From Flavobacteriales bacterium (GTDB taxonomy: Bacteria > Bacteroidota > Bacteroidia > Flavobacteriales_F > PHOS-HE28): DNA of 64,000 nt. Positions within the stretch are counted from its first letter, which is position 1. Each line of letters starts with the position of its first letter. A program made the translations under genes and the position numbers. Below the pieces are notes generated by a model that searched no databases, was not told the origin of the DNA, and was given only the letters and a program-made list of their open reading frames with translations. Location: assembly GCA_019912395.1 (NCBI GenBank), contig JAIOIH010000031.1, forward strand, positions 89,898 to 153,897. The letters are read 5' to 3'. Below, piece by piece: positions 1 through 64,000 of this stretch.

Positions 1-685
1 CGCTTACGTCCGCCACGCAGAGCACCAGTTCGTCGGGACCCGTGCGGATCACGTCATAGTAATCGCCGCCCACCTGGCGGTGCGGCTGGTACCAAGCGGC
101 GGCCTGGACGCGCTCATCGTTCGGCAGGTCCTTCGGCACCAGCATCATCTGCATGTCCGCGGCCAGTTCCAGCTCCCGCCGATCGCGCTCCTGGGCCAAG
201 GCCCGTACGGCGAACCGCTTGTTCTCCAACGCCACCGCGATCAGGTTCGTGAGGGTCTGGAAAAAGTTGAGGTGCTTCACCGTGGGGCTCATGCGGTGCT
301 CATCATCATCGAGGTCGCCGATGAGCAGCAGGGCCAGGGCACGCTCCTCATGGAACACGGGAATGGCGATATCAAAGCGCCCCAGCCCTTGGCCATCCTC
401 CGAGCCCACGAACTGGATGTCGCGGCAGTTCTCCATCAAGGCCTCCACGTCCGGCACTTCATCCACACCCCCGTCGTTGAGGGCCTGCACGCATTCCCAC
501 TTCTCCACTTTTTCGAAATACATCAGGCGCGTCACCCCCAGTTCATCGTGCATGATCCCGGCATACAACTTCAGCAGCTCGGCCTTTTCCTCGTTGTTGT
601 TGATCGCCTTGGTGATGTCCAACAGCGCCCGCAATTGGAACTCCTTCAAGTTCAATCGCTCCGTCAATCGCTTCAACCGGGGCAT
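1..685 (-). CDS. PP2C/SpoIIE-type serine phosphatase with GAF-like sensor, partial
   Basis: This frame is absent from the ORF track because it runs off the left window edge. Translated on the minus strand from the ATG at 685, it begins MPRLKRLTERLNLKEFQLRA and continues with a sensor-like region (DITKAINNNEEKAELLK, IMHDELGVTRLMYFEK, AIPVFHEERALALLLIGD) resembling GAF domains. It then has the SpoIIE/RsbU signature (AADMQMMLVPKDLP, YQPHRQVGGDYYDVI, LVLCVADVS), where the aspartates bind metal in this family. The catalytic domain is cut at base 1. The start lies 4 nt after the stop of the upstream lpxD-like gene, and GGAAAGG sits just before it, so the two are probably cotranslated. Likely a regulator that dephosphorylates a serine/threonine-phosphorylated partner; the partner is unknown. 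Confidence 0.85.
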   Translation of the reverse strand, partial: MPRLKRLTERLNLKEFQLRALLDITKAINNNEEKAELLKLYAGIMHDELGVTRLMYFEKVEKWECVQALNDGGVDEVPDVEALMENCRDIQFVGSEDGQGLGRFDIAIPVFHEERALALLLIGDLDDDEHRMSPTVKHLNFFQTLTNLIAVALENKRFAVRALAQERDRRELELAADMQMMLVPKDLPNDERVQAAAWYQPHRQVGGDYYDVIRTGPDELVLCVADVS

Positions 686-689
686 GCGC

Positions 690-1616
690 TCAACCTTTCC
701 AGTTCTTGACCAGTTCCGGCAATCGGCCGAGGCTGGCCACCTCCCGCATCTTCTGTTTCCATTCGCCGGCAGGGGAACCGAAGTAGGTCTTCCCTCCTTC
801 CAGGTCACCGATGAGCCCGCTTTGGCCCAGCACCGTGGCACCATCGCCGATGGTGAGCTTGCTGGGCACGCCCACTTGGCCCCAGAGCGTGACGTTATCG
901 CCGATGACGCAAGCTCCCGATATGCCCACTTGGGCAGCGATCAGGCAGTGCTTGCCGATCAGGGTGTCGTGGCCGATCTGCACGTGGTTGTCGATCTTCG
1001 TTCCCGCCCCGATGCGCGTATCGGCACTTACCCCGCGATCGATGCTGGTGAGCGCACCGATCTCCACATCATCCTCGATCACGGTGGATCCCGCGGTCAC
1101 CATCTTCTCATAGCCGCCCGTGCGCTTCTTGTAGTAGAAGCCGTCCCCCCCGAGCACGGCGTTGGCATGCACGATCACCCGGTCGCCAATGGTGGTGTTC
1201 GGATAGATCACCACCCCGGGCATGATGGTGCATCCGTTGCCAATGTTGACATTGGTGCCGATGACGACCGAAGGATGCACCACGGTGTCCTCCCCGATGG
1301 CCGGCAGTTCCGAGGTCCATGCGAACGGGGTCATGAACCGGCGGACCAAGGTGTTGTAATCCGCGCAGGGATCGTTGCTGACGAGGATGGCCTTTCCCTC
1401 GGGGATCTCCACGTCCGCCTTGTCGATCAGGATGGTGGTGGCCGCGCTGTGGAGCGCCTTGGCGTAGTACTTGGGGTGGTCCACGAACACCAGGTCGCCG
1501 GGGCGCACACGGTTGATCTCGTTGATGCCGGTAACAAGCCGCTGGACATGGCCCAAGGCCTTGGCCTCAATGATCGCCGCCAAGCTGGCGGCCGTCTGTG
1601 GTTCCTTCAACTCCAT
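690..1616 (-). CDS. LpxD-like UDP-3-O-acylglucosamine N-acyltransferase paralogue
   Basis: 308 aa. The N-terminal region (1-100) resembles the LpxD uridine-binding domain, and residues about 105-270 form a left-handed beta-helix of hexapeptide repeats ([41 protein letters not shown]). The catalytic His of LpxD aligns with H216 in QIGHDTLIG, and the GGDGFYY turn matches LpxD GADGFGF. It is a second copy: the canonical lpxD is at 6252-7343 in the lipid A operon. Being outside that operon and next to efp, it may act on a different nucleotide sugar or acyl chain; the substrate cannot be read from sequence. The downstream phosphatase starts 4 nt after its stop. Confidence 0.85.
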
Positions 1617-1662
1617 GCTCTAGTGGTGGGGCCGGGCAAAGCGAATGAGCTGCCGCCTAGGA

Positions 1663-1670
1663 CAAAGGTA
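1663..1670 (-). promoter_or_regulatory. Candidate -7 promoter element (TACCTTTG)
   Basis: On the minus strand this reads TACCTTTG, an exact match to the Bacteroidota -7 consensus TAnnTTTG, 46 nt before the ATG of the lpxD-like gene. No convincing -33 TTTG was found at the usual spacing. Confidence 0.5.
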
Positions 1671-1741
1671 GCCGGGAGCACCAAAGGGGATGCCGAGCGG
1701 TTTTGAACCACGGACCGTGCTTCCTCAGAAAGACGAGCGCC

Positions 1742-1762
1742 GCCCTTCGACCCGCTCAGGGC
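1742..1762. repeat. Short palindromic intergenic repeat, possible efp terminator
   Basis: GCCCTTCGACCCGCTCAGGG followed by C folds with a GCCCT/AGGGC stem. Sequences of the form CCCTTCGAC-n-GCTCAGGG are common dispersed intergenic elements in bacteria. It lies about 40 nt downstream of efp on the minus strand and could serve as its terminator, but there is no clear T-tract. Confidence 0.35.
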
Positions 1763-1800
1763 AGATCAGGCGCGAGCCGATCGAGCACCGTGGGTACCGA

Positions 1801-2364
1801 TCACTTCTTCACCCGGTCCATGTAGGCTCCGGACTCGGTGTCGATCCGTACCACGGTCCCGATCTCCACGAAGGAAGGGACCTGCACTTCCTGGCCTGTC
1901 TCCAACGTGGCGGCCTTCATCACCTTGTTGCTGGTATCGCCCTTCACGGCGGTCTCGGTGTAGGTCACCTCCAGTTCCACCACCTTGGGCGGCCGGGCCA
2001 TGATGGGCACATCGCTCTCGAAGCCCACCTGCATCATCATCTCTTCCTTCATCAGGCCCATGGCATCGCCAAAGAGCGCTACGGGCACGTGGATCTGCTC
2101 ATAGGAAGAGGGATCCATGCAGACCAGGAACTCCCCTTCGCGGTAGAGGTACTGCATATCGCGGACCTCCACGCGGAGCAGCTCCATGTTCTCACCGCTG
2201 CGGAAGCGATGCTCGTTGAGCTTCCCGGTGCGCAGGTTGCGCATTTTCGCCTGGTAGAAGGCGCGCAAGTTCCCCGGCGTGCGGTGCTGCCATTCCATGA
2301 TCTGGCAGATGTCGTCGTTGAAGCGGATGTAGGAGCCGATGCTGATGTCGCCGGTGTTGGCCAT
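1801..2364 (-). CDS. efp: Elongation factor P
   Basis: 187 aa, the usual EF-P length. The ORF track starts 22 codons earlier, but the family N-terminus is MANTGDISIGSYIRFNDD at 2364, preceded by a promoter-like element. EF-P binds between the ribosomal P and E sites and rescues stalling at consecutive prolines. The three-domain layout is visible: a KOW-like N-domain to about residue 65, a central OB domain, and a C-terminal OB domain ending KIDTESG-like (VRIDTESGAYMDRVK). The domain I loop reads HRTPGNLRAF. Aligned with E. coli KPGKGQAF, the modified lysine is replaced by Asn, so the EpmA-type lysine modification is unlikely; an unmodified loop or different chemistry is inferred. Confidence 0.93.
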   Translation of the reverse strand: MANTGDISIGSYIRFNDDICQIMEWQHRTPGNLRAFYQAKMRNLRTGKLNEHRFRSGENMELLRVEVRDMQYLYREGEFLVCMDPSSYEQIHVPVALFGDAMGLMKEEMMMQVGFESDVPIMARPPKVVELEVTYTETAVKGDTSNKVMKAATLETGQEVQVPSFVEIGTVVRIDTESGAYMDRVKK

Positions 2365-2383
2365 GGGAAGGAAAATTGGGGCG

Positions 2384-2391
2384 CGAAGGTA
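2384..2391 (-). promoter_or_regulatory. Candidate -7 promoter element (TACCTTCG) of efp
   Basis: Minus-strand TACCTTCG lies 19 nt before the efp ATG. It differs from TAnnTTTG at one position. The identical octamer at the identical 19-nt distance precedes the small membrane gene at 7898-8182. Confidence 0.45.
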
Positions 2392-2550
2392 GGGTTTGCG
2401 GGGAATGCGGTACAGAACTCCTTCATGCATCGCAGATATCGCGTAGAGTGGGCCTGATCGGACGATCAGAACATCAGATGATCAGATGATGGAATGCCTT
2501 TGAGGCGACTGACCGGTCCTGGAAATCACCAGGACTGTCTGTGCGATGCG

Positions 2551-2558
2551 CATCTTTG
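2551..2558 (+). promoter_or_regulatory. Candidate -7 promoter element (CATCTTTG)
   Basis: CATCTTTG matches TAnnTTTG except the first base and ends 4 nt before the ATG of the FMN reductase gene. If used, transcription would start near the start codon, giving a leaderless or nearly leaderless mRNA. Confidence 0.35.
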
Positions 2559-2562
2559 AGCC

Positions 2563-3120
2563 ATGCTGAAATTAAAGATCATCCTCGCCAGCACGCGCCA
2601 AGGACGTAAGGGCCCCGCAGTGGCCCAATGGATCGTGGAGGCCGCAAAGGCGCACGGTGCATTTGATGTGGAATTGCTGGATCTCGCGGAGGTCAACCTG
2701 CCCTTCATGGACGAGCCCAACCACCCCCGGCTGAAGCAGTACACGCACGCCCACACCAAGGCGTGGAGCGCTACGATCGAGAGCGCCGATGCCTTCATCT
2801 TCGTGATGCCTGAGTACAATTTTGGCTATACCGCTCCCTTGAAGAATGCCTTGGATTTCGTTTTCCAGGAATGGAGGAATAAGCCCGTTGGGTTAGTGAG
2901 TTACGGAGGAGTGAGCGGCGGCTTGCGGGCCACGCAGTTGTTGAAGCCGGTGCTTACAGCCGTTCAACTGACGGTTGCGGGTGAGGTCCCTATCCCCTTC
3001 TTCGCCAATTTCATCGGGGAGGACGGGGTCTTCACTCCGAATGAGATACTGACGAAGGCTGCCACGGGAATGTTCGGCGGGATCGAGCGGTGGGCAAAGG
3101 TGTTGGAGCCGTTGCGGTAG
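2563..3120 (+). CDS. NADPH-dependent FMN reductase family protein
   Basis: 185 aa flavodoxin-like fold protein. The N-terminal beta strand and phosphate-binding loop (KIILASTRQGRKGPAVAQWI) and the flavin-binding motif MPEYNFGYTAPLKNALDF are diagnostic of the FMN_red family (azoreductase/quinone reductase type). It probably reduces FMN, quinones or related electrophiles with NAD(P)H in the cytoplasm; the physiological substrate is unknown. It stands alone, transcribed towards the ABC ATPase gene, with a palindrome-rich gap between them. Confidence 0.9.
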   Translation: MLKLKIILASTRQGRKGPAVAQWIVEAAKAHGAFDVELLDLAEVNLPFMDEPNHPRLKQYTHAHTKAWSATIESADAFIFVMPEYNFGYTAPLKNALDFVFQEWRNKPVGLVSYGGVSGGLRATQLLKPVLTAVQLTVAGEVPIPFFANFIGEDGVFTPNEILTKAATGMFGGIERWAKVLEPLR

Positions 3121-3186
3121 GGCGCTGGTCGCGCCGGGGGCGCAACAGTTCAATGGGCTCAGGGAAGCCAAGCGTTGACCTCGAAT

Positions 3187-3206
3187 GGTCCGATACGTAT
3201 CGGACC
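3187..3206. repeat. Perfect 20-bp palindrome
   Basis: GGTCCGATACGTATCGGACC is fully self-complementary. It is followed directly by a second inverted repeat (CCGCGCT-GCA-AGCGCGG). It lies between convergent genes, so a role as operator is unlikely; a transcription end or dispersed palindromic element fits better. Confidence 0.6.
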
Positions 3207-3248
3207 GCGCTGCAAGCGCGGACCAGTGGTGCAATGCAATTGACGGGG

Positions 3249-3285
3249 CCTTGCTGACACTCGCGACACGCGAGCGTCAGCAAGG
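3249..3285. terminator. Long hairpin between convergent genes
   Basis: CCTTGCTGACACTCGCG, a 3-nt ACA loop, then CGCGAGCGTCAGCAAGG form a 17-bp stem with a single mismatch. It sits between the ends of the FMN reductase gene (+) and the ABC ATPase gene (-), where a bidirectional terminator would be expected. There is no T-tract on either side, so it may instead be a REP-like element. Confidence 0.45.
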
Positions 3286-3353
3286 CGAGGGACAAGCCAA
3301 AACACACGGAACGACGAGTCCGACCTGACAACGGACAACGGACATCTACTATT

Positions 3354-4022
3354 TCACTTCCACCTTCCGATCTCCACCGACGCCGTACATGCAAAGGTCT
3401 CCTCCGCTTGGCGGTTGCTGGCCACCAGTAGGGTACGCTGGTCCAGATGGTCCATGAGCAGGCTGCGGAACCAGGTGATGCCTTCGGCATCGAGGTTGGT
3501 GGCCGGCTCGTCCAGGAGCAGTAGCGGGGTGTCGCTGAGGATCGCCAATGCCAGTTTCAGCCGCTGCTTCATGCCGCTGCTGAAGTTGCTCACGGGTTTT
3601 GCCATGTGCGGCTCCAGGTAGGCTGCCTCGGCCACGTCCGGCACGGCGATGCCCGGCCGGAAGGGCTTGAACCGGGCGTGCATGGCCAAGGTCTCTTCCA
3701 GGGAAAGATCGTCGTAGAGATCGAGGTAGGGCGCGGCGATGCTGACCAGGCGGTACACGTCCTCCTGATCGATCCTTCGGCCTGCCCGTGCATGTTCCAC
3801 GGTTCCCCGGGTGGGTACGTAGGCCCCGGCCACCACTTGGAGCAAGGTGCTTTTGCCACTTCCGTTGGGACCGAGCACGGCGGTGCGGCTGCCGGCCTCG
3901 AACAGATGGTCCACCCCGGTGAAGACCTGCTCCCGGGAGAATTGCTTGGCCACGTTGGTCAGTGTGACGCGCAGGCCAGCTCCGGGCGATGAAAGGGGGT
4001 CCGGCATTCCGGGCAGGGTCAC
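3354..4022 (-). CDS. ABC transporter ATP-binding protein, last gene of the lpx operon
   Basis: 222 aa cytoplasmic ATPase with Walker A GPNGSGKST, signature FSSGMKQRLKLA, Walker B LLLLDEPATNLD, and an H-loop region reduced to LLVASNR. The start used is a GTG whose TG overlaps the lpxA stop (GTGA); an ATG five codons inside (4007) is an alternative. It has no permease partner in the window. Its position directly after lpxA suggests a link to envelope lipid or lipopolysaccharide export, but that rests on context only. Length and motif set resemble the CcmA-like short ATPases. Confidence 0.9.
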   Translation of the reverse strand: MTLPGMPDPLSSPGAGLRVTLTNVAKQFSREQVFTGVDHLFEAGSRTAVLGPNGSGKSTLLQVVAGAYVPTRGTVEHARAGRRIDQEDVYRLVSIAAPYLDLYDDLSLEETLAMHARFKPFRPGIAVPDVAEAAYLEPHMAKPVSNFSSGMKQRLKLALAILSDTPLLLLDEPATNLDAEGITWFRSLLMDHLDQRTLLVASNRQAEETFACTASVEIGRWK

Positions 4023-4801
4023 TCGGTAAGTCCCCGCATGATCCCTTTCGGGCTGTTGCGGATGAAATCCACGATCAGCGCACGCTCCGGCGAGTCCTTG
4101 AACTGCTGCTCCACGTTCTGCACGGCGCGTTCCAGGTTGGTGTTGCGCACGAAGATCTCGCGGTAGATGTCCTCGATGCGTGTCACGGCATCATCCGCAA
4201 AGCCCCGGCGGCGCAGGCCCACCACGTTCACGCCCACGAAGCTCAACGGCTCGCGTGCGGCCTTGACGTAAGGGGGTATGTTCTTGCGCACCAGCGAGGC
4301 ACCCGCGATGAAACTGTGCGCACCGATCTGGATGAACTGCTGCACGGCCACGTTCCCTTCCAGGATGGCCCAGTCGTCGATGGTGACATGCCCCGCGAGG
4401 TTCACGCTGTTGGCGATCACCACGTTATCGCCCACCAGGCAATCGTGCGCCAAGTGGACGTATGCCATCAGCAGGCTGTTGCTGCCAACGGCGGTGCGAT
4501 GGCGGTCCGAGGTGCCCCGATTGATGGTGACGCATTCGCGGATGGTGGTGTGGTCGCCCACCTCCGCGGTGGTCTTCTCCCCGGCGAACTTCAGGTCCTG
4601 TGGAATGGCGCTGACCACCGCTCCGGGGAAGATGCGGCAGTGCTTGCCGATCCGGGCACCGTCCATGATGGTGGTATTGGGACCGATCCACGTGCCGTCG
4701 CCGATGGTGACATCGGCCGCAATGAAAGTGAACGGTTCGATCACCACATCCTTCCCGATCCGGGCATCCGGGTGTACGGAGGCCAGCTTGGAAATGCTCA
4801 T
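4019..4801 (-). CDS. lpxA: Acyl-[ACP]--UDP-N-acetylglucosamine O-acyltransferase
   Basis: 260 aa, close to the E. coli length. It catalyses the first step of lipid A synthesis, transferring a 3-hydroxyacyl chain from ACP to UDP-GlcNAc. Hexapeptide repeats run to about residue 180 (IGKDVVIEPF, VTIGDGTWIG), the catalytic His corresponds to H119 in YVHLAHDCLVGD, and the C-terminal helical part contains the family motif YREIF. The ORF track merges it with an out-of-frame upstream extension (to 5869); the true start is the ATG at 4801, which overlaps the lpxC/fabZ stop as ATGA. Confidence 0.95.
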   Translation of the reverse strand: MSISKLASVHPDARIGKDVVIEPFTFIAADVTIGDGTWIGPNTTIMDGARIGKHCRIFPGAVVSAIPQDLKFAGEKTTAEVGDHTTIRECVTINRGTSDRHRTAVGSNSLLMAYVHLAHDCLVGDNVVIANSVNLAGHVTIDDWAILEGNVAVQQFIQIGAHSFIAGASLVRKNIPPYVKAAREPLSFVGVNVVGLRRRGFADDAVTRIEDIYREIFVRNTNLERAVQNVEQQFKDSPERALIVDFIRNSPKGIMRGLTE

Positions 4802-6255
4802 GCGTTGGTAGTTGCCTTGGTGGGTGCGGGGTCCGCTTCGCCCTCGGAAACCTTGTCGCGGGCTATTTGTGCCATCATCACCGCCTCCACGGCCGGTAGG
4901 CCGTTCACGTAGCCGATGCCCTTCATGTGTACGATGCCGCGCCTGATCGGGGTGATCAGCTCCAGGCGGAACACCAGGGTGTCGCCGGGGACCACCTTGC
5001 GCCGGTAGCGCACCCCGTCGGTCTTCAGGAAATAGGTGGTGTAATGCTCCGGATCGGGCACTTGGCTCAGGGCGAAGATGCCTCCCACCTGCGCCATGGC
5101 CTCCACCTGCAGCACACCGGGCATCACCGGATTGTCCGGAAAGTGGCCCGTGAAGTGCGGTTCGTTCATCGTCACGTTCTTCACCCCCACGATGCTGGTG
5201 GCGTCCATGGTAAGCACCTTGTCCACCAGCAGGAACGGATAGCGGTGGGGAAGCATCCTGGTGATGGCGTTGATGTCGAACAGCGGCTCCACCCCCAGGT
5301 CGAAGAACATCCGGGGGTCCTTTTCCTCCTCCCTGATCTTGTCCTTGATGCGCTTGGCGAAGCTGGTATTGCCGAAGTGGCCCGGGCGCGCGGCGAGGAT
5401 ATGCCCCTTGATGGGCCGCCCCACCAGCGCCAGATCGCCTACGATATCGAGCAGCTTGTGCCGTGCGGGTTCGTTGAGGAATTTCAGGTCGGTGGTATTG
5501 AGCACTCCGTTTCGGCGGATCTCCACGTCCTGGTATTCGCGGCCGATGCTCTTTGCCAGGGCCTTGAGGTCCTCCTTGGTGATGTCCTCGCGGTCCTCCA
5601 GCACGATGGCATTGTCCAGGTCGCCGCCCTTGATCAGCCCGGCCTTGGCCAGTTGCTCGATCTCGCGGAGGAAGACGAAGGTGCGGCAGGGCGCGATCTC
5701 CGTTCGGAACTCGCCGCTGTTGTACATGCTGGCATGCTGGGTGCCGAGCACGGGGCTGTTGTAGTCCACCATCACGGTAAGGCGGAACTCGCCCCCCGGC
5801 GCGGGCACGCCGAGCATCTCGGTGCCGCGCTCCTCGGTCTCGAACCAGATCGGCTCCTTCAGCACCCACCAGTTGCGCGGCGCGTCCTGTTCCTCAAGCC
5901 CCGCCTTGTCAATGGCCTTCACGAATTCCATGGCACTGCCGTCCATGATGGGCACCTCGGCACTATCGATCTGGATCAGGCAGTTGTCCACGCCCAGTGC
6001 GTACAGTGCTGCCAGTACATGTTCGGTGGTGTTCACCTTCACATCGCCCTTGCCGAGCGTGGTGCCGCGGGCAGTGCTCACCACCAGGTCAGCATCGGCA
6101 TCGATCACCGGTTGCCCCTCCAGATCGGTCCGTTGGAACTTCAGCCCATGCCCCGCCGGTGCTGGACATAGCGTGAGGGTGACCGGTTCGCCGGTGTGCA
6201 GGCCCACGCCCTTCACCACCGCTTTTCCCTTCAGGGTATGTTGCTTGTCGCTCAT
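4798..6255 (-). CDS. lpxC/fabZ: Bifunctional LpxC deacetylase / FabZ dehydratase fusion
   Basis: 485 aa. Residues 1 to about 310 are LpxC, the zinc deacetylase that commits UDP-3-O-acyl-GlcNAc to lipid A. The zinc ligands are visible as H79 (NTTEHVLAAL), H266 and D270 (RHKLLDIVGDL), with a later catalytic His in HILAARPGH. Residues about 325-470 are FabZ, 3-hydroxyacyl-ACP dehydratase, with LPHRYPFLLVDKV, catalytic H371 in GHFPDNPVMPG and E385 in VEAMAQ. This fusion is characteristic of Bacteroidota. The gene overlaps lpxD upstream and lpxA downstream by 4 bp each. The final 20 residues are a low-complexity Ala/Thr tail. Confidence 0.97.
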   Translation of the reverse strand: MSDKQHTLKGKAVVKGVGLHTGEPVTLTLCPAPAGHGLKFQRTDLEGQPVIDADADLVVSTARGTTLGKGDVKVNTTEHVLAALYALGVDNCLIQIDSAEVPIMDGSAMEFVKAIDKAGLEEQDAPRNWWVLKEPIWFETEERGTEMLGVPAPGGEFRLTVMVDYNSPVLGTQHASMYNSGEFRTEIAPCRTFVFLREIEQLAKAGLIKGGDLDNAIVLEDREDITKEDLKALAKSIGREYQDVEIRRNGVLNTTDLKFLNEPARHKLLDIVGDLALVGRPIKGHILAARPGHFGNTSFAKRIKDKIREEEKDPRMFFDLGVEPLFDINAITRMLPHRYPFLLVDKVLTMDATSIVGVKNVTMNEPHFTGHFPDNPVMPGVLQVEAMAQVGGIFALSQVPDPEHYTTYFLKTDGVRYRRKVVPGDTLVFRLELITPIRRGIVHMKGIGYVNGLPAVEAVMMAQIARDKVSEGEADPAPTKATTNA

Positions 6256-7343
6256 TGCTTGTTGTTCTCAACCTCGGGGGCTGAAGGGGAAGCTTCGCCG
6301 TGTCCGGTCGCCGCATCACCCTCTATGTTCCTTTCCAATTGGTCCAGGCGATGCTTCATCTCCGGCAGGTTGCGGAACAGCACGTAGCTGCGCTTGTACT
6401 CGCCGATGGTGAACGCGGGCGAACCCTGCACCACCGCATCGTCCGGAATGTTGGAGCCGATGCCGCTCTGCGCCGCGATCTTCACCCGGTCGCCGATGTG
6501 CAGGTGACCGGCGATGCCCACCTGCCCGCCGATCAGGCAATGGCTGCCCACATGCGTGCTGCCGGCGATGCCCGTCTGCGCCACCACGAGCGTGTGCGCT
6601 CCGATCTCCACGTTGTGGCCCACCTGGATCAGGTTGTCCAGCTTGGCCCCCTTGCGGATGATGGTGTGGCCCAGGGTCGCGCGGTCAACGGTGGTGTTGG
6701 CCCCGATCTCCACATCGTCCTCGATGATGACATTTCCGATCTGGGCCATTTTCTCCTGCTCTCCCTTCCCATTGGGAATGAAGCCGAAACCGTCGGCACC
6801 GATCACCACGCCGCTGTGCAGCACGCAGTGTGCGCCGATCACGCAATTGGCATGCACCTTTACCCCGGCATGGATGCGGCATCCCTTGCCGATGCGCACG
6901 CCCTCCCCGATATAGCAATTGGGAAAGATCTTCACGTCCTCGCCCACCACCGCGCCTTCGCTGATGTAACTGAAGGCACCCACGTAGACATCGATGGCCA
7001 GCTTGGCACGCGGGCTCACGAAGCTGGGCTGTTCCACGCCTACCATGTCGAAGCGTTGCGCCTCGTGGATCTCCAGCAAGCGGGCAAAGGCCGCGCGCGG
7101 ATCGTCCACGCGCAACAGGGTGAGATGCTTCGGGATGGCCTTGGAAGGCTGGAAATCGCGGCCCACGATCACCACGCTTGCCGCAGTGGAGTACACATGC
7201 TCAGTGTAGATCGGGTTGGCCAAAAAGGTCAGGGTGCCCGAGCGGCCCTCCTCGATCTTCGCCACATCATGCACCAGAACCTGCGCATTGCCGTCCACCT
7301 CCCCATGGAGGAATTCGGCGATCTGTCCTGCGGTGAATTGCAT
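6252..7343 (-). CDS. lpxD: UDP-3-O-(3-hydroxyacyl)glucosamine N-acyltransferase
   Basis: 363 aa. It catalyses the third step of lipid A synthesis, adding the N-linked acyl chain. The ORF track start (7661) is too early; the LpxD N-terminus is MQFTAGQIAEFLHGEVDGNA at 7343. The uridine-binding N-domain (about 1-100) is followed by about ten hexapeptide coils, GADGFGFIP, and catalytic H243 in QVGHNVEIGAH, then a C-terminal helix (PEMKHRLDQLERNIEG) that packs in the trimer. It is the first gene of the operon lpxD - lpxC/fabZ - lpxA - ABC ATPase, in which every junction overlaps. Confidence 0.96.
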   Translation of the reverse strand: MQFTAGQIAEFLHGEVDGNAQVLVHDVAKIEEGRSGTLTFLANPIYTEHVYSTAASVVIVGRDFQPSKAIPKHLTLLRVDDPRAAFARLLEIHEAQRFDMVGVEQPSFVSPRAKLAIDVYVGAFSYISEGAVVGEDVKIFPNCYIGEGVRIGKGCRIHAGVKVHANCVIGAHCVLHSGVVIGADGFGFIPNGKGEQEKMAQIGNVIIEDDVEIGANTTVDRATLGHTIIRKGAKLDNLIQVGHNVEIGAHTLVVAQTGIAGSTHVGSHCLIGGQVGIAGHLHIGDRVKIAAQSGIGSNIPDDAVVQGSPAFTIGEYKRSYVLFRNLPEMKHRLDQLERNIEGDAATGHGEASPSAPEVENNKQ

Positions 7344-7379
7344 GCCATTGCCGCGTTGGTCAGATCCAATGCGGATCCG

Positions 7380-7387
7380 CGAAGATA
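7380..7387 (-). promoter_or_regulatory. Candidate -7 promoter element (TATCTTCG) of the lpx operon
   Basis: Minus-strand TATCTTCG, one mismatch from TAnnTTTG, lies 36 nt before the lpxD start codon and is followed by GCG as in the efp and 8202 elements. Confidence 0.45.
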
Positions 7388-7443
7388 GGTGCCCCGGCCT
7401 TCCAATGTGCGGACCCGACCACGGGAACCAATGTGCGGCCCGA

Positions 7444-7890
7444 CTACGGGAACCGGAAGAAGAAGAAGTGGACGGCCACCCATGCTGGCGGAAGTCCCGG
7501 TGCATGGCCCAAGGTGCTGCGCGAACTGTCCTCCACGCGCCCTTCCTTATTGATGTAGCCCACCGTACTGCGCGAGCTGTTCTCCACCCGCCAGGTATCC
7601 CCGCTGCGTTGCACGTAACCCACGGTGGAACGCGAGGAGTTCTCGATCGCGAACCCGTCATCGCCCCTGGCGTTGATGTAGCCTATGGTGCTGCGCGAGG
7701 AGTTCTCGATAGCCCATCCGGAGCCGCGTTCCGCGATGTAGCCCACCGTGGAGCGCGAACTGTTCTCGATACGGCCATCGGCGTTCAAGTAGCCGATGGT
7801 GCTGCGCGAGGAATTCTCGATCCGTTGGGCCGTGGCACAGCACAAGGCCCCGAGCACGGCCAGCAGGACGGAAAGGGAACGCAAGGACAT
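7444..7890 (-). CDS. Secreted beta-repeat protein ('ENSSRST.GYI' repeats)
   Basis: 148 aa. The start chosen is MSLRSLSVLLAVLGALCCAT at 7890, which gives a clean signal peptide ending at ATAQ; the ORF track extension lacks one. The mature protein consists almost entirely of six copies of a 13-17 residue unit, [I/V]E[N/D]SSRST[I/V]G[Y/H], each followed by a short variable turn. It ends with an aromatic tail WVAVHFFFFRFP. Bacteroidota encode similar short-repeat proteins that NCBI calls five-fold beta-flower proteins; that link is from memory. Function unknown. It starts 7 nt after the stop of the membrane gene at 7898-8182, suggesting a two-gene operon. Confidence 0.8.
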   Translation of the reverse strand: MSLRSLSVLLAVLGALCCATAQRIENSSRSTIGYLNADGRIENSSRSTVGYIAERGSGWAIENSSRSTIGYINARGDDGFAIENSSRSTVGYVQRSGDTWRVENSSRSTVGYINKEGRVEDSSRSTLGHAPGLPPAWVAVHFFFFRFP

Positions 7891-7897
7891 CCGGGGC

Positions 7898-8182
7898 CTA
7901 TTGGGCGACAGCCACGCTGTCCGCCGAGGTCGGGGCATCCATGCCGTCATCAGCCATGCCCTGACGGCCCATGGCCCTTTCGCCCTTCATGTTGCAGCAT
8001 TTGCCCTTCTTTCCGTGCATGCCGCGATCGCCCCTCATGCCCTCATGCATGCAAGCCTCACCGCGCATTCCGCCGGGACCGCAATTGTCCGTGCCGCAGC
8101 TGCCGCACATGCGCCCCAGAATGAAGCCCAGAATGCCGAAGATGAGACTGAAGAGGAGGATCTTGGCCCAGTTGCCGTTCAT
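7898..8182 (-). CDS. Small membrane-anchored Met/Cys/Gly-rich protein
   Basis: 94 aa from the ATG at 8182 (the ORF track start is 33 codons too early). An N-terminal membrane helix (WAKILLFSLIFGILGFILG) is followed by CGSCGTDNCGPGG and a stretch rich in Met, His, Cys, Lys and Gly (ACMHEGMRGDRGMHGKKGKC), ending in an acidic tail. The Cys/Met/His pattern suggests soft-metal binding (copper or similar) or redox function at the membrane; this is inference. Probably cotranscribed with the repeat protein downstream. Confidence 0.7.
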   Translation of the reverse strand: MNGNWAKILLFSLIFGILGFILGRMCGSCGTDNCGPGGMRGEACMHEGMRGDRGMHGKKGKCCNMKGERAMGRQGMADDGMDAPTSADSVAVAQ

Positions 8183-8201
8183 GTTGATCGTGTTTATCCC
8201 G

Positions 8202-8209
8202 CGAAGGTA
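8202..8209 (-). promoter_or_regulatory. Candidate -7 promoter element (TACCTTCG)
   Basis: Minus-strand TACCTTCG, followed by CGGG, lies 19 nt before the ATG at 8182, the same octamer and spacing as upstream of efp. Confidence 0.45.
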
Positions 8210-8216
8210 ACCGCTT

Positions 8217-8762
8217 CTATCGCAGGGGCACCGAAACCTTCGTTCTGTCCCATGCCAGGACCAATGTGGGAACCTCGGCATCCTCCACGCTGATGGTGAA
8301 TTGCTCCACCACCTCCGGCAGCACCTCCACTGGCACGGTCACCTCCACGGCATCCTCCGCCGGGTCCCTGCTGGCGACACCGTCCATGTTCACCCCCCAG
8401 TTGTACATCCTTTTGTTGAAGAAGACCTGCCAGCTATCGGCATGCGGAACCGTCCACAAGGTGTACTTGCCCGCAGGCAGCAGCTTCCCGCCGATGGAAA
8501 GGTCCTGGTTCGTGGTGAAGGTGGTGGCCTCGTTCGCGCCGGTGCGCCACACTTCATCGTAGGGTACGAGACCACCGAAAATGACCCGGCCCTTCTTGTA
8601 GGGGCGGTTATGGAAGACATCGATCTTCAGGTCCCCATTCGCATAGGCCACGGTGCCTTCCGGGCTCGCCTTCTTGGTCTGGTGCTGCATCACCTTGAAA
8701 CCTGCGAAACCAAGCACCAACAAGGCACCAATGATGATGAGGAACCATTTCAGCACTTTCAT
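8217..8762 (-). CDS. DUF2911-like membrane-anchored protein
   Basis: 181 aa from MKVLKWFLIIIGALLVLGFAG at 8762, a signal-anchor sequence; the longer ORF-track start adds no plausible N-terminus. The core matches the Bacteroidota DUF2911 family: VFHNRPYKKGRVIFGGLVPYD, WRTGANEATTF, GKLLPAGKYTLWTVP, and WQVFFNKRMYNWG. The family is usually periplasmic or secreted and has no established biochemical role. It is transcribed away from the T9SS protein gene at 8903. Confidence 0.85.
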   Translation of the reverse strand: MKVLKWFLIIIGALLVLGFAGFKVMQHQTKKASPEGTVAYANGDLKIDVFHNRPYKKGRVIFGGLVPYDEVWRTGANEATTFTTNQDLSIGGKLLPAGKYTLWTVPHADSWQVFFNKRMYNWGVNMDGVASRDPAEDAVEVTVPVEVLPEVVEQFTISVEDAEVPTLVLAWDRTKVSVPLR

Positions 8763-8902
8763 CTTGAGGGAAAGTTGGATGGTGAAGTTACGGAGGTTGC
8801 CGAGGAACGAATGGAACACCCGATCATTTCCTCCATGTTCCGATCGTCGATCACAGGGAAATTTCGCGCCGATCACCGACATTCGCTCCCGACCCGCCCC
8901 CC

Positions 8903-10651
8903 ATGCTCCGACCAATGACCCTCGCCTTCGCCCTGATCGCGTTCATCGGCGCGCAGGCCCAATGCTCCACCTGCACCATCGACTTCTCATGCGGTGCGGT
9001 ACCGGCCCATCCCACGCTCTGCCCCTTGCAACCCGCTGATGCCATCGCGGGGCAGGCCTATGAGAGCGACATCACCTTCTGGATGCCGACGAATTTCACC
9101 GATCCCGGCACCGGCATGAACGTGGACTTCCTGCAGATGACGATCACCGGCGTCACCGGCCTGCCCTTCGGTATGCAGCTGACGACCAATGACCCGCTGG
9201 GGATCTACTACCCGCCACAGAACCAGTTCGGTTGCGCCCGGCTGTGCGGCACGCCCATCGGCAGCGGCACGTACACCGTGGCGATCAACATCATCGCGCA
9301 GGTGGAGGCGAGCGGCTTCACGCTGAACGTGCCGCAGACCTTCGGCATCACCCTGGTGGTACAGCCCGGTACCGGTGGGAACAACAGCTTTTCCTTCACC
9401 CCCGCGAGCGGCTGTGGCAACGCGGAGGTGCAATTCAGCGCCTTGCTGGACGGCGGCGCATCACCCACCACCTACGCTTGGGACTTCGGCAACGGCGGCA
9501 CCAGCGACCTCGTGGAGCCTATCACGAACTATGATGCGCCGGGCGATTATCCGGTCTCGCTCACCACCACGATCGGCGGCTTCGTCCTCACGGACGTGGT
9601 GCTCGGCGGCGTGAGCGACAACTGGTGCGGCGACGTGGAGGAACCCAGCCTCTTCGGGGCCTGCACGGGGGCCCCCGACCTCTACTTCGTGCTCACCGAC
9701 GGCAGCGGCAACAGCTTCACCAGCAGCAGCGGAAGCAACAGCACGAACCGGACCTGGAACAACGTGGACCGACTGATGGATGCCCCGCCCTACTCCATCC
9801 AGTTCTTCGATGAGGACGTCGTGAGCCAGGACGATGACCTCGGCACCTTCAACATCCCTTCAGGCAGCAACGGCAACGTGCCCTTCGCCTTGGGCAATGG
9901 CACCTACGGCAGCCTCACCATCGCATTACAGCCGCAGCAGGTCTTCACGGACAGCGACACCGTGCGCGTATTTCCGGCCCCGCAGCTCACCACGACATAC
10001 GACACGGCCAGCGCCACCCTTTGCGCCACGGACACCCTGCAGCTCGTCTACACCTGGTTCAACGACGGCGACACCATCCACGGCGTGAACGGCCCGTGCG
10101 TGCAGGCGGACAGCACTGGAGCCTGGTGGGGAGTTGCCACGAACGCATACGGTTGCACCGCGAGCAGCGACACCATCGTGGTGTGCCCATCCGTCACGAT
10201 CGAGGCCAATGGAACCGTATTGCTGGTGCAAGGCGATTTTGCGAGCTATGCGTGGAGCTTGAACGGCACGCCCATCCCCGGCGCGGACGACCCCTTCCTC
10301 GTGGCCGCCACCGGCGGGCAGTACAGCGTGACGGTGACCACCGCGCTGGGCTGCGTGCTCAGTGACAGCCATGTCCTGGTCATCACCGGGACCACGGAGC
10401 TGGCCGAAGTGGGAACCCTCCGGATCTACCCCAACCCGAACCGTGGCCGGTTCACGCTGGAGCTCCCCCCGGATGCATCACCCAACGCCCGGATCGTTGT
10501 CATGGACCCTGCAGGCCGCTTGTGCCATACCGCGAAAAGGGGTCCGGGCATGATCCAGCGGATCGCCCTGCCAACATCGGCGACCGGGCGTTACCTCGTG
10601 ATCGTGGAAAGTGAGGAACATAGACTGACATCCACGGTGGTGGTGGAATAG
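8903..10651 (+). CDS. Secreted PKD-domain protein with T9SS type A sorting domain
   Basis: 582 aa. A signal peptide (MLRPMTLAFALIAFIGAQAQ) precedes a Cys-rich N-terminal region whose fold resembles putative Ig domains (CSTCTIDFSCG, GTPIGSGTYTVAI). There is a PKD domain near 190-250 (TYAWDFGNGGTS) and a central region that looks C2-like (LYFVLTDGSGNSF, YSIQFFDEDVVSQDDDLG), where the DEDxxxxDDDLG stretch could bind calcium. The C-terminal about 75 residues (LRIYPNPNRGRFTLELP to ESEEHRLTSTVVVE) form the type IX secretion sorting domain. Likely exported across the outer membrane and surface-attached. Confidence 0.85.
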   Translation: MLRPMTLAFALIAFIGAQAQCSTCTIDFSCGAVPAHPTLCPLQPADAIAGQAYESDITFWMPTNFTDPGTGMNVDFLQMTITGVTGLPFGMQLTTNDPLGIYYPPQNQFGCARLCGTPIGSGTYTVAINIIAQVEASGFTLNVPQTFGITLVVQPGTGGNNSFSFTPASGCGNAEVQFSALLDGGASPTTYAWDFGNGGTSDLVEPITNYDAPGDYPVSLTTTIGGFVLTDVVLGGVSDNWCGDVEEPSLFGACTGAPDLYFVLTDGSGNSFTSSSGSNSTNRTWNNVDRLMDAPPYSIQFFDEDVVSQDDDLGTFNIPSGSNGNVPFALGNGTYGSLTIALQPQQVFTDSDTVRVFPAPQLTTTYDTASATLCATDTLQLVYTWFNDGDTIHGVNGPCVQADSTGAWWGVATNAYGCTASSDTIVVCPSVTIEANGTVLLVQGDFASYAWSLNGTPIPGADDPFLVAATGGQYSVTVTTALGCVLSDSHVLVITGTTELAEVGTLRIYPNPNRGRFTLELPPDASPNARIVVMDPAGRLCHTAKRGPGMIQRIALPTSATGRYLVIVESEEHRLTSTVVVE

Positions 10652-10824
10652 AGTGGAATAGAGCGGTCGGCCACCCGCAACGGTCAAGGACAAGTGAGGA
10701 AGGTGATCGTACGGCAATGAACCAACGTGTTCCCGAATCGGGAAGACCTTCGCAAGAGGCCCTTCCTGTTTTCAGGATACAAGCGTCAACGCGCCATCGG
10801 ATCTCCATTCCGGGAAACAGCGCC

Positions 10825-10832
10825 TACATTTC
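10825..10832 (+). promoter_or_regulatory. Candidate -7 promoter element (TACATTTC)
   Basis: TACATTTC, one mismatch from TAnnTTTG, ends 4 nt before the cyclase ATG at 10837, the same distance as the elements before the FMN reductase gene and hutU. Confidence 0.4.
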
Positions 10833-10836
10833 CGAC

Positions 10837-12903
10837 ATGCGTTCCGCCAAGTTCATTCTTCTCGCAGCGGCCCTGGTATTCTCCAGCCTCGTGCTGGGGC
10901 AGAGGGAAAGCGTCCCCGTACAACCATCGGTCTTGAAGGCACGGGACCTCTCCGACCTCTCCTCGGCGGTGCCCGGCATGGGGGATGATCTGCCCGGCGT
11001 GAACCTTGTGAGGGAAGGCCATGGCAGGCTCAAGTTCGGCGATGGCACGGCCTACGCTTCGAGGGACCTTGTGGACACCGCTTGGCAGAAGCTCCGTTCC
11101 TCCACGGACACCCTCCTTCCCGGAACGGGTGTGCATTGGCTCCGCTTTCGCCTGCTGCCGGACTCCTCGCTGAAGGGAAGGACCATCCTTTTAGGCCTCG
11201 GCGGCAATGAACAAATGGAGATCTTCCTCAACGGAAGCCCCTTGTTCAGTTCCTATGCAGTAGCCGATCACGGGGAAACGATCAAAAGCGTTCCAGCTCC
11301 TTATGTCATTCCGTTCACGTTGCGCTGTGATGGGCGGCCCGAAGTGATCGCCATCCGGTTGGACAGCGTTGACGGAAGGACCGCCCGGACCTTCGCACAT
11401 GCGTGCACCCTGCACGCGGCCGACATGGCTTTCCGGAACCAGCGGGAAATGACGCAGTTCGGGGTGTTCATCGGGATCAACGGGATCATCCTGCTGCTCG
11501 CCCTCGTGATCTGGAGCTTCGAGCGCCGCGAACGCCAGTGGATCTATCTGGCGCTGTTGTCCCTTGTTTCCGCCCTCGACATTTTCTGCGACCTGACGGG
11601 GAACATGGGGCTATTGGACCCGAAGGGCTCCGCCTCCCGCATTGTAGCAGCAGTGCAGCTCATCCTGGTACCGTGGCCGATGTATCTGTTGATCATGACG
11701 CTAGGCACGCTCCATGGCAATGTCGGTAGGCGACGGCGGAAATGGCACACCATTTCGATCATCACGGCCTCCGTGGTCTGCGTCATTTTCGCCGGCGGCA
11801 TCCTTTACTACGGGCTGGACTTCACTACCGGGAGCAGCGGGATCACCTTTACACTGGAGGATCCCGCTATCGCACTGGTCATCGCGGTGCTCTTTCTCGG
11901 CTTGCTCTTGGCCGCAGTGATCGTCTGGTTCATCATTGAAGTGATCCGCCTGGGGATCAAACTGATGCGCACCCCGGGCTACGCGCGCTGGGTGGGGGCC
12001 GGAGCATTGGCCTCCAGCGTCCTTGCCTTTATCCTGAAAACACTCGGATCAGTGGACCTGTTGGGGATGGGCTTCTCCTCCTTCCTGGAAACATTGGGCG
12101 AATACTGTTCCGGCGTGGCCGTGCCCGTATCGGTGGCCGTGTTCCTCGCCATCCGCACTTCGCACCACGGTCGGTTGGTGGCCCGCCAACGCGATGAGCT
12201 GGACCTTGAAGTGAAGGAACGCACCGCCGAACTGAGCGCGGAGAAGGAACGCTCCGACGAACTGCTCCTCAACATCCTGCCGGCGGAAGTGGCCGAGGAG
12301 CTCAAAGCCACGGGTGCAGCCAAGGCACGGCACTTCGATCAGGTCTCGGTGCTCTTCACGGACTTCAAGGGGTTCACCGGCATGGCCGCCCAATTGGGCG
12401 CCGATGCCCTGCTCCGGGAACTCAACGCCTGCTTCGAGGCCTTCGATGCCATCATCACCCGACATGGCATCGAGAAGATCAAGACCATCGGCGATGCGTA
12501 CATGTGCGCTGGGGGCCTCTCCGACCCCAACACCAGCTCTCCTACCGCCGTGATCCACGCTGCGCTGGAGATGCAGGACTTTATGACGGGGAGGAAGAAA
12601 GCGCATGATGCGCAGGGACTGCCCGGCTTCCAGATGCGCGTGGGTATCCATACCGGGCCCGTGGTGGCGGGCATTGTGGGGGTGAAAAAGTTCCAGTACG
12701 ACATCTGGGGCGATACGGTGAACACCGCCAGCCGCATGGAGAGCAGCGGTGAAGTAGACCGTGTGAACATCAGCGAGAGCACCTACGAACTGGTGAAGAA
12801 CGAACCGGGGCTCTCGTTCACCCCTCGCGGCAAAGTGCAGGCGAAAGGCAAGGGGGAGTTGGAGATGTACTTCGTGGACAAGCCGTTGTCATTGGCGCAG
12901 TAG
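10837..12903 (+). CDS. 7TM-DISM receptor with class III adenylate/guanylate cyclase domain
   Basis: 688 aa from MRSAKFILLAAALVFSSLVLG at 10837 (signal peptide); the ORF track begins 40 codons earlier. An extracytoplasmic beta-sandwich domain resembling 7TMR-DISMED2 (HWLRFRLLPDSSLKGRTILL) occupies about 60-190. Seven membrane helices lie between about 200 and 440, then a signalling coiled coil (RDELDLEVKERTAELSAEKE). The catalytic class III cyclase domain starts near residue 500 with VSVLFTDFKGFTGMA, followed by IKTIGDAYMCAGG and YDIWGDTVNTASRM. Both metal-binding aspartates are present. It probably makes cAMP in response to an extracellular carbohydrate-like or other ligand; substrate choice (ATP or GTP) is not proven. 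Confidence 0.9.
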   Translation: MRSAKFILLAAALVFSSLVLGQRESVPVQPSVLKARDLSDLSSAVPGMGDDLPGVNLVREGHGRLKFGDGTAYASRDLVDTAWQKLRSSTDTLLPGTGVHWLRFRLLPDSSLKGRTILLGLGGNEQMEIFLNGSPLFSSYAVADHGETIKSVPAPYVIPFTLRCDGRPEVIAIRLDSVDGRTARTFAHACTLHAADMAFRNQREMTQFGVFIGINGIILLLALVIWSFERRERQWIYLALLSLVSALDIFCDLTGNMGLLDPKGSASRIVAAVQLILVPWPMYLLIMTLGTLHGNVGRRRRKWHTISIITASVVCVIFAGGILYYGLDFTTGSSGITFTLEDPAIALVIAVLFLGLLLAAVIVWFIIEVIRLGIKLMRTPGYARWVGAGALASSVLAFILKTLGSVDLLGMGFSSFLETLGEYCSGVAVPVSVAVFLAIRTSHHGRLVARQRDELDLEVKERTAELSAEKERSDELLLNILPAEVAEELKATGAAKARHFDQVSVLFTDFKGFTGMAAQLGADALLRELNACFEAFDAIITRHGIEKIKTIGDAYMCAGGLSDPNTSSPTAVIHAALEMQDFMTGRKKAHDAQGLPGFQMRVGIHTGPVVAGIVGVKKFQYDIWGDTVNTASRMESSGEVDRVNISESTYELVKNEPGLSFTPRGKVQAKGKGELEMYFVDKPLSLAQ

Positions 12904-12995
12904 GCTGCAGGTGGGCCCTGTCCTTTGTCAGACTTACGATGCTCGCGGCATCAGCATAGGGCCTAGGAACTCGGACGAATGGATAATTCCAAGCA

Positions 12996-14234
12996 CTACC
13001 CCTCGAACCACTCCTTCCCCATCGACCTTGGGAAGGCCAGATAGTGCTTCTCCACCACCCCGCTCATCGCAGCGATACCGAGGTTGTCACTCGCCTCCGC
13101 GATATCCTTCAACTGGCCGTCCTTGTACAACAGTTGAATGCCATCATGCGTGGCATCATAAGCGTTGTTCACGATGTGCCCGGACAAGACGAAAAGCCCG
13201 GCCTCTTTCTCCGTGATGCCCATTTCTTCGGCGAAGGCCTTGCGAACACGGCTTACATGGGCTTCCTGCCAAGCTTCGTTCTGCAAGCGGATGCGTAGTG
13301 TGCGCCGGTCCAACAGATCCGCCGATAAGCGCGCCAGCAACCGGTCCGGATGATCGGCCCACACCTTCACCGCGCCCATGATGTCGTGATCATCCAATCG
13401 CATGAAATCCGCCAATACCTTGGGGTCATTGAAGGAGGCCCGATCCCTGCGCTCCCGCAGGAAACCGAGCAGCGCCGGTGAGCCGAAAAGTGGAGCGCCC
13501 TCCAACCCGAGTGTCTTGGCCCGCCTCAGCGTTTGCACGAGCATCTGCTCGCAGGCCAGCACGGTCTTGTGCAAATACACCTGCCAGTACATCAGGCGGC
13601 GCGCCACGATGAACTTCTCGATGCTGTAGACGGCCTTCTCCTCCACCACTAGGCGGTCGTCCACCACCTGTAGCATCTTGATGATTCGGTCGCCGCCGAT
13701 CACGCCTTCGCTCACGCCGGTGTAAAAGCTGTCACGGTTCAGGTAATCCATGCGGTCCACGTCCAGCTGTCCGCTCACCAACTGGTGAAGCATGTGTTTC
13801 GGATAGCGATCATGGAAGATGGCGATGCCGAGGTCCAGGGCACCTTCGAAATCCGCGTTCAGCTTGTCCATCACCAAGGCTCCCACACCTTCATGGCTGA
13901 TGCCGTCCACAATGCTGTGCTCCAGCGCATGGCTGAAGGGTCCATGGCCAATGTCGTGCAACAGGATCGCAATGTGCGCGCCCAAGGCTTCCTCGTCGGT
14001 GATCGCATGGCCTTTCCCGCGGAGGCTTTCGATGGCGAGGCCCATGAGGTGCATGGCACCCAATGCGTGATGGAAGCGCGTATGCAACGCTCCCGGATAG
14101 ACCAGGTGGGAGAGTCCGAGCTGCTTGATGTAGCGGAGCCGCTGGAACCACGGATGGTCGATCAAGCGCAGCAACAGCGGGTGCGGCACGGTGATGAAGC
14201 CATGAATGGGGTCGTTGAGGATCTTGGTGGACAC
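12996..14234 (-). CDS. HD-domain phosphohydrolase
   Basis: 413 aa from a GTG at 14234 (STKILNDPIHGFITVPHPLL), where homologues begin; an ATG at 14276 would add residues encoded by the upstream simple repeat. Metal-binding HD residues are clear: HTRFHHALGAMHLMG, H93-D94 in ILLHDIGHGPFSHALEHS, and the later Asp in DRMDYLNRDSFYTGV. The family resembles dNTP triphosphohydrolases and SAMHD1-like enzymes. In Bacteroidota this gene typically sits between porX and lpxD; here the 7TM cyclase, a PKD protein and small envelope genes separate it from lpxD. Confidence 0.92.
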   Translation of the reverse strand: MSTKILNDPIHGFITVPHPLLLRLIDHPWFQRLRYIKQLGLSHLVYPGALHTRFHHALGAMHLMGLAIESLRGKGHAITDEEALGAHIAILLHDIGHGPFSHALEHSIVDGISHEGVGALVMDKLNADFEGALDLGIAIFHDRYPKHMLHQLVSGQLDVDRMDYLNRDSFYTGVSEGVIGGDRIIKMLQVVDDRLVVEEKAVYSIEKFIVARRLMYWQVYLHKTVLACEQMLVQTLRRAKTLGLEGAPLFGSPALLGFLRERRDRASFNDPKVLADFMRLDDHDIMGAVKVWADHPDRLLARLSADLLDRRTLRIRLQNEAWQEAHVSRVRKAFAEEMGITEKEAGLFVLSGHIVNNAYDATHDGIQLLYKDGQLKDIAEASDNLGIAAMSGVVEKHYLAFPRSMGKEWFEG

Positions 14235-14237
14235 TAG

Positions 14238-14342
14238 TTTTGGTATTGAGTACCGGGTACAGGGTACTGAGTACAATGCCGAGTGCGGTGCCCGTCCACG
14301 GCATTCGGTACCCGGTACTCGGTACCCGGTACCCGGTACCAG
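14238..14342. repeat. GGTACC/GGTACTC low-complexity repeat block
   Basis: About 105 bp made of degenerate copies of GGTACCCGGTACTCGG and its inverse (TATTGAGTACCGGGTACAGG). Because GGTACC is palindromic, the left and right halves are also inverted repeats. It lies in the divergent gap between the HD gene and porX. There are no constant-length repeats with unique spacers, so it is not a CRISPR array. Confidence 0.75.
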
Positions 14343-14501
14343 TCATTTTTGTCAAACCCCATTATACCTCTCCCTTTGCGTTCTTTGTGGTCCTACTTCC
14401 AGCCCTTCCCCCGATGAGCCGTAATTTCACGGTCCGAAAGTAAGCGGAACGGCCCGGCGCATGCAGTGCCACGGCCTTGCCCCCGCTACCGGCATACCTG
14501 T

Positions 14502-16055
14502 ATGAGCGTAAAGATCCTTTGGGCCGACGACGAGATCGACCTGTTGCGTCCGCATGTGCTCTTCCTGGAAGGGAAGGGATACGAGGTGGAAACGGTGAAC
14601 AGCGGCCTGGACGCCGTGGATGCCGTGGGCAAGCAGGAGTTCGACATCATCTTCCTCGATGAGAACATGCCCGGCCTCAGCGGCTTGGAGACGTTGACCC
14701 GGGTGAAAGGGATCAGCCCGCGCACCCCGGTGATCATGATCACCAAGAGCGAGGAGGAGAGCATCATGGAAGAAGCCATCGGCAGCAAGATCAGCGATTA
14801 CCTGATCAAGCCGGTGAACCCCAACCAGATCCTGCTCGCGCTGAAGAAGCACCTCGACGGCAGCCGCCTCGTGAGCGAGAAGACCACCAGCAGCTACCAA
14901 CAGCAGTTCGGCCGCTTGAGCATGCGCCTCGGCGACCGCCTCAGCACGGAGGACTGGAAACAGCTCTACGACGAACTGGTGCGCTGGGAGCTGGACCTCA
15001 GCGGCAACCCGGACCAAGGGATGACCGAGATCCTGCGCAGCCAGTGGGCCGAGGCCAATGACCTCTTCAGCCGCTTCGTGGAAAAGAACTACGTGGACTG
15101 GGTACACAACAAGGGCGGCGACGTGCCGCTCCAGAGCCACCAGATCTTCAAGACGAAGATCGCTCCGCTGATCGATGAGAAACAGGGACCGCTCTTTCTG
15201 GTACTGATCGACAACCTGCGGTTGGACCAATGGCGCGTGATCGAACCCATCGTCAGCGAACTCTTCAAGGTGGAGGAGCAAGGGCAGTTCTACAGCATCC
15301 TGCCCACCGCCACGCAGTATGCGCGCAACGCCATCTTCTCCGGCATGATGCCGGGCGAGATCGAGAAGCGCTTCCCCGGGAAATGGCGCAGCGAGGAGGA
15401 CGAGGGCAGCAAGAACGCCTACGAGGAGGAGTTCATGCAGGAGCAGTTGAAGAACCTCGGCAAGCGCGGCAAGAGCAGCTACCACAAGATCACCAATTTC
15501 GCCGCCGGCAAGAAGCTCGCGGAGAACGTGGGGAACCTGATGGAGAACCCCTTCAACGCCATCGTGTACAACTTCGTGGACATGCTGAGCCATGCCCGCA
15601 CGGAGATGGAGATGATCCGCGAGCTCGCCGAGGACGAGGCCGCTTACCGCTCCATCACCCTCAGCTGGTTCCAGCACAGCCCGTTGCTGGACATCCTGAA
15701 GACCATCGCCGAGAAGGGCGGCCGCGTGGTGATCACCACCGACCATGGCACCGTGCGCGTCACCCAGCCCAGCAAGGTGATCGGCGACCGCAATACCAAC
15801 ACCAACCTGCGCTACAAGCACGGTCGCAACCTCACCTACGAGGCCAAGGACGTGCTCGCCATCAAGGACCCCGCCCAGGGATTCCTGCCGCGTGCCAATG
15901 TGAGCAGCTCGTTTATCTTCGCCAAGAAGGACCTCTACTTCGTGTACCCGAACAACTACAACCACTTCGTGAACTTCTACAAGAACACCTTCCAGCACGG
16001 GGGCATTTCCCTGGAAGAAATGCTGGTGCCGATCGTCTACCTGAAACCGCGCTGA
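14502..16055 (+). CDS. porX: PorX, response regulator with PglZ/alkaline-phosphatase-like effector
   Basis: 517 aa from MSVKILWADDEIDLLRPHVL at 14502. The receiver domain (1-125) has D9/D10, phospho-acceptor D53 (IIFLDENMPG) and K103 (DYLIKPVNP). A helical linker leads to a PglZ-type domain (about 155-505) with VLIDNLRLDQWR, NFVDMLSHARTEM, ITTDHGTVRV and FQHGGISLEEMLVP, carrying the metal-binding Asp/His residues. PorX with the kinase PorY and a sigma factor controls type IX secretion in Porphyromonas and Flavobacterium; its effector domain has been reported to cleave cyclic oligonucleotides. The many T9SS cargo genes in this window are plausible targets. It should not be read as a BREX PglZ. 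Confidence 0.95.
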   Translation: MSVKILWADDEIDLLRPHVLFLEGKGYEVETVNSGLDAVDAVGKQEFDIIFLDENMPGLSGLETLTRVKGISPRTPVIMITKSEEESIMEEAIGSKISDYLIKPVNPNQILLALKKHLDGSRLVSEKTTSSYQQQFGRLSMRLGDRLSTEDWKQLYDELVRWELDLSGNPDQGMTEILRSQWAEANDLFSRFVEKNYVDWVHNKGGDVPLQSHQIFKTKIAPLIDEKQGPLFLVLIDNLRLDQWRVIEPIVSELFKVEEQGQFYSILPTATQYARNAIFSGMMPGEIEKRFPGKWRSEEDEGSKNAYEEEFMQEQLKNLGKRGKSSYHKITNFAAGKKLAENVGNLMENPFNAIVYNFVDMLSHARTEMEMIRELAEDEAAYRSITLSWFQHSPLLDILKTIAEKGGRVVITTDHGTVRVTQPSKVIGDRNTNTNLRYKHGRNLTYEAKDVLAIKDPAQGFLPRANVSSSFIFAKKDLYFVYPNNYNHFVNFYKNTFQHGGISLEEMLVPIVYLKPR

Positions 16056-16059
16056 ACGC

Positions 16060-16509
16060 ATGAGCACCATCCTTGAGCTCCACCGGCCGGAGGATGCCGC
16101 GGAAACGGCCAAGGCGTTGTTGAAGGCATGCCCGGAGCAACGGGTGTTCACCTTCAACGGGCCGCTGGGCGTGGGCAAGACCACCCTGATCAAGGCGCTC
16201 TGCGAGCAGCTCGGCGTGGAAGCGGGCATGGCCAGTCCCTCCTATGCCATTGTACACGAATACCGGACCCGAGACGGGAACACGGTCTTCCATTTCGACC
16301 TTTATCGCCTGAACAAGCCGGAGGAGCTGGACGGCATCGGCTTCACGGAGTACTTGGACAGCGGTCATTATTGCTTCGTGGAGTGGCCGGAGCTGGGCCG
16401 CGACCTTTACCCGCCCGGCACCGTGAACGTGAACATGCGCATGGCCGCCGACGGCACGCGCTCCCTTGAACTGCAACTTTCCCCCACCGCACCCAAGCAC
16501 TTCGCATGA
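16060..16509 (+). CDS. tsaE: tRNA t6A37 threonylcarbamoyladenosine biosynthesis ATPase
   Basis: 149 aa P-loop protein with GPLGVGKTTLIKAL, then SPSYAIVHEYRT, FHFDLYRLNKPEELDGIGF and FVEWPELG, the conserved TsaE blocks. TsaE binds TsaB-TsaD and its ATPase activity is needed for multiple turnover in making t6A at position 37 of ANN-decoding tRNAs. The gene starts 4 nt after porX and overlaps ald by 4 bp (ATGA), a conserved order in Bacteroidota. Confidence 0.95.
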   Translation: MSTILELHRPEDAAETAKALLKACPEQRVFTFNGPLGVGKTTLIKALCEQLGVEAGMASPSYAIVHEYRTRDGNTVFHFDLYRLNKPEELDGIGFTEYLDSGHYCFVEWPELGRDLYPPGTVNVNMRMAADGTRSLELQLSPTAPKHFA

Positions 16510-17726
16510 GCACCAGCAGTGAACTGTTGAAGCAACTGGCCCGCGAGGTCTCCATGCTCCCCCAGGAGCAGACCATGGAGGTGGGGCGCAAGGGCAAGAA
16601 CCTCTTCATCGGCATCCCCAAGGAGGTCACCTCCCAGGAACACCGCGTTCCCCTCACCCCCGCCAGCGTGGCGGTGCTCACCGGGCGCGGGCACGACATC
16701 GTGGTGCAGCGTGGCGTGGGCAGCAGCGTGCAGTTCCAGGACAGCGACTACAGCGAGGCCGGTGCCAAGCTGGCGGACAGCGCGCAGCAGGTCTTCGAGG
16801 CGGACCTCATCCTGAAGGTCGCGGCGCCCGTGGAAGAGGAGATCGCCATGCTGCGCCACAAGCAGATCCTCGTCAGTGCCCTGCAGATGGGCGGCCAGCA
16901 CCGCGAATCGCTGCGCAGGATGATGGAGAAGAAGGTCACTGCCGTGGCATGGGACTTCATCAAGGACCGCGAGGGCATCTTCCCCATCATCCGTGCCATG
17001 GGCGAGATCGCCGGCAACACTTCGATCCAGATCGCGGCGGAGCACCTCAGCACCGACAAGGGTGGCCAGGGCTTGATGCTCGGCGGCATCAGCGGGGTGG
17101 CCCCGGCGGAAGTGGTGGTGATCGGCGCGGGCACCGTGGGCGAGTTCGCCACACGTGCCGCTCTGGGCGTAGGCGCCAGCGTGAAGGTGTTCGACAAGAG
17201 CATCTACCGGCTTCGCCGCCTGCAGAGCACCCTCGGCCAGCGCATCTGGACCAGCGTGATCCAGCCGGACGTCCTCAAGCAGGCGCTCCTCCAGGCCGAC
17301 GTGGCCATCGGTGCCCTTCGGCCCGAGCACGGACGCACTCCCCTGGTGGTGAGCGAGGACATGGTGGGCCAAATGAAGACCGGAAGCGTGATCGTGGACG
17401 TCAGCATCGACCGCGGAGGCTGCTTCGAGACCAGCGAACAGACCACCTTGACCGACCCCGTCTTCAAGAAGTACGGCGTGGTACACTACTGCGTGCCCAA
17501 CATCGCCAGCCGCGTGCCCCGTACCGCCTCCTACGCGCTCACCAACATCTTCACCCCCATCCTGCTCACCATGGGCGAAGTGGGCCGCTTCGAGGACGTC
17601 ATCAAGCGCAACCTCGGCCTGCGCCACGGCGTGTACCTGTACAACGGAGCCCTCACCAGCGAGATCCTCTCGGAAGCGTACCGCTTGCCGTTCAAGGACC
17701 TGGATATCATGCTTGCTGCATTTTGA
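16506..17726 (+). CDS. ald: Alanine dehydrogenase (AlaDH/PNT family)
   Basis: 406 aa. The catalytic domain begins GIPKEVTSQEHRVPLTPASV, with R/H residues used for pyruvate binding, and the NAD-binding Rossmann fold carries VVIGAGTVGEFATRAALGVG followed by an acidic residue (VKVFDKS). QTTLTDPVFKKYGVVHYCVPN and ASRVPRTASYALTN match the C-terminal family blocks. It interconverts L-alanine and pyruvate plus ammonium with NAD. The N-terminal about 30 residues (SSELLKQLAREVSMLPQEQT) extend beyond shorter homologues, which is typical of the Bacteroidota version. It overlaps tsaE. Confidence 0.93.
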   Translation: MSTSSELLKQLAREVSMLPQEQTMEVGRKGKNLFIGIPKEVTSQEHRVPLTPASVAVLTGRGHDIVVQRGVGSSVQFQDSDYSEAGAKLADSAQQVFEADLILKVAAPVEEEIAMLRHKQILVSALQMGGQHRESLRRMMEKKVTAVAWDFIKDREGIFPIIRAMGEIAGNTSIQIAAEHLSTDKGGQGLMLGGISGVAPAEVVVIGAGTVGEFATRAALGVGASVKVFDKSIYRLRRLQSTLGQRIWTSVIQPDVLKQALLQADVAIGALRPEHGRTPLVVSEDMVGQMKTGSVIVDVSIDRGGCFETSEQTTLTDPVFKKYGVVHYCVPNIASRVPRTASYALTNIFTPILLTMGEVGRFEDVIKRNLGLRHGVYLYNGALTSEILSEAYRLPFKDLDIMLAAF

Positions 17727-17822
17727 GTTTCACCACAGAGACACAGCGTACACAGAGGCTTTTAGCTGATAGCTACAAGCCATAAGCGTCAAGCAACTCT
17801 GTTTCCAGTTTCAGCTTTCCCA

Positions 17823-18215
17823 ATGACCCTCACTCGCCGCCTCGTTCTCTTCGGCTTCGGCACCGGCCTCGGCTGTCTGCTCGCATGGGCCATCTACGGC
17901 AAACGTCTGGAGAACACCGACTGGATGCCCAACCACCGCGTGAAGCTCCGGCTGAAGAACACCCTCGTAAAGGCCACGCCCGAGGCGGAGGCCATGCTCG
18001 CGCCGCTGCACCTCGACCTGGCGGACCTGCGCACCGCGATGGACAGTTGCGACATCGACTTCAGCGACAGCAAGCGCAGCAAGGACAGCCTCGTGTACTA
18101 TGTGTATGGCACCGTACGCGGGCAGCAAGTGCATTACATGGCCGCCACCTTCCGGGATTTCCGCACGGACAGCACCGCCACGCTGACGGAGATCTGGCCG
18201 GGGAGGGAGCACTGA
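17823..18215 (+). CDS. Conserved small membrane-anchored protein, unknown function
   Basis: 130 aa. An N-terminal segment (RRLVLFGFGTGLGCLLAWAIYG) is a membrane anchor or uncleaved signal. The remainder is soluble and contains WMPNHRVKLRLKNTL, MDSCDIDFSDSKRSKDSL and VYGTVRGQQVHYMAATF. Small proteins of this shape commonly follow ald in Bacteroidota (some annotated DUF4258, from memory). No catalytic motif seen. It ends 24 nt before the convergent LytTR gene. Confidence 0.75.
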   Translation: MTLTRRLVLFGFGTGLGCLLAWAIYGKRLENTDWMPNHRVKLRLKNTLVKATPEAEAMLAPLHLDLADLRTAMDSCDIDFSDSKRSKDSLVYYVYGTVRGQQVHYMAATFRDFRTDSTATLTEIWPGREH

Positions 18216-18238
18216 AGATCGCGGTTGCCAACCCTCGC

Positions 18239-18994
18239 TCACAACCGCCCCAAACAATCCATCAGCTCCTGCTTCTTCCGTCGGCTCACGGCCACGTTGG
18301 TGCCGTCGCTCATGATCACCTCGCCGCCTTCGCCACGGATGTATTTCTTCACGTGCTTCACGTTCACGAGGAAGGAGTGATGGACGCGCACGAATTGAGC
18401 GGGGTCCAGGATGTCCTCGAATTCCTTCAACGTGCGGCTGATCAGCAGGCGCTTGCCTTCGTGGCGGTGTACCACCGTGTAGTTGCCGTCGCTTTCGCAG
18501 TAGCTGATGTTGGCCACATCCACCATTTCAAGGCCCTCGGCCACGGGCAGGGCGATGCGGCGATCGGGGTCCTTGGGCTGGGAGAGGTTCTTCAGCAGCG
18601 ACAGGAACTGGTCGGGCGATTGCGGCGTGCGCTCGGCCTGGCGCACCTTGCCGATGGCCTGTTCCAGCTCGTCGGGGTCCACGGGCTTCAGCAGGTAGTC
18701 CAAGGCGCTGAAGCGGATGGCCTTCACGGCATAGCCCTCGTGGGCGGTGGTGAAGATCACATGCGGCCTGTCGGGGCCCATGGCCTGTAGCAGGTCGAAG
18801 CCCGTCTGCTTCCCCATCTCCACGTCGAGAAAGAGGATCTTGGGGTTCAACTTGCCCACCAGTGCAGTGCCTTCGGGCACGTTGGTGGCCATGCCCAGCA
18901 GGGGGATGTCCGGGTGCCTGCGTGCGAGCAGGCCGCTGAGGGCTTCCCGGCAATGGAGCTCATCATCAACGATCACGGCATTCAGGGTGCTCAT
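18239..18994 (-). CDS. LytTR-family response regulator
   Basis: 251 aa. The receiver domain (1-125) has VIVDDE, phospho-acceptor D57 (KILFLDVEMGKQTGFDLL), and DYLLKPVDP. The C-terminal LytTR DNA-binding domain (about 150-251) includes YCESDGNYTVVHRHEGKRLL, FVRVHHSFLVNVKHVKKYI and VAVSRRKKQELMDCL. The likely kinase is the TPR histidine kinase at 20271-22478, encoded 1.3 kb upstream on the same strand with a secreted protein gene between. A promoter-like TACCTTTT precedes it, so it may be transcribed on its own. Confidence 0.93.
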   Translation of the reverse strand: MSTLNAVIVDDELHCREALSGLLARRHPDIPLLGMATNVPEGTALVGKLNPKILFLDVEMGKQTGFDLLQAMGPDRPHVIFTTAHEGYAVKAIRFSALDYLLKPVDPDELEQAIGKVRQAERTPQSPDQFLSLLKNLSQPKDPDRRIALPVAEGLEMVDVANISYCESDGNYTVVHRHEGKRLLISRTLKEFEDILDPAQFVRVHHSFLVNVKHVKKYIRGEGGEVIMSDGTNVAVSRRKKQELMDCLGRL

Positions 18995-19018
18995 GGTAGC
19001 GTGGGTCCTATGTTGGTG

Positions 19019-19026
19019 AAAAGGTA
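19019..19026 (-). promoter_or_regulatory. Candidate -7 promoter element (TACCTTTT) of the LytTR regulator
   Basis: Minus-strand TACCTTTT, one mismatch from TAnnTTTG, 24 nt upstream of the LytTR gene ATG. Confidence 0.4.
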
Positions 19027-19070
19027 GGGGAAAGCCACGGACCGGGACCGCATATCCCCCGAAAAGGGGA

Positions 19071-19092
19071 AAGGCCGCACGTTGGCGGCCTT
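19071..19092 (-). terminator. Rho-independent terminator of the 19114 gene
   Basis: Read on the minus strand: AAGGCCGC, a 6-nt loop (CAACGT), then GCGGCCTT, followed by TCCCCTTTT. A perfect 8-bp GC-rich stem with a pyrimidine/T tail, 21 nt after the stop of the secreted protein gene. It separates that gene from the LytTR regulator. Confidence 0.6.
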
Positions 19093-19113
19093 GCTTTGAA
19101 AGAGGGGGATCGA

Positions 19114-19593
19114 TCAGCGAGATGCGCTGGCCGAGGCGGGAACGGAGGTTCCGTCATGCGGGAGCGATGCAACGGCACCACCCTTTGCCGTGCGGGAGAA
19201 GCTCCCGGAAACGAAAACGGTGCTCGGCACTTCTTCCGAGGTGGACTGCTTCAGTTCCACCAGGAAGGTGGAGCGGGCGGCAACCGGTGCGTGGTCGGGT
19301 CCGGCGAACATCACCTCACCCGTGGTGCGGCCATCCGTGCCGAAGCGTACCCAAAGCGCTTGGCCTGCCGGAGCGACGAAGGAGAAGCTGCCGTTCTCGG
19401 CGATGGTCACGTTCACCGTGTCCGAGCCGTTGGTGATGACCACGGAGATGGGCGTGGCGGAAGCCTTTCCGCGCAACACCTGGCCCTTGCAGACCACTAC
19501 GTCCTGTGCGTTGGCATAAGCGGAGAGGCAGAGGGCGGCCGCGATCACTACGGCGTGGATCAAAGTGCGCTTGATGTGGGGCTGGAAGTTCAT
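19114..19593 (-). CDS. Secreted protein with carboxypeptidase-regulatory-like fold, unknown function
   Basis: 159 aa from MNFQPHIKRTLIHAVVIAAA at 19593, giving a signal peptide cleaved after AYANA. The mature part (VVVCKGQVLRGKASATPISV, VTIAENGSFSFVAPAGQALW) has the alternating pattern of a small beta-sandwich like carboxypeptidase regulatory/CNA-B domains. It ends with an Ala/Ser-rich tail. No enzyme motif. It lies between the histidine kinase and response regulator genes, so it could be connected with that signalling pair, but only position supports this. Confidence 0.65.
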   Translation of the reverse strand: MNFQPHIKRTLIHAVVIAAALCLSAYANAQDVVVCKGQVLRGKASATPISVVITNGSDTVNVTIAENGSFSFVAPAGQALWVRFGTDGRTTGEVMFAGPDHAPVAARSTFLVELKQSTSEEVPSTVFVSGSFSRTAKGGAVASLPHDGTSVPASASASR

Positions 19594-19740
19594 GGGGCGG
19601 TTGGTTTGGAAGGGTTGTTTGCCGTTGTTGACGATACAAAACTGCGGTGCTGCCGACCCCGGATATAGCCCCATTGAGCAAGTGGCGGGAGCTGGGGGAT
19701 AAGTGGCGGATATTGGTAACCCTTACTCCAGCACAACTCT

Positions 19741-19931
19741 CGTGACGTCATTGCGAGGAGTTCCGCAGCCCGGAGGGTGCGGGACGACGAAGCAATCTCG
19801 TCTGCGCGCAGGCCAGTGCATTGGAAAAGCAGGAGTGAATGACGGACTCATCAGCACGTTGGCGATCCGTGCTGCTGGCGCAGTGCGAGATTGCTTCCTC
19901 GCAAAGCCTCGTCGCAATGACGGTTGGGGCG
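19741..19931. repeat. Dispersed palindromic repeat, copy 1
   Basis: Begins with GACGTCATTGCGAGGAG and GACGAAGCAATCTCG, and ends with the reverse complements (GCGAGATTGCTTCCTCGC, CTCGTCGCAATGACG). The ends are inverted repeats around a roughly 90-bp interior (GGAAAAGCAGGAGTGAATGA). The TCATTGCGAGGAG...GAAGCAATCTCG words belong to an element seen intergenically in many unrelated bacteria. No transposase is encoded. Confidence 0.8.
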
Positions 19932-19947
19932 ATGGTCGCAAAGCTTT

Positions 19948-20138
19948 CGTGACGTCATTGCGAGGAGTTCCGCAGCCGGAGGGTGCGGGACGACGAAGCA
20001 ATCTTGTCTGCGGGTAGGCCAGTGCGTTGGAAAAGCAGGAGTGAATGACGGACTCAACTGCACGTGAGCATTCCGTGCTACCCGCGCAGTGCGAGATTGC
20101 TTCCTCGCAGAGCCTCGTCGCAATAACGGCTGGGGCGT
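19948..20138. repeat. Dispersed palindromic repeat, copy 2 (tandem)
   Basis: Second direct copy about 207 bp from the first, with scattered substitutions and one indel (CCCGGAG versus CCGGAG). It has the same terminal inverted arms and interior. The arms have diverged slightly (CAATAACGG instead of CAATGACGG). Confidence 0.8.
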
Positions 20139-20270
20139 GCCGTACACTGCGTTCATCAATAAGCACAAGGCATTTATCCGTGTGCATCCGTGTCCATCCG
20201 TGGTTCCTCAGAAAAGAGCCAAGCGCGCCGATAGGCGCGATCATCCCAATATCGGTCGCTTGCGATCCCT

Positions 20271-22478
20271 TCACCCGAACGCCGAAAGCAAAGGCATGTC
20301 CACCTCCACGCGCGTGCCCTGCGCCAGGTCCGTGTAATGGAATCCCGCCTTGCCGCCATGCTGCTTCTGCACCAGGTCCAGGCGGGCGCGGGTGATCGCC
20401 GTGCCCAAGGAGGTCTTTTTCCTTGGCGCATCCGGCGCGGGAGGTGCCTTGGGGGCGTTGCGGCCCGAACCGTCGTCCTCGATGGTCCAGCGGAGCTGCC
20501 CACCGTGCTTCGCCACCCGTAGATCGATGTGGCCCCCTCCCTCCTTACCCGCCATGCCGTGCCAGATCGCATTCTCCACGAAAGGCTGCACCACCAAGGG
20601 CGGCACCATCACATCCTCGGGGTCCAGCTCGGGATCCACCGTGATCGAAAAATCGAACTTCTTCCCCATGCGCATGCGCTCCAGATCGAGGTAGCCGCGC
20701 AGCGCCTCCAGGTCATCCTTCAGCGGCACCTCGGCGTGGCGGCTGTTCTCCAGCACCAGCCGCATCACCCGGGCGAACTTGCCGAGGAAGCTGCTGGCAC
20801 TGTCCTGGTCGTTCCGTTGCACGAACGCGTTGATGCTGTTGAGCGCGTTGAAGATGAAGTGCGGGTTCATCTGGCTGCGCAAGGCCTGCGTCTCCAAGGT
20901 GGCGGCCTCCTTCTCGAAGCGCTCCCGCCTGCGCCTGCGGTCCGCGACGAACCAAGCACCGCTGCCTCCCAGCAGCATCAGCCCGCCGATACCCGTGGCC
21001 AGCGCACGGTTCCGGTTCGTGTCCGCGCGCAGTGCCTCAATGGTGCGTTCACTTTCCAGCTGCTTCCGTTCCCCCGCAAAGCGCAGGCTGTCGGCAAGTT
21101 GCTTCTTCCCGAACGTGTACATCATGTCCCGCTGGGTGAGCTGTTTTAGCAGCTGCTCGGACGTGAGGCTGTCGTTGATGCTGACGAAGGTCTCGTGGTA
21201 TTTCAGCGCGAGCATGCCGTTCCCGGTGGCCTTATAGGCGAGGTACAAGCATTCGCAATTGTTCTGCCGCTCGGCGGATATCGGGTTCCGCTCCGAAAGT
21301 GCCAAGCCCTTTGTGCATTCCTTCAGCGCCCGTTCCGGTTTTCCGCGATCCAGCTCCACCCGGCCCAAAGCGGCACGGGCCATGGCCTCGCTTGGGGCAT
21401 CATCCAGCTCCTGCGCCAAGGCGATCGCCTCCAGCAGCACCCGTGAGGCATCGGCGGTGCGGCCCGTGAGCCGGTACACCTGACCCAAGGACAACAGCGT
21501 GCGCCCCATCAGGTCCTTCACATCCGCCCCGCGCTCAAGGGCCAAGGCCTTCTCCAACATCATCACCGCACTATCCGGCCGCCCCAGTTCCATCAGCCGG
21601 CCGCCGATGCTGCTACCGGCGGTCATCATGCCTTGCCGGTGGTCGGCCGCCTCGTAGAGCGCATAAGCGCGCAGCAGCAGTTGCAGGCTTTCCTCGTTAT
21701 CGCCGGTGGTGGCCTTCAGTTCACTGATGGTGGTGAGGCAGGCCGCCACGCCCGCTTGGTCCTTGGCCCGTTCCAATATGGCCAAGCTCTTGTACGTCAT
21801 GTCGATCGCCTCGCCGATGCGCCCCGTGCCCGCATAAACGTTCCCCATGTTGCCGTAAGCTCCGCCGGCCATCTGCTCCATCCCCAGCTTCTCCGCGAGG
21901 TCCGCGCATTTCTGGTAATACACCAAGGCACTGTCCGGCTGCCCTTGGAACTGGAACGTGAGGCCCATGCCATTGTAGCAGTACACGATGCCCTCCTCAT
22001 CGTTGGCACGCCGGTGCAATGCGATGCTGCGGCGGTTGTGCTCCATGGATTCCTCCATGCGGCCCAACTTCCTGTATGCGAAGGCCATGTTGCTTTCCAC
22101 CGCACCGGCCCCCACCAGGTAGGCGCTATCGCTCCGGCTGGAATAGTACGCGAGCGAGCTGTCCAAATAGGTCAGTGACGGAACGCTGGAGCGCATCATC
22201 AGGAAGGCCAGCCCGATGTCGCGGTAGCCCAAGGCGATCATCAAGGTATCGCGCGCATCCTTGGCCTGGGCCAATAGGTTCCGGGCCAGCACCATGCTGC
22301 TGTCCTGGTCCACCGAGCGCATGGCCAGCACCAGCTCGTGCAAGGTGAGCAGGCGTTCATGGGTGGTAGCCTGCGGATCACCATGGGCCTGCCAAAGGGA
22401 ATCCAGCCGGTCCGGCTCCTTTGCTTGCACATGCAGGACGGATAAGAGCATGGCCAAGAACAGCAGGGGGCGCAGCAT
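20271..22478 (-). CDS. TPR-containing LytS-type sensor histidine kinase
   Basis: 735 aa from MLRPLLFLAMLLSVLHVQA at 22478 (signal peptide); the ORF track extends 30 codons further. Residues about 30-440 are tetratricopeptide-like repeats (MAFAYRKLGRMEESMEHNRR, GGAYGNMGNVYAGTGRIGEA) expected in the periplasm. A single membrane helix (GIGGLMLLGGSGAWFV) precedes the His_kinase domain with phospho-acceptor about H540 (QMNPHFIFNALNSINAF). The ATP-binding region follows with PLVVQPFVENAIWHG, IEDDGSGRN and SLGTAITRARLDL. Likely phosphorylates the LytTR regulator at 18239-18994. A small insertion in the ATPase lid (KAPPAPDAPRKK) is Ala/Pro-rich. Confidence 0.92.
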   Translation of the reverse strand: MLRPLLFLAMLLSVLHVQAKEPDRLDSLWQAHGDPQATTHERLLTLHELVLAMRSVDQDSSMVLARNLLAQAKDARDTLMIALGYRDIGLAFLMMRSSVPSLTYLDSSLAYYSSRSDSAYLVGAGAVESNMAFAYRKLGRMEESMEHNRRSIALHRRANDEEGIVYCYNGMGLTFQFQGQPDSALVYYQKCADLAEKLGMEQMAGGAYGNMGNVYAGTGRIGEAIDMTYKSLAILERAKDQAGVAACLTTISELKATTGDNEESLQLLLRAYALYEAADHRQGMMTAGSSIGGRLMELGRPDSAVMMLEKALALERGADVKDLMGRTLLSLGQVYRLTGRTADASRVLLEAIALAQELDDAPSEAMARAALGRVELDRGKPERALKECTKGLALSERNPISAERQNNCECLYLAYKATGNGMLALKYHETFVSINDSLTSEQLLKQLTQRDMMYTFGKKQLADSLRFAGERKQLESERTIEALRADTNRNRALATGIGGLMLLGGSGAWFVADRRRRRERFEKEAATLETQALRSQMNPHFIFNALNSINAFVQRNDQDSASSFLGKFARVMRLVLENSRHAEVPLKDDLEALRGYLDLERMRMGKKFDFSITVDPELDPEDVMVPPLVVQPFVENAIWHGMAGKEGGGHIDLRVAKHGGQLRWTIEDDGSGRNAPKAPPAPDAPRKKTSLGTAITRARLDLVQKQHGGKAGFHYTDLAQGTRVEVDMPLLSAFG

Positions 22479-22613
22479 GGGAGGTGGTTTGGGGTGTGAA
22501 CTGCAAGGTAGCAAGGGCGACCCACCGAGGAGGCAATAAGCCGATGAGCCGAGGTATCGTTCCACCAAACTGTTCGCTGCATGTGGCTACATGGCGTAGG
22601 CTGGTTATTACCA

Positions 22614-23081
22614 ATGGCCGTTGAAGTGGCCATGCTGTATGTGGTGCGCAACGGCCTGCGCCACGATGCTTCCTTCCTGCAACCCTGCAAGGAAGCTCCG
22701 CTCTCGCTCCACCCCGAGCGCTGCTTCCGGCACCTGCTCTTCAGCCAGCCACCGGCCCCCATGGCCGGACCCGCCAGTGCCCGTGCCATCGCCCACCGCC
22801 ACCACCCGCCCAGCGGCCTCCAGCTATGGCCCGGCCACAGCCTGCACCTTCACCTGCGCCTCCCTTGGAGCGGCGCCTACCGCCCCGCCGCCGCCCATTG
22901 GCCAAGGGACTGGAGCGCCCACCTGCGCACCTGGCACATGATCGCCTGCCCCGTGAAGCGCTTCAAATGGCACGCCAGCCCGTGGCACTTGGCCTGCCCG
23001 GTGGTGTTCACACCCGTGCAGGTACACTACCACGCGGTCTCCGGCCATGCGGAATGGACCTTTGTACTGAAGGAGCGGTAA
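22614..23081 (+). CDS. Hypothetical protein, His/Trp/Pro-rich
   Basis: 155 aa if started at 22614; ATGs at 22581 and 22632 are alternatives. The frame has the strong G/C third-position bias of real genes in this genome. The protein is unusually rich in His, Trp, Arg and Pro (RAIAHRHHPPSGLQLWPGHS, WHMIACPVKRFKWHASPWHL) and ends in a beta-strand pattern (VQVHYHAVSGHAEWTFVLKE). No signal peptide, no domain recognised. It is transcribed divergently from the histidine kinase gene. Confidence 0.5.
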   Translation: MAVEVAMLYVVRNGLRHDASFLQPCKEAPLSLHPERCFRHLLFSQPPAPMAGPASARAIAHRHHPPSGLQLWPGHSLHLHLRLPWSGAYRPAAAHWPRDWSAHLRTWHMIACPVKRFKWHASPWHLACPVVFTPVQVHYHAVSGHAEWTFVLKER

Positions 23082-23449
23082 GGCTTGTGGCTTGAAGCTA
23101 ACGGCTGGTGGCCCGCAGACGGATCACCGATGCTCGAAAGGCCTTTTGGTCTTCGGCCTTCAGGCGTATTCAGGCCGTGCGTTCCTTGGCTTCGGCCGTT
23201 GGCCCTTGGCTCTTGGCTCTTGGCTCAGGCTATGTGGGACCGGCGGTATACGCGGCACTCCAGGCATTTTGGTTGGTTCGGCCCTTCAGGCGCATTCAGG
23301 CCAGCTGGCTCATCGGCCTTGGGCCAAGCGGAGCCATCGCGGCCAAGCCTGACAACTGAGAACGGACAACTGACAACTGAATCGTCATATCAACCCCAAA
23401 CACTACTTTGCCCAAGAATGCCCACCCGCATTCCTTCCCGAACCCGATC
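23082..23449. repeat. Low-complexity repeat region left of the defence island
   Basis: No gene seen in these 368 bp. From about 23135 to 23385 it is built of degenerate words such as AGGCCTTTTGGT, CTTCAGGCGTATTCAGGCC, TTGGCTCTTGGC and GCCTGACAACTGAGAACGG. The same words occur in the opposite orientation at 36805-37105, on the other side of the island. Just upstream of hsdM, CTACTTTGCCC (23404-23414) partly resembles a -7 element. Confidence 0.7.
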
Positions 23450-25186
23450 ATGACCAAAGCCACCAAAGAGCCCAAGGCCAAAAAGCCAAAGGCCTCTGAA
23501 CCAAAAGCCAACGGCTCCGCCGCCGAAAAAGCCAAAAGCCCAGCCCCTCCCGGCCCTTGGACCGGCAGCTGGATCGCACCCAGCGAGCGGGATGCCGAGC
23601 GCGATAGCTTGGAGAAGAAGCTCTGGGATGCCGCTGATGAGATGCGCGCCAACAGCGGTCTCAAGAGCAGCGAGTACAGCAACCCCGTGCTCGGCCTCAT
23701 CTTCCTGCGCTTTGCCGAGGTGCGTTATGCCCATGCACGGGAGCAACTGGAGAAGGAAGGTGCCAGCAGCCGGCGCGGTTCGCGGGTGGATGAACCCGCC
23801 GCCTACCACGCCAAGGGCATCATCTACTTGGAGCGCACCGCGCACTACGACTACCTGCTGGAATACCCCGAGGGCGGCAAAGGCAAGGTGAGCTTGGCGC
23901 AGGCCGTGAACGAGGCCATGCGCACCATCGAGCGCGACAACCCGCAACTGAGCGGTGTACTGCCCAAGACCTACGAACGCTTCAGCGATCCCGCCGCGCT
24001 CAAAAGCCTCATCAAGACCATCAGCACCATACCGGCGAGCTTGGAGTTCGATGCCTTCGGCCGCATCTACGAATACTTCCTCGGCGCCTTTGCGCGCAGC
24101 GAGGGGCAGAAGGGCGGTGAGTTCTTTACGCCGCCCAGCATCGTGCGCCTGCTCACCGAAGTGCTCGAACCCTTCCACGGTCGCATCCTCGATCCCGCCT
24201 GTGGCAGCGGCGGCATGTTCGTGCAGAGCGCACGGTTTGTGAGCGAGCACCAAGGCGCACCCGGTGACAAATTGAGCGTGTTCGGCATGGAGAAGGAGGA
24301 GGCCACCACGGCCCTCTGCCGCATGAACCTCGCCATGCACGGGCTGGAGGGCGACATCAAGCAGGCCATCAGCTACTATGATGATCCGCACGAGGCCACC
24401 GGACGTTTCGATTTCGTGCTGGCCAACCCGCCCTTCAATGTGAACAAGGTGGACAAGGAACGCTTGGAGACCATGACCGGACCCGGCCGCCGCTATCCCT
24501 TCGGCATGCCGCGCACGGACAATGCCAACTACCTCTGGATCCAGCTCTTCCACAGCGCACTGAACGAGAAGGGACGTGCCGGTTTCGTAATGGCGAACAG
24601 CGCCAGCGATGCCCGCAGCAGCGAACAGGACATCCGCCGCCAACTGCTGGAGGACCGTGCCGTGGACGTGATGGTGAGCGTAGGCCCCAACATGTTCTAC
24701 ACCGTCACGCTGCCCTGTACCCTCTGGTTCCTGGACAAGGGCAAGCGCAAGACGCCGCGCAAGGACCAAGTGCTTTTTCTCGATGCCCGCCACATCTACC
24801 GCCAGATCGATCGCGCACACCGCGACTGGACCGAAGCCCAGGTGGGTTTCCTCGTCAACATCGTGCGCTTGTACCGGGGGGAAGAAGTGGATCTAACCTA
24901 CGGCGGGGCCGAAGCAGATGTGATGCTGAAGGAGGTATTCGGGAAGAAGCCCGCTTACACCGATGTAGCCGGGCTTTGCAAAGTGGCCACATTGGACGAG
25001 ATCGAAGCACAGGGCTATAGCCTGAACCCCGGCCGCTACGTGGGTGTGGTGCCCGGCGTGGACCTCAGCGACGAGGACTTTGGCGAGCAATTGGACGCAC
25101 TGAACGAGGAATTGGAAATGCTGAATGCGCAGGCGCGGGAGTTGGAGGAGACCGTAGCAAGCAACCTAGCGGAGTTACTATCCTAA
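23450..25186 (+). CDS. hsdM: Type I restriction-modification DNA methyltransferase subunit
   Basis: 578 aa from the ATG at 23450; the ORF-track start is a TTG 14 codons earlier. It methylates adenine in the half-sites defined by HsdS. The N-terminal helical domain ([31 protein letters not shown]) is followed by the SAM-binding motif [16 protein letters not shown] (about residue 245) and catalytic NPPF (about 326, [11 protein letters not shown]). The C-terminus is a coiled coil that contacts HsdS. Before the conserved [19 protein letters not shown] the protein carries about 40 residues of Lys/Ala/Pro-rich sequence whose DNA shares words with the adjacent intergenic repeats. Composition is GC-rich like the chromosome. 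Confidence 0.96.
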
Positions 25187-26379
25187 TGGCTAAGAGTATG
25201 GACCACTGGCCTGAAGTTAAGATTGGAGACTTAGGAGAAGTCTTCACTGGGCGTACGCCGCCAACCCATAAGAAGTCCTACTATGGTAGCGAGTACCCTT
25301 TCATCACACCTGGGGATATGCGTCAAGGAAAATATGCACTCCATGCTGAACGTGGCCTTTCGCAGGAGGGCGCTGATTTGTTGAAGCGCATACAATTGCC
25401 GGCGAATGCTGTATGTGTCTCATGTATTGGCTGGCAGATGGGCGAGACGATCCTGACGGCTCGGCCGTCCTTCACTAATCAACAGATAAACACCATCGTT
25501 CCCTCAGTTGATGTGGACTCATCGTTTCTCTATTATTCATTGCGCACTAGGAAGCAGGAGTTTCTCTCTCTCGGCGCCTCTACTGGTGTCCGAACGCCGA
25601 TATTGAATAAGTCAGCTTTTTGTAATCTGACACTGCTACTACCACCACTTCCCACCCAACGCCGCATCGCGGGCATCCTCTCGGCGTACGACGAGCTGAT
25701 CGCGAACAACCAGCGGCGTATCGCGGTGCTGGAGCAGATGGCGCGGGCGCTGTATCGGGAGTGGTTCGTGTATTTCCGGTTCCCCGCCGAAGCTTCAGCG
25801 AAGGTGGGGGCGCCAGGGGTTCGAATCCAACCGGGTTCAGAACTGCCGGAGGGGTGGGAACTCGGCATACTTGAGGATGTTGTCACGCTCCAACGGGGTT
25901 TTGATCTACCCAAAGCACAGCGTGTGGATGGAACTGTACCGATCATTGCAGCCACCGGCATTACCGGGTGGCACAATGAAGCAAGGGTGAAAGCCCCAGG
26001 TGTAGTAACAGGAAGGTCTGGAACAATTGGAGAGGTCCTTTATATCCAAGAAGACTACTGGCCCCTGAACACAAGCCTTTGGTCAAAAGCCTTTCCTAAG
26101 TCGGTGCCGCTTTTCGCATACTATACACTCAGTGGTATAGAGTTGAAGCAGTTCAACGCTGGTGCGGCGGTGCCTTCATTGAATCGGAATGACATACACG
26201 GATTGCCAATGCCGATTCCTCCCATGTCTTTACAAATCAAATTTCAGGAGATCGCTGGTGCCATGCACGAACAGATGAAGGTCTTGGAAGAGTCAACCAA
26301 TATCCTGCGCCGGACGCGCGACCTGTTGTTGCCGCGGTTGATGAGTGGGCGGGTGGAGGTTAACAAGATTGCATCATGA
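25186..26379 (+). CDS. hsdS: Type I restriction-modification specificity subunit
   Basis: 397 aa, starting inside the hsdM stop (TAATG). Two target-recognition domains (about 1-150 and 220-350) alternate with conserved helical regions: LPTQRRIAGILSAYDELIANN in the centre and ILRRTRDLLLPRLMSGRVEV at the end. DNA composition is mosaic: the two TRD segments are AT-richer, while the conserved regions (about 25640-25860 and 26290-26370) are GC-rich, as expected when TRDs are exchanged by recombination. An in-frame palindromic insertion-like stretch (PAEASAKVGAPGV) sits after the central helix. It overlaps the helicase start by 4 bp. Confidence 0.95.
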   Translation: MAKSMDHWPEVKIGDLGEVFTGRTPPTHKKSYYGSEYPFITPGDMRQGKYALHAERGLSQEGADLLKRIQLPANAVCVSCIGWQMGETILTARPSFTNQQINTIVPSVDVDSSFLYYSLRTRKQEFLSLGASTGVRTPILNKSAFCNLTLLLPPLPTQRRIAGILSAYDELIANNQRRIAVLEQMARALYREWFVYFRFPAEASAKVGAPGVRIQPGSELPEGWELGILEDVVTLQRGFDLPKAQRVDGTVPIIAATGITGWHNEARVKAPGVVTGRSGTIGEVLYIQEDYWPLNTSLWSKAFPKSVPLFAYYTLSGIELKQFNAGAAVPSLNRNDIHGLPMPIPPMSLQIKFQEIAGAMHEQMKVLEESTNILRRTRDLLLPRLMSGRVEVNKIAS

Positions 26380-28322
26380 CTTGGGATACTGGACTAACTG
26401 GAAACCACTTGGAGATTGCCAAGTCAAATGCGGACCGACTTCGGGTGATGGCTGGGCCAGGAACGGGAAAGAGCTTCGCGATGAAGCGTCGGATTGCCCG
26501 GCTGGTTGAAGAAGAAGGGGTCGATGCTGCCAAAATCTTGGCTGTAACATTTACACGCACTGCCGCTGCTGACCTGAAGAATGAGTTGCACAGCATGGGG
26601 ATTCCGAATTGTGAGAAAATCGCCGCCGGAACACTGCACGCCTTCTGCTTTAAATTGTTGATGCAGCAGGAGGTGTTTGATGCAATCGGCCGGGTACCAC
26701 GTGGAGTGCTAACCTTCGCTAAAAGCAAGGTGTACCAGTTCGAACTAAAACCGATGCTTGAGGATATCAAGCCACTGGGGAAATTCGGAGGTAAGCGGGA
26801 CATGTCGAAGCGTGTTTTAGCCTTTGAGGCAGCATGGGCCCGACTCCAACACGAAGCGCCGGGTTGGCCATTAGAGGCAGTTGATAAACAGTTCAACCGC
26901 GCTTTGCGCGATTGGTTGACATTCCATGAGGGTATGCTGGTTGGAGAACTCGTTCCAGAGGCACTCCGCTTCGTCAGGAACAATCCCGCAAGCTCAGTCC
27001 TTGGGCGGTACACACACATTGTGGTTGATGAGTACCAAGACTTGAACCGAGCTGAACAGGAACTCATCGACCTTCTGGCCAAGGGGAAGAGCCTATCTAT
27101 CGTAGGGGACATTGACCAATCCATCTATCGCTTCCGACATGCGAATCCTGAAGGAATCACAGACTTCATCACCAGGCATCCGAGTACCGAAGATTGGGAT
27201 TTGGATGTCTGTCGACGATGCCGGCAAGAAATCGTTGAGGTGGCGGACAACGTGATCATACACAACTACGACGCCGCAGTCGACCATCGTTTAAGACCGT
27301 TGACCTCGCCGGATGGCGTGGCTACGATCCGTGTACTGCAATGGTCTTCGTTTGAGGAGGAAGCAGTGGGCGTGGCGGCCTATGTCGCCCATCTCGTTGA
27401 AAGTAAACTAGCTGAACCGGGTGAGATCCTGATTCTATCACCTCGAAGGCTGATCGCTGCGGAGATCAAACGAAATTTGAGCGAGAACAGTGAAGGTATC
27501 GAGGTACACAGCTTTTACAACGACAAGCTAATGGAGCCGGAAGAGGTTCAGGTCGCTCTGACCCTGCTCCATCTTTTAACCGACCAAGAGGATCGAATCG
27601 CACTGAGGTACTGGCTCGGGTATGGCAATGCCAATTTCTTTCAGGTTGAGTACGCTCGCCTTAGGGCCTATTGTGAAAAAGAGGGCCTTTCACCCTATGC
27701 AGCCTTATTCGGAGTTCATAACGGCCATGTTGAGATTGCTCGCGTCCCCAAGGTCATGGCACGATTCGAAGCGCTTGTTAGCGAATTAGATAGACTTCGA
27801 CCTTTAACCACGACCGAGCTATTCAATGAATTATTTCCTCGCCGCCTAGCTTGGTCGGATCCCATACGCGAACTCTTGACCGGTAAGACGGGGGACCTAG
27901 AGAACGCGAAGCAGCTACTCGACTTGATACGCGGTGAGCTCACCCAGCCTGAAATGCCTTCTGATGGCGACTTCGTACGCATCATGAGCTTGCATAAATC
28001 CAAAGGGCTCACATCGCGGATCGTTATCATCGTCGGCTGTATCCATAGTCTCATTCCATATGTGGACGATGAGCTCGATCTTGCAGAAATGCCGGAGCAC
28101 ATGGCTGAACAGCGCCGACTGTTCTATGTGGCTCTGACTCGGGCAAAGGAGGTGCTGGTGCTCTCTTCGTTCACGAGTCTTCCAAGAGCGCTCGCGTACA
28201 AGCTTGGTGCGCAGATCGGACCGCATGACTCCACAATTGCCAGTCAGTTCATGGATGAGCTGGGGCCTCGAGCGGGTGCGGCGATTCACGGGAACGATTG
28301 GGTTGATAGCAACTTCGCTTGA
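26376..28322 (+). CDS. UvrD/Rep-like superfamily 1 DNA helicase in RM island
   Basis: 648 aa. SF1A motifs are complete: Walker A MAGPGTGKSFAMKRRI (residues 25-40), TFTRTAAADLK, HAFCFKL, Walker B HIVVDEYQDLNRAEQ, GDIDQSIYRFRHA, MSLHKSKGLTSRIVII and RRLFYVALTRAKEVLVL. It presumably translocates 3' to 5' on ssDNA. The size is similar to GajB of Gabija, but no GajA (OLD nuclease) gene is near. The gene overlaps hsdS (ATGA) and the next gene begins 11 nt after its stop, so it is cotranscribed with the RM genes. AT-richer than hsdM and hsdR, hence probably acquired cargo. Confidence 0.93.
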   Translation: MTWDTGLTGNHLEIAKSNADRLRVMAGPGTGKSFAMKRRIARLVEEEGVDAAKILAVTFTRTAAADLKNELHSMGIPNCEKIAAGTLHAFCFKLLMQQEVFDAIGRVPRGVLTFAKSKVYQFELKPMLEDIKPLGKFGGKRDMSKRVLAFEAAWARLQHEAPGWPLEAVDKQFNRALRDWLTFHEGMLVGELVPEALRFVRNNPASSVLGRYTHIVVDEYQDLNRAEQELIDLLAKGKSLSIVGDIDQSIYRFRHANPEGITDFITRHPSTEDWDLDVCRRCRQEIVEVADNVIIHNYDAAVDHRLRPLTSPDGVATIRVLQWSSFEEEAVGVAAYVAHLVESKLAEPGEILILSPRRLIAAEIKRNLSENSEGIEVHSFYNDKLMEPEEVQVALTLLHLLTDQEDRIALRYWLGYGNANFFQVEYARLRAYCEKEGLSPYAALFGVHNGHVEIARVPKVMARFEALVSELDRLRPLTTTELFNELFPRRLAWSDPIRELLTGKTGDLENAKQLLDLIRGELTQPEMPSDGDFVRIMSLHKSKGLTSRIVIIVGCIHSLIPYVDDELDLAEMPEHMAEQRRLFYVALTRAKEVLVLSSFTSLPRALAYKLGAQIGPHDSTIASQFMDELGPRAGAAIHGNDWVDSNFA

Positions 28323-28332
28323 CCAACAATTA

Positions 28333-29157
28333 ATGAACCTTGGACTCAACACGCTCGAAGTGTTCGCGAAAATGCTAGCTGGAGATGATCAATCAATGCC
28401 CTATCGAAGCGGACCTAAGCTCATTCAATTCTTCAACCAACATGGGTTCAACGACCACTATCCGAATAGTGGTTTTCCTACCCGCTGGGTATTTGCTTTC
28501 GAGAAGTTGAAGCAGATGAACGGCAAGGATCAACTGCGGAATGTGATAAATGCTGCCTTCGACCCTAGACACTTCATCAACCACCCGAGCCTTCCGCATG
28601 CGGCAGCAGAACATCTGAACAAGTATTTGAAATTCGACAAGTTTGAGCTGGCCGGTGATGGTGATCACTACAAGGTCCGCGCGATTGGTGGTGTTGCGGT
28701 CAAGTTCGCTGCTGCCGCACCGCACCCAACGGTCGACGAGGGGTATATCTTCGAGCAAGTTGCCAAATGCGAGAAGAAAATCGCTGAATGTGATTATGAC
28801 GGAGCCATCACGAACGCACACACTTTACTTGAGAAAGTCTTACTTGATCTAGAGAAACTTCAGACTGGAAAGGAAACCGACTACGATGGCAAGGTTCGTG
28901 AACTGTATAAGCGGGTGCAGAAGGGCTTGAATTTGGCGCCCTCGCGCACAGACATCAACGAAATCCTCAAGCAGGTGCTTACTGGTCTTTCGAGCATTGT
29001 AAACGGCCTCGCTGGCATGCGGAATAACATGAGCGATGCGCATGCCGGGTACAAACCGTCAAAGCGCCACGCGAAGCTGGCTGTGAACGCGGCGAAGACT
29101 TTGGCTGACTTTCTTTTTGAGACATATGCCTATCAACAAGCGAAACAGAAGGGATGA
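28333..29157 (+). CDS. AbiJ/Abi_C-like abortive infection protein with HEPN-type motif
   Basis: 274 aa from the ATG at 28333, 11 nt after the helicase stop (the ORF-track start lies inside the helicase gene). Residues about 25-80 (SGPKLIQFFNQHGFNDHY, GFPTRWVFAFEKLKQMNGK) resemble the AbiJ N-terminal domain 3 family. The C-terminal half (about 135-270) resembles Abi_C: GAITNAHTLLEKVLLDLE, INEILKQVLTGLSSIVNGLA, and R230-NNMSDA-H237. That R-x6-H pattern matches the catalytic motif of HEPN ribonucleases, so a toxic RNase is a reasonable inference. Overlaps the CHAT gene by 4 bp, so the two products are probably made in fixed ratio. Confidence 0.8.
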   Translation: MNLGLNTLEVFAKMLAGDDQSMPYRSGPKLIQFFNQHGFNDHYPNSGFPTRWVFAFEKLKQMNGKDQLRNVINAAFDPRHFINHPSLPHAAAEHLNKYLKFDKFELAGDGDHYKVRAIGGVAVKFAAAAPHPTVDEGYIFEQVAKCEKKIAECDYDGAITNAHTLLEKVLLDLEKLQTGKETDYDGKVRELYKRVQKGLNLAPSRTDINEILKQVLTGLSSIVNGLAGMRNNMSDAHAGYKPSKRHAKLAVNAAKTLADFLFETYAYQQAKQKG

Positions 29158-30254
29158 GCAGCGATTCCTACCGCAGACAAGTGATATCCTATCAAGAGAA
29201 GATCGGTAAACTTCAAAACGAGAAGAGCCGATGTGTCACCAAGTCTTCTGGTGCGCTAATGAAAGCCAACGCTGCCAAACAGGCTGCCGCGAGGACCAAA
29301 ACAGTGAGCACCATTCAATCCAAATTGAAGGAGGCGCAGCGCTACGAAGAGGAGTATGCAAAGCATCAGAAGGAGCTCTCGAAGATCGAGAACAAGCTCA
29401 CGGATGAAATGAAGCGAAAGGATAGCGCCGATAAGAACCTTCAACGCGAACTGAAAAAGGAAGCGACACTGGCACAACAAATGGCACTACGGCTTGCGCG
29501 CGAACAGGAGGATCGGGCGCGACGATTAGAGAATGCAGCCCAGCAGCACGAAAGCGAATTGCATTCCATCAGCTATACACTACAAGACCACGGGCAGCTG
29601 CATCGGCTAACTCAGGATGCTATAGATAGGCTGTCCCAACTACCTGAGAAGATCACGGTGCTCTTCGTTGCTGCCAACCCACTGGACCAGGAACAGCTCC
29701 GTCTTGACGAGGAGGCAAGGGCCATACAGGAAATGATACGGAAAGCCAAGCATCGAGATTCCGTGGAGTTCCGATCGCATTGGGCAGCACGGCCACCGGA
29801 TATCCTTCAGGCCGTGAACGAGCACGACCCCAGCATCGTCCACTTTAGCGGCCATGGCTCGGAAGAAGGTGAGATGGTGATGCAAGGCAATGATGGAGAA
29901 AGCAAGCTGGTGACTAAGGAGGCGATGGCCTTTGCTCTCGCGACCTGTTCAGAAAATATCAAACTTGTCTTCTTCAACACCTGCTATTCCAAGGCCCAAG
30001 CGGAGGCGGTCGTTAAGCATATACCCGCTGCCATCGGGATGAACACCTCGATTGGGGACGTTGCAGCACGGATCTTCTCCTCTCAATTCTATTCTGCGAT
30101 CGGCTTTGGTCATTCGGTGAAGAAGGCCTTCGACCAAGCGAAGGCTGCTTTGATGCTGGAGGGTATACCTGAAGAGGATGTACCCGAGCTATTCTGCGGG
30201 GAGGGTTTCGATGCAAGAGAGCTTATCATCGTGAAACCTGCACACGCTCAATGA
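29154..30254 (+). CDS. Coiled-coil CHAT-domain caspase-like protease
   Basis: 366 aa. Residues 1 to about 145 are predicted long coiled coil, rich in Lys, Glu, Gln and Ala (KLQNEKSRCVTKSSGALMKA, EEEYAKHQKELSKIENKL). Residues about 165-360 form a short CHAT domain: ITVLFVAANPLDQEQLRLDE, catalytic H234 in IVHFSGHGSEEGEM, catalytic C277 in LVFFNTCYSKAQAEAV, then IGMNTSIGDVAARIFSSQFY. CHAT proteases are caspase relatives used as effectors or activators in bacterial immunity. The overlapping upstream HEPN-like gene is the obvious candidate substrate or partner. No membrane segment or NTPase domain is present. Confidence 0.9.
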   Translation: MSSDSYRRQVISYQEKIGKLQNEKSRCVTKSSGALMKANAAKQAAARTKTVSTIQSKLKEAQRYEEEYAKHQKELSKIENKLTDEMKRKDSADKNLQRELKKEATLAQQMALRLAREQEDRARRLENAAQQHESELHSISYTLQDHGQLHRLTQDAIDRLSQLPEKITVLFVAANPLDQEQLRLDEEARAIQEMIRKAKHRDSVEFRSHWAARPPDILQAVNEHDPSIVHFSGHGSEEGEMVMQGNDGESKLVTKEAMAFALATCSENIKLVFFNTCYSKAQAEAVVKHIPAAIGMNTSIGDVAARIFSSQFYSAIGFGHSVKKAFDQAKAALMLEGIPEEDVPELFCGEGFDARELIIVKPAHAQ

Positions 30255-30326
30255 TAAACCCTGAAAGTATGCAACACAATCATCCAGGAGGGGCGGTTGA
30301 CGTTGATGCATAAAAATTAAAAGTAC

Positions 30327-32426
30327 ATGAAGGCGGAAGACGTGCGATTTTGGCAATTTCTCGAAGGAACAAAGCAATTCATCATTCCTGTTTTCCAGCG
30401 AGACTATCGCTGGAAGGATGGGCAATGTGAGCAGTTATGGGAAGATATCCTACGTGTTGGCCGCGATGCGAACCGGTCCAATCACTTTATGGGTTCAGTG
30501 GTACATATCGCCGAGGGTGAATCAGGCGCTGCGCTACCACGCTGGCTGGTGATCGATGGGCAACAGCGGCTCACAACGCTCATGTTACTATTGATTGCGC
30601 TTCGTGACCATTTCTCGGCAACCGGAACCGAGGGCCACGAGGTCACTGCATCTGCCATTACTGAGCGCTTCTTGATCAACCGGCACAATAGGGATGAAGG
30701 CCGTCGTAAATTGCTTCTACGCAGGCGTGACGATGAAACGCTTCACTGGTTGTTGAACCGAGAGCTTAACGACCAGCATGTACCGGAAGGTCTATCCGCG
30801 CGGGTCTATGAAAACTACCTCGATTTCCGTGAACGGCTCGAAAAGGTTGACATCAACGTGCTTTTTGATGGATTCAAAAAGCTGGATGTCGTGGAGGTGA
30901 AGCTTAAACATGGCGAGGATGACCCTCAGTTGATCTTCGAAAGTCTGAACAGTACTGGCCTTGATCTTAACCCCGGCGATCTGGTGCGGAACTATGTATT
31001 GATGCGTGAACGGGAGGAAGAGCAAACACGCTTATACAATACCTATTGGCAGCCGATCGAGAACGACTTCGGAGGTGACTATGAGAGCCATTTTGATACA
31101 TTCCTCAATCACTACTTGGTGCTGCACACCGGCCAGACCAAGCCCATCAAAGCCGATGAGGTCTATCCTCGCTTCAAGGTGCATTTCCAAGAGATGCTAC
31201 TTGAGGGTACTGTGGATAAGGAACTTGAACGGGTCAAGCGCTTCGCTCGCTACTATGTGCGCTTTATGCTTGGCAAAGAAGCCGATGCGGTTCTGAAACC
31301 CCGGATGGAGGATGTGAAGATCCTCGTGGCTGTGGCTGCTCCCGTTGTTATGCGACTGTATGACCTCTACGAGCAGCAGGCCATTACTAAAGCCGAGTTC
31401 GAGGAAGCCTTGGTCTTGTTGGAGAGCTATTTGTTCAGGCGCTTGGTTGGCGGGGAGCAGACCAGAGGCTTGGGTAGCATCATGAGCGTCGTTGCCAATA
31501 GTCTCACCCGAGATAGGCCACTTGTTCGTTTCAAAGTTGCCTTGGCCCGCCGTGGGCATGGGCAGCGTTTTCCAAACGATGTGGAGTTCGAGCAGGCGTT
31601 GTTGGCCAACAGCCATTACGGCAACCGGTATTTGTCCATCCTGCTGGAGCGCTTGGAGGACCAGGGCAGTCAAGAGCGAAGCAACATGAGTGATTATACC
31701 ATCGAGCATGTTCTGCCCCAGAATCCAGCGCTGCGTCCGGAATGGAAGGCCATGCTAGGTGAGCGTTGGAAGGACATCCAGAACGAATGGATACACCGCT
31801 TGGGAAATCTCACACTGACGGGTTACAACAGCACGTATAGTGACAAGCCCTTCGAGGTGAAGAAGACCTGTGAGGGCGGCTTCAATGAGAGTCCACTGCG
31901 CTTGAACCAATACATCGGGAAACAGAATAAGTGGACCGTCCACGAAATGGAGGAGCGCGGCAAGCAACTTGCAGCCAAGGCACTTCTGGAATGGCCTCCA
32001 CTGAAAGTGGATACCGGAGATGTAAAACGCATTGAACTTGAAGAACTTGAACAGCGCACTGCACGGTATTCGAGAAGCACCCTCGAAATGGGAGAAGTGA
32101 CCGCAGAGTTGTTCGATGCAATGCGCGATGCAGTTCTTGCCTTAGGCGAAAATATTCGGGAAGTCTATCATCGCAGAAGCACGACTTTCCATGTGTTGGA
32201 TCCTTTCCTCGAGATCATACCGCGCAGCAGACGCTTGACGATTCTTTTCGACCTCGATTTCGAGGAGCTGGACGACCCGAGTGGCAAGGCACAGAACACG
32301 AATGATTGGTCATTTGTCACGCTTGCGCAAACAAGTGGTGGCGTCATCTTCAGCTTGGATGACTTGGACGATGTTGCGCATGCGGCATACATTGCGAAAC
32401 AGGCTTATGCCAAAGCGATGAATTGA
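30327..32426 (+). CDS. Single-chain GmrSD-type nuclease (DUF262-DUF1524) with DUF5655-like tail
   Basis: 699 aa. The N-terminal DUF262 (GmrS) part has IPVFQRDYRW (20-29) and VIDGQQRLTTLMLLL (76-90), the ParB-like NTP-dependent motifs of this family, and FESLNSTGLDLNPGDLVRNY. The DUF1524 (GmrD) HNH-type nuclease follows near 455-510 (YTIEHVLPQNP, HRLGNLTLTGYNSTYSDKPF). The last about 110 residues (FLEIIPRSRRLTILFDLDFE, WSFVTLAQ) resemble DUF5655. Type IV enzymes of this class cleave glucosylated or otherwise modified phage DNA. A 72-bp AT-rich gap (ATAAAAATTAAAAG) precedes it, so it may have its own promoter. It overlaps the metallopeptidase gene. Confidence 0.92.
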   Translation: MKAEDVRFWQFLEGTKQFIIPVFQRDYRWKDGQCEQLWEDILRVGRDANRSNHFMGSVVHIAEGESGAALPRWLVIDGQQRLTTLMLLLIALRDHFSATGTEGHEVTASAITERFLINRHNRDEGRRKLLLRRRDDETLHWLLNRELNDQHVPEGLSARVYENYLDFRERLEKVDINVLFDGFKKLDVVEVKLKHGEDDPQLIFESLNSTGLDLNPGDLVRNYVLMREREEEQTRLYNTYWQPIENDFGGDYESHFDTFLNHYLVLHTGQTKPIKADEVYPRFKVHFQEMLLEGTVDKELERVKRFARYYVRFMLGKEADAVLKPRMEDVKILVAVAAPVVMRLYDLYEQQAITKAEFEEALVLLESYLFRRLVGGEQTRGLGSIMSVVANSLTRDRPLVRFKVALARRGHGQRFPNDVEFEQALLANSHYGNRYLSILLERLEDQGSQERSNMSDYTIEHVLPQNPALRPEWKAMLGERWKDIQNEWIHRLGNLTLTGYNSTYSDKPFEVKKTCEGGFNESPLRLNQYIGKQNKWTVHEMEERGKQLAAKALLEWPPLKVDTGDVKRIELEELEQRTARYSRSTLEMGEVTAELFDAMRDAVLALGENIREVYHRRSTTFHVLDPFLEIIPRSRRLTILFDLDFEELDDPSGKAQNTNDWSFVTLAQTSGGVIFSLDDLDDVAHAAYIAKQAYAKAMN

Positions 32427-32920
32427 TGGAAGAGGACGAGATCAAAATGAAGTATGAGCGAATGAAGTCGTACTTCATCACGGAACAGGCCATTCAGAAG
32501 TTGGCGGCCAACGGGATTTGGCGCGAATTGATAAACGCTTTGTCCGAGTCGGATTACAATTTCCTTGGTCAAAATGTGATCAAATTCTGTCCGCTCTATT
32601 CGCCAGCCTCTCATGCCAAAATCAATCATCAGATACCAGCTCACAGTCACTTGGTCATCTTCGACGTAAATGCATTGTGCAAGCGGCCCCCAAGGCAAGC
32701 TGTAGCGATACTTCTTCACGAACTTGGGCACATTGCTCATCCCTCCGAGGGGGAGTTTGGTGCTGACCGCTTTGCAAGTGAACGTGGATTTGCTCTGGAC
32801 TTAATTTCTGATTTGGAAGAACAAATTCGAGAGAACCCGAAGGAGTTCAACGTACCATTGAACCTCAAGCGAGTTGAGGCATTGAAGAAGATTGGTGACG
32901 CTGACCCGTCAAATCCATAG
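32426..32920 (+). CDS. Putative zinc metallopeptidase (HELGH) encoded with GmrSD
   Basis: 164 aa from the ATG overlapping the GmrSD stop (TGATG). The zincin motif H98-ELG-H102 (AVAILLHELGHIAHPSE) is followed by E110-FGA-D114, a plausible third ligand in an ExxAD context, as in ImmA/IrrE-like and related peptidases. The rest is helical and has no signal peptide, so it acts in the cytoplasm. Its substrate may be a repressor or a phage protein; that is inference from ImmA-type enzymes. Its stop is 25 nt before the hsdR start. AT-rich relative to hsdR. Confidence 0.75.
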   Translation: MEEDEIKMKYERMKSYFITEQAIQKLAANGIWRELINALSESDYNFLGQNVIKFCPLYSPASHAKINHQIPAHSHLVIFDVNALCKRPPRQAVAILLHELGHIAHPSEGEFGADRFASERGFALDLISDLEEQIRENPKEFNVPLNLKRVEALKKIGDADPSNP

Positions 32921-32945
32921 CGATCTGTCCGGCACACTCTGGTCT

Positions 32946-35900
32946 ATGTCCCCCGCCATCGATAGCGAATACGAACTGGTGGAGCTGCCCGCGATGCAGC
33001 TCTTCGCTGAGATGGGTTGGGAAGTGCTCACGGCCAAGGACGAGGAATTCGGCGCCGATGGCACGCTGGGGCGCATCACACAGCACGAAGTGGCGTTGGT
33101 GCCGCGCTTGCGCGCCGCCCTGGAACGGCTGAACCCCCAACAACGGCCCGAGGTGATCACCTTGGCGGTGGATGAGCTGGTGCGCGACCGAACGAGCAAG
33201 AGTTTGGTGCAGGCCAACCGCGAAGTGTCGGAGCTCCTGCGCGACGGCCTGCTGGTCAGCATTCCGGACCGGGAGCGCGGCGGTCAGAAGCAGCAGCGCC
33301 TGCGCTTGGTGGATTGGGATGCTCCAGAGGAAAACGACTTTCTGCTGGTGAACCAGTTCAAGGTGAGCGGTGTGCTCTACAACTGCATCCCGGATCTGGT
33401 CGGTTTCGTGAACGGTCTGCCTTGGGTGGTGATCGAACTGAAGAAGCCCGGCGTACCTGCCAAACGCGGTTTTGACGACAACCTCACCAGCTACAAACAT
33501 GCGCAGAACGGGGTGCCTTCGCTCTTCGCGCACAATGCCTTGCTGATCGCCAGCAACGGAACGGAGAGCAAGGTGGGCTCGCTCACCGCCAATTGGGAAC
33601 GCTTCACGGAATGGAAGCGCATCGAAAAGGAGAACGAACCCAGCCGTGTGAGTTTGGAAGTGCTGTTGCGCGGCCTGTGCGACAAGGCGCGCCTGCTGGA
33701 CCTGGTGGAGAACTTCAGCCTCTTCAGCGACCACAAGGAAGGCACCATCAAGGCCTTGGCACAGAACCACCAGTTTCTCGGCGTGAACCACGCCATCCAA
33801 GCCAGCATGGTGGCCTACGCACGCGGCAGCGGTCGCGGTGGCGTGTTCTGGCACACGCAAGGCAGCGGCAAGAGCTTCAGCATGGTGTTCTATGCGCAGA
33901 AGATCCTGCGCAAGATGCCCGGCAACTGGACCTTCGTTATCGTGACCGACCGCAAGGAATTGGATGAGCAGATCGCCGCCACCTTCAAGGCCGTTGGTGC
34001 CGTGAGCGAAGCGGAAAGCAAGGTGTGCCATGCCACCAGCGGCGAGCACTTGCGCGAACTGTTGCGCGGCAACCACCGCTACATCTTCACGCTGATCCAC
34101 AAGTTCCAGGACAGCGCCGTGCTCAACGACCGGAAGGACATCATCGTGCTCACCGACGAGGCGCACCGGAGCCAGTACGACACGCTGGCCATGAACATGC
34201 GCGGGGCCTTGCCCCATGCGCTCTTCCTCGCCTTCACCGGAACACCGCTGCTGGCCGGGGAGGAGCGCACCCGCGAGGTCTTCGGCGACTATGTCTCCAT
34301 CTACGACTACCAGCAAAGCGCCGAGGACGGTGCCACAGTGCCGCTGTTCTATGAGAACCGCACCCCGGAGCTGAAACTGGAGAACCCGGACCTGAACGAG
34401 CAGATCTACGAGCTCATCGAAGCGGCGGAGCTGGATGAAGTGGCGGAGAAAAAGCTGGAACGCGAACTAGGCCGGCAATACCATTTGATCACGCGCGGGG
34501 ATCGCCTGAACACGGTGGCACGCGACATCGTGCAGCACTTCCTCGGGCGCGGCTTCCAAGGCAAGGCCATGGTGGTGAGCATCGACAAGGCCACGGCATT
34601 GAAGATGCACGACAAAGTGCAACGCTACTGGAAGGAGGACCTCGTGCGCACCGAACGGCAGATCGCGGAACTTCGGCAAAAGCCCACCACCCCGGAAGCC
34701 CAACAGGAATTGAACGACCTGCTGCAACGCCTAGAAGTATTGACGACAACGGAAATGGCCGTCATTGTTTCCGCCGCACAGAACGAGGTGGAGGACATGA
34801 AGAAGCAGGGGCTGGACATCACGCCCCACCGCATGCGGATGGTGAAGGAGGAGATGGACGAGAAGTTCAAGGACCCCAAGGACCCGTTCCGCTTGGTGTT
34901 CGTGTGCGCCATGTGGCTCACCGGCTTCGATGCGCCCAGCTGCTCCACCATCTACTTGGACAAGCCCATGCGCAACCACACGCTGATGCAGACCATCGCG
35001 CGGGCCAACCGCGTGTTCCCTGGCAAGCACAGCGGCCTGATCGTGGACTATGCGAACGTGTTCGCCTCGCTGGAAAGGGCATTGGCCATATACACCCACG
35101 GCAAGGGCGGTGCGCCCCCCGTGCAGGACAAGGAGAAGCTGGTGGACGAATTGGAGCAGACACTCGCTGATGCCGCGCACTTCTGCGCGTCGCTCGGTGT
35201 GGACCTGGCCTTGTTCCAAAAGGCCGTACACATGGACCGGCTCAACCTCTTGCGTGATGCGATAGAAACTTTGATCGCCCCGGACGACATCCGCAAGACC
35301 TTCCTTGCACACGAGAAGTTGGTGGAAGCACTCTACAAGGCCGTAAAGCCCGATAGGCGCGCCGCGCAATTCCTGAACCAAGTATCCGCGCTTGCCACCA
35401 TCGCTGCGGAGATCCGCTCCAAGACCGGCGCCACAAGTACGGACATCAGTGAGGTGCTCGACGGAATCAACGCTTTGTTGGATAGCTCCATCGCCTCCGA
35501 GGGCTTCGTGATCGAAGGCAACACGGATAAGCCCATCGACCTTTCCAAGATCGACTTCGAGGCCCTCGCTGAAAAGTTCAAGAAGGCGCGGCACAAGCAG
35601 ACGGACATCGAACGCCTGAAGGCGATGATCCGCCAACGCTTGGAACGCATGGTGCGCCTGAACCCGACGCGGGCGGACTACCTCGAAAAATTCCAAGAGC
35701 TGGTCGATTCCTACAACGCCGGAAGCAGGAACGTGCAGCAACTGTATGAAGCGCTCCTGCACATGATGAAGGACATGAGCACCGAGGAACAACGCCACGT
35801 GCGCGAGAACCTCAGTGAGGAGGAACTCACCGTGTTCGACCTGCTTACCCGCCCCGGTCCGGACCTGAACAAGGCCGAACAGGACACCGTGAAGAAGGCA

Positions 35901-36131
35901 GCCCGCGAGCTATTGATGAAACTGAAGGAACTGCTCACACTGGATTGGCGGGACCGCACGGATTCCCGCGCCAAAGTGAAGATGGCCATCGAGGACCTGC
36001 TGGACAACAGCCTGCCAAGAGCATACACACCGCAGCTGTACCAGCAGAAGTGCGACCGGTTGTTTGAGCATGTGTATGGAGCTTACTACCAGCCGGGGAG
36101 TAGTGTTTACTCGGCTTCCCGGTTAGGATAA
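32946..36131 (+). CDS. hsdR: Type I restriction enzyme endonuclease/translocase subunit
   Basis: 1061 aa from MSPAIDSEYELVELPAMQLF at 32946. The N-terminal PD-(D/E)xK nuclease is seen as IPDLVGFVNGLPWVVIELKK (about 145-165). The SF2 translocase has Walker A HTQGSGKSFSM (about 303), DEAH box LTDEAHRSQYD (about 405), FTGTPL, and motif VI QTIARANRVFPGK. A long helical C-terminus (about 750-1060) would contact HsdM/HsdS. It translocates DNA and cuts unmethylated phage or plasmid DNA away from the recognition site. GC-rich like hsdM, and separated from hsdS by five cargo genes in the same orientation. Confidence 0.96.
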   Translation: MSPAIDSEYELVELPAMQLFAEMGWEVLTAKDEEFGADGTLGRITQHEVALVPRLRAALERLNPQQRPEVITLAVDELVRDRTSKSLVQANREVSELLRDGLLVSIPDRERGGQKQQRLRLVDWDAPEENDFLLVNQFKVSGVLYNCIPDLVGFVNGLPWVVIELKKPGVPAKRGFDDNLTSYKHAQNGVPSLFAHNALLIASNGTESKVGSLTANWERFTEWKRIEKENEPSRVSLEVLLRGLCDKARLLDLVENFSLFSDHKEGTIKALAQNHQFLGVNHAIQASMVAYARGSGRGGVFWHTQGSGKSFSMVFYAQKILRKMPGNWTFVIVTDRKELDEQIAATFKAVGAVSEAESKVCHATSGEHLRELLRGNHRYIFTLIHKFQDSAVLNDRKDIIVLTDEAHRSQYDTLAMNMRGALPHALFLAFTGTPLLAGEERTREVFGDYVSIYDYQQSAEDGATVPLFYENRTPELKLENPDLNEQIYELIEAAELDEVAEKKLERELGRQYHLITRGDRLNTVARDIVQHFLGRGFQGKAMVVSIDKATALKMHDKVQRYWKEDLVRTERQIAELRQKPTTPEAQQELNDLLQRLEVLTTTEMAVIVSAAQNEVEDMKKQGLDITPHRMRMVKEEMDEKFKDPKDPFRLVFVCAMWLTGFDAPSCSTIYLDKPMRNHTLMQTIARANRVFPGKHSGLIVDYANVFASLERALAIYTHGKGGAPPVQDKEKLVDELEQTLADAAHFCASLGVDLALFQKAVHMDRLNLLRDAIETLIAPDDIRKTFLAHEKLVEALYKAVKPDRRAAQFLNQVSALATIAAEIRSKTGATSTDISEVLDGINALLDSSIASEGFVIEGNTDKPIDLSKIDFEALAEKFKKARHKQTDIERLKAMIRQRLERMVRLNPTRADYLEKFQELVDSYNAGSRNVQQLYEALLHMMKDMSTEEQRHVRENLSEEELTVFDLLTRPGPDLNKAEQDTVKKAARELLMKLKELLTLDWRDRTDSRAKVKMAIEDLLDNSLPRAYTPQLYQQKCDRLFEHVYGAYYQPGSSVYSASRLG

Positions 36132-36160
36132 AGTGCAGGTTAACCTCTGGCCGATGGAAA

Positions 36161-36715
36161 TCATTCACCCACATCTTGCTGGATCAGCTCACCCATGCGC
36201 TTTCTGAAAGCCGGGATCGCTTCTTTTGAGATGATCAACGAAGCGTTCATCTTGCTGTCCTTTTCAGATCTCAGTTGGGCCGCATTCGCAACTGAGCGTA
36301 TATCTCTCACGTCGCGAATACACATCTCGCTGTGCTGGAGTTTGCTCATCAATTCCGCAAACTCGGCGTTGAATCCGCCTTCAAAGTACTTTTCGCACTT
36401 GACCTTGGCAATGGCAGATGCAACTATGGCATCGTGTAAATGCTCAACGAGGTCGTCTGTCCTCTCCCTAATGTAATCGGATCTGGAGCCCTCTCCCTGA
36501 AGGATCCGCCACGCTTCGAACTGAGCCTGTTGCACTCGTACCAAGCAATCATCCGCAGCTTCCAATGCATTGAAGCGGGCGGTGTGTAGTAGGTCATAGC
36601 GTTTCAGGTTCCGTGCATAGAGCTTCCTGATCTTCTCCAGTCGCACTGTGAAAAAGATGCCGATTCCTGAAAGAGCCAGAGCTTGAACCAAGTTTATCCA
36701 GTCAGATGCTTTCAT
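36161..36715 (-). CDS. Membrane-anchored helical protein at island edge, unknown function
   Basis: 184 aa. An N-terminal membrane segment (WINLVQALALSGIGIFFTV) is followed by an all-helical cytoplasmic region (KIRKLYARNLKRYDLLHTAR, DDCLVRVQQAQFEAW, ECRIRDVRDI-like MCIRDVRDIRSVANAAQL). No recognised domain. Its orientation is opposite to the RM operon, it ends 30 bp from the hsdR stop, and its AT-richer composition resembles the cargo genes. It could be a membrane effector or simply a hitchhiking gene. An exact TAnnTTTG element precedes it. Confidence 0.7.
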   Translation of the reverse strand: MKASDWINLVQALALSGIGIFFTVRLEKIRKLYARNLKRYDLLHTARFNALEAADDCLVRVQQAQFEAWRILQGEGSRSDYIRERTDDLVEHLHDAIVASAIAKVKCEKYFEGGFNAEFAELMSKLQHSEMCIRDVRDIRSVANAAQLRSEKDSKMNASLIISKEAIPAFRKRMGELIQQDVGE

Positions 36716-37112
36716 CTATGCAATGGTAGGCTGCGTTTTTCATACTTCTCAACTCACCAAAGCTAGCGTGGGCGTGGGATGCCCATGGTCGCACGCGAGC
36801 GTTCACCCACCTGCGCATGCCGCCACCACCGTGCCCAGAGCCTGAATACGCTGAAGAGCCCAGAGGCCTGAACAAACCAAAAGGCCTGGAACCGTCTGGG
36901 CCAGTTGTCGGTTGCTAGTTGTCAGGCTGACCGCGCCTGAATAGCATTGATGCCTGGAGGCCTGAACAACCAAGAGACCTGGAACCGCCTGAACGCCGAA
37001 TACACCGAATGGCTGAAGAACCTGAACAAATGAAAAGGCCCGAATCCGCCTAAGCCGAAACCCGCCGAAATGCGCCAAGAAGCCAAGGAAAACAGCCAAA
37101 GAGGGCCAGCCC
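36716..37112. repeat. Low-complexity repeat region right of the defence island
   Basis: Nothing codes convincingly in these 397 bp. From about 36805 to 37105 it consists of words such as GAGGCCTGAACAAACCAAAA, GCCTGAATACGC, GGAACCGCCTGAACGCCG and CAGTTGTCGGTTGCTAGTTG, which are reverse complements or near matches of the words at 23135-23385. The promoter region of the 36161 gene occupies the first 50 bp. Confidence 0.7.
36758..36765 (-). promoter_or_regulatory. Candidate -7 promoter element (TAGCTTTG)
   Basis: Minus-strand TAGCTTTG matches TAnnTTTG exactly, 42 nt before the start of the 36161 gene. Confidence 0.5.
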
Positions 37113-40100
37113 CTACTCCGTCCCACGCACCACGGTAACGTGCCCGTAGTACACGCGTTCATCACCGCTGCGGTTCAGCACTACCTTCCAGACGTACACG
37201 TCGCTCTTCACCGGCTTGCCGTGGTACCGGCCGTCCCAGGGAGTGTGACGGTCCCGGCTATCGTGGATCACTTCGCCCCAGCGGTCGAAGACGTAGAAGT
37301 GATAGCGCCAATCCTCGAAGCCGTTGAGGATCGGCAGGAAGTTCTCGTTCACCCCGTCCTGGTCCGGCGTGAAGGCGTTGGGCGCATAGATGGCGGGGTC
37401 GCTCTCGGCGAAGACGGGCTGGCACAGGGTATCCGGGCATCCGAAGGTATTGATGGCCACGAGGCAAAACGGGTACAAATTGTTCGGCCCGGCCGGGAAG
37501 AGGTGCAGCGGAGCGTATTCCGTGGAATGCTCGCCGTCACCGAAGTCCCAGATCCAGCTCGTGGCGCCCGTGCTGGCATTGTGGAACTGCAGCGCGTAGG
37601 TGGTGCTCTGCATCGGCACGTAGCTGAAAGCTGCGGTGGGCCTCGGGTTCACCTGTACGCCATGCGGTACGACCAGCGTGTCCGTGCAGCCTCCGGCGCC
37701 GGTTGCGATCAGCGTCACGGTGTAGTCGCCTTCCGGATAGATGTGCCAAGGCGATTCCTCCGTGGAGCCTTCGCCATCGCCGAAGGCCCATTGATAGCCC
37801 ATGCTGTTGATCGAGGTGTTGCCGAAGGTGACCGGATAGCCCGCGCAGGCGGGTTGCGGCTCCGGCACGAACTGCGCCACTGGTGTGGGATGCACGGTGA
37901 ATTCATCCGTGCTGATGTCCGTGCAGCCATACTGGTTGAGAACGGTGAGCGTGATGGTGTAGGTGCCGGGGCTGCCGAACGTGGCCACCGGATCGTTCAA
38001 GAGCGAACTGGTCCCGTTGCCGAAGTCCCAGGCATGGCTCACCGCGCCGGTGGAGGCGTTGGAGAGCTGCAGGTCGAACGGTGAATCGCAGCTTTGGTCG
38101 CTGGCCATGGTGAAGGCGCTCACCGGCAGCGGGAAGGCCACCACGGTCGCGAACGCCGTGTCGGTACAGCCATTGAGGTTCTCCGCCACCAGCCGCACAT
38201 GGTAGGTGCCCTCGGCCACGAAGGTGTGCATGGGGTCACTGGCCCCGATGGTGTTGCCGTCGTCGAAGTCCCACTGGTAGAAGTCCGCGTCCGCACTGCT
38301 GTTGGTGAACTGCACGTTCAGCGGGATGCAGCCGCTGAACGGGCCCGCGCTGAAGGTGGCACCGGGCGTGGCCATGATGTTCACTGTTTGGGTGAGGATG
38401 GCCGGACATTCGTTCAAGGCGGAAGCCACGGACAGGCTGACGTTGTAGCTGCCTGCGGCGGCATAGCTGTGCGTCGGCGCGGAAAGAGTGGAACTGCCAC
38501 CATCGCCGAAGTCCCAGGTCAGCCCGGCGGGCGAGGGCGTGTTGTTGGTGAACTGCACCGGCGTTCCCGCGCAATGCGGGCCCGGCTGAATGTCGAAGTC
38601 CGCCGGGGGCGAGGCCTGCACCGTGATCTGCACGCTCACCGTGTCGTAGCTGCAGCCGTTGTCGGCGAAGAGCGTGACGGTGTACACGCCTGCGGTATCG
38701 TAGGTGGCGGTGGCGTTCTGGGCCGTGCTCACATTGCCTTCACCGAGGTCCCAATGCCAATTGGTGGCGCCGATGCTGTACTGGGTGAAGTTGACCGTCA
38801 AGGGCGTGCAGCCGCTGGTGGTGTCGGTATTGAAGAAGGCCGTGATGGAGTTGGGCTGCACGGTGATGGTGTAGGTGGCCGTATCGCTTCCGCAGGCATT
38901 GGCCGCCACCAGCGTGATGGTATAGGTGGTATCCTCCGCACCGGTGTAATAGGTGTGCTGCACGAGGCTGTCCGTGGTGGTGCTGGTGAGGCCGTCACCG
39001 AAATCCCAGAGGTAGCTGTCCGCCTGGCCGATGGTGACGTTGCTGAAGGTGACGGGCCATGGCGAGCAACCGGAGTCGAAGTCGGGGCCGAAGAGCGCCG
39101 TGGGTTCGGGATGGACGGTGATGGTCCGCACGGAATCCACGGAGCCGCAGAAGTTGGTGGCCGTGAGCGTGATGGTGTAGGTGGTGTCGCCGATCACGCT
39201 CGCATGGTACGTAAGTGGACCGGGATCCTCCACGATGGACGCGGTACCGTCGCCGAAGTCCCAGGCATAGCTCACCCCATCGCCGGTACTTTGGTTGTTC
39301 AAGGTCACCACCAAGGGTGCACAGCCTTCCACCGGGGAAACCTCGAAGCCGATCTCGGGCCCGGCCCACACGATCACATCATGCGCGATCGAATGCGTGC
39401 AGCCTTCAGCGGAAATGGCGGTCAACGTGACCGTGAACGTGTCCGCCATGGCGAACACGTGGGACGGGTCTTGCACAAAGGAACTGTCCCCATCACCGAA
39501 GTCCCAGGTCCATGCGCTCGCACCCGTGCTCCCGTCCGTGAAGGAGACTGGCACGTTCGAGCAGGCCGTGGGGTCGTTCGAGAATTCAGCCGTGGGAAGC
39601 GGGTTCACCGTGACGTCCACGGAATCGATGTTGCTGCAACCGTTCCCGTCGGTGAAGGCATAGTGTACGGAAAAGACCCCGTCCCCGCTCACTGCGGGAT
39701 CGAAGCTGCCCAACGCTGCATCGGTGATCCCGGTGCCGCTCCAGGTGCCTCCGAGCGGCGTGGCGGCAAGGGTCTGCACCCCGGCATCCACGCACACGTC
39801 CACCGCGCTGGTGATGTCGATCACCGGCAACGGATGCACGGTGACCTCCACTTGGTCCTGCGTGACGCAAGAGCCGGCGCCCACGGCATACGTGAGCGTG
39901 AAGTTGCCCGCCACTACGGGATCGAACGCACCCGCCACATCCACATGCGGCCCGCTCCACGTTCCGCCCGCCGGGCCTCCGCTGAGTTGCAGTGTGCCGC
40001 CATTAACGCACACGGCCGTGTCATTGCCAGCGATGGCCGGGTTGGAGATGGTGATCACCGTAACAATGATCGAGTCACTGGCCGAGCAGAGGTTCGCATC

Positions 40101-43100
40101 GGTGTAGGAATAGGTGAGCTGGAAAGTGCCCGGCCCGTTGGGCGTGAACGATCCGCCGGGAGTGACCCCGGTGCCCGTCCACGTACCGCCCACCGGGGAA
40201 TAACCGGTGAGGGTTTGGGCGAAGGGCTGGTCACAGAAGGTGGTATCGTTCCCCGCGCTCACCACCGGCAACGGGTGTACAATGATGGTGCGCACCGCCG
40301 TGGTGATGCATCCGTTCGGGTCATTGTACGTGTAGGTGAGCGCGTGGGATCCAGCCCCGGCCACACCGGGATCGAAATCGCTGCCGACAATGCCGTCCCC
40401 GGACCAGGCGCCTCCCGCCGGGGTCGCGCCCAGCGCAAAAGCCGGCTGATCGATGCAGAGCTGCTGGTCCGGGCCGGGGTCCACCGCAGTGGCCGGCACC
40501 ACCGTTACCGTGGCGCTATCGGCGGAAGAGCAACTGCCCGCGCCCGCTGTATAATGAACGACGAAGGTGCCCGTGCCTGCCGGGGTGAAGAGACCGGAGT
40601 TGGAAATGGCACCGGTCCACGTACCGCCCGCAGGTGTGCCGGTGAGCTGTACTGGCGCGGCATTCTGGCAAACCAAGGTGTCCGGCCCGGCATCCGCCGG
40701 TGTGGCCGGTGGGGCCACCGTCACTTGGATGGTATCCGTGTTCGCGCAGCCTTGCGGGCTCACCACGGTATAGATCAGTTGATGCGACCCTTGTACGGCA
40801 GGGGTGAACTGGCCGTTTGCGGTCACGTTCGGGTCACCGCTCCATAGGCCGCCCGCCGTAATGGGGCTCAGGGTCTGGGCCTGGTTGCTTTCACAAAAGA
40901 CGCGGTCCGGACCGGCATTCACCACCGGCAGCGGATGTACGGTGACCAAGGTGCTTGACGAACCCGTACACCCTCCGGCATCACCATGCAGCACCACGGT
41001 GGTGGTGGTGCTGGGCGTGAAGGTGAACGGCGTGCCGCTCCCGATGTTCACGCCTCCTGCGGTCCATTGGTAATTGCTTCCGCCGCTCGCGGTAAGGGTC
41101 ACTGCATTCCCGGCGCAAACCGAGGGCACGATGGGCGAGATGCTCACCACCGGCGCGGGGTTCACGGTTACCGTGACCGTGCTGGGCAGTCCGCTGCACC
41201 CTCCGTCCGAGGCGGTCACGATATACACCCCTTGGCCGGCCAGCGTGATGTTGGGGATGCTCGGGTTCGTCAAATAGGAATCAAAGCCGTTGGGACCGGT
41301 CCAGTGAAAGGTGGTGCCCGCAACGGGCGTGACCCCCAGGTCCAGGGTCTCGCCCACGCACAACGTGATGGGGCCACCCACGACGGGAGCCGCAGGCAAA
41401 GGCGTCACGGACAAGGGCGTGCTGGAGGTGGTGGTGCCGCAAGCGCTGGTTGCCGAGGCGGTGATGGTGAAATTCCCGGACGTCGGGTAGGTGATGCTCC
41501 CGGGGCTTTGCGTGCCCGCGCTTGCAGGCGCTCCGCCGGGCATGGTCCATGCGTAGTCCGTAATGGGCGATCCGCACGGGGTGAACACCGCGCTGGGGCT
41601 TGCGCTCTGCCCTTCGCAAATACCGCTCACCGGGTTCACGGCCACCTGTGGCGGCGCACCCACGGTAACGGGCACGTTCACGGGGAAGGTGCCGCAGGAA
41701 TTGATCGCCTGCAAGGTGACCGTATAGCTGCCCGCACCGGTGAAGGTGAACTGCGGCTCGAAGCTGGAAGCGTTTGTACCGCCGCTGAAATTCGCCGTGG
41801 CGCTCCCTCCGCAGGCCGCGCTGTTCACGGTGGTGAGCCAGTTGTAGCGCGTGGAACAGCTATTGGGGCTGGCGCTGGTGTTGTCCGTGGTGCTCACCAG
41901 CGGGGAACAGCCGGTGGTTGGGGAAAGGGTGAACGCTGGCAGCGGTGGCGCTTCCACGCAGATCGTACGCACCAGCGTATCCATGCCGCAGATGTTACCG
42001 GTAACATCCATCACGCTGTAGGTGCCGGGCGTGGTGAAGGTGACACCCAGTGATGTGGCGCCGCTGATCCACAATGATGGGTTCGTCGGCTGGGAGTTGA
42101 TGCTCCCCATTGCGCCGCTGGCGGTCCACCCGGCAGCGGGCGTAATGCTCCAGATGTGCTTGGGGTCCGTACATGCAGGGGCCTGTGCGCCCAAGCTGTT
42201 GTCGGTGAAGGTTACCGTACTGTTGGTGCAAACGGTATCGTTCGGCGACACCGTGAAACTGACCACCGGGGACTCCGAAACGCGGATCTGGTTGATCTGG
42301 CCTGTTCGGGTATCGCACGGATTGGTGATCCGCCAAGCGATGGAGAACTCCCCACCCACGGCGCATGAGGAACTGATATACGTGTGGGAGAACGCCGCCT
42401 GCGGTGGCTGTGGCAGGGTATCCACCACTCCATCGCCATAGTCCACTATGTACAGCGTACCCGGCGGGTTGGTCTCGAAGTTGTTCCATTCGAAGCTGAT
42501 GGAGTGGCCGGTACAGATGGACGAGTTGGAGACCACGCTGAGGCCGCCCAGGGGCACTTCACCAACGAACACGTTGAAGGGCAGTGTGCGGGTGCATCCG
42601 TTCGGCCCGGGGTCTTGGATCGTGTAGGTCCCCGATGTGAGGCCGAAGGGATATTGCTGGGTATCGGCCCAGCCCGGACCGCCGGGGTTTGCCGTCTGGC
42701 CATTGCCCCAGTCGATGCTGAAGACGGCTCCGGGCAGGGCGGTGCTCGCATCCGTGAACTGGAAGTCGTAGGTATTGGCACCCAGGCCACAAACGCTGAA
42801 GGTGAGCACCCCTCCGTAGGTGCTGGTGGTGGCGTTGGTGCAGCTGAGGTTGATCGCCGGCGAGGCGTTCACCGAAATGGTGACCTGATCCGTTCCTTCC
42901 TCGCCCAACGCATCGGTTACGGTAAGCGTATAGACCTGCGTTCCGGTAGTGGTGCAAACAGGGTGCTGGATATTCGCATTGTTCAACCCCGTGGCGGGCG
43001 ACCAACTGTACTGATAAGGCCCCTGCCCCCCGGAACCCGCCGGATTGCCGCCCAAAGTGATCGGGCCACCCGCACAAATGGTCGCATCATTCCCGGCATT

Positions 43101-43187
43101 CGCCACCACCTGCGCACTGGCGTCCCCCCCCAGGAGCGAGAACGTGCAAGCAAGAAGAAGTGCGAAAGCCGCACGGGCATGGCGCAT
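37113..43187 (-). CDS. Giant secreted PKD/Ig-repeat protein with gliding-type (CHU_C) C-terminus
   Basis: 2024 aa from MRHARAAFALLLACTFSLLG at 43187 (signal peptide ending DASAQ); the ORF-track start is 49 codons too early. After Ig-like domains there are six modules of the form P[A/V/L]GG[T/A]W[S/T]G...FTP/FDP..., roughly residues 770-1130. At least nine PKD repeats with WDFGDG-like cores follow (YAWDFGDGTAS, YLWDFGDGLTS, WHWDLGEGNVS, WIWDFGDGEHS). The C-terminal about 90 residues (IYAPNAFTPDQDGVNENFLP, FYVFDRWGEVIHDSRDR) match the type B T9SS/gliding-motility-associated domain. Probably a cell-surface adhesin exported by the type IX system. Cys pairs within modules suggest disulfides. Confidence 0.9.
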   Translation of the reverse strand: MRHARAAFALLLACTFSLLGGDASAQVVANAGNDATICAGGPITLGGNPAGSGGQGPYQYSWSPATGLNNANIQHPVCTTTGTQVYTLTVTDALGEEGTDQVTISVNASPAINLSCTNATTSTYGGVLTFSVCGLGANTYDFQFTDASTALPGAVFSIDWGNGQTANPGGPGWADTQQYPFGLTSGTYTIQDPGPNGCTRTLPFNVFVGEVPLGGLSVVSNSSICTGHSISFEWNNFETNPPGTLYIVDYGDGVVDTLPQPPQAAFSHTYISSSCAVGGEFSIAWRITNPCDTRTGQINQIRVSESPVVSFTVSPNDTVCTNSTVTFTDNSLGAQAPACTDPKHIWSITPAAGWTASGAMGSINSQPTNPSLWISGATSLGVTFTTPGTYSVMDVTGNICGMDTLVRTICVEAPPLPAFTLSPTTGCSPLVSTTDNTSASPNSCSTRYNWLTTVNSAACGGSATANFSGGTNASSFEPQFTFTGAGSYTVTLQAINSCGTFPVNVPVTVGAPPQVAVNPVSGICEGQSASPSAVFTPCGSPITDYAWTMPGGAPASAGTQSPGSITYPTSGNFTITASATSACGTTTSSTPLSVTPLPAAPVVGGPITLCVGETLDLGVTPVAGTTFHWTGPNGFDSYLTNPSIPNITLAGQGVYIVTASDGGCSGLPSTVTVTVNPAPVVSISPIVPSVCAGNAVTLTASGGSNYQWTAGGVNIGSGTPFTFTPSTTTTVVLHGDAGGCTGSSSTLVTVHPLPVVNAGPDRVFCESNQAQTLSPITAGGLWSGDPNVTANGQFTPAVQGSHQLIYTVVSPQGCANTDTIQVTVAPPATPADAGPDTLVCQNAAPVQLTGTPAGGTWTGAISNSGLFTPAGTGTFVVHYTAGAGSCSSADSATVTVVPATAVDPGPDQQLCIDQPAFALGATPAGGAWSGDGIVGSDFDPGVAGAGSHALTYTYNDPNGCITTAVRTIIVHPLPVVSAGNDTTFCDQPFAQTLTGYSPVGGTWTGTGVTPGGSFTPNGPGTFQLTYSYTDANLCSASDSIIVTVITISNPAIAGNDTAVCVNGGTLQLSGGPAGGTWSGPHVDVAGAFDPVVAGNFTLTYAVGAGSCVTQDQVEVTVHPLPVIDITSAVDVCVDAGVQTLAATPLGGTWSGTGITDAALGSFDPAVSGDGVFSVHYAFTDGNGCSNIDSVDVTVNPLPTAEFSNDPTACSNVPVSFTDGSTGASAWTWDFGDGDSSFVQDPSHVFAMADTFTVTLTAISAEGCTHSIAHDVIVWAGPEIGFEVSPVEGCAPLVVTLNNQSTGDGVSYAWDFGDGTASIVEDPGPLTYHASVIGDTTYTITLTATNFCGSVDSVRTITVHPEPTALFGPDFDSGCSPWPVTFSNVTIGQADSYLWDFGDGLTSTTTDSLVQHTYYTGAEDTTYTITLVAANACGSDTATYTITVQPNSITAFFNTDTTSGCTPLTVNFTQYSIGATNWHWDLGEGNVSTAQNATATYDTAGVYTVTLFADNGCSYDTVSVQITVQASPPADFDIQPGPHCAGTPVQFTNNTPSPAGLTWDFGDGGSSTLSAPTHSYAAAGSYNVSLSVASALNECPAILTQTVNIMATPGATFSAGPFSGCIPLNVQFTNSSADADFYQWDFDDGNTIGASDPMHTFVAEGTYHVRLVAENLNGCTDTAFATVVAFPLPVSAFTMASDQSCDSPFDLQLSNASTGAVSHAWDFGNGTSSLLNDPVATFGSPGTYTITLTVLNQYGCTDISTDEFTVHPTPVAQFVPEPQPACAGYPVTFGNTSINSMGYQWAFGDGEGSTEESPWHIYPEGDYTVTLIATGAGGCTDTLVVPHGVQVNPRPTAAFSYVPMQSTTYALQFHNASTGATSWIWDFGDGEHSTEYAPLHLFPAGPNNLYPFCLVAINTFGCPDTLCQPVFAESDPAIYAPNAFTPDQDGVNENFLPILNGFEDWRYHFYVFDRWGEVIHDSRDRHTPWDGRYHGKPVKSDVYVWKVVLNRSGDERVYYGHVTVVRGTE

Positions 43188-43334
43188 GATGTGCTCAAGT
43201 TCGATCCAGGCAAAATAGGTGAAGCGCATTACAGTGATCACAGGAGATAAGGAAAATCGATCACCATAAGGCCGTGGAGAGCGATAATGTTCAGGTATAC
43301 GGAACGATCGACCAAAAGGGTAAGACCCATGCAA

Positions 43335-43366
43335 GGAAGGCCGTCACACGATGGTGACGGCCTTCC
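43335..43366 (-). terminator. Hairpin downstream of the 43386 lipoprotein gene
   Basis: GGAAGGCCGTCAC, a 6-nt loop, GTGACGGCCTTCC: a perfect 13-bp stem starting 20 nt beyond the lipoprotein stop. There is no strong T-tract (TTGCATGG on the minus strand), so termination is likely but not certain. Confidence 0.55.
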
Positions 43367-43385
43367 CATATTGTTCGTTGCCCTG

Positions 43386-44282
43386 CTACTGGCAGCCCAT
43401 GGCGCCATAGCCACTGACCACGGAGAAGGACCCGTCCCCGTCGCCTTCATCTTCATCGAAGAAGCCCACGCCCTCAACCGCATAGTAGTTGCCGTTGAAT
43501 TCCATGGTGCCTCCGTTCACGGTGATGCCGCCATCCTTGGAGAGGTAGATCCCTCCCTCATTCTGGAAGCTGATGACGAACGCGAAACTGAAGTTATCGA
43601 GGTCCTCTGCAGGCTGGTCGAGGTCATCGATCCAATTCAGCACGTCATAATCCGTATTGCTGAGCTGATCGGCATAGACGAAGTAGTACGCGAAGCCATG
43701 GAAATACTGGAACGGGTCGCTTCCGTCGGAAAAATCCCCGTTCTGCAACGCATCAAAGTCGCCCGATATACCGATCACACCGGCCACTTCCCCCATGTCG
43801 GGACCGAAAAGGCCGCCCCCCAAGGCATCCTCTCCGGTAGCGAAGCATACGGCGAGGTTGATGTTAAGAACGGTGTTGCCGGCCGCGACCGTACCTCCCC
43901 CGGCGCCCAGACCGGCCTGGGGCTGCGTAAGGACAACCATTCCGCCGTCCTCGGTCCATACCCACTGCCCGCCATTGCTGCTGGCGAAGTTGATGCTTGA
44001 GGCCGGCGCGGTTGTAAAGTCAAAGCTCCGTGATCCGTCCTGCTTGGCCCGGAACACCAGGATCTCGTCCATCGTCCGGTTGTAGATCCCCACTGCGGGC
44101 AGCCTCCGGGCCATGTCCATCACCTTGCCCTGCGTCCGGGCGTCCGTAACCGCTGCAGGCGCGTAGTTGTTCGGCCCGCCGACCGGCTCCTTGCTGCAGG
44201 AGGTGAACAACAGGGCAACGGTCGCCGCCAGCGGTAGTACCCGCCCCATCAGCTTTCGAGTGATCTGCATATTTCGCTTCAT
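43386..44282 (-). CDS. Hypothetical lipoprotein
   Basis: 298 aa. The N-terminus has a lipoprotein signal with lipobox LLFTSC (VALLFTSCSKEPVGGPNN), so the mature protein is anchored by Cys about 29. The body is rich in Gly, Asp and aromatic residues (GGGLFGPDMGEVAGVIGISG, FQYFHGFAYYFVYADQL) and has an acidic stretch FFDEDEGDGDG that could bind calcium. No family recognised. The barrel protein gene lies 32 bp upstream on the same strand, suggesting cotranscription. Confidence 0.75.
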   Translation of the reverse strand: MKRNMQITRKLMGRVLPLAATVALLFTSCSKEPVGGPNNYAPAAVTDARTQGKVMDMARRLPAVGIYNRTMDEILVFRAKQDGSRSFDFTTAPASSINFASSNGGQWVWTEDGGMVVLTQPQAGLGAGGGTVAAGNTVLNINLAVCFATGEDALGGGLFGPDMGEVAGVIGISGDFDALQNGDFSDGSDPFQYFHGFAYYFVYADQLSNTDYDVLNWIDDLDQPAEDLDNFSFAFVISFQNEGGIYLSKDGGITVNGGTMEFNGNYYAVEGVGFFDEDEGDGDGSFSVVSGYGAMGCQ

Positions 44283-44314
44283 TGCCGCAGTTTTTCAAGT
44301 GGACCCAACAGTGG

Positions 44315-45028
44315 TCAGAACAACCAGCCCAGCCTCAGCTGGCCCACCACGTTGGGGCCGACCTGGAACTTGCTCACGTTGTCCTTCTTACCATCCCCGC
44401 TGACGGTCTTGGTGCCGGTATTGTCATCATTCGGGACCACGCTCTCGGTCTTGTTCGCCATGGGCATGGTCGTTGAAAGTCCGAAGCCGAGCTCGGTGCC
44501 CAGGTAAATGGATTTGGCCAAGTAGTAGTCAAAGCCCGCAACGGCGTTCAGGCCGATCCCCAAGCTGCCGCTCTTGGTCTGGTCATAGCCCAGTTCGTGG
44601 TTGCCGTTCGTAAGGACCAGGTCGGTCTCGTCCTTCTTGTTCTTGGTGGTATAGCTGAGGTCCAGATAACCTCCGAAATAGGGCGACAGGCGCTCGGTAC
44701 CGGCCATGTGCTTTTCGATGCCCGGCTGCACGGTGATGGTGATGCTGCTCTCCTTCTTCTTCAGTTCCAGTGCCTTCGTCTCGCTATTCTCGTCCTGTGT
44801 GATGGTGGTCTTGTTGTCGAAGCCCAGGAAAACGCCCATGCGCATGGCCTTGGTGGCCGAGTTGAACTTGCGGTACTTGATCCCGGCCATGGTGATCGGG
44901 CTGCCTCCCAATGGGGCGACCATCAATTCCAAGTTCTTCTCGCCGCCCGCAGGCCGATACTGTGCTTGCGCCTCCGTGCTGGCCACGCTGGCCAAAATGA
45001 CCACTGCCGCCAATAATTGCCTCTTCAT
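44315..45028 (-). CDS. Outer-membrane beta-barrel protein
   Basis: 237 aa from MKRQLLAAVVILASVASTEA at 45028 (signal peptide; ORF-track start 19 codons too early). The alternating hydrophobic/polar strands, Gly-rich turns and final aromatic residue (NVVGQLRLGWLF) are typical of eight-stranded Bacteroidota outer-membrane proteins. Repeated strand pairs include SPYFGGYLDLSYTTKNKKDE and KSIYLGTELGFGLSTTMP. Exact role unknown. Likely in one transcript with the lipoprotein gene downstream. Confidence 0.8.
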   Translation of the reverse strand: MKRQLLAAVVILASVASTEAQAQYRPAGGEKNLELMVAPLGGSPITMAGIKYRKFNSATKAMRMGVFLGFDNKTTITQDENSETKALELKKKESSITITVQPGIEKHMAGTERLSPYFGGYLDLSYTTKNKKDETDLVLTNGNHELGYDQTKSGSLGIGLNAVAGFDYYLAKSIYLGTELGFGLSTTMPMANKTESVVPNDDNTGTKTVSGDGKKDNVSKFQVGPNVVGQLRLGWLF

Positions 45029-45055
45029 TGATGTGAGTTGTTTTGATGGTTTGCG

Positions 45056-45063
45056 CAAAGATG
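45056..45063 (-). promoter_or_regulatory. Candidate -7 promoter element (CATCTTTG) of the barrel gene
   Basis: Minus-strand CATCTTTG, one mismatch from TAnnTTTG, 27 nt before the ATG at 45028. Confidence 0.35.
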
Positions 45064-45215
45064 CACCCGGCATCCAAATGAACAACTGATCGCCCGCTTT
45101 TTACGGTATTCACCGTATCCGGCATCAAAGGGCGATGAGGGAAATGGCCCCGCCGTCCACACTTCAACAGCACTGCGATCGATGCATGGCAGTACCGTAG
45201 TGTGATCCCGTGGCT

Positions 45216-45223
45216 TACTTTTC
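45216..45223 (+). promoter_or_regulatory. Candidate -7 promoter element (TACTTTTC)
   Basis: TACTTTTC, one mismatch from TAnnTTTG, ends 20 nt before the ATG of the esterase-like gene at 45244. Confidence 0.35.
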
Positions 45224-45243
45224 CCGCCAACCTGCCCTGCTCC

Positions 45244-46464
45244 ATGAAAAAAGTATTGACCACAACTGTTGTACTGATCATCGCCGCTACCCTCTCCGCC
45301 CAGGAATGCGGGACCGGCCGATACAGCACCTACAACTACTTCCCGCAGATCGACAGCATCCCCGGCGTGGTCTTCGGCACCAACACGGGCGTGGACGGCA
45401 GCAGCCAAACCTTGCGCATGGACATCTACGCGCCCGCTGGCGACCCCCTGCAAGCCCGCCCCGTGGTGGTGTTGGCCTTCGGCGGATCCTTCGTCACCGG
45501 ATCGCGCGCGAACATGGCCGGCATGTGCGGTCTTCTGGCGCGAATGGGTTATGTGGCCGTGGCCATCGACTACCGCGTGGGCTTCTTCTTCCCCAACGCC
45601 AGCACCACCATGCATGCCGTGCAGCGCTGCGTGCATGACCTGAAGGGCAGCATCCGATACCTGCGGAAGACCGTGGCCGAGGACGGGAACCCCTACAACA
45701 TCGATCCCGACCGGATCATCGTGGGCGGCGTGAGCGCCGGTGCCATCGGCGCGCTCCACCTCACGTACATGAACGAAGCTTCCGAGCTGCCCGCTCCCCT
45801 TGTGGCCGACAGCGCCGCACTGGGCGGCATGGAAGGACTCAGCGGTCCCTTGGGGTATTCCAGCGATGTGATCGCCTGCGTCAGCATGAGCGGGGCGCTG
45901 ATGGACACCACGTGGATCCACCCCGGCGACCAGCCCCTCTGCGGCATCCACGAGACCGGCGACGGCGTGGTGCCCTGCTATACCGAGCAGGCCTATGCCC
46001 TGGGCTTCCCTACCGGCATCATCGTTTCCGGAGATCATGACATCCATGTCCGCATGGAGAACATCGGCGTGCCCAACTGCTACTTGGAGTATCCCGGGAC
46101 CGGGCATGTGGGCTATTTGGACTATGACCCCGTGAACTCGCTGAACTTCGTGTTCCAGTTCCTGGCCAGCGTGGTCTGCGATGAAGTACTGGACTGTCAC
46201 GGCGCTACCGTCGCAGTGAACGAGCCAACGCCAGCTTCGGACGCCCTGTTGCTCTACCCCATGCCGGCGAGCAACACGCTCACAATGGACTTGCCGGAAG
46301 CCGCGTTAGTTCGCATTATGGACGGGCAAGGCCGATCGCTGCTGGAACGCATCCTTCCCGCCGGACAGAATACCTTGAACGTGGCCACGTTGCCGAACGG
46401 CATCTACCTGGTGAGGACTGAAGGACCCGTGGTGCGGACGGCGCGGCTGGTGATCACGAGGTAG
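45244..46464 (+). CDS. Secreted alpha/beta hydrolase (esterase-like) with T9SS sorting domain
   Basis: 406 aa from MKKVLTTTVVLIIAATLSAQ at 45244 (signal peptide). The hydrolase core has VVVLAFGGSFVTGSRANMAG (oxyanion-hole region with GGS instead of the common HGG), nucleophile elbow GGVSAGAIGALHL, and late Asp and His candidates (ETGDGVVPC, GTGHVGYLD). It resembles the BD-FAE/carboxylesterase group. The final about 75 residues (LLLYPMPASNTLTMDLPEAA to VVRTARLVITR) are a type A T9SS sorting domain, so the enzyme is probably displayed outside the cell. Substrate unknown. Confidence 0.87.
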   Translation: MKKVLTTTVVLIIAATLSAQECGTGRYSTYNYFPQIDSIPGVVFGTNTGVDGSSQTLRMDIYAPAGDPLQARPVVVLAFGGSFVTGSRANMAGMCGLLARMGYVAVAIDYRVGFFFPNASTTMHAVQRCVHDLKGSIRYLRKTVAEDGNPYNIDPDRIIVGGVSAGAIGALHLTYMNEASELPAPLVADSAALGGMEGLSGPLGYSSDVIACVSMSGALMDTTWIHPGDQPLCGIHETGDGVVPCYTEQAYALGFPTGIIVSGDHDIHVRMENIGVPNCYLEYPGTGHVGYLDYDPVNSLNFVFQFLASVVCDEVLDCHGATVAVNEPTPASDALLLYPMPASNTLTMDLPEAALVRIMDGQGRSLLERILPAGQNTLNVATLPNGIYLVRTEGPVVRTARLVITR

Positions 46465-46510
46465 TTCCTCGGTTGTCAGTTCTCTGGTGCCCGTTGTCGG
46501 GGCTGGCGCA

Positions 46511-46545
46511 GGGACGCGCAGCACTTGGCCAAGGCTGCGCGTCCC
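46511..46545. terminator. Bidirectional hairpin between convergent genes
   Basis: GGGACGCGCAGC, an 11-nt loop, GCTGCGCGTCCC: a perfect 12-bp stem between the ends of the esterase gene (+) and the proline dehydrogenase gene (-). The flanks contain the CTGACAAC/GTTGTCAG words seen in other gaps of this window. Confidence 0.5.
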
Positions 46546-46605
46546 GCTCTTGAACGCTGGCACCACTCGCCCATTGGCACGGACCAAGGAGTAGCAACCT
46601 GCCTG

Positions 46606-47838
46606 CTACCTGCTGCTCACTGACAACTGCTTCGCCCCCGCACGCCGCTTGCGCTCAGCGATGATAAGCGAGAGTTCCCTGCCTGTCTGCCCGCGTGTAC
46701 TGGTGTTCTCCTCTGCCCGGCGGATCAGGTAAGGGAGCACCTTCCGCACGGGTCCGTAGGGCACGTACTTCACCACGTTGTATCCGGCACCGGCCATGTT
46801 GAAGCTGATGTGGTCGCTCATGCCCAGCAACTGGCCGAAGTGGATGCGCGGATCATCCTTGGCCAGGCCGGCCTCGTGCATCAGCTTCGCCAACAGCAAG
46901 GTGCTGGCCTCGTTGTGCGTGCCGTTGAGCACCGCCATGCGATCGATGTGGGCCACGCAAAAGCGCAACGCATCATCGTAGTCGGCATCCACCGCAGCCT
47001 TGTTCGCACCTATCGGGTCCGGATAGCCCTTCTCCGCCGCGCGCTCCCTTTCCTTCTCCATGTAGGCACCCCGCACCAGCTTCATGCCCACGTGGTAGCC
47101 CTTGGCCTTCGCCAACTCCAGCTGTTCACGCAGGAAGGCCAACCGGTCGTGCCGGTACATCTGTGCCGTGTTGTAGACCACGGCACGGCGGGTGTTGAAG
47201 CGCTCCATCATCTCGGTGACCAGGGTATCCAGGGCGGCCTGGTACCAACTCTCCTCCGCATCCACCAGCACCGGCACGTCCGCTGCATGGGCCGCCTGGC
47301 AGATGCGTTCCACGCGCCTGCGGCCCCGCTGCCAGGCAGCCGCTTCCTCGTTGTTGAGCTGCTCCCCTGCGGAAACCTTCTCCAGTACATCGGTGCGGAC
47401 CACGCCCGAAGGCTTGAACACCGAGAACGGAACGTTCGGATCGCCCTTGGCGGCGGCGATGGTGCGCAGGATCTCCTCCGCCGTCTCGTTCATCGCGCCT
47501 TGGTCATCCTCGCCCTCCACGCTGTAGTCCAGGATGGTGCCCACGCCTTTTTCCGCCAAGCGCCGGGCCGCCACCAGTGATTCATCGATCGTTTCGCCCC
47601 CGCAGAACTGCCTGAAGATGGTGGCCTTCACGATGCCCTTCACGGGCAGGTGCAGCGCCAGGGCCACCTTGGTGAGCATGCTGCCCACGCTGGTGAGCCA
47701 CGCGGTGCCTATGATGCGGAAGAGCCACTGCGCCTGCCACAGGTCACGGTCGCTTTTGTGCGCGAAGGCCGTGCGCGTGTTGCCGAGGTCGGGGAGGGAG
47801 AAGTCCACCGTAGGGGAAGAGGTCGCCTGTTGGTGCAT
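46606..47838 (-). CDS. Proline dehydrogenase
   Basis: 410 aa from MHQQATSSPTVDFSLPDLGN at 47838; the ORF track adds 65 codons of upstream sequence. The FAD-binding beta/alpha barrel shows LDYSVEGEDDQGAMNETAEE, VPFSVFKPSGV, VPVLVDAEESWYQAALDTL, MKLVRGAYMEKERERA, and the substrate-binding RRAEENTS near the end, all typical of the PRODH domain of PutA. It oxidises proline to pyrroline-5-carboxylate and passes electrons to the quinone pool. It is monofunctional: no aldehyde dehydrogenase domain and no P5C dehydrogenase gene nearby. Transcribed divergently from aroB. Confidence 0.93.
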   Translation of the reverse strand: MHQQATSSPTVDFSLPDLGNTRTAFAHKSDRDLWQAQWLFRIIGTAWLTSVGSMLTKVALALHLPVKGIVKATIFRQFCGGETIDESLVAARRLAEKGVGTILDYSVEGEDDQGAMNETAEEILRTIAAAKGDPNVPFSVFKPSGVVRTDVLEKVSAGEQLNNEEAAAWQRGRRRVERICQAAHAADVPVLVDAEESWYQAALDTLVTEMMERFNTRRAVVYNTAQMYRHDRLAFLREQLELAKAKGYHVGMKLVRGAYMEKERERAAEKGYPDPIGANKAAVDADYDDALRFCVAHIDRMAVLNGTHNEASTLLLAKLMHEAGLAKDDPRIHFGQLLGMSDHISFNMAGAGYNVVKYVPYGPVRKVLPYLIRRAEENTSTRGQTGRELSLIIAERKRRAGAKQLSVSSR

Positions 47839-47913
47839 GTGGCGTTGCGTGCTTGAAGTTCGTTCCTTTGGGCGCCTTTTCTTCCGGTGAACACCGAAAA
47901 AGGAGAAGGCCGC

Positions 47914-47921
47914 CAAAAGTA
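47914..47921 (-). promoter_or_regulatory. Candidate -7 promoter element (TACTTTTG) of proline dehydrogenase
   Basis: Minus-strand TACTTTTG is an exact TAnnTTTG match, 75 nt upstream of the proline dehydrogenase ATG and only 3 nt from the aroB ATG, so the two genes share this short control region. Confidence 0.45.
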
Positions 47922-47924
47922 GAC

Positions 47925-49052
47925 ATGGCTTCCATCCCTCCGCAGGCCCCGCGTATAATGATGGGCGATCACCCCGTCCTGATGGGTGAGCATGCCTTAG
48001 CCCACCTGGACCTCTGGCTGGCGGAACACGCACGGGGCGCTCAACGCTTTGTGCTGGGCGATGAGAACACCTTGGACCAATGCCTTCCGGAACTGCTGGC
48101 CCATGTGCCGGGCTTGCGGCAGGCCAAGACCATTCAGGTGCGGAGCGGTGAGGACAGCAAGGACCTCGAGGTCTGCCGCGCCTTGTGGGCGCACCTGGCC
48201 GGACATGCCGCGGACCGGAGCACCCTGCTGGTGAACTTGGGCGGGGGCGTGGTCACGGACCTGGGCGGTTTCGTGGCCGCCACCTATAAGCGCGGCATCC
48301 GCTTCATCCATGTTCCCACCACGGTAATGGGGATGGTGGATGCGGCCATCGGCGGAAAAAGCGCCATCGACCTGAACGGTGTGAAGAACCTCGTGGGCGT
48401 CTTCGCCGATCCGGAAGGCACCTACGTGCATCCCCCGTTCCTGCGCACGCTTGGCAAGCGCGAAGTGCTCAACGGCGTGGCCGAAATGGTGAAGCACGGC
48501 CTGGTGCGCGACGCGGCGCACTGGAACGAGGTACGCCGCGCCCCGCTGCACGACCTGGACGCATTGGCACCGCTCATCATGCGCTCCTCCGCCATCAAGG
48601 CCGAAGTGGTGATGGAGGATCCCCGCGAGGCGGGACCGCGCAAGCTGCTCAACTTCGGGCATTCCATCGGTCACGGATTGGAGGCCTTCGCACTGGAAAG
48701 CCAGCAACGCTCGCTCCTGCACGGCGAGGCCGTGGCCATCGGGATGGTCTGTGCCACGTGGCTCAGCTGGCGGACCGGCCTGCTGGACCGCGATCGCATG
48801 AACGCCGTGGAGGAACACCTCATGGGCCTCTTTCCGCGCTTCAAACTGCAGGAGTCGGACAGCCACCGCATCATTGAACTGATGCGCAACGACAAGAAGA
48901 ATGTCGGCGACGAGTTCCGGTTCACCCTGCTTACCGGCATCGGTTCAGCCCGCGTGGACGTCCCGATCAACGCCGCACAGGTGGCCGAGGCGCTGGAGCA
49001 TTATCGCCTGTTGACGCCCGATGCGCACCTCCGTCACCATCCGCAGACCTGA
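47925..49052 (+). CDS. aroB: 3-dehydroquinate synthase
   Basis: 375 aa from MASIPPQAPRIMMGDHPVLM at 47925. The NAD-binding and active-site blocks are clear: VNLGGGVVTDLGGFVAATYK, HVPTTVMGMVDAAIGGKSAI, GVKNLVGVFADP, and the zinc ligands in RKLLNFGHSIGHGLEAFA and LLHGEAVAIGM. It cyclises DAHP to 3-dehydroquinate in the shikimate pathway. The last 32 bp overlap aroA, which is in a different frame, so the two are translationally coupled. Confidence 0.95.
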   Translation: MASIPPQAPRIMMGDHPVLMGEHALAHLDLWLAEHARGAQRFVLGDENTLDQCLPELLAHVPGLRQAKTIQVRSGEDSKDLEVCRALWAHLAGHAADRSTLLVNLGGGVVTDLGGFVAATYKRGIRFIHVPTTVMGMVDAAIGGKSAIDLNGVKNLVGVFADPEGTYVHPPFLRTLGKREVLNGVAEMVKHGLVRDAAHWNEVRRAPLHDLDALAPLIMRSSAIKAEVVMEDPREAGPRKLLNFGHSIGHGLEAFALESQQRSLLHGEAVAIGMVCATWLSWRTGLLDRDRMNAVEEHLMGLFPRFKLQESDSHRIIELMRNDKKNVGDEFRFTLLTGIGSARVDVPINAAQVAEALEHYRLLTPDAHLRHHPQT

Positions 49053-50247
49053 AGGGCCGGTGCGCGGACGCATCGCCCTGCCGCCCGGCAAGAGCGTGGC
49101 CAACCGCGCACTCATTCTTGCAGCACTGGCCGGCGACATCCACTGCGTGAAGAATTTCGGCAACGCGGACGACACGCGTATCCTGCATCGCTTGCTGGGG
49201 GAGCGACCCGAGGAAATGCACTGCGGGGATGGCGGCACTACGTTCCGGTTCCTCTTGGCATGGGCGTGCGTACAGGACGGGGAAGAACGCATCATCACCG
49301 GAAATGCACGGTTACTTAAAAGGCCGCATGCTCCGCTGGTGAAGGCATTGCGCGACCTGGGCGCGGACATAGAGAAAGTGGAAAATGGATTTCGCGTTCG
49401 CGGGAACAACTTGAAAGGGGGAACGATCACCCTCCATTCCCCCGAAAGCAGCCAGTTCATCAGCGCATTGCTAATGGTGGCACCGTGTTTTCGCGAGGGC
49501 CTTCAACTGCACTGGACCGGCACGCGCCTGAGCGGACCCTATGTGCGGATGACGCTGAAAATGCTGGCGCGCTTCGGTGCGGAGGCCAGGGAGAAGAACG
49601 GTTCCATCCATGTCACACCCGGTCCTTTGAAGCCCGTTGAAACCCCTATTCCCGCCGATTGGAGCGCGGCCTCTTTCTGGTTTGAATTGGCCGCACTGGC
49701 TCCCGATGCACAGCTGTTGCTCGCAGGTTTGGAACCGGATGGCCTGCAAGGGGATGAGATCGTCGCCAAGCTTTTTGAGGACCTCGTACGATCAACTCCC
49801 GCCAAAGGAGGAGTGGATCTGGAAGCCACCTCCAACGGTGAAAAGTCCAGCTACAAAGCCGATCTGAGCAACACACCGGACCTCTTCCAGCCGCTGGCCT
49901 TCGCGCTTGCCGCACGAGGCCGCGCTGCCGAGTTCACCGGCCTGCACAACTTGGCCTTGAAGGAGACCGATCGACTGAGAGCCGTTGCCGAAGCATTGAA
50001 AACCTTGGGTTGCCTGGCGGAATACAGCGGCAGCACCTTCACGCTTCGCGGGCCCGTCACCAACCTCTCGCCTCCCCCGTTCGATCCGCAGGGCGATCAC
50101 CGCATGGCCATGGCCTTGGCCCCGCTGGCACTGGTCTGCGAGCAGGTGACGATCCTGGATCCCGTGGTGGTGGCGAAGTCCTATCCGGGGTTTTGGGAGG
50201 ACCTGAAAAAGGCAGGGTTCTCGGTGGAATTCTCGGGGAAAGACTGA
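49021..50247 (+). CDS. aroA: 3-phosphoshikimate 1-carboxyvinyltransferase (EPSP synthase)
   Basis: 408 aa; the ATG lies 32 bp inside aroB. It makes EPSP from shikimate-3-phosphate and PEP. The substrate loop reads LPPGKSVANRALILAALAG where most enzymes have PGSKSxSNR; the Lys-Ser pair and the Arg are kept. GDGGTTFRFLLAWA, SSQFISALLMVA, LKETDRLRAVAEALKTLG and PQGDHRMAMALAPLAL are the remaining family blocks, with the catalytic Asp region near ADWSAASFWFELAAL. The changed first loop residues may alter glyphosate response; this is not testable from sequence alone. Confidence 0.94.
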   Translation: MRTSVTIRRPEGPVRGRIALPPGKSVANRALILAALAGDIHCVKNFGNADDTRILHRLLGERPEEMHCGDGGTTFRFLLAWACVQDGEERIITGNARLLKRPHAPLVKALRDLGADIEKVENGFRVRGNNLKGGTITLHSPESSQFISALLMVAPCFREGLQLHWTGTRLSGPYVRMTLKMLARFGAEAREKNGSIHVTPGPLKPVETPIPADWSAASFWFELAALAPDAQLLLAGLEPDGLQGDEIVAKLFEDLVRSTPAKGGVDLEATSNGEKSSYKADLSNTPDLFQPLAFALAARGRAAEFTGLHNLALKETDRLRAVAEALKTLGCLAEYSGSTFTLRGPVTNLSPPPFDPQGDHRMAMALAPLALVCEQVTILDPVVVAKSYPGFWEDLKKAGFSVEFSGKD

Positions 50248-50419
50248 CCGCAACGACGCAACGGCGCAACGATAACGCCACGTTCTTTTGCAGCATTCCT
50301 AGGAAGGCTAACCGCAATGAACCGCCGTACCACGGGCATGGATGGCACCACGTTCTTTTTCGCGATATCCGGAAAATTGCATTCGTTGCGCAGTCGTAGC
50401 GCCGTTGCGGTGAAAAAAG
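50248..50419. repeat. Short inverted-repeat-rich gap after aroA
   Basis: CGCAACGACGCAACGGCGCAACG near 50260 is mirrored by CGTTGCGCAGTCGTAGCGCCGTTGCGG near 50384-50410, and CCACGTTCTTTT occurs twice (about 50279 and 50349). No coding signal. Confidence 0.5.
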
Positions 50420-51403
50420 CTACCGTCTCGGCTTCCTTAACCAAACCTTCTGTCCAGCCACTATCGGGTCCGCGATACCCATGTCGTTGTACTTCGCCAG
50501 CCTTTTCAGCTTCACGCCGTACCGCTGGCTGATGCCCCAGAGCGTTTCACCCTGCTGTGCGATGCAGCTTTCCTGTTGCTTGCTCTTATTGCGCTTGGGC
50601 TGGATGTACACCACCTGCCCCTCCTCCAAGTGGCCGTCCTTCGCGATGTCGTTCCAATTGGCCACCAGACCGGGCATCTGTTGGATCTCGTCCGCGATGT
50701 CCTTCACGGTTTCGCCCTTCCGTGCCCGCACGAATTTGATGCGCCCGTCGAACAGTTCCACGGGCCGGGCATTTCCGATGGTGACCACATTGTCGTCGCT
50801 GCGACCACCTGCGTGCTTTGATGGCTTGTGCGCGGTCTTGGCTGGTGCTGCGCCCTTGCTGGCATAGCTCACATCCACACCACGGTCCAGGTTATCCAGC
50901 TTGTACCGTTCGATGATGTCGATCAGCTTGTGCGGATAGCGCGGGTCGGTGGCATAGCCGCATTGCTTAAGGCCATGGGCCCAACCCTTGTAATCCGTGG
51001 GCTTCAGCTCGAACAATCGCGCATAGCGCGAGCGCATCAGGAATTTCGAATGATCCTCGAAGCTCTGGTCGGCACTGCGGTACTTGCGGAAGCAATCGTT
51101 CTTCTTGTCATCATCGTGGAACACCTTTCCGCCGGTCCAGTCCGGGGTGCATTTGATGCCGAAGTGGTTGTTGCCCTGGGTGGCCAGGATGCTGTTACCA
51201 CTGCGGCTTTCCAACAGCCCCTGCGCCAAGGTGATGCTGGCCGGGATGCCGTGCTCCTTCATCTTCCTCACGGCCACATCCTTCCATTTGGCGATGTACT
51301 GTTCCGGGGTCTGGTCGGCATTGCCGGCTTGTGCCTGAGCCGGGGCCAGCACGGCGATCAATGCCCATGCCAAGAAGGTTTTCAACACCTGTTGGATCTT
51401 CAT
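50420..51403 (-). CDS. Secreted N-acetylglucosaminidase with LysM domains
   Basis: 327 aa. A signal peptide (MKIQQVLKTFLAWALIAVLA...AQA) precedes a glucosaminidase domain (about 35-180) with catalytic Glu in ITLAQGLLESRSGNSILA and the family blocks NNHFGIKC, CFRKYRSADQSFEDHSKFLM and GWAHGLKQCGYATDPRYPHK. A Lys/Ala/Pro linker leads to two LysM-like repeats (FVRARKGETVKDIADEI... weak, and CIAQQGETLWGISQRYGVKL... clear). It hydrolyses peptidoglycan GlcNAc-MurNAc bonds in the periplasm. Divergent from the DUF5522-like gene. Confidence 0.93.
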   Translation of the reverse strand: MKIQQVLKTFLAWALIAVLAPAQAQAGNADQTPEQYIAKWKDVAVRKMKEHGIPASITLAQGLLESRSGNSILATQGNNHFGIKCTPDWTGGKVFHDDDKKNDCFRKYRSADQSFEDHSKFLMRSRYARLFELKPTDYKGWAHGLKQCGYATDPRYPHKLIDIIERYKLDNLDRGVDVSYASKGAAPAKTAHKPSKHAGGRSDDNVVTIGNARPVELFDGRIKFVRARKGETVKDIADEIQQMPGLVANWNDIAKDGHLEEGQVVYIQPKRNKSKQQESCIAQQGETLWGISQRYGVKLKRLAKYNDMGIADPIVAGQKVWLRKPRR

Positions 51404-51432
51404 TATTAATCACGCAGAATTCCGCAAGGGCC

Positions 51433-51440
51433 GAAAATAC
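51433..51440 (-). promoter_or_regulatory. Candidate -7 promoter element (TATTTTCG)
   Basis: Minus-strand TATTTTCG, one mismatch from TAnnTTTG, 29 nt before the glucosaminidase ATG. Confidence 0.4.
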
Positions 51441-51532
51441 CGGGCTTCCAAGGGCTTTTACACATTCAGCCCACAGAGCTGTACACCGGCATTTGTGAAT
51501 AAAACGCGCCTACCCCGAACTTCGTGCCCTCC

Positions 51533-51772
51533 ATGGCCTCCCACCCCAAGCCGCCTGCGGACGACCCGCGCACCAAGCAGCTCCTGCGTTTGGGCTATGC
51601 GTTGGAAGACTTCTACTTCACCCCCGAAGGCCATGTGGCGTGGACCGAGGCCTACCACCTGAAGCGCGGCTATTGCTGCCAGAGCGGCTGTAGGCATTGC
51701 CCGTACGGAAATTCGCCGGAGGATAGGAAACGAAAGAAGGCCCCACGGATAGATCCCGCAGAGCCTTCCTGA
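51533..51772 (+). CDS. DUF5522-like small Cys-rich protein
   Basis: 79 aa from the ATG at 51533; the ORF-track GTG three codons earlier is less likely. The conserved core is YFTPEGHVAWTEAYHLKRG followed by YCCQSGCRHCPYG, four cysteines in a compact CCx3CxxC arrangement that probably bind a metal. The family is widespread in Bacteroidota and uncharacterised. The tail is basic (EDRKRKKAPR). GAACTTCG, eight nt before the start, weakly resembles the -7 element. Confidence 0.85.
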   Translation: MASHPKPPADDPRTKQLLRLGYALEDFYFTPEGHVAWTEAYHLKRGYCCQSGCRHCPYGNSPEDRKRKKAPRIDPAEPS

Positions 51773-51786
51773 AACCGGATAGCGGG

Positions 51787-53421
51787 TTAATCCAGCATCA
51801 ACTTCGATTGGCGCGCTTGGCCTTTGTGCTCGCTGCGGATGAGGTACAGCCCTGCGGACTGTTGGCCCAGCGGGATACGCACCTGCTCGCCACGCACATT
51901 ATCCTTGCGTGCCACCTCTCGCCCGGTCACATCCAGCACGCGCACCGTGCCCAGTTGCATGGTGCCTTGTACCACCAGCGTACCACTTCCATCCCACCAT
52001 GCGTTTATCGTGCTATTGGCCTTGGCGCTTTCTGCTATGCCCACCACACCTTGCGCAGCGAACAGCTCCGAACCCACGACCTCGCTATTGGCGGTGAAGA
52101 CGAAATGATCCTGGAAAGCGATCATGTTAGCCGAGGAAGGATTCGGTCCACCGTTGATGTAGGTGGGATGGAAGTCGCTGATCATCACCGTACCTGCGGC
52201 GGTACCATCGCTGCGCCAGTATTGACGGTGGGTGTCGCCTTCGATCCCGAAGAAGTAGAAATGATCACCGAGTTCACGGAAGCCATAGAAGTTCTGGTTG
52301 CTACCGGAACTATTGGTAATAGGAGCGAACGCCTTTATGGTAGTGGCTTGGCCAGTGGCCGGATCGAGCCGTAGAAGAGCCGTATTGACCCCGCCGGTGG
52401 TGGAAAGCGCGTACAATACGCCGTTCACTTCCGTCAAATATGGGTAGGCCTGATTAGGCACGCTGGCATCCAAAACAGCTTCCGTAGTGGCTGTGGTTCC
52501 CTTTGTCCTGTACAAACGCGCACCGTTCTGCGAAACTATGAAATACATCCAACCCTCGGGGCTAACGGAATACGTGAGACCTGGGATCTTCACGAACACG
52601 GTAGTCGCGGGATGCATCAATTCCGTGGTGGCCCCATCCGAAGCCAGAACGCCATCCGGGGTGTTTATGATGAAGTGATCTTCGTTCTTGGACCACTCCA
52701 AGCTGATGGCGCCGGTCTCGTCCTGCTCATTGACCTCGGCGAATTGGGTGGTGCCCGCCTCGGTACCGTCGCTCACCCACAACTGCATGCCATTGGTCTC
52801 ATTCTGAGCCAAAAAGTAGGCTCTTCCTTGAAAATCGAAACCTTGGAAAAGCGGGAAGGGAGAACCCAAGCTGGTGGTGGACCCGGGCATGATGTCCTTC
52901 ACCATGTGGGTGCCCGCCAGGGTACCGTCGGTCACCCAAGGTTCGTGTCCGTTCGCCTCGCTATGGCCGGGAAAGAGCAACTTCCCGTCGGGAAGGGGGA
53001 TGGCGGCAAAGTAGAACACGAGAGTTCCGGGAAAAGTACCGAGCAGTTCGACTGTCCCGTTGCGCACGACATACAGGGAATAGTCGAATACATTAGGGGT
53101 GAAGAAGTAGATGTTGTCGCCGCTGGTAACGATGCCGCCATTGGTGGTGGTGTATCCCGCAACTCCGCCAACATGGGCCAACTCCTCCACACTGCCCGAC
53201 AGATCGTTCAAGGCAAAGAGCTTTCCCGCAGTAGGCCCATCATTTGCGAAGAGCAACAAGCGGTCGTTATGGATACGGAAGCCGTTCGGATTTCCGTGGT
53301 TCAGGATCGTGGCCGTCACCTCCCCGGGGTAAAAATCCCTGACGAGCGTAGGGGATTGTGCTGATGAGAGCGGTGACTGAAGCAATAAGGCAATACTGGC
53401 AATGGATGTAATGAGTTTCAT
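51787..53421 (-). CDS. Secreted ELWxxDGT-repeat protein with T9SS sorting domain
   Basis: 544 aa from MKLITSIASIALLLQSPLSS at 53421 (signal peptide ending SSAQ). The body is a beta-propeller-like array containing the ELWxxDGT motif family: HEPWVTDGTLAGTHMVKDI, MQLWVSDGTEAGTTQFAEV, QYWRSDGTAAGTVMISDF, with paired FQGRAYFLAQN-type strands between. The C-terminal about 75 residues (INAWWDGSGTLVVQGTMQLG to GQARQSKLMLD) form a T9SS sorting domain, though the usual YPNP opening is degenerate. Likely surface-exposed; function unknown. Confidence 0.85.
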   Translation of the reverse strand: MKLITSIASIALLLQSPLSSAQSPTLVRDFYPGEVTATILNHGNPNGFRIHNDRLLLFANDGPTAGKLFALNDLSGSVEELAHVGGVAGYTTTNGGIVTSGDNIYFFTPNVFDYSLYVVRNGTVELLGTFPGTLVFYFAAIPLPDGKLLFPGHSEANGHEPWVTDGTLAGTHMVKDIMPGSTTSLGSPFPLFQGFDFQGRAYFLAQNETNGMQLWVSDGTEAGTTQFAEVNEQDETGAISLEWSKNEDHFIINTPDGVLASDGATTELMHPATTVFVKIPGLTYSVSPEGWMYFIVSQNGARLYRTKGTTATTEAVLDASVPNQAYPYLTEVNGVLYALSTTGGVNTALLRLDPATGQATTIKAFAPITNSSGSNQNFYGFRELGDHFYFFGIEGDTHRQYWRSDGTAAGTVMISDFHPTYINGGPNPSSANMIAFQDHFVFTANSEVVGSELFAAQGVVGIAESAKANSTINAWWDGSGTLVVQGTMQLGTVRVLDVTGREVARKDNVRGEQVRIPLGQQSAGLYLIRSEHKGQARQSKLMLD

Positions 53422-53550
53422 GTGCGCTTGTTTGGTTGTGGGCAAAACTCTGGAACCCGCACTACGGGAAGCGCCGTAATTTCAAGCGAAGTGACCACGA
53501 TCTTCTGTGGATAAGCGCCTCGTTCCAGGGCGAAGGCAGCGTTTTGCCTG

Positions 53551-53677
53551 CTCACCCTATCTTGTTGGTCAAACGAGCGACCATGCGCAAGCTCATGCTC
53601 TTATGCGGTGCTCTGATCTGCGGTTTGCTTTCCGCACAGAACTGGGCCTTGATCAACCCGGATTACAAGTACAACTA
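53551..53677 (+). repeat. Duplicated 5' segment, copy 1
   Basis: 127 bp starting CTCACCCTATCTTGTTGG and running through the start codon and signal peptide region to TACAAGTACAACTA. It matches 58298-58424 with only four differences by eye. The upstream 32 nt are conserved as well as the coding part, so a control element may be included. Confidence 0.85.
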
Positions 53678-55079
53678 TTCACTGGGCGGCACGGATACGA
53701 TCACGAACCAAGTGTTCGTAGCGGCGATCGATACGCTGGGACCGGATGACCGCCTGCTCACACTTAACCGGGTGCCGCTGGTCTGCGACACTTGTGGTGC
53801 GGATGTTTGGGAAGTAGCCGTGTGGCCGGACGCTCCGCAGTGGTTGGGCGGCACCGTGCGTGTGGTTGCGGATGAATGGCATTTCACGGGGAATGGTTCC
53901 CAGGTCATTCTACCTCTTGCTACGGACGGAAGCTTCTGGTTGTATGATACGCTGAACACCATCTGGGCGCAGATGGGGCCGGTGGTTGATATAACAACGT
54001 TCGGGCTTCCCGACCAGCACAGGGCGATCACGCTCGACAACGGCGAAGCGATCGTGATAAGCCGCGATCACGGTATCCTCTCATGGAGCAGTGGCCATAC
54101 ATTGATCGGCATCAACGGACCCCAAGTTGGCCGCACGATCCCTACGCTGCAGGAGTTCTTTCCGTATGAAGCAAACGATGTGTTGGAGTATGAGACCTGG
54201 TATGGCGGCTGTGATGGGATCGGTGGATGCGAGGGAAGGTCGAGGGAATTCAAATTCACGGTTGGCGAGAGCATCGAGACCGACAGCGCGATCCTCTTCT
54301 CCGGTTGGATGAGCGCCCATCACCTGTGGTATTTCCAATTGGGCGGGATCGGTTCACCTACTCAGTACGTCCACGATTACACGAACGCCGCAGGAGAATG
54401 GATAGCCGGGCCGCCGGAGTTGCCATGGTCAGAACTGCTGGCCTCCTACCCGGGGCAGCTTGTCCAGCGTTTGCATCAGATGGCTCCGAATGCCGGGCCG
54501 GACTTCTGTATCGCGGAACATGCACTGGATGCAAACGGACGCTATACCATCGGCTGCCGTGCATTCGAGCGGAATGAGGAGGTGGGGTATTTCTTCTTCT
54601 CCAACATGGAAGCCGGTCCTGCGGGCACGATCCTCTTGAATGGACCCGAGGACTGGTGCTATCCGGACGGGGGAGACGTATGCGGGGTGAGCTATGTGGA
54701 AGGTGTGGGCATGACCGGCTTCAACGGCAACTATTTCGAACGCGGTGAGCACTATCTACTACGTGGACTGATCCTGGGTGGAGACACGGTGTTGGGATCG
54801 ATCACGGATGACAGCATCCTGCTCAACGTTTCCGACCTTACAGCATCTTCAGGTTTCACCATCGCTCCGAACCCTGTGGTCGATCGGATCTCCGTCAATG
54901 GCCTTACAGCTGCGACCGAGGTCCTGCTCCTGCACGATGCCTCCGGCCGCCTTCTTCGGTCCTTACCTGTTTCCTCAACGTCATCCGAAGACCTCGATGT
55001 TCGAGACCTTGCTTCCGGCATCTATCTCCTAAGGACGATGCCCGGAAATGAAGCCAAGCGCTTCGTGGTAGCCCGTTGA
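53583..55079 (+). CDS. Secreted T9SS protein, paralogue A
   Basis: 498 aa from MRKLMLLCGALICGLLSAQN at 53583 (signal peptide). The mature N-terminus WALINPDYKYNYS is shared with the 58330 protein. The middle is a beta-rich region without recognised domain, with several Cys pairs (VCDTCGADVWEVA, GGCDGIGGCEGRSREF, WCYPDGGDVCGV). The C-terminus (FTIAPNPVVDRISVNGLTAA to NEAKRFVVAR) is a type A T9SS sorting domain. Its relation to paralogue B weakens after the first 35 residues but the overall layout (signal, Cys-paired middle, sorting domain) is the same. Confidence 0.83.
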   Translation: MRKLMLLCGALICGLLSAQNWALINPDYKYNYSLGGTDTITNQVFVAAIDTLGPDDRLLTLNRVPLVCDTCGADVWEVAVWPDAPQWLGGTVRVVADEWHFTGNGSQVILPLATDGSFWLYDTLNTIWAQMGPVVDITTFGLPDQHRAITLDNGEAIVISRDHGILSWSSGHTLIGINGPQVGRTIPTLQEFFPYEANDVLEYETWYGGCDGIGGCEGRSREFKFTVGESIETDSAILFSGWMSAHHLWYFQLGGIGSPTQYVHDYTNAAGEWIAGPPELPWSELLASYPGQLVQRLHQMAPNAGPDFCIAEHALDANGRYTIGCRAFERNEEVGYFFFSNMEAGPAGTILLNGPEDWCYPDGGDVCGVSYVEGVGMTGFNGNYFERGEHYLLRGLILGGDTVLGSITDDSILLNVSDLTASSGFTIAPNPVVDRISVNGLTAATEVLLLHDASGRLLRSLPVSSTSSEDLDVRDLASGIYLLRTMPGNEAKRFVVAR

Positions 55080-55241
55080 GCCCTTCCTCAGTAGATACAG
55101 TATTCGGTCAGCCGGAAAGGAGGTCTATCGCAGACTGTGCCAACAGCCGCATTTCCCCTGACCTTCCTCAGCTCAGTAGCCATCGCTTCGGGATATGTTT
55201 GCCCGCAACCAGCAACTGTTGCCATCCTACCCACCAACTGA

Positions 55242-56108
55242 ATGAAGCTCCTGACACGCTCCTTGCTTCTCCTGTTCGCCTTGGCCGCCTTCTCCTCTTG
55301 CAAGAAAGAGGAGGCCGAAGAACCCGCTCCGCCAGCACCTGCCGGCACCGATCTGCAACTGCTGCAGTCCGCTACGGACGGCTCCTATACGCTGGAGCTT
55401 TACAGCAAGACCGGCCAACTGCGTGTGGGCCACAATACGATCTTCGTCCGCCTGAAGCATGGCGGAAGCGCTGTGAGCAACGCCAGCTTGAGCTGGATGC
55501 CCATGATGACCATGACCATGGGCGGCAGCACGCACCAGCACAGCTGCCCCTACTCGGCGATCACATCCACGTCCAGCGACCCTTCACTCTTCCAAGGTGA
55601 TGTGGTCTTCAACATGGCCAGCGGTCCCATGGGCCAGTGGGAAATGACCGTGACCCATGACACCGGAAGCGGCCCCCACGAAGTGGTGATGTCCGTGAAC
55701 GTGCTGGCCTCGGACAGCGACTTCAAGAAGCGATACACCTCGTCCATCGGCACGGATGGCGTGACCTATCTGTTGGCCATGGTAGAGCCGAGCAACCCCG
55801 ACCAAGGAGCCAATGACATGATCGTTGGACTGTACAAAAGGGTGAACGACACGGAATTCCCGGTGGTTGATGGATACATCATCCGCGTGGACTCCCGCAT
55901 GCCGGGCATGGGCAACCATACCGCGCCGGGCAATGTGGACCTGACGCAAGGAGCCGATGGGTTCTATCACGGGCAGGTCGGCTTTTCCATGACCGGCTAT
56001 TGGAAGATCAACCTGATCGTGGAGGATGGCTCCGGTACCGCACTTTGCGGGGAAGCCATCACGGAGACCAACCTGGAAAGCAGCGTTCACTTCAAAGTGT
56101 CATTCTGA
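55242..56108 (+). CDS. Copper-type lipoprotein with two YtkA/FixH-like domains
   Basis: 288 aa. Lipoprotein signal with lipobox LAAFSSC (anchored at Cys about 20). Two tandem Ig-like domains of the YtkA type follow. The first (LRVGHNTIFVRLKHGGSAVS, then SWMPMMTMTMGGSTHQHSCP) carries a Met/His-rich loop well suited to bind copper. The second (RVDSRMPGMGNHTAPGNVDL, GQVGFSMTGYWKINLIVEDG) has MPGMGNH at the same place. The TonB receptor starts 55 nt downstream on the same strand; together they look like a copper capture and import pair. Confidence 0.82.
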   Translation: MKLLTRSLLLLFALAAFSSCKKEEAEEPAPPAPAGTDLQLLQSATDGSYTLELYSKTGQLRVGHNTIFVRLKHGGSAVSNASLSWMPMMTMTMGGSTHQHSCPYSAITSTSSDPSLFQGDVVFNMASGPMGQWEMTVTHDTGSGPHEVVMSVNVLASDSDFKKRYTSSIGTDGVTYLLAMVEPSNPDQGANDMIVGLYKRVNDTEFPVVDGYIIRVDSRMPGMGNHTAPGNVDLTQGADGFYHGQVGFSMTGYWKINLIVEDGSGTALCGEAITETNLESSVHFKVSF

Positions 56109-56163
56109 TCCGCTGCACGGCACTCATAGGCTTCAGGTCCAGAAGCACTGAAGGGCCATCGCA

Positions 56164-58197
56164 ATGATCGTGCGGCACTTGGTCCTCCTGTTCACCCTGT
56201 TGCACATGGGTACCGCGCTGTTTGGCCAGTCCCGCTTGGACAGTCTGGTGAAGGCTTCGCGGGATACGATGTCCTTTCTGGAGCTTGAGAACGTGGTGAT
56301 CCTGCCCACCGATCCAAGCTGCCACATGCATGGCGACAAGCCACTGGGCTCGTTGGAGAACTACTTGGCCGAGTCCAATTCCGTGAACATGATCCGGCGG
56401 GGATGCTACGCATGGGAACCCATGCTGAACGGCATGTCCACGGAGCGCAGCGTGATCACGGTGGATGGCATGCGCATTTACGGCGCCTGCACCGACAAGA
56501 TGGATCCGGTGACTTCCTACGTGGAAACCTCCAACCTGTCCCGTGCACGGATCAAGAGCGGCGTTTCCGGCGGCGAGCACGGCAGCACCATCGCGGGCTC
56601 CATCGACCTGGAGCGTCGGAGGTCCGGCTTCAAGGCGAAACGCAGCTTCGGCGGCTCCGCCTCTGCAGGGTTCGAGGCCAACAACAACCAGCGTATCCTG
56701 GGCGCCGCGCTGAACTACTCCAGCTCCTCCTTCTACACGGATCTGGACATTACCTCCCGCGATGCCTCCAACTACAAGGCCGGCCATCGCTCCGGCACTT
56801 CTTCCGAGGTGGAGCACTCGCAATTCACCAAGTACAACCTTTCCGCCATCGCCGGATACAAGCTGAGCGAAGGCAACGAGCTGGAGGCCTCGCTGATCTT
56901 CGACAAGGCCACCGACATGGGTTACCCCGGCCTGCCCATGGACGTATCGCTGGCGCAGGCACTCATCGGCTCGGTGCAGTACCGCCACCTGCCGCGCAAC
57001 GGCCCCATCAGCCTGTGGGAAACCAAGGTGTACTACAACACCATCACCCACGTGATGGACGACAGCCAGCGGTCGGTAGTGCCCATCCGCATGGACATGC
57101 CCGGCTGGAGTACCACGCAGGGCTTCTACACCAAGCTGTATGCATCGGCGGGCAAGCACCACATCAAGGCCACGTGGGCGGGCCATCGCAACAACTCCTT
57201 GGCGGAAATGACGATGCACCCGAACAACCCCGCCGAGCCCAGCATGTTCATGCTCACCTGGCCGGATGTCAACACCCTGTACAGCGGCTTGAACGTGGAG
57301 GACCGCATCCGCTTCAGCCCCAAACTGGATCTGACGCTGTATGGCGGGCTGGGCTTCCATGAGAACAGCATCGGCAGCGAATTCGGTCGCCGCTCCTTGG
57401 AGCTCTTTTATGTGGACGTGCCCGCATCCACGAGCCGCGTGCTGGTGAATGCCGGTGCCTCCTTGGCGCATCACCGCGGCCGCTTCACCAAGCGGGTGGG
57501 CCTCGGCTACAGCGAGCGCGCACCCTCCGTCTCCGAGGGCTACGGCTTCTACCTGTTGAACGCCAACGACAACTACGACTACATCGGCGACCCCGATATG
57601 CGCAACGAAGGCTCCGTTTCCGCAGAACTCTCCAGCACCTACAAGCACGGCAGGCTGATGCTGGAGTGGACCGCTTCGTACTTCCACATCATCGATTACA
57701 TCATCGGCAAGCCGCAGCCCGACCTGTTCCCCATGAACATCACCGCTTCCGGCGTGAAGGTCTACGAGCAATTGCCTTACGCCACACTGTTCAACACCGG
57801 TCTGGGCGCAGAGTACCGCTTCAACCAACCTTGGCTGTTCTTCGGCCGCGCCTCGTACAGATATGGGGAGGGCAGCGATGGCACGCGCCTGCCGCTCATC
57901 CAGCCGCTGCAAGGTCGCACCGGACTGCGGTACGGGAAGAAGAAGTATGTGGCCGAGGCCTCCGTGGAAGGCAGCACCCGCAACCGCAACAGCGCGGAAT
58001 TCGGCGAGACCAGCAAGCCGGGCTACGTGATCGGCAACTTGTCCGTCTCCCGTGAGTTTTCCTTGAAAAAGCACAGGCTCACCGTCAACCTCGGTGTGAA
58101 CAACATCACGGATCGGTACTACACCACGTTCTCCGATTGGTCCGGCATCCCCAGCATGGGCCGGAACATATACAGCCACGTGGTGTTCACGCTGTAG
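56164..58197 (+). CDS. TonB-dependent copper receptor (OprC/NosA-like)
   Basis: 677 aa outer-membrane receptor: signal peptide, plug domain (about 45-155), 22-strand barrel, and a final aromatic strand YSHVVFTL. The plug contains SVITVDGMRIYGACTDKMDP followed by VTSYVE, which closely matches the copper receptors OprC and NosA. The CxxxM (C109-M113) and a barrel HxM (H296-M298 in THVMDDSQ) correspond to the CxxxM...HxM copper site described for OprC. CHMH at 53-56 may be an extra ligand cluster. It probably imports copper with the Met-rich lipoprotein encoded just upstream. Confidence 0.9.
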   Translation: MIVRHLVLLFTLLHMGTALFGQSRLDSLVKASRDTMSFLELENVVILPTDPSCHMHGDKPLGSLENYLAESNSVNMIRRGCYAWEPMLNGMSTERSVITVDGMRIYGACTDKMDPVTSYVETSNLSRARIKSGVSGGEHGSTIAGSIDLERRRSGFKAKRSFGGSASAGFEANNNQRILGAALNYSSSSFYTDLDITSRDASNYKAGHRSGTSSEVEHSQFTKYNLSAIAGYKLSEGNELEASLIFDKATDMGYPGLPMDVSLAQALIGSVQYRHLPRNGPISLWETKVYYNTITHVMDDSQRSVVPIRMDMPGWSTTQGFYTKLYASAGKHHIKATWAGHRNNSLAEMTMHPNNPAEPSMFMLTWPDVNTLYSGLNVEDRIRFSPKLDLTLYGGLGFHENSIGSEFGRRSLELFYVDVPASTSRVLVNAGASLAHHRGRFTKRVGLGYSERAPSVSEGYGFYLLNANDNYDYIGDPDMRNEGSVSAELSSTYKHGRLMLEWTASYFHIIDYIIGKPQPDLFPMNITASGVKVYEQLPYATLFNTGLGAEYRFNQPWLFFGRASYRYGEGSDGTRLPLIQPLQGRTGLRYGKKKYVAEASVEGSTRNRNSAEFGETSKPGYVIGNLSVSREFSLKKHRLTVNLGVNNITDRYYTTFSDWSGIPSMGRNIYSHVVFTL

Positions 58198-58297
58198 TGT
58201 GCGCGATGGCTTTCCAGTAGCATTTCCTCCCGCAGGTTTCCGTGTAAGGCCACATGAGCCTGGAAAAGTGCAACCTGCTCAGGCAACGTTTAAGCCG

Positions 58298-58424
58298 CTC
58301 ACCCTATCTTGTTGATCAAACGAGCGACCATGCGCAAGCTCATGCTCATTTGCGGTGCTCTGATCTGCGGTTTGCTTTCCGCACAGAACTGGGCCTTGAT
58401 CAACCCGGACTACAAGTACAACTA
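58298..58424 (+). repeat. Duplicated 5' segment, copy 2
   Basis: Matches 53551-53677 with four differences; see copy 1. The similarity fades upstream of CTCACCC (GTTTAAGCCG versus GTTTTGCCTG) and downstream of the WALINPDYKYNY codons. Confidence 0.85.
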
Positions 58425-59832
58425 CAGCAACGACGGCACGGATACGATCAGCGACCAGATCTTCGTGACGCAAATTGATACGCTGGGCGTGGACAGCTTT
58501 CGGTATGAGTTGACTTCTGATGTAGCAGGGCATTGCCTCACATGCGACCCGATGCAGTACTCTGCGCCATGCTACGGGTTACAAGCCCCGATGATCAGGA
58601 CCGGAATTCCGCATGTATTTGGGAACAACGTAATCCTCCTCGGAACCGATCTCTGGATCATTGCTGGTGCTGGAAGCATGTTGATAAAGCCGCATCTCAG
58701 TGTAGGCTCTTCATGGATCTCTCCCCTGGGTGGGACGGCCTGGCTCTACGATGCGGACACCATGTCCCTGTTCGGTGGGGTGGATAGCGTAAAATCGATC
58801 GCGTTTAGCAACGGCGATACGTTGCTCATATCCAAGTCTTTCGGTCTGGTAGCGAGATGGAACGACGCGAACTTTGGTCAAATGTTGATCGGTCTGGACG
58901 GGACCTTGCAATTAGGAATGCATCTTCCGGATGTTGGCGACTATTTCGCGCATCAGGTCGGGGACGTGTTCGAGTTCGCCAAGGAAGGTCATTATGAGGA
59001 CGCGAGCTGTGTCCACTACACCTACGGGTGGATCAAGTACATATGCATGCAACGGGAAGACTTGCCGGACACCATAGCACTTACCTATCAGACCATTGAG
59101 CAAATGGACGAGTATGGGTTCACCATTCCTGGGCCACCGCACCCTTGCGGCGGCTGGCAGGGCGCCTGGGTCGACACGGTTACCGTACATATCGCTCGTG
59201 GATCGATGATGAGCACACACCACTTCAATCCAGACCTGCACATTGGCACATGGCCTGGAGCAGTTGGCTTGTCAGACTATCTCTATGCCACGGACAGTCT
59301 ATTCACATGGATGACCATCGGCCTTGATAGCACCGGACGCACAACGATGGGGTCTGCATTCGATGTGGCATCGAATACCAACTTGTTCTGCTCGAGCGAT
59401 CAGGATAGTTCGATCCTCATGCAGGCAAATACTAATTGGTGGTTGAGCTCCACGTTCGGCGAGGGGATCGGGCTTGTTGAAGAGATCAGGGATGGGATCA
59501 TCGCAGGATCCCGTCGACACCTCGTAGGCTATGTATTTGATGGGGACACCTCTGGCACAGTGCATTCCGACTCGTTCCTCCTGTCCGTTCAGGAGCATCC
59601 GGACGAGGCACCTGCCGTCACGCTTCACCCGAACCCTGCGGATGACCACCTCCTCCTTACATCCGTTGCTCCAGGCACAACCTTCTCCATCCTCAACTTG
59701 ACGGGTCATGTGCTTTTGACCCAGATGACCACATCAACACCGGAACATATCGTTGTCAGCGGTCTGGCTCCCGGTGTCTATCTGATGCGGATGGACGGAT
59801 ATGGACCCCAGCGCTTCGTGATCGCCCGGTAA
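58330..59832 (+). CDS. Secreted T9SS protein, paralogue B
   Basis: 500 aa from MRKLMLICGALICGLLSAQN at 58330. The N-terminus is nearly identical to paralogue A (53583-55079). The middle differs, again with paired cysteines (GHCLTCDPMQYSAPCYG, DASCVHYTYGWIKYICM). The C-terminus (VTLHPNPADDHLLLTSVAPG to GPQRFVIAR) is a type A T9SS sorting domain. The two paralogues flank the copper lipoprotein/receptor pair, so regional coregulation is possible but unproven. Confidence 0.83.
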   Translation: MRKLMLICGALICGLLSAQNWALINPDYKYNYSNDGTDTISDQIFVTQIDTLGVDSFRYELTSDVAGHCLTCDPMQYSAPCYGLQAPMIRTGIPHVFGNNVILLGTDLWIIAGAGSMLIKPHLSVGSSWISPLGGTAWLYDADTMSLFGGVDSVKSIAFSNGDTLLISKSFGLVARWNDANFGQMLIGLDGTLQLGMHLPDVGDYFAHQVGDVFEFAKEGHYEDASCVHYTYGWIKYICMQREDLPDTIALTYQTIEQMDEYGFTIPGPPHPCGGWQGAWVDTVTVHIARGSMMSTHHFNPDLHIGTWPGAVGLSDYLYATDSLFTWMTIGLDSTGRTTMGSAFDVASNTNLFCSSDQDSSILMQANTNWWLSSTFGEGIGLVEEIRDGIIAGSRRHLVGYVFDGDTSGTVHSDSFLLSVQEHPDEAPAVTLHPNPADDHLLLTSVAPGTTFSILNLTGHVLLTQMTTSTPEHIVVSGLAPGVYLMRMDGYGPQRFVIAR

Positions 59833-59847
59833 GATCACCGTAGTAGC

Positions 59848-59855
59848 GAACTTTG
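59848..59855 (+). promoter_or_regulatory. Candidate -7 promoter element (GAACTTTG) of hutU
   Basis: GAACTTTG differs from TAnnTTTG at the first base and ends 4 nt before the hutU ATG, the same distance as the elements before the FMN reductase and cyclase genes. Confidence 0.35.
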
Positions 59856-59859
59856 CGGC

Positions 59860-61890
<2,031 letters not shown>

Positions 61891-61901
61891 TCCATGGCTG
61901 C

Positions 61902-62591
61902 ATGCGTGCCGCGTTCCTGCTTGTAACGCTCGTGGTAAGTCAATGGTCCGCAGCGCAGGACCAAACGAGCCTGTGGCTTCGCTATTCCTTTCGGATTCCG
62001 CTGGATACGAACTGGACCGTGCAAATGGACCCCGACTTCCGCACCGAACTGGCTCCGAATACATGGGGCTTCACGCAGTGGTTGTTCCGGAGCGACTTCC
62101 AACGGCGCTTGAACGATGTGCATACCGTGGGATTTGGCGCAGTGGGTGCGTACAATACCGACGAACAACAACTCGTCGAGATGTTCGAATGGCGTCCACA
62201 GGTCACCTTGCTCACACGTCCACGCTCCCTCGATCGCAGGTTGCTGTTGCGAGGGAGGGTGGAATGGCGGCAACAATACTTTTCCTCGGACGGGGAAACC
62301 GCGTCCCAGAGCTTCGGCACCTTGCGCTGTCGTGCCCTGGTCCAGTACGAGATCCCCTTTGCCCGGACCAAGCACCTCATGACGCGTGGATTCCGCAACC
62401 AGGCCGAGATCATGGTCCGGGCGTACACGGATACGCCCTTGGGCTTCATGGACCAGCTCCGCTTGTCCTCCGCGTGGGTGATGCCGGCCTCCAGGAAGGT
62501 GGAAATGGAGGTCATGTGGATGTGGTTCCTTCGGGAGAAGGAAATATGGCAGCAGTGGTTCCGGATCGCCTTCGTACACCGGCTCGTGTAA
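61902..62591 (+). CDS. DUF2490-like outer-membrane protein
   Basis: 229 aa from the ATG at 61902, 11 nt after the hutU stop; the ORF-track start lies inside hutU. A signal peptide (MRAAFLLVTLVVSQWSAAQ) is followed by strands of a beta-barrel typical of DUF2490: LWLRYSFRIPLDTNWTVQMD, EWRPQVTLLTRPRSLDRRLL, LRGRVEWRQQYFSSDG, LRCRALVQYEIPF, ending FRIAFVHRLV. Function unknown; probably cotranscribed with hutU. Confidence 0.82.
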   Translation: MRAAFLLVTLVVSQWSAAQDQTSLWLRYSFRIPLDTNWTVQMDPDFRTELAPNTWGFTQWLFRSDFQRRLNDVHTVGFGAVGAYNTDEQQLVEMFEWRPQVTLLTRPRSLDRRLLLRGRVEWRQQYFSSDGETASQSFGTLRCRALVQYEIPFARTKHLMTRGFRNQAEIMVRAYTDTPLGFMDQLRLSSAWVMPASRKVEMEVMWMWFLREKEIWQQWFRIAFVHRLV

Positions 62592-62685
62592 CCGCCTTGC
62601 TACCTTGTGACCTACGCAGGGCATCTCAAAGAAATATCCCTGGTAAACAGGGGATCCTGCGGGACGAAGTTGGACGTGTATAGAA

Positions 62686-62727
62686 TTCGGCGGATGTGGC
62701 AGAGTCATTCCCACATCCTTCGCCGAA
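62686..62727. terminator. Hairpin downstream of the DUF2490-like gene
   Basis: TTCGGCGGATGTGG, an 11-nt loop, then CCACATC-CTT-CGCCGAA give a 14-bp stem with a 3-nt bulge. It lies between the DUF2490-like gene and the next T9SS gene; no T-tract follows. Confidence 0.4.
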
Positions 62728-62782
62728 CGACTTACCTTCGACGGTGCGTTCCTTTCTGATCGAACCCTGAAATTGTGATCCC

Positions 62783-64000
62783 ATGAGAAACTCGTTACGC
62801 CCGCTCGTCCTTGGATCCACCCTTCTTATCCTCGGGGCTACCCTGGCGCAAGCGCCCTTCCAAGTCCGTGTCAACGGCCACATCGCCGAATGCGTCCCCG
62901 GCCAGATGGTGACCGTGCAAACCTTGCCCGGTACGCTGCCCGCACAATCCGTGGCGGTGCCTACGGACGGGAACTGTGACTTCCAAGCGAACCTCGGCCT
63001 CCTCTCCCCCACCGGCGGGGTCTTTGCCTACTCGTTGTGCAGCAACGGCACCAGCACCGGGGATTCATCGGCGTATGCCTTCAGCAATCCGATCGATTCC
63101 ACCACGCTGGACCTGGACCTCTCCTGCGAAGGCGCTGCCTCCGGCTTTTGCCAAGCTTGCGTTACGGTGGCACAGGATGGCACAACGCCCTTCAGTGCGC
63201 AGTTCACCAGCTGCAGCAGTGGCGGCGCACCACCGTACACCACCATCTGGTTGATGCCCGACGGCACCCTCAGCCTCGATGCGAGCCCCACCTTCCTCTT
63301 CAGTGGGCCCGGCGCATACGGCGTGTGCATGCAGGTCTCCGATGCCACGGGCTGCTCCAGTGTAGCGTGCGATACGGTGTTCGTCGGTGCGGACGGCACC
63401 ATCAACCCGCCGGGCTCGCTGCCCTGCCAAGCCGGCTTCTGGGTGCTCCAAGCCTATTCGGACACCTCCAGTGGCGGCGGCCTTTTGGCACCGATCCCCA
63501 ACGAGGTTTGGGTATGGAACCTCAGCAGCGGGGCCGACGGCATCGACCAATACTCCTGGGACTTCGGTGATGGCGATGGGTCCGCCGAGCCCTATCCCAC
63601 CCATGTGTACGATGGTCCCGGTCCCTGGCAACTCTGCCTTACCGTCAGCAGCGGCGCCTGTACGGACACCCACTGCGATACGGTGAGCATCGATGCGGAC
63701 GGGCTGCTGAACGGCATGATGCTCGATGGCCTCCACGTCGCTACGGAAAGCCGCTCGAACGGCTTCACGCTGAACGTGATCGCCTCCCTGCCCACGGGCA
63801 TTCACGAATGGCCGACCATCGCGGACTTCCGCCTATGGCCCAACCCGGCGCAGGATGAACTGAACATCTCCTTCAACAACAGGGGCTCCGGAACCGTGCC
63901 CGTGTCGGTGATAGACGCGACGGGCCGTACGGTGCTGGTTCAACAGCACAGCTTGGCCCTGGGCATCAATACGCTGCGGCTGAACACCGGAAGACTTTCA
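62783..64000 (+). CDS. Secreted PKD protein with T9SS sorting domain, partial
   Basis: Open from the ATG at 62783 to the window end (406 codons), so absent from the ORF track. Signal peptide MRNSLRPLVLGSTLLILGAT. A Cys-containing region resembling transthyretin-like folds (VRVNGHIAECVPGQMVTVQT, LDLDLSCEGAASGFCQACV) comes first. Then follow Ig/PKD domains (APPYTTIWLMPDGTLSLDAS, YSWDFGDGDGSAEPYPTHVY) and the start of a type A T9SS domain (FRLWPNPAQDELNISFNNRG, VIDATGRTVLVQQHSL). Only the last few residues should be missing. Surface or secreted protein of unknown function. Confidence 0.85.
   Translation, partial: MRNSLRPLVLGSTLLILGATLAQAPFQVRVNGHIAECVPGQMVTVQTLPGTLPAQSVAVPTDGNCDFQANLGLLSPTGGVFAYSLCSNGTSTGDSSAYAFSNPIDSTTLDLDLSCEGAASGFCQACVTVAQDGTTPFSAQFTSCSSGGAPPYTTIWLMPDGTLSLDASPTFLFSGPGAYGVCMQVSDATGCSSVACDTVFVGADGTINPPGSLPCQAGFWVLQAYSDTSSGGGLLAPIPNEVWVWNLSSGADGIDQYSWDFGDGDGSAEPYPTHVYDGPGPWQLCLTVSSGACTDTHCDTVSIDADGLLNGMMLDGLHVATESRSNGFTLNVIASLPTGIHEWPTIADFRLWPNPAQDELNISFNNRGSGTVPVSVIDATGRTVLVQQHSLALGINTLRLNTGRLS

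Follow-up and report, generated by a model that had tools for sequence, protein, structure and literature searches.

Two adjacent genes of a Flavobacteriales bacterium, located in the 64,000-nucleotide stretch of DNA analysed as a whole (the window), encode a lipoprotein with two YtkA-like domains and a TonB-dependent receptor. Together they probably represent (rough probability 0.6) an outer-membrane copper-acquisition unit, in which a surface lipoprotein would feed copper to the OprC/NosA-type receptor, mainly for the needs of denitrification enzymes. Judged by its sequence, the receptor is a distant OprC/NosA relative, and the fixed YtkA lipoprotein partner appears to be the new part. A literature search, with most subscription papers outside its reach, returned no account of a YtkA lipoprotein paired with an OprC-type receptor in Bacteroidota; this fits the statement of the preliminary description that the arrangement is little described there. 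The features of the locus are collected in Table 1.

Table 1. Features of the gene pair and its upstream region, in window coordinates.
Feature	Position	Strand	Basis
Candidate promoter: CTGACCTTCCTCAG (55158-55171) and Bacteroidota-type box TATGTTTG (55194-55201)	55158..55201	+	Box conservation
Lipoprotein ORF, 288 aa; signal peptide, lipidated Cys20, two YtkA-like domains	55242..56108	+	ORF, PF13115, model
Mature start CKKEEA, fitting the surface lipoprotein export signal C-x-K-(D/E)2-x	55299..55316	+	Sequence, PMC5080379
Lipoprotein domain 1, putative copper site (M89, M91, H100, M125)	55506..55616	+	Invariant, 69 aligned sequences
Lipoprotein domain 2, putative copper site (M220, M223, H226, M250)	55899..55991	+	Invariant, 69 aligned sequences
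OprC/NosA-like TonB-dependent receptor, 677 aa	56164..58197	+	TIGR01778, OprC match, model
CHMH (C53-H56) of the receptor, a motif of the preliminary description	56320..56331	+	Alignment, model
CxxxM of the putative copper site (C109, M113), plug	56488..56502	+	OprC alignment; invariant
HxM of the putative copper site (H296, M298), barrel	57049..57057	+	OprC alignment; invariant

The receptor ORF starts 55 bases after the lipoprotein ORF, on the same strand. Its best profile is TIGR01778 (“TonB-copper”; E 5e-33), with a score of 114.7 bits lying far under the equivalog cut-off of 472.45; by that model, its sequence marks it as a relative of the family and not a member. The only solved structure in the PDB matched by the receptor sequence is OprC of Pseudomonas aeruginosa (E 7e-13; PDB 6FOK; PMC8610252), to which it is about 19% identical. 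The structural model (pLDDT 84.6) displays the plug and 22-strand barrel fold, with a TM score of about 0.8 to OprC, and the first 28 PDB matches in the fold search are all OprC, followed by the haem receptor PhuR and the zinc receptor ZnuD; weaker sequence matches to profile models of haem and siderophore receptors were also recorded. The four copper ligands of OprC are the residues of its CxxxM and HxM motifs (PMC8610252), and the CTDKM and HVM motifs pointed out earlier in the window's receptor align onto the same places. The corresponding C109, M113, H296 and M298 show no variation across the window and 12 relatives or across an alignment of 38 rows; since the 12 relatives were found independently of the motif, the four-residue site is not a matter of chance. 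Seven further methionines (M103, M259, M310, M312, M349, M351 and M361) are invariant in the same two sets and are candidates for a counterpart of the methionine track by which the copper site of OprC is reached. The reading of this protein as an OprC-type copper receptor is supported by sequence, site and predicted fold. One dissimilarity concerns the operon partner, which for OprC is the inner-membrane protein PA3789 and here is the YtkA lipoprotein.

The CHMH motif near the start of the plug, initially listed as an additional copper feature, is present but unconserved: it reads CHLH, CHTH or CHAH already in the nearest relatives and is lacking from the rest, and it sits in the low-confidence N-terminus of the receptor model. 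For these reasons it should be dropped as evidence, and it is probably not part of the mechanism. Two other receptors (L053 and L055) harbor, in place of CHMH, Cys-rich stretches before the plug (CACIGACSCG and CDCVGECSC).

As for the lipoprotein, the two YtkA-like domains proposed for it were recovered with the Pfam YtkA model (PF13115), which matches in two stretches with 51.2 bits against a gathering cut-off of 25.9. The predicted structure (pLDDT 92) is built of beta-strands arranged in two beta-sandwich domains; a fold search against the PDB returned generic tandem Ig folds only, nothing more specific, and a PDB sequence search gave a weak match to the copper resistance protein 9LL2 (E 0.2), which is a lead only. 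A Met-Met-His-Met pattern occurs twice, once per YtkA domain, and all eight residues are invariant in the 69-sequence alignment. The Met/His stretch SWMPMMTMTMGG, emphasized in the preliminary description, is indeed present, but the invariant residues within it are only M89 and M91.

The two genes were found to travel together. When 118 related genomes were searched with each protein separately and the neighbourhoods of the matches were then taken, the lipoprotein gene turned out to lie directly upstream of the receptor gene in each of the 13 relatives whose receptor match was good; in the genomes without the receptor (G086 aside), the lipoprotein search gave short, weak matches only. G086 was considered as a carrier of the pair and rejected: with a distant receptor match (27% identity) and a lipoprotein encoded on a different contig, it does not enter the pair counts. 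A scan of GTDB revealed at least 574 loci encoding relatives, and in the best 80 of these, retained for analysis, the receptor is immediately preceded by the lipoprotein without exception (80/80; two of the loci are contigs already among the 13 relatives). These 80 loci come from Flavobacterium, Chryseobacterium, Kaistella, Pedobacter, Olivibacter, Flavihumibacter and others; motif counts in this set are not independent, since the peptide patterns of the scan include CxxxM. No relatives of the pair were found in viral contigs. The lipoprotein is an obligate partner of the receptor, and the pair is a fixed unit in this branch. Its wide spread was absent from the preliminary description, as were the denitrification link and the leader ORF of the relatives considered below. 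One contig labelled Bifidobacterium breve (L136, CALPUN020000002.1) carries this Bacteroidota operon and is probably a misassigned metagenome contig. On either side of the pair, the window encodes a secreted protein (53580-55079 and 58330-59832); the two are paralogues that begin almost identically, MRKLML(L/I)CGALICGLLSAQNWALINPDYKYNYS, and carry T9SS sorting tails, which looks like an insertion of the pair between tandem copies.

The receptor co-occurs with the copper enzymes of denitrification. A 396-genome sample of the class comprised 40 receptor carriers, defined by a receptor match of at least 559 bits (the next group being below 292 bits), with the addition of a contig-end fragment in G028. 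With kinship ignored, nosZ was detected in 31 of the 40 carriers vs. 108 of the 356 non-carriers (p 9e-9), nirK in 15 vs. 21 (p 1e-7), and either of the two in 33 vs. 117. The enrichment persists without the window's genus (p 3e-7 for nosZ and 1e-4 for nirK, kinship likewise ignored). Within this genus, nosZ occurs in almost all genomes and the pair in only 7 of 45, and nirK is found in 6 of the 7 pair carriers vs. 2 of the 38 other genomes. The genome of the window harbors nirK and nosZ together with nosD and the genes of an ABC ATPase and a permease, the pair being located elsewhere and not adjoining them. The nirK–nosZ spacing in this genome is about 4 kb (L175, L176; C68:130990-136070), and the same is seen in G022 and G002. 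Closer linkage was recorded in two relatives: in one (L057), the pair resides inside the nos operon, after NosZ, NosD, an ABC ATPase and a permease, and in another (G096) nosZ is about 5 kb from the pair. Among the best 80 of the at least 574 GTDB loci, which are not independent since Flavobacterium dominates the set, nos genes are present within 9 kb in 34, nor genes in 26 and either in 41; a nos or nor gene, an Fnr-type regulator or a RIC protein is encoded nearby in 44 loci and none of them in 36.

A comparable case is NosA of Pseudomonas stutzeri, an OprC-type receptor tied to the copper supply of N2O reductase; the differences are that here nirK is linked as well, the link is a genome association only, a lipoprotein partner is present, and the hosts are Bacteroidota. 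Since 7 of the 40 carriers possess neither nosZ nor nirK, denitrification is not the sole use of the pair, which can be said to work like NosA, though not exclusively. The same seven carriers, together with the 36 of the best 80 loci lacking a nos, nor, RIC or Fnr-type gene nearby, argue for a broader reading, according to which the pair would be a general scavenger serving all copper enzymes, cytochrome oxidases included, and the denitrification link would stem from a low-oxygen lifestyle and gene clustering. This is a serious prospect, if one clearly below even odds: the strong enrichment of nosZ and nirK extends beyond the window's genus, one copy of the pair is embedded in a nos operon, and within the genus the pair tracks nirK. 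Another system in which TonB-dependent copper uptake is linked to respiration, that of the CrtA receptors, differs in the absence of conserved Cys or Met and in the import of chelated copper (PMC12914433).

The proposed handover requires the lipoprotein to be on the outer face of the cell. The pattern fitted by its mature start (Table 1) is the optimal surface-export signal of Capnocytophaga (PMC5080379), and the mature starts of the Flavobacterium homologues (CSSDDD, CSNDDE and similar) resemble SDDFE, a signal of F. johnsoniae. At least two acidic residues occupy positions +2 to +6 in 51 of 68 homologues, compared with 26 of 153 further lipoprotein-like ORFs encoded at the same loci. Exposure on the cell surface, as suggested at the outset, is likely in view of this signal and of the acidic starts in most homologues. 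Like SusCD of Bacteroidota, the pair would then combine a TonB receptor and a neighbouring lipoprotein that is probably exposed on the surface; unlike SusCD, it features a lipoprotein made of two Ig-like YtkA domains and encoded upstream of the receptor, and its putative substrate is a metal ion. A SusD fold was looked for in the lipoprotein, and two YtkA-family beta-sandwich domains were found instead. By analogy, the pair appears to work like SusCD without being a member of this class.

An opposite orientation has been considered as well, in which the receptor imports copper and the lipoprotein faces the periplasm, passing copper to cuproenzymes in the manner of CtaK or oxidase-assembly chaperones. 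In Bacillus subtilis, YtkA domains function in CuA assembly (PMC13344008), and CtaK/YtkA of this bacterium shares with our protein the presence of a YtkA domain in a copper-linked lipoprotein; here, however, there are two domains and the context is outer-membrane uptake rather than oxidase assembly. A receptor-less lipoprotein of the family in G086 (L194, C49, 4422-5297), situated near COX1- and Sco-like ORFs, also speaks for the periplasmic reading and may itself have a role in oxidase assembly. Still, the surface-export signal in the window, the acidic starts in most homologues and the strict pairing with an outer-membrane receptor render a periplasmic chaperone unlikely.

In most relatives, the operon begins with one more gene. 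Among the best 80 of the at least 574 GTDB loci, ORF calling revealed a short reading frame (about 120 aa) immediately before the lipoprotein gene in 68, and translation of the upstream DNA added 7, giving 75 of the 77 checkable loci (3 were cut by contig ends). In 28 aligned rows, C35, N37, C45, G47 and C49 (CxGxC) are invariant, as is a PP located 2–7 residues before the stop; the end is usually FHPP or FRPP, and the distance from CxGxC to PP is 64–70 residues. A Pfam search of the 28 members found no fitting family, DUF2946 included. The family occurs in 68 of the 118 relatives' genomes, in some through weak matches. Similar features are known from CruR, the copper-sensing leader of a Bordetella TonB-receptor operon possessing CXXC, RAPP and a fixed spacing (PMC9426467), whose arrest has been demonstrated in vitro (PMC12992588), and the CutF leader has a comparable anatomy (PMC9973294). 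Like these DUF2946 leaders, the ORF of the relatives is short and exported, combines a Cys motif with a near-terminal PP at a conserved distance, and precedes a copper operon; it differs from them in possessing CxGxC plus an upstream Cys, in ending mostly in [H/R/K]PP and not RAPP, in a spacing of 64–70 vs. about 45, in the lack of a DUF2946 match, and in a predicted stem reaching the lipoprotein start.

The sequence between the leader stop and the lipoprotein start folds better than its shuffles (mean z -3.0; 48 of 61 below -2), and a pairing is predicted between the leader stop region and the lipoprotein start, in one group through GTATTAA and TTAATAC just before the ATG and in a second through TTCTTAA and TTAAGAA just after it. 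RNAalifold returned no structure for the mixed intergenic alignment, in which the two stem registers are mixed; after splitting by group, the stem was found, with little covariation within groups. Halting of a ribosome at PP would mask the first stem arm, leaving the lipoprotein start free, and we infer by analogy with CruR that the leader is probably the copper-sensing switch of the operon in most relatives. Judging from the searches, this leader family, which lies outside the window, appears undescribed and is the most novel part of the system. Away from the pair, it often heads operons for MbnP and a di-haem peroxidase (CCP/MauG): at L177, L178, L181, L186, L188 and L189, a leader with CxGxC and, usually, a terminal PP heads MbnP operons, with the di-haem peroxidase in several. 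MbnP is known from methanobactin copper gene clusters (PMC3621798), and these operons are apparently a second copper-linked regulon of the same leader family.

The lineage of the window has lost the leader. The window's genome contains no member of the family reaching threshold; no leader was found at the pair locus of G017 or when the DNA upstream of the pair was translated in the window, G022, G028 and G002; and the two carriers that diverge most within the genus, G004 and G032, retain CHGEC without the terminal PP. The candidate promoter box stands 48 bases before the lipoprotein start in the window, and the TAnnTTTG box is kept in the near relatives G022, G028 and G002, at 45–51 bases before the start across the four, the chance expectation being about 0.02 per sequence. 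Scans for sigma-70 promoters and terminators yielded nothing beyond chance. A shared operator, CTGAYCTTNCTCAG, was tried and rejected: its only other exact match in the genome falls within a coding sequence, and we therefore claim no regulon.

That the substrate is instead haem, zinc or a chelated metal, the Met/His residues being incidental, is very improbable, as the weaker matches to haem and siderophore receptor models and the ranking of PhuR and ZnuD after OprC are opposed by the invariance of the full CxxxM-HxM site, the copper-type leader ORF and the copper-enzyme neighbours. Under the preferred copper-acquisition reading, the receptor would operate as a TonB-powered importer of the OprC/NosA type, with one copper ion bound by C109, M113, H296 and M298. 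The lipoprotein, flipped to the surface, would hold copper, probably Cu(I), at its two Met3His sites and hand it on to the receptor, a role comparable to that of SusD for SusC. The imported copper would mainly be used for loading NirK and NosZ, both encoded in the window's genome. In most relatives the operon would probably be switched by the copper-sensing leader peptide, and in the window's lineage, devoid of the leader, the pair would be expressed from its own promoter. A fuller picture, to which we give not far short of even odds, is that of a SusCD-like logic applied to copper in Bacteroidota: an OprC-type gate would be loaded by a surface lipoprotein bearing two Met3His copper sites and, in most species, hitherto unrecognised copper-sensing arrest leaders would control the system, such that at low copper a stalled ribosome opens the stem and the uptake genes are made, the leader having been lost stepwise in the window's genus, where some species keep the Cys motif but not the PP and others keep nothing.

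The completion of denitrification needs copper, and bacteria deprived of it release N2O, a greenhouse gas. Copper uptake by Bacteroidota, which are common N2O reducers, is little known; since the two-gene uptake unit occurs in cultured Flavobacterium species, the question is directly testable. A 2025 survey that documented RAPP/RGPP leaders in front of copper-related genes across many lineages found none in Bacteroidota (PMC12992588), perhaps because the leaders there end mostly in [H/R/K]PP. The leader family described here, if copper-sensing, would bring Bacteroidota into the realm of copper control by translation arrest.
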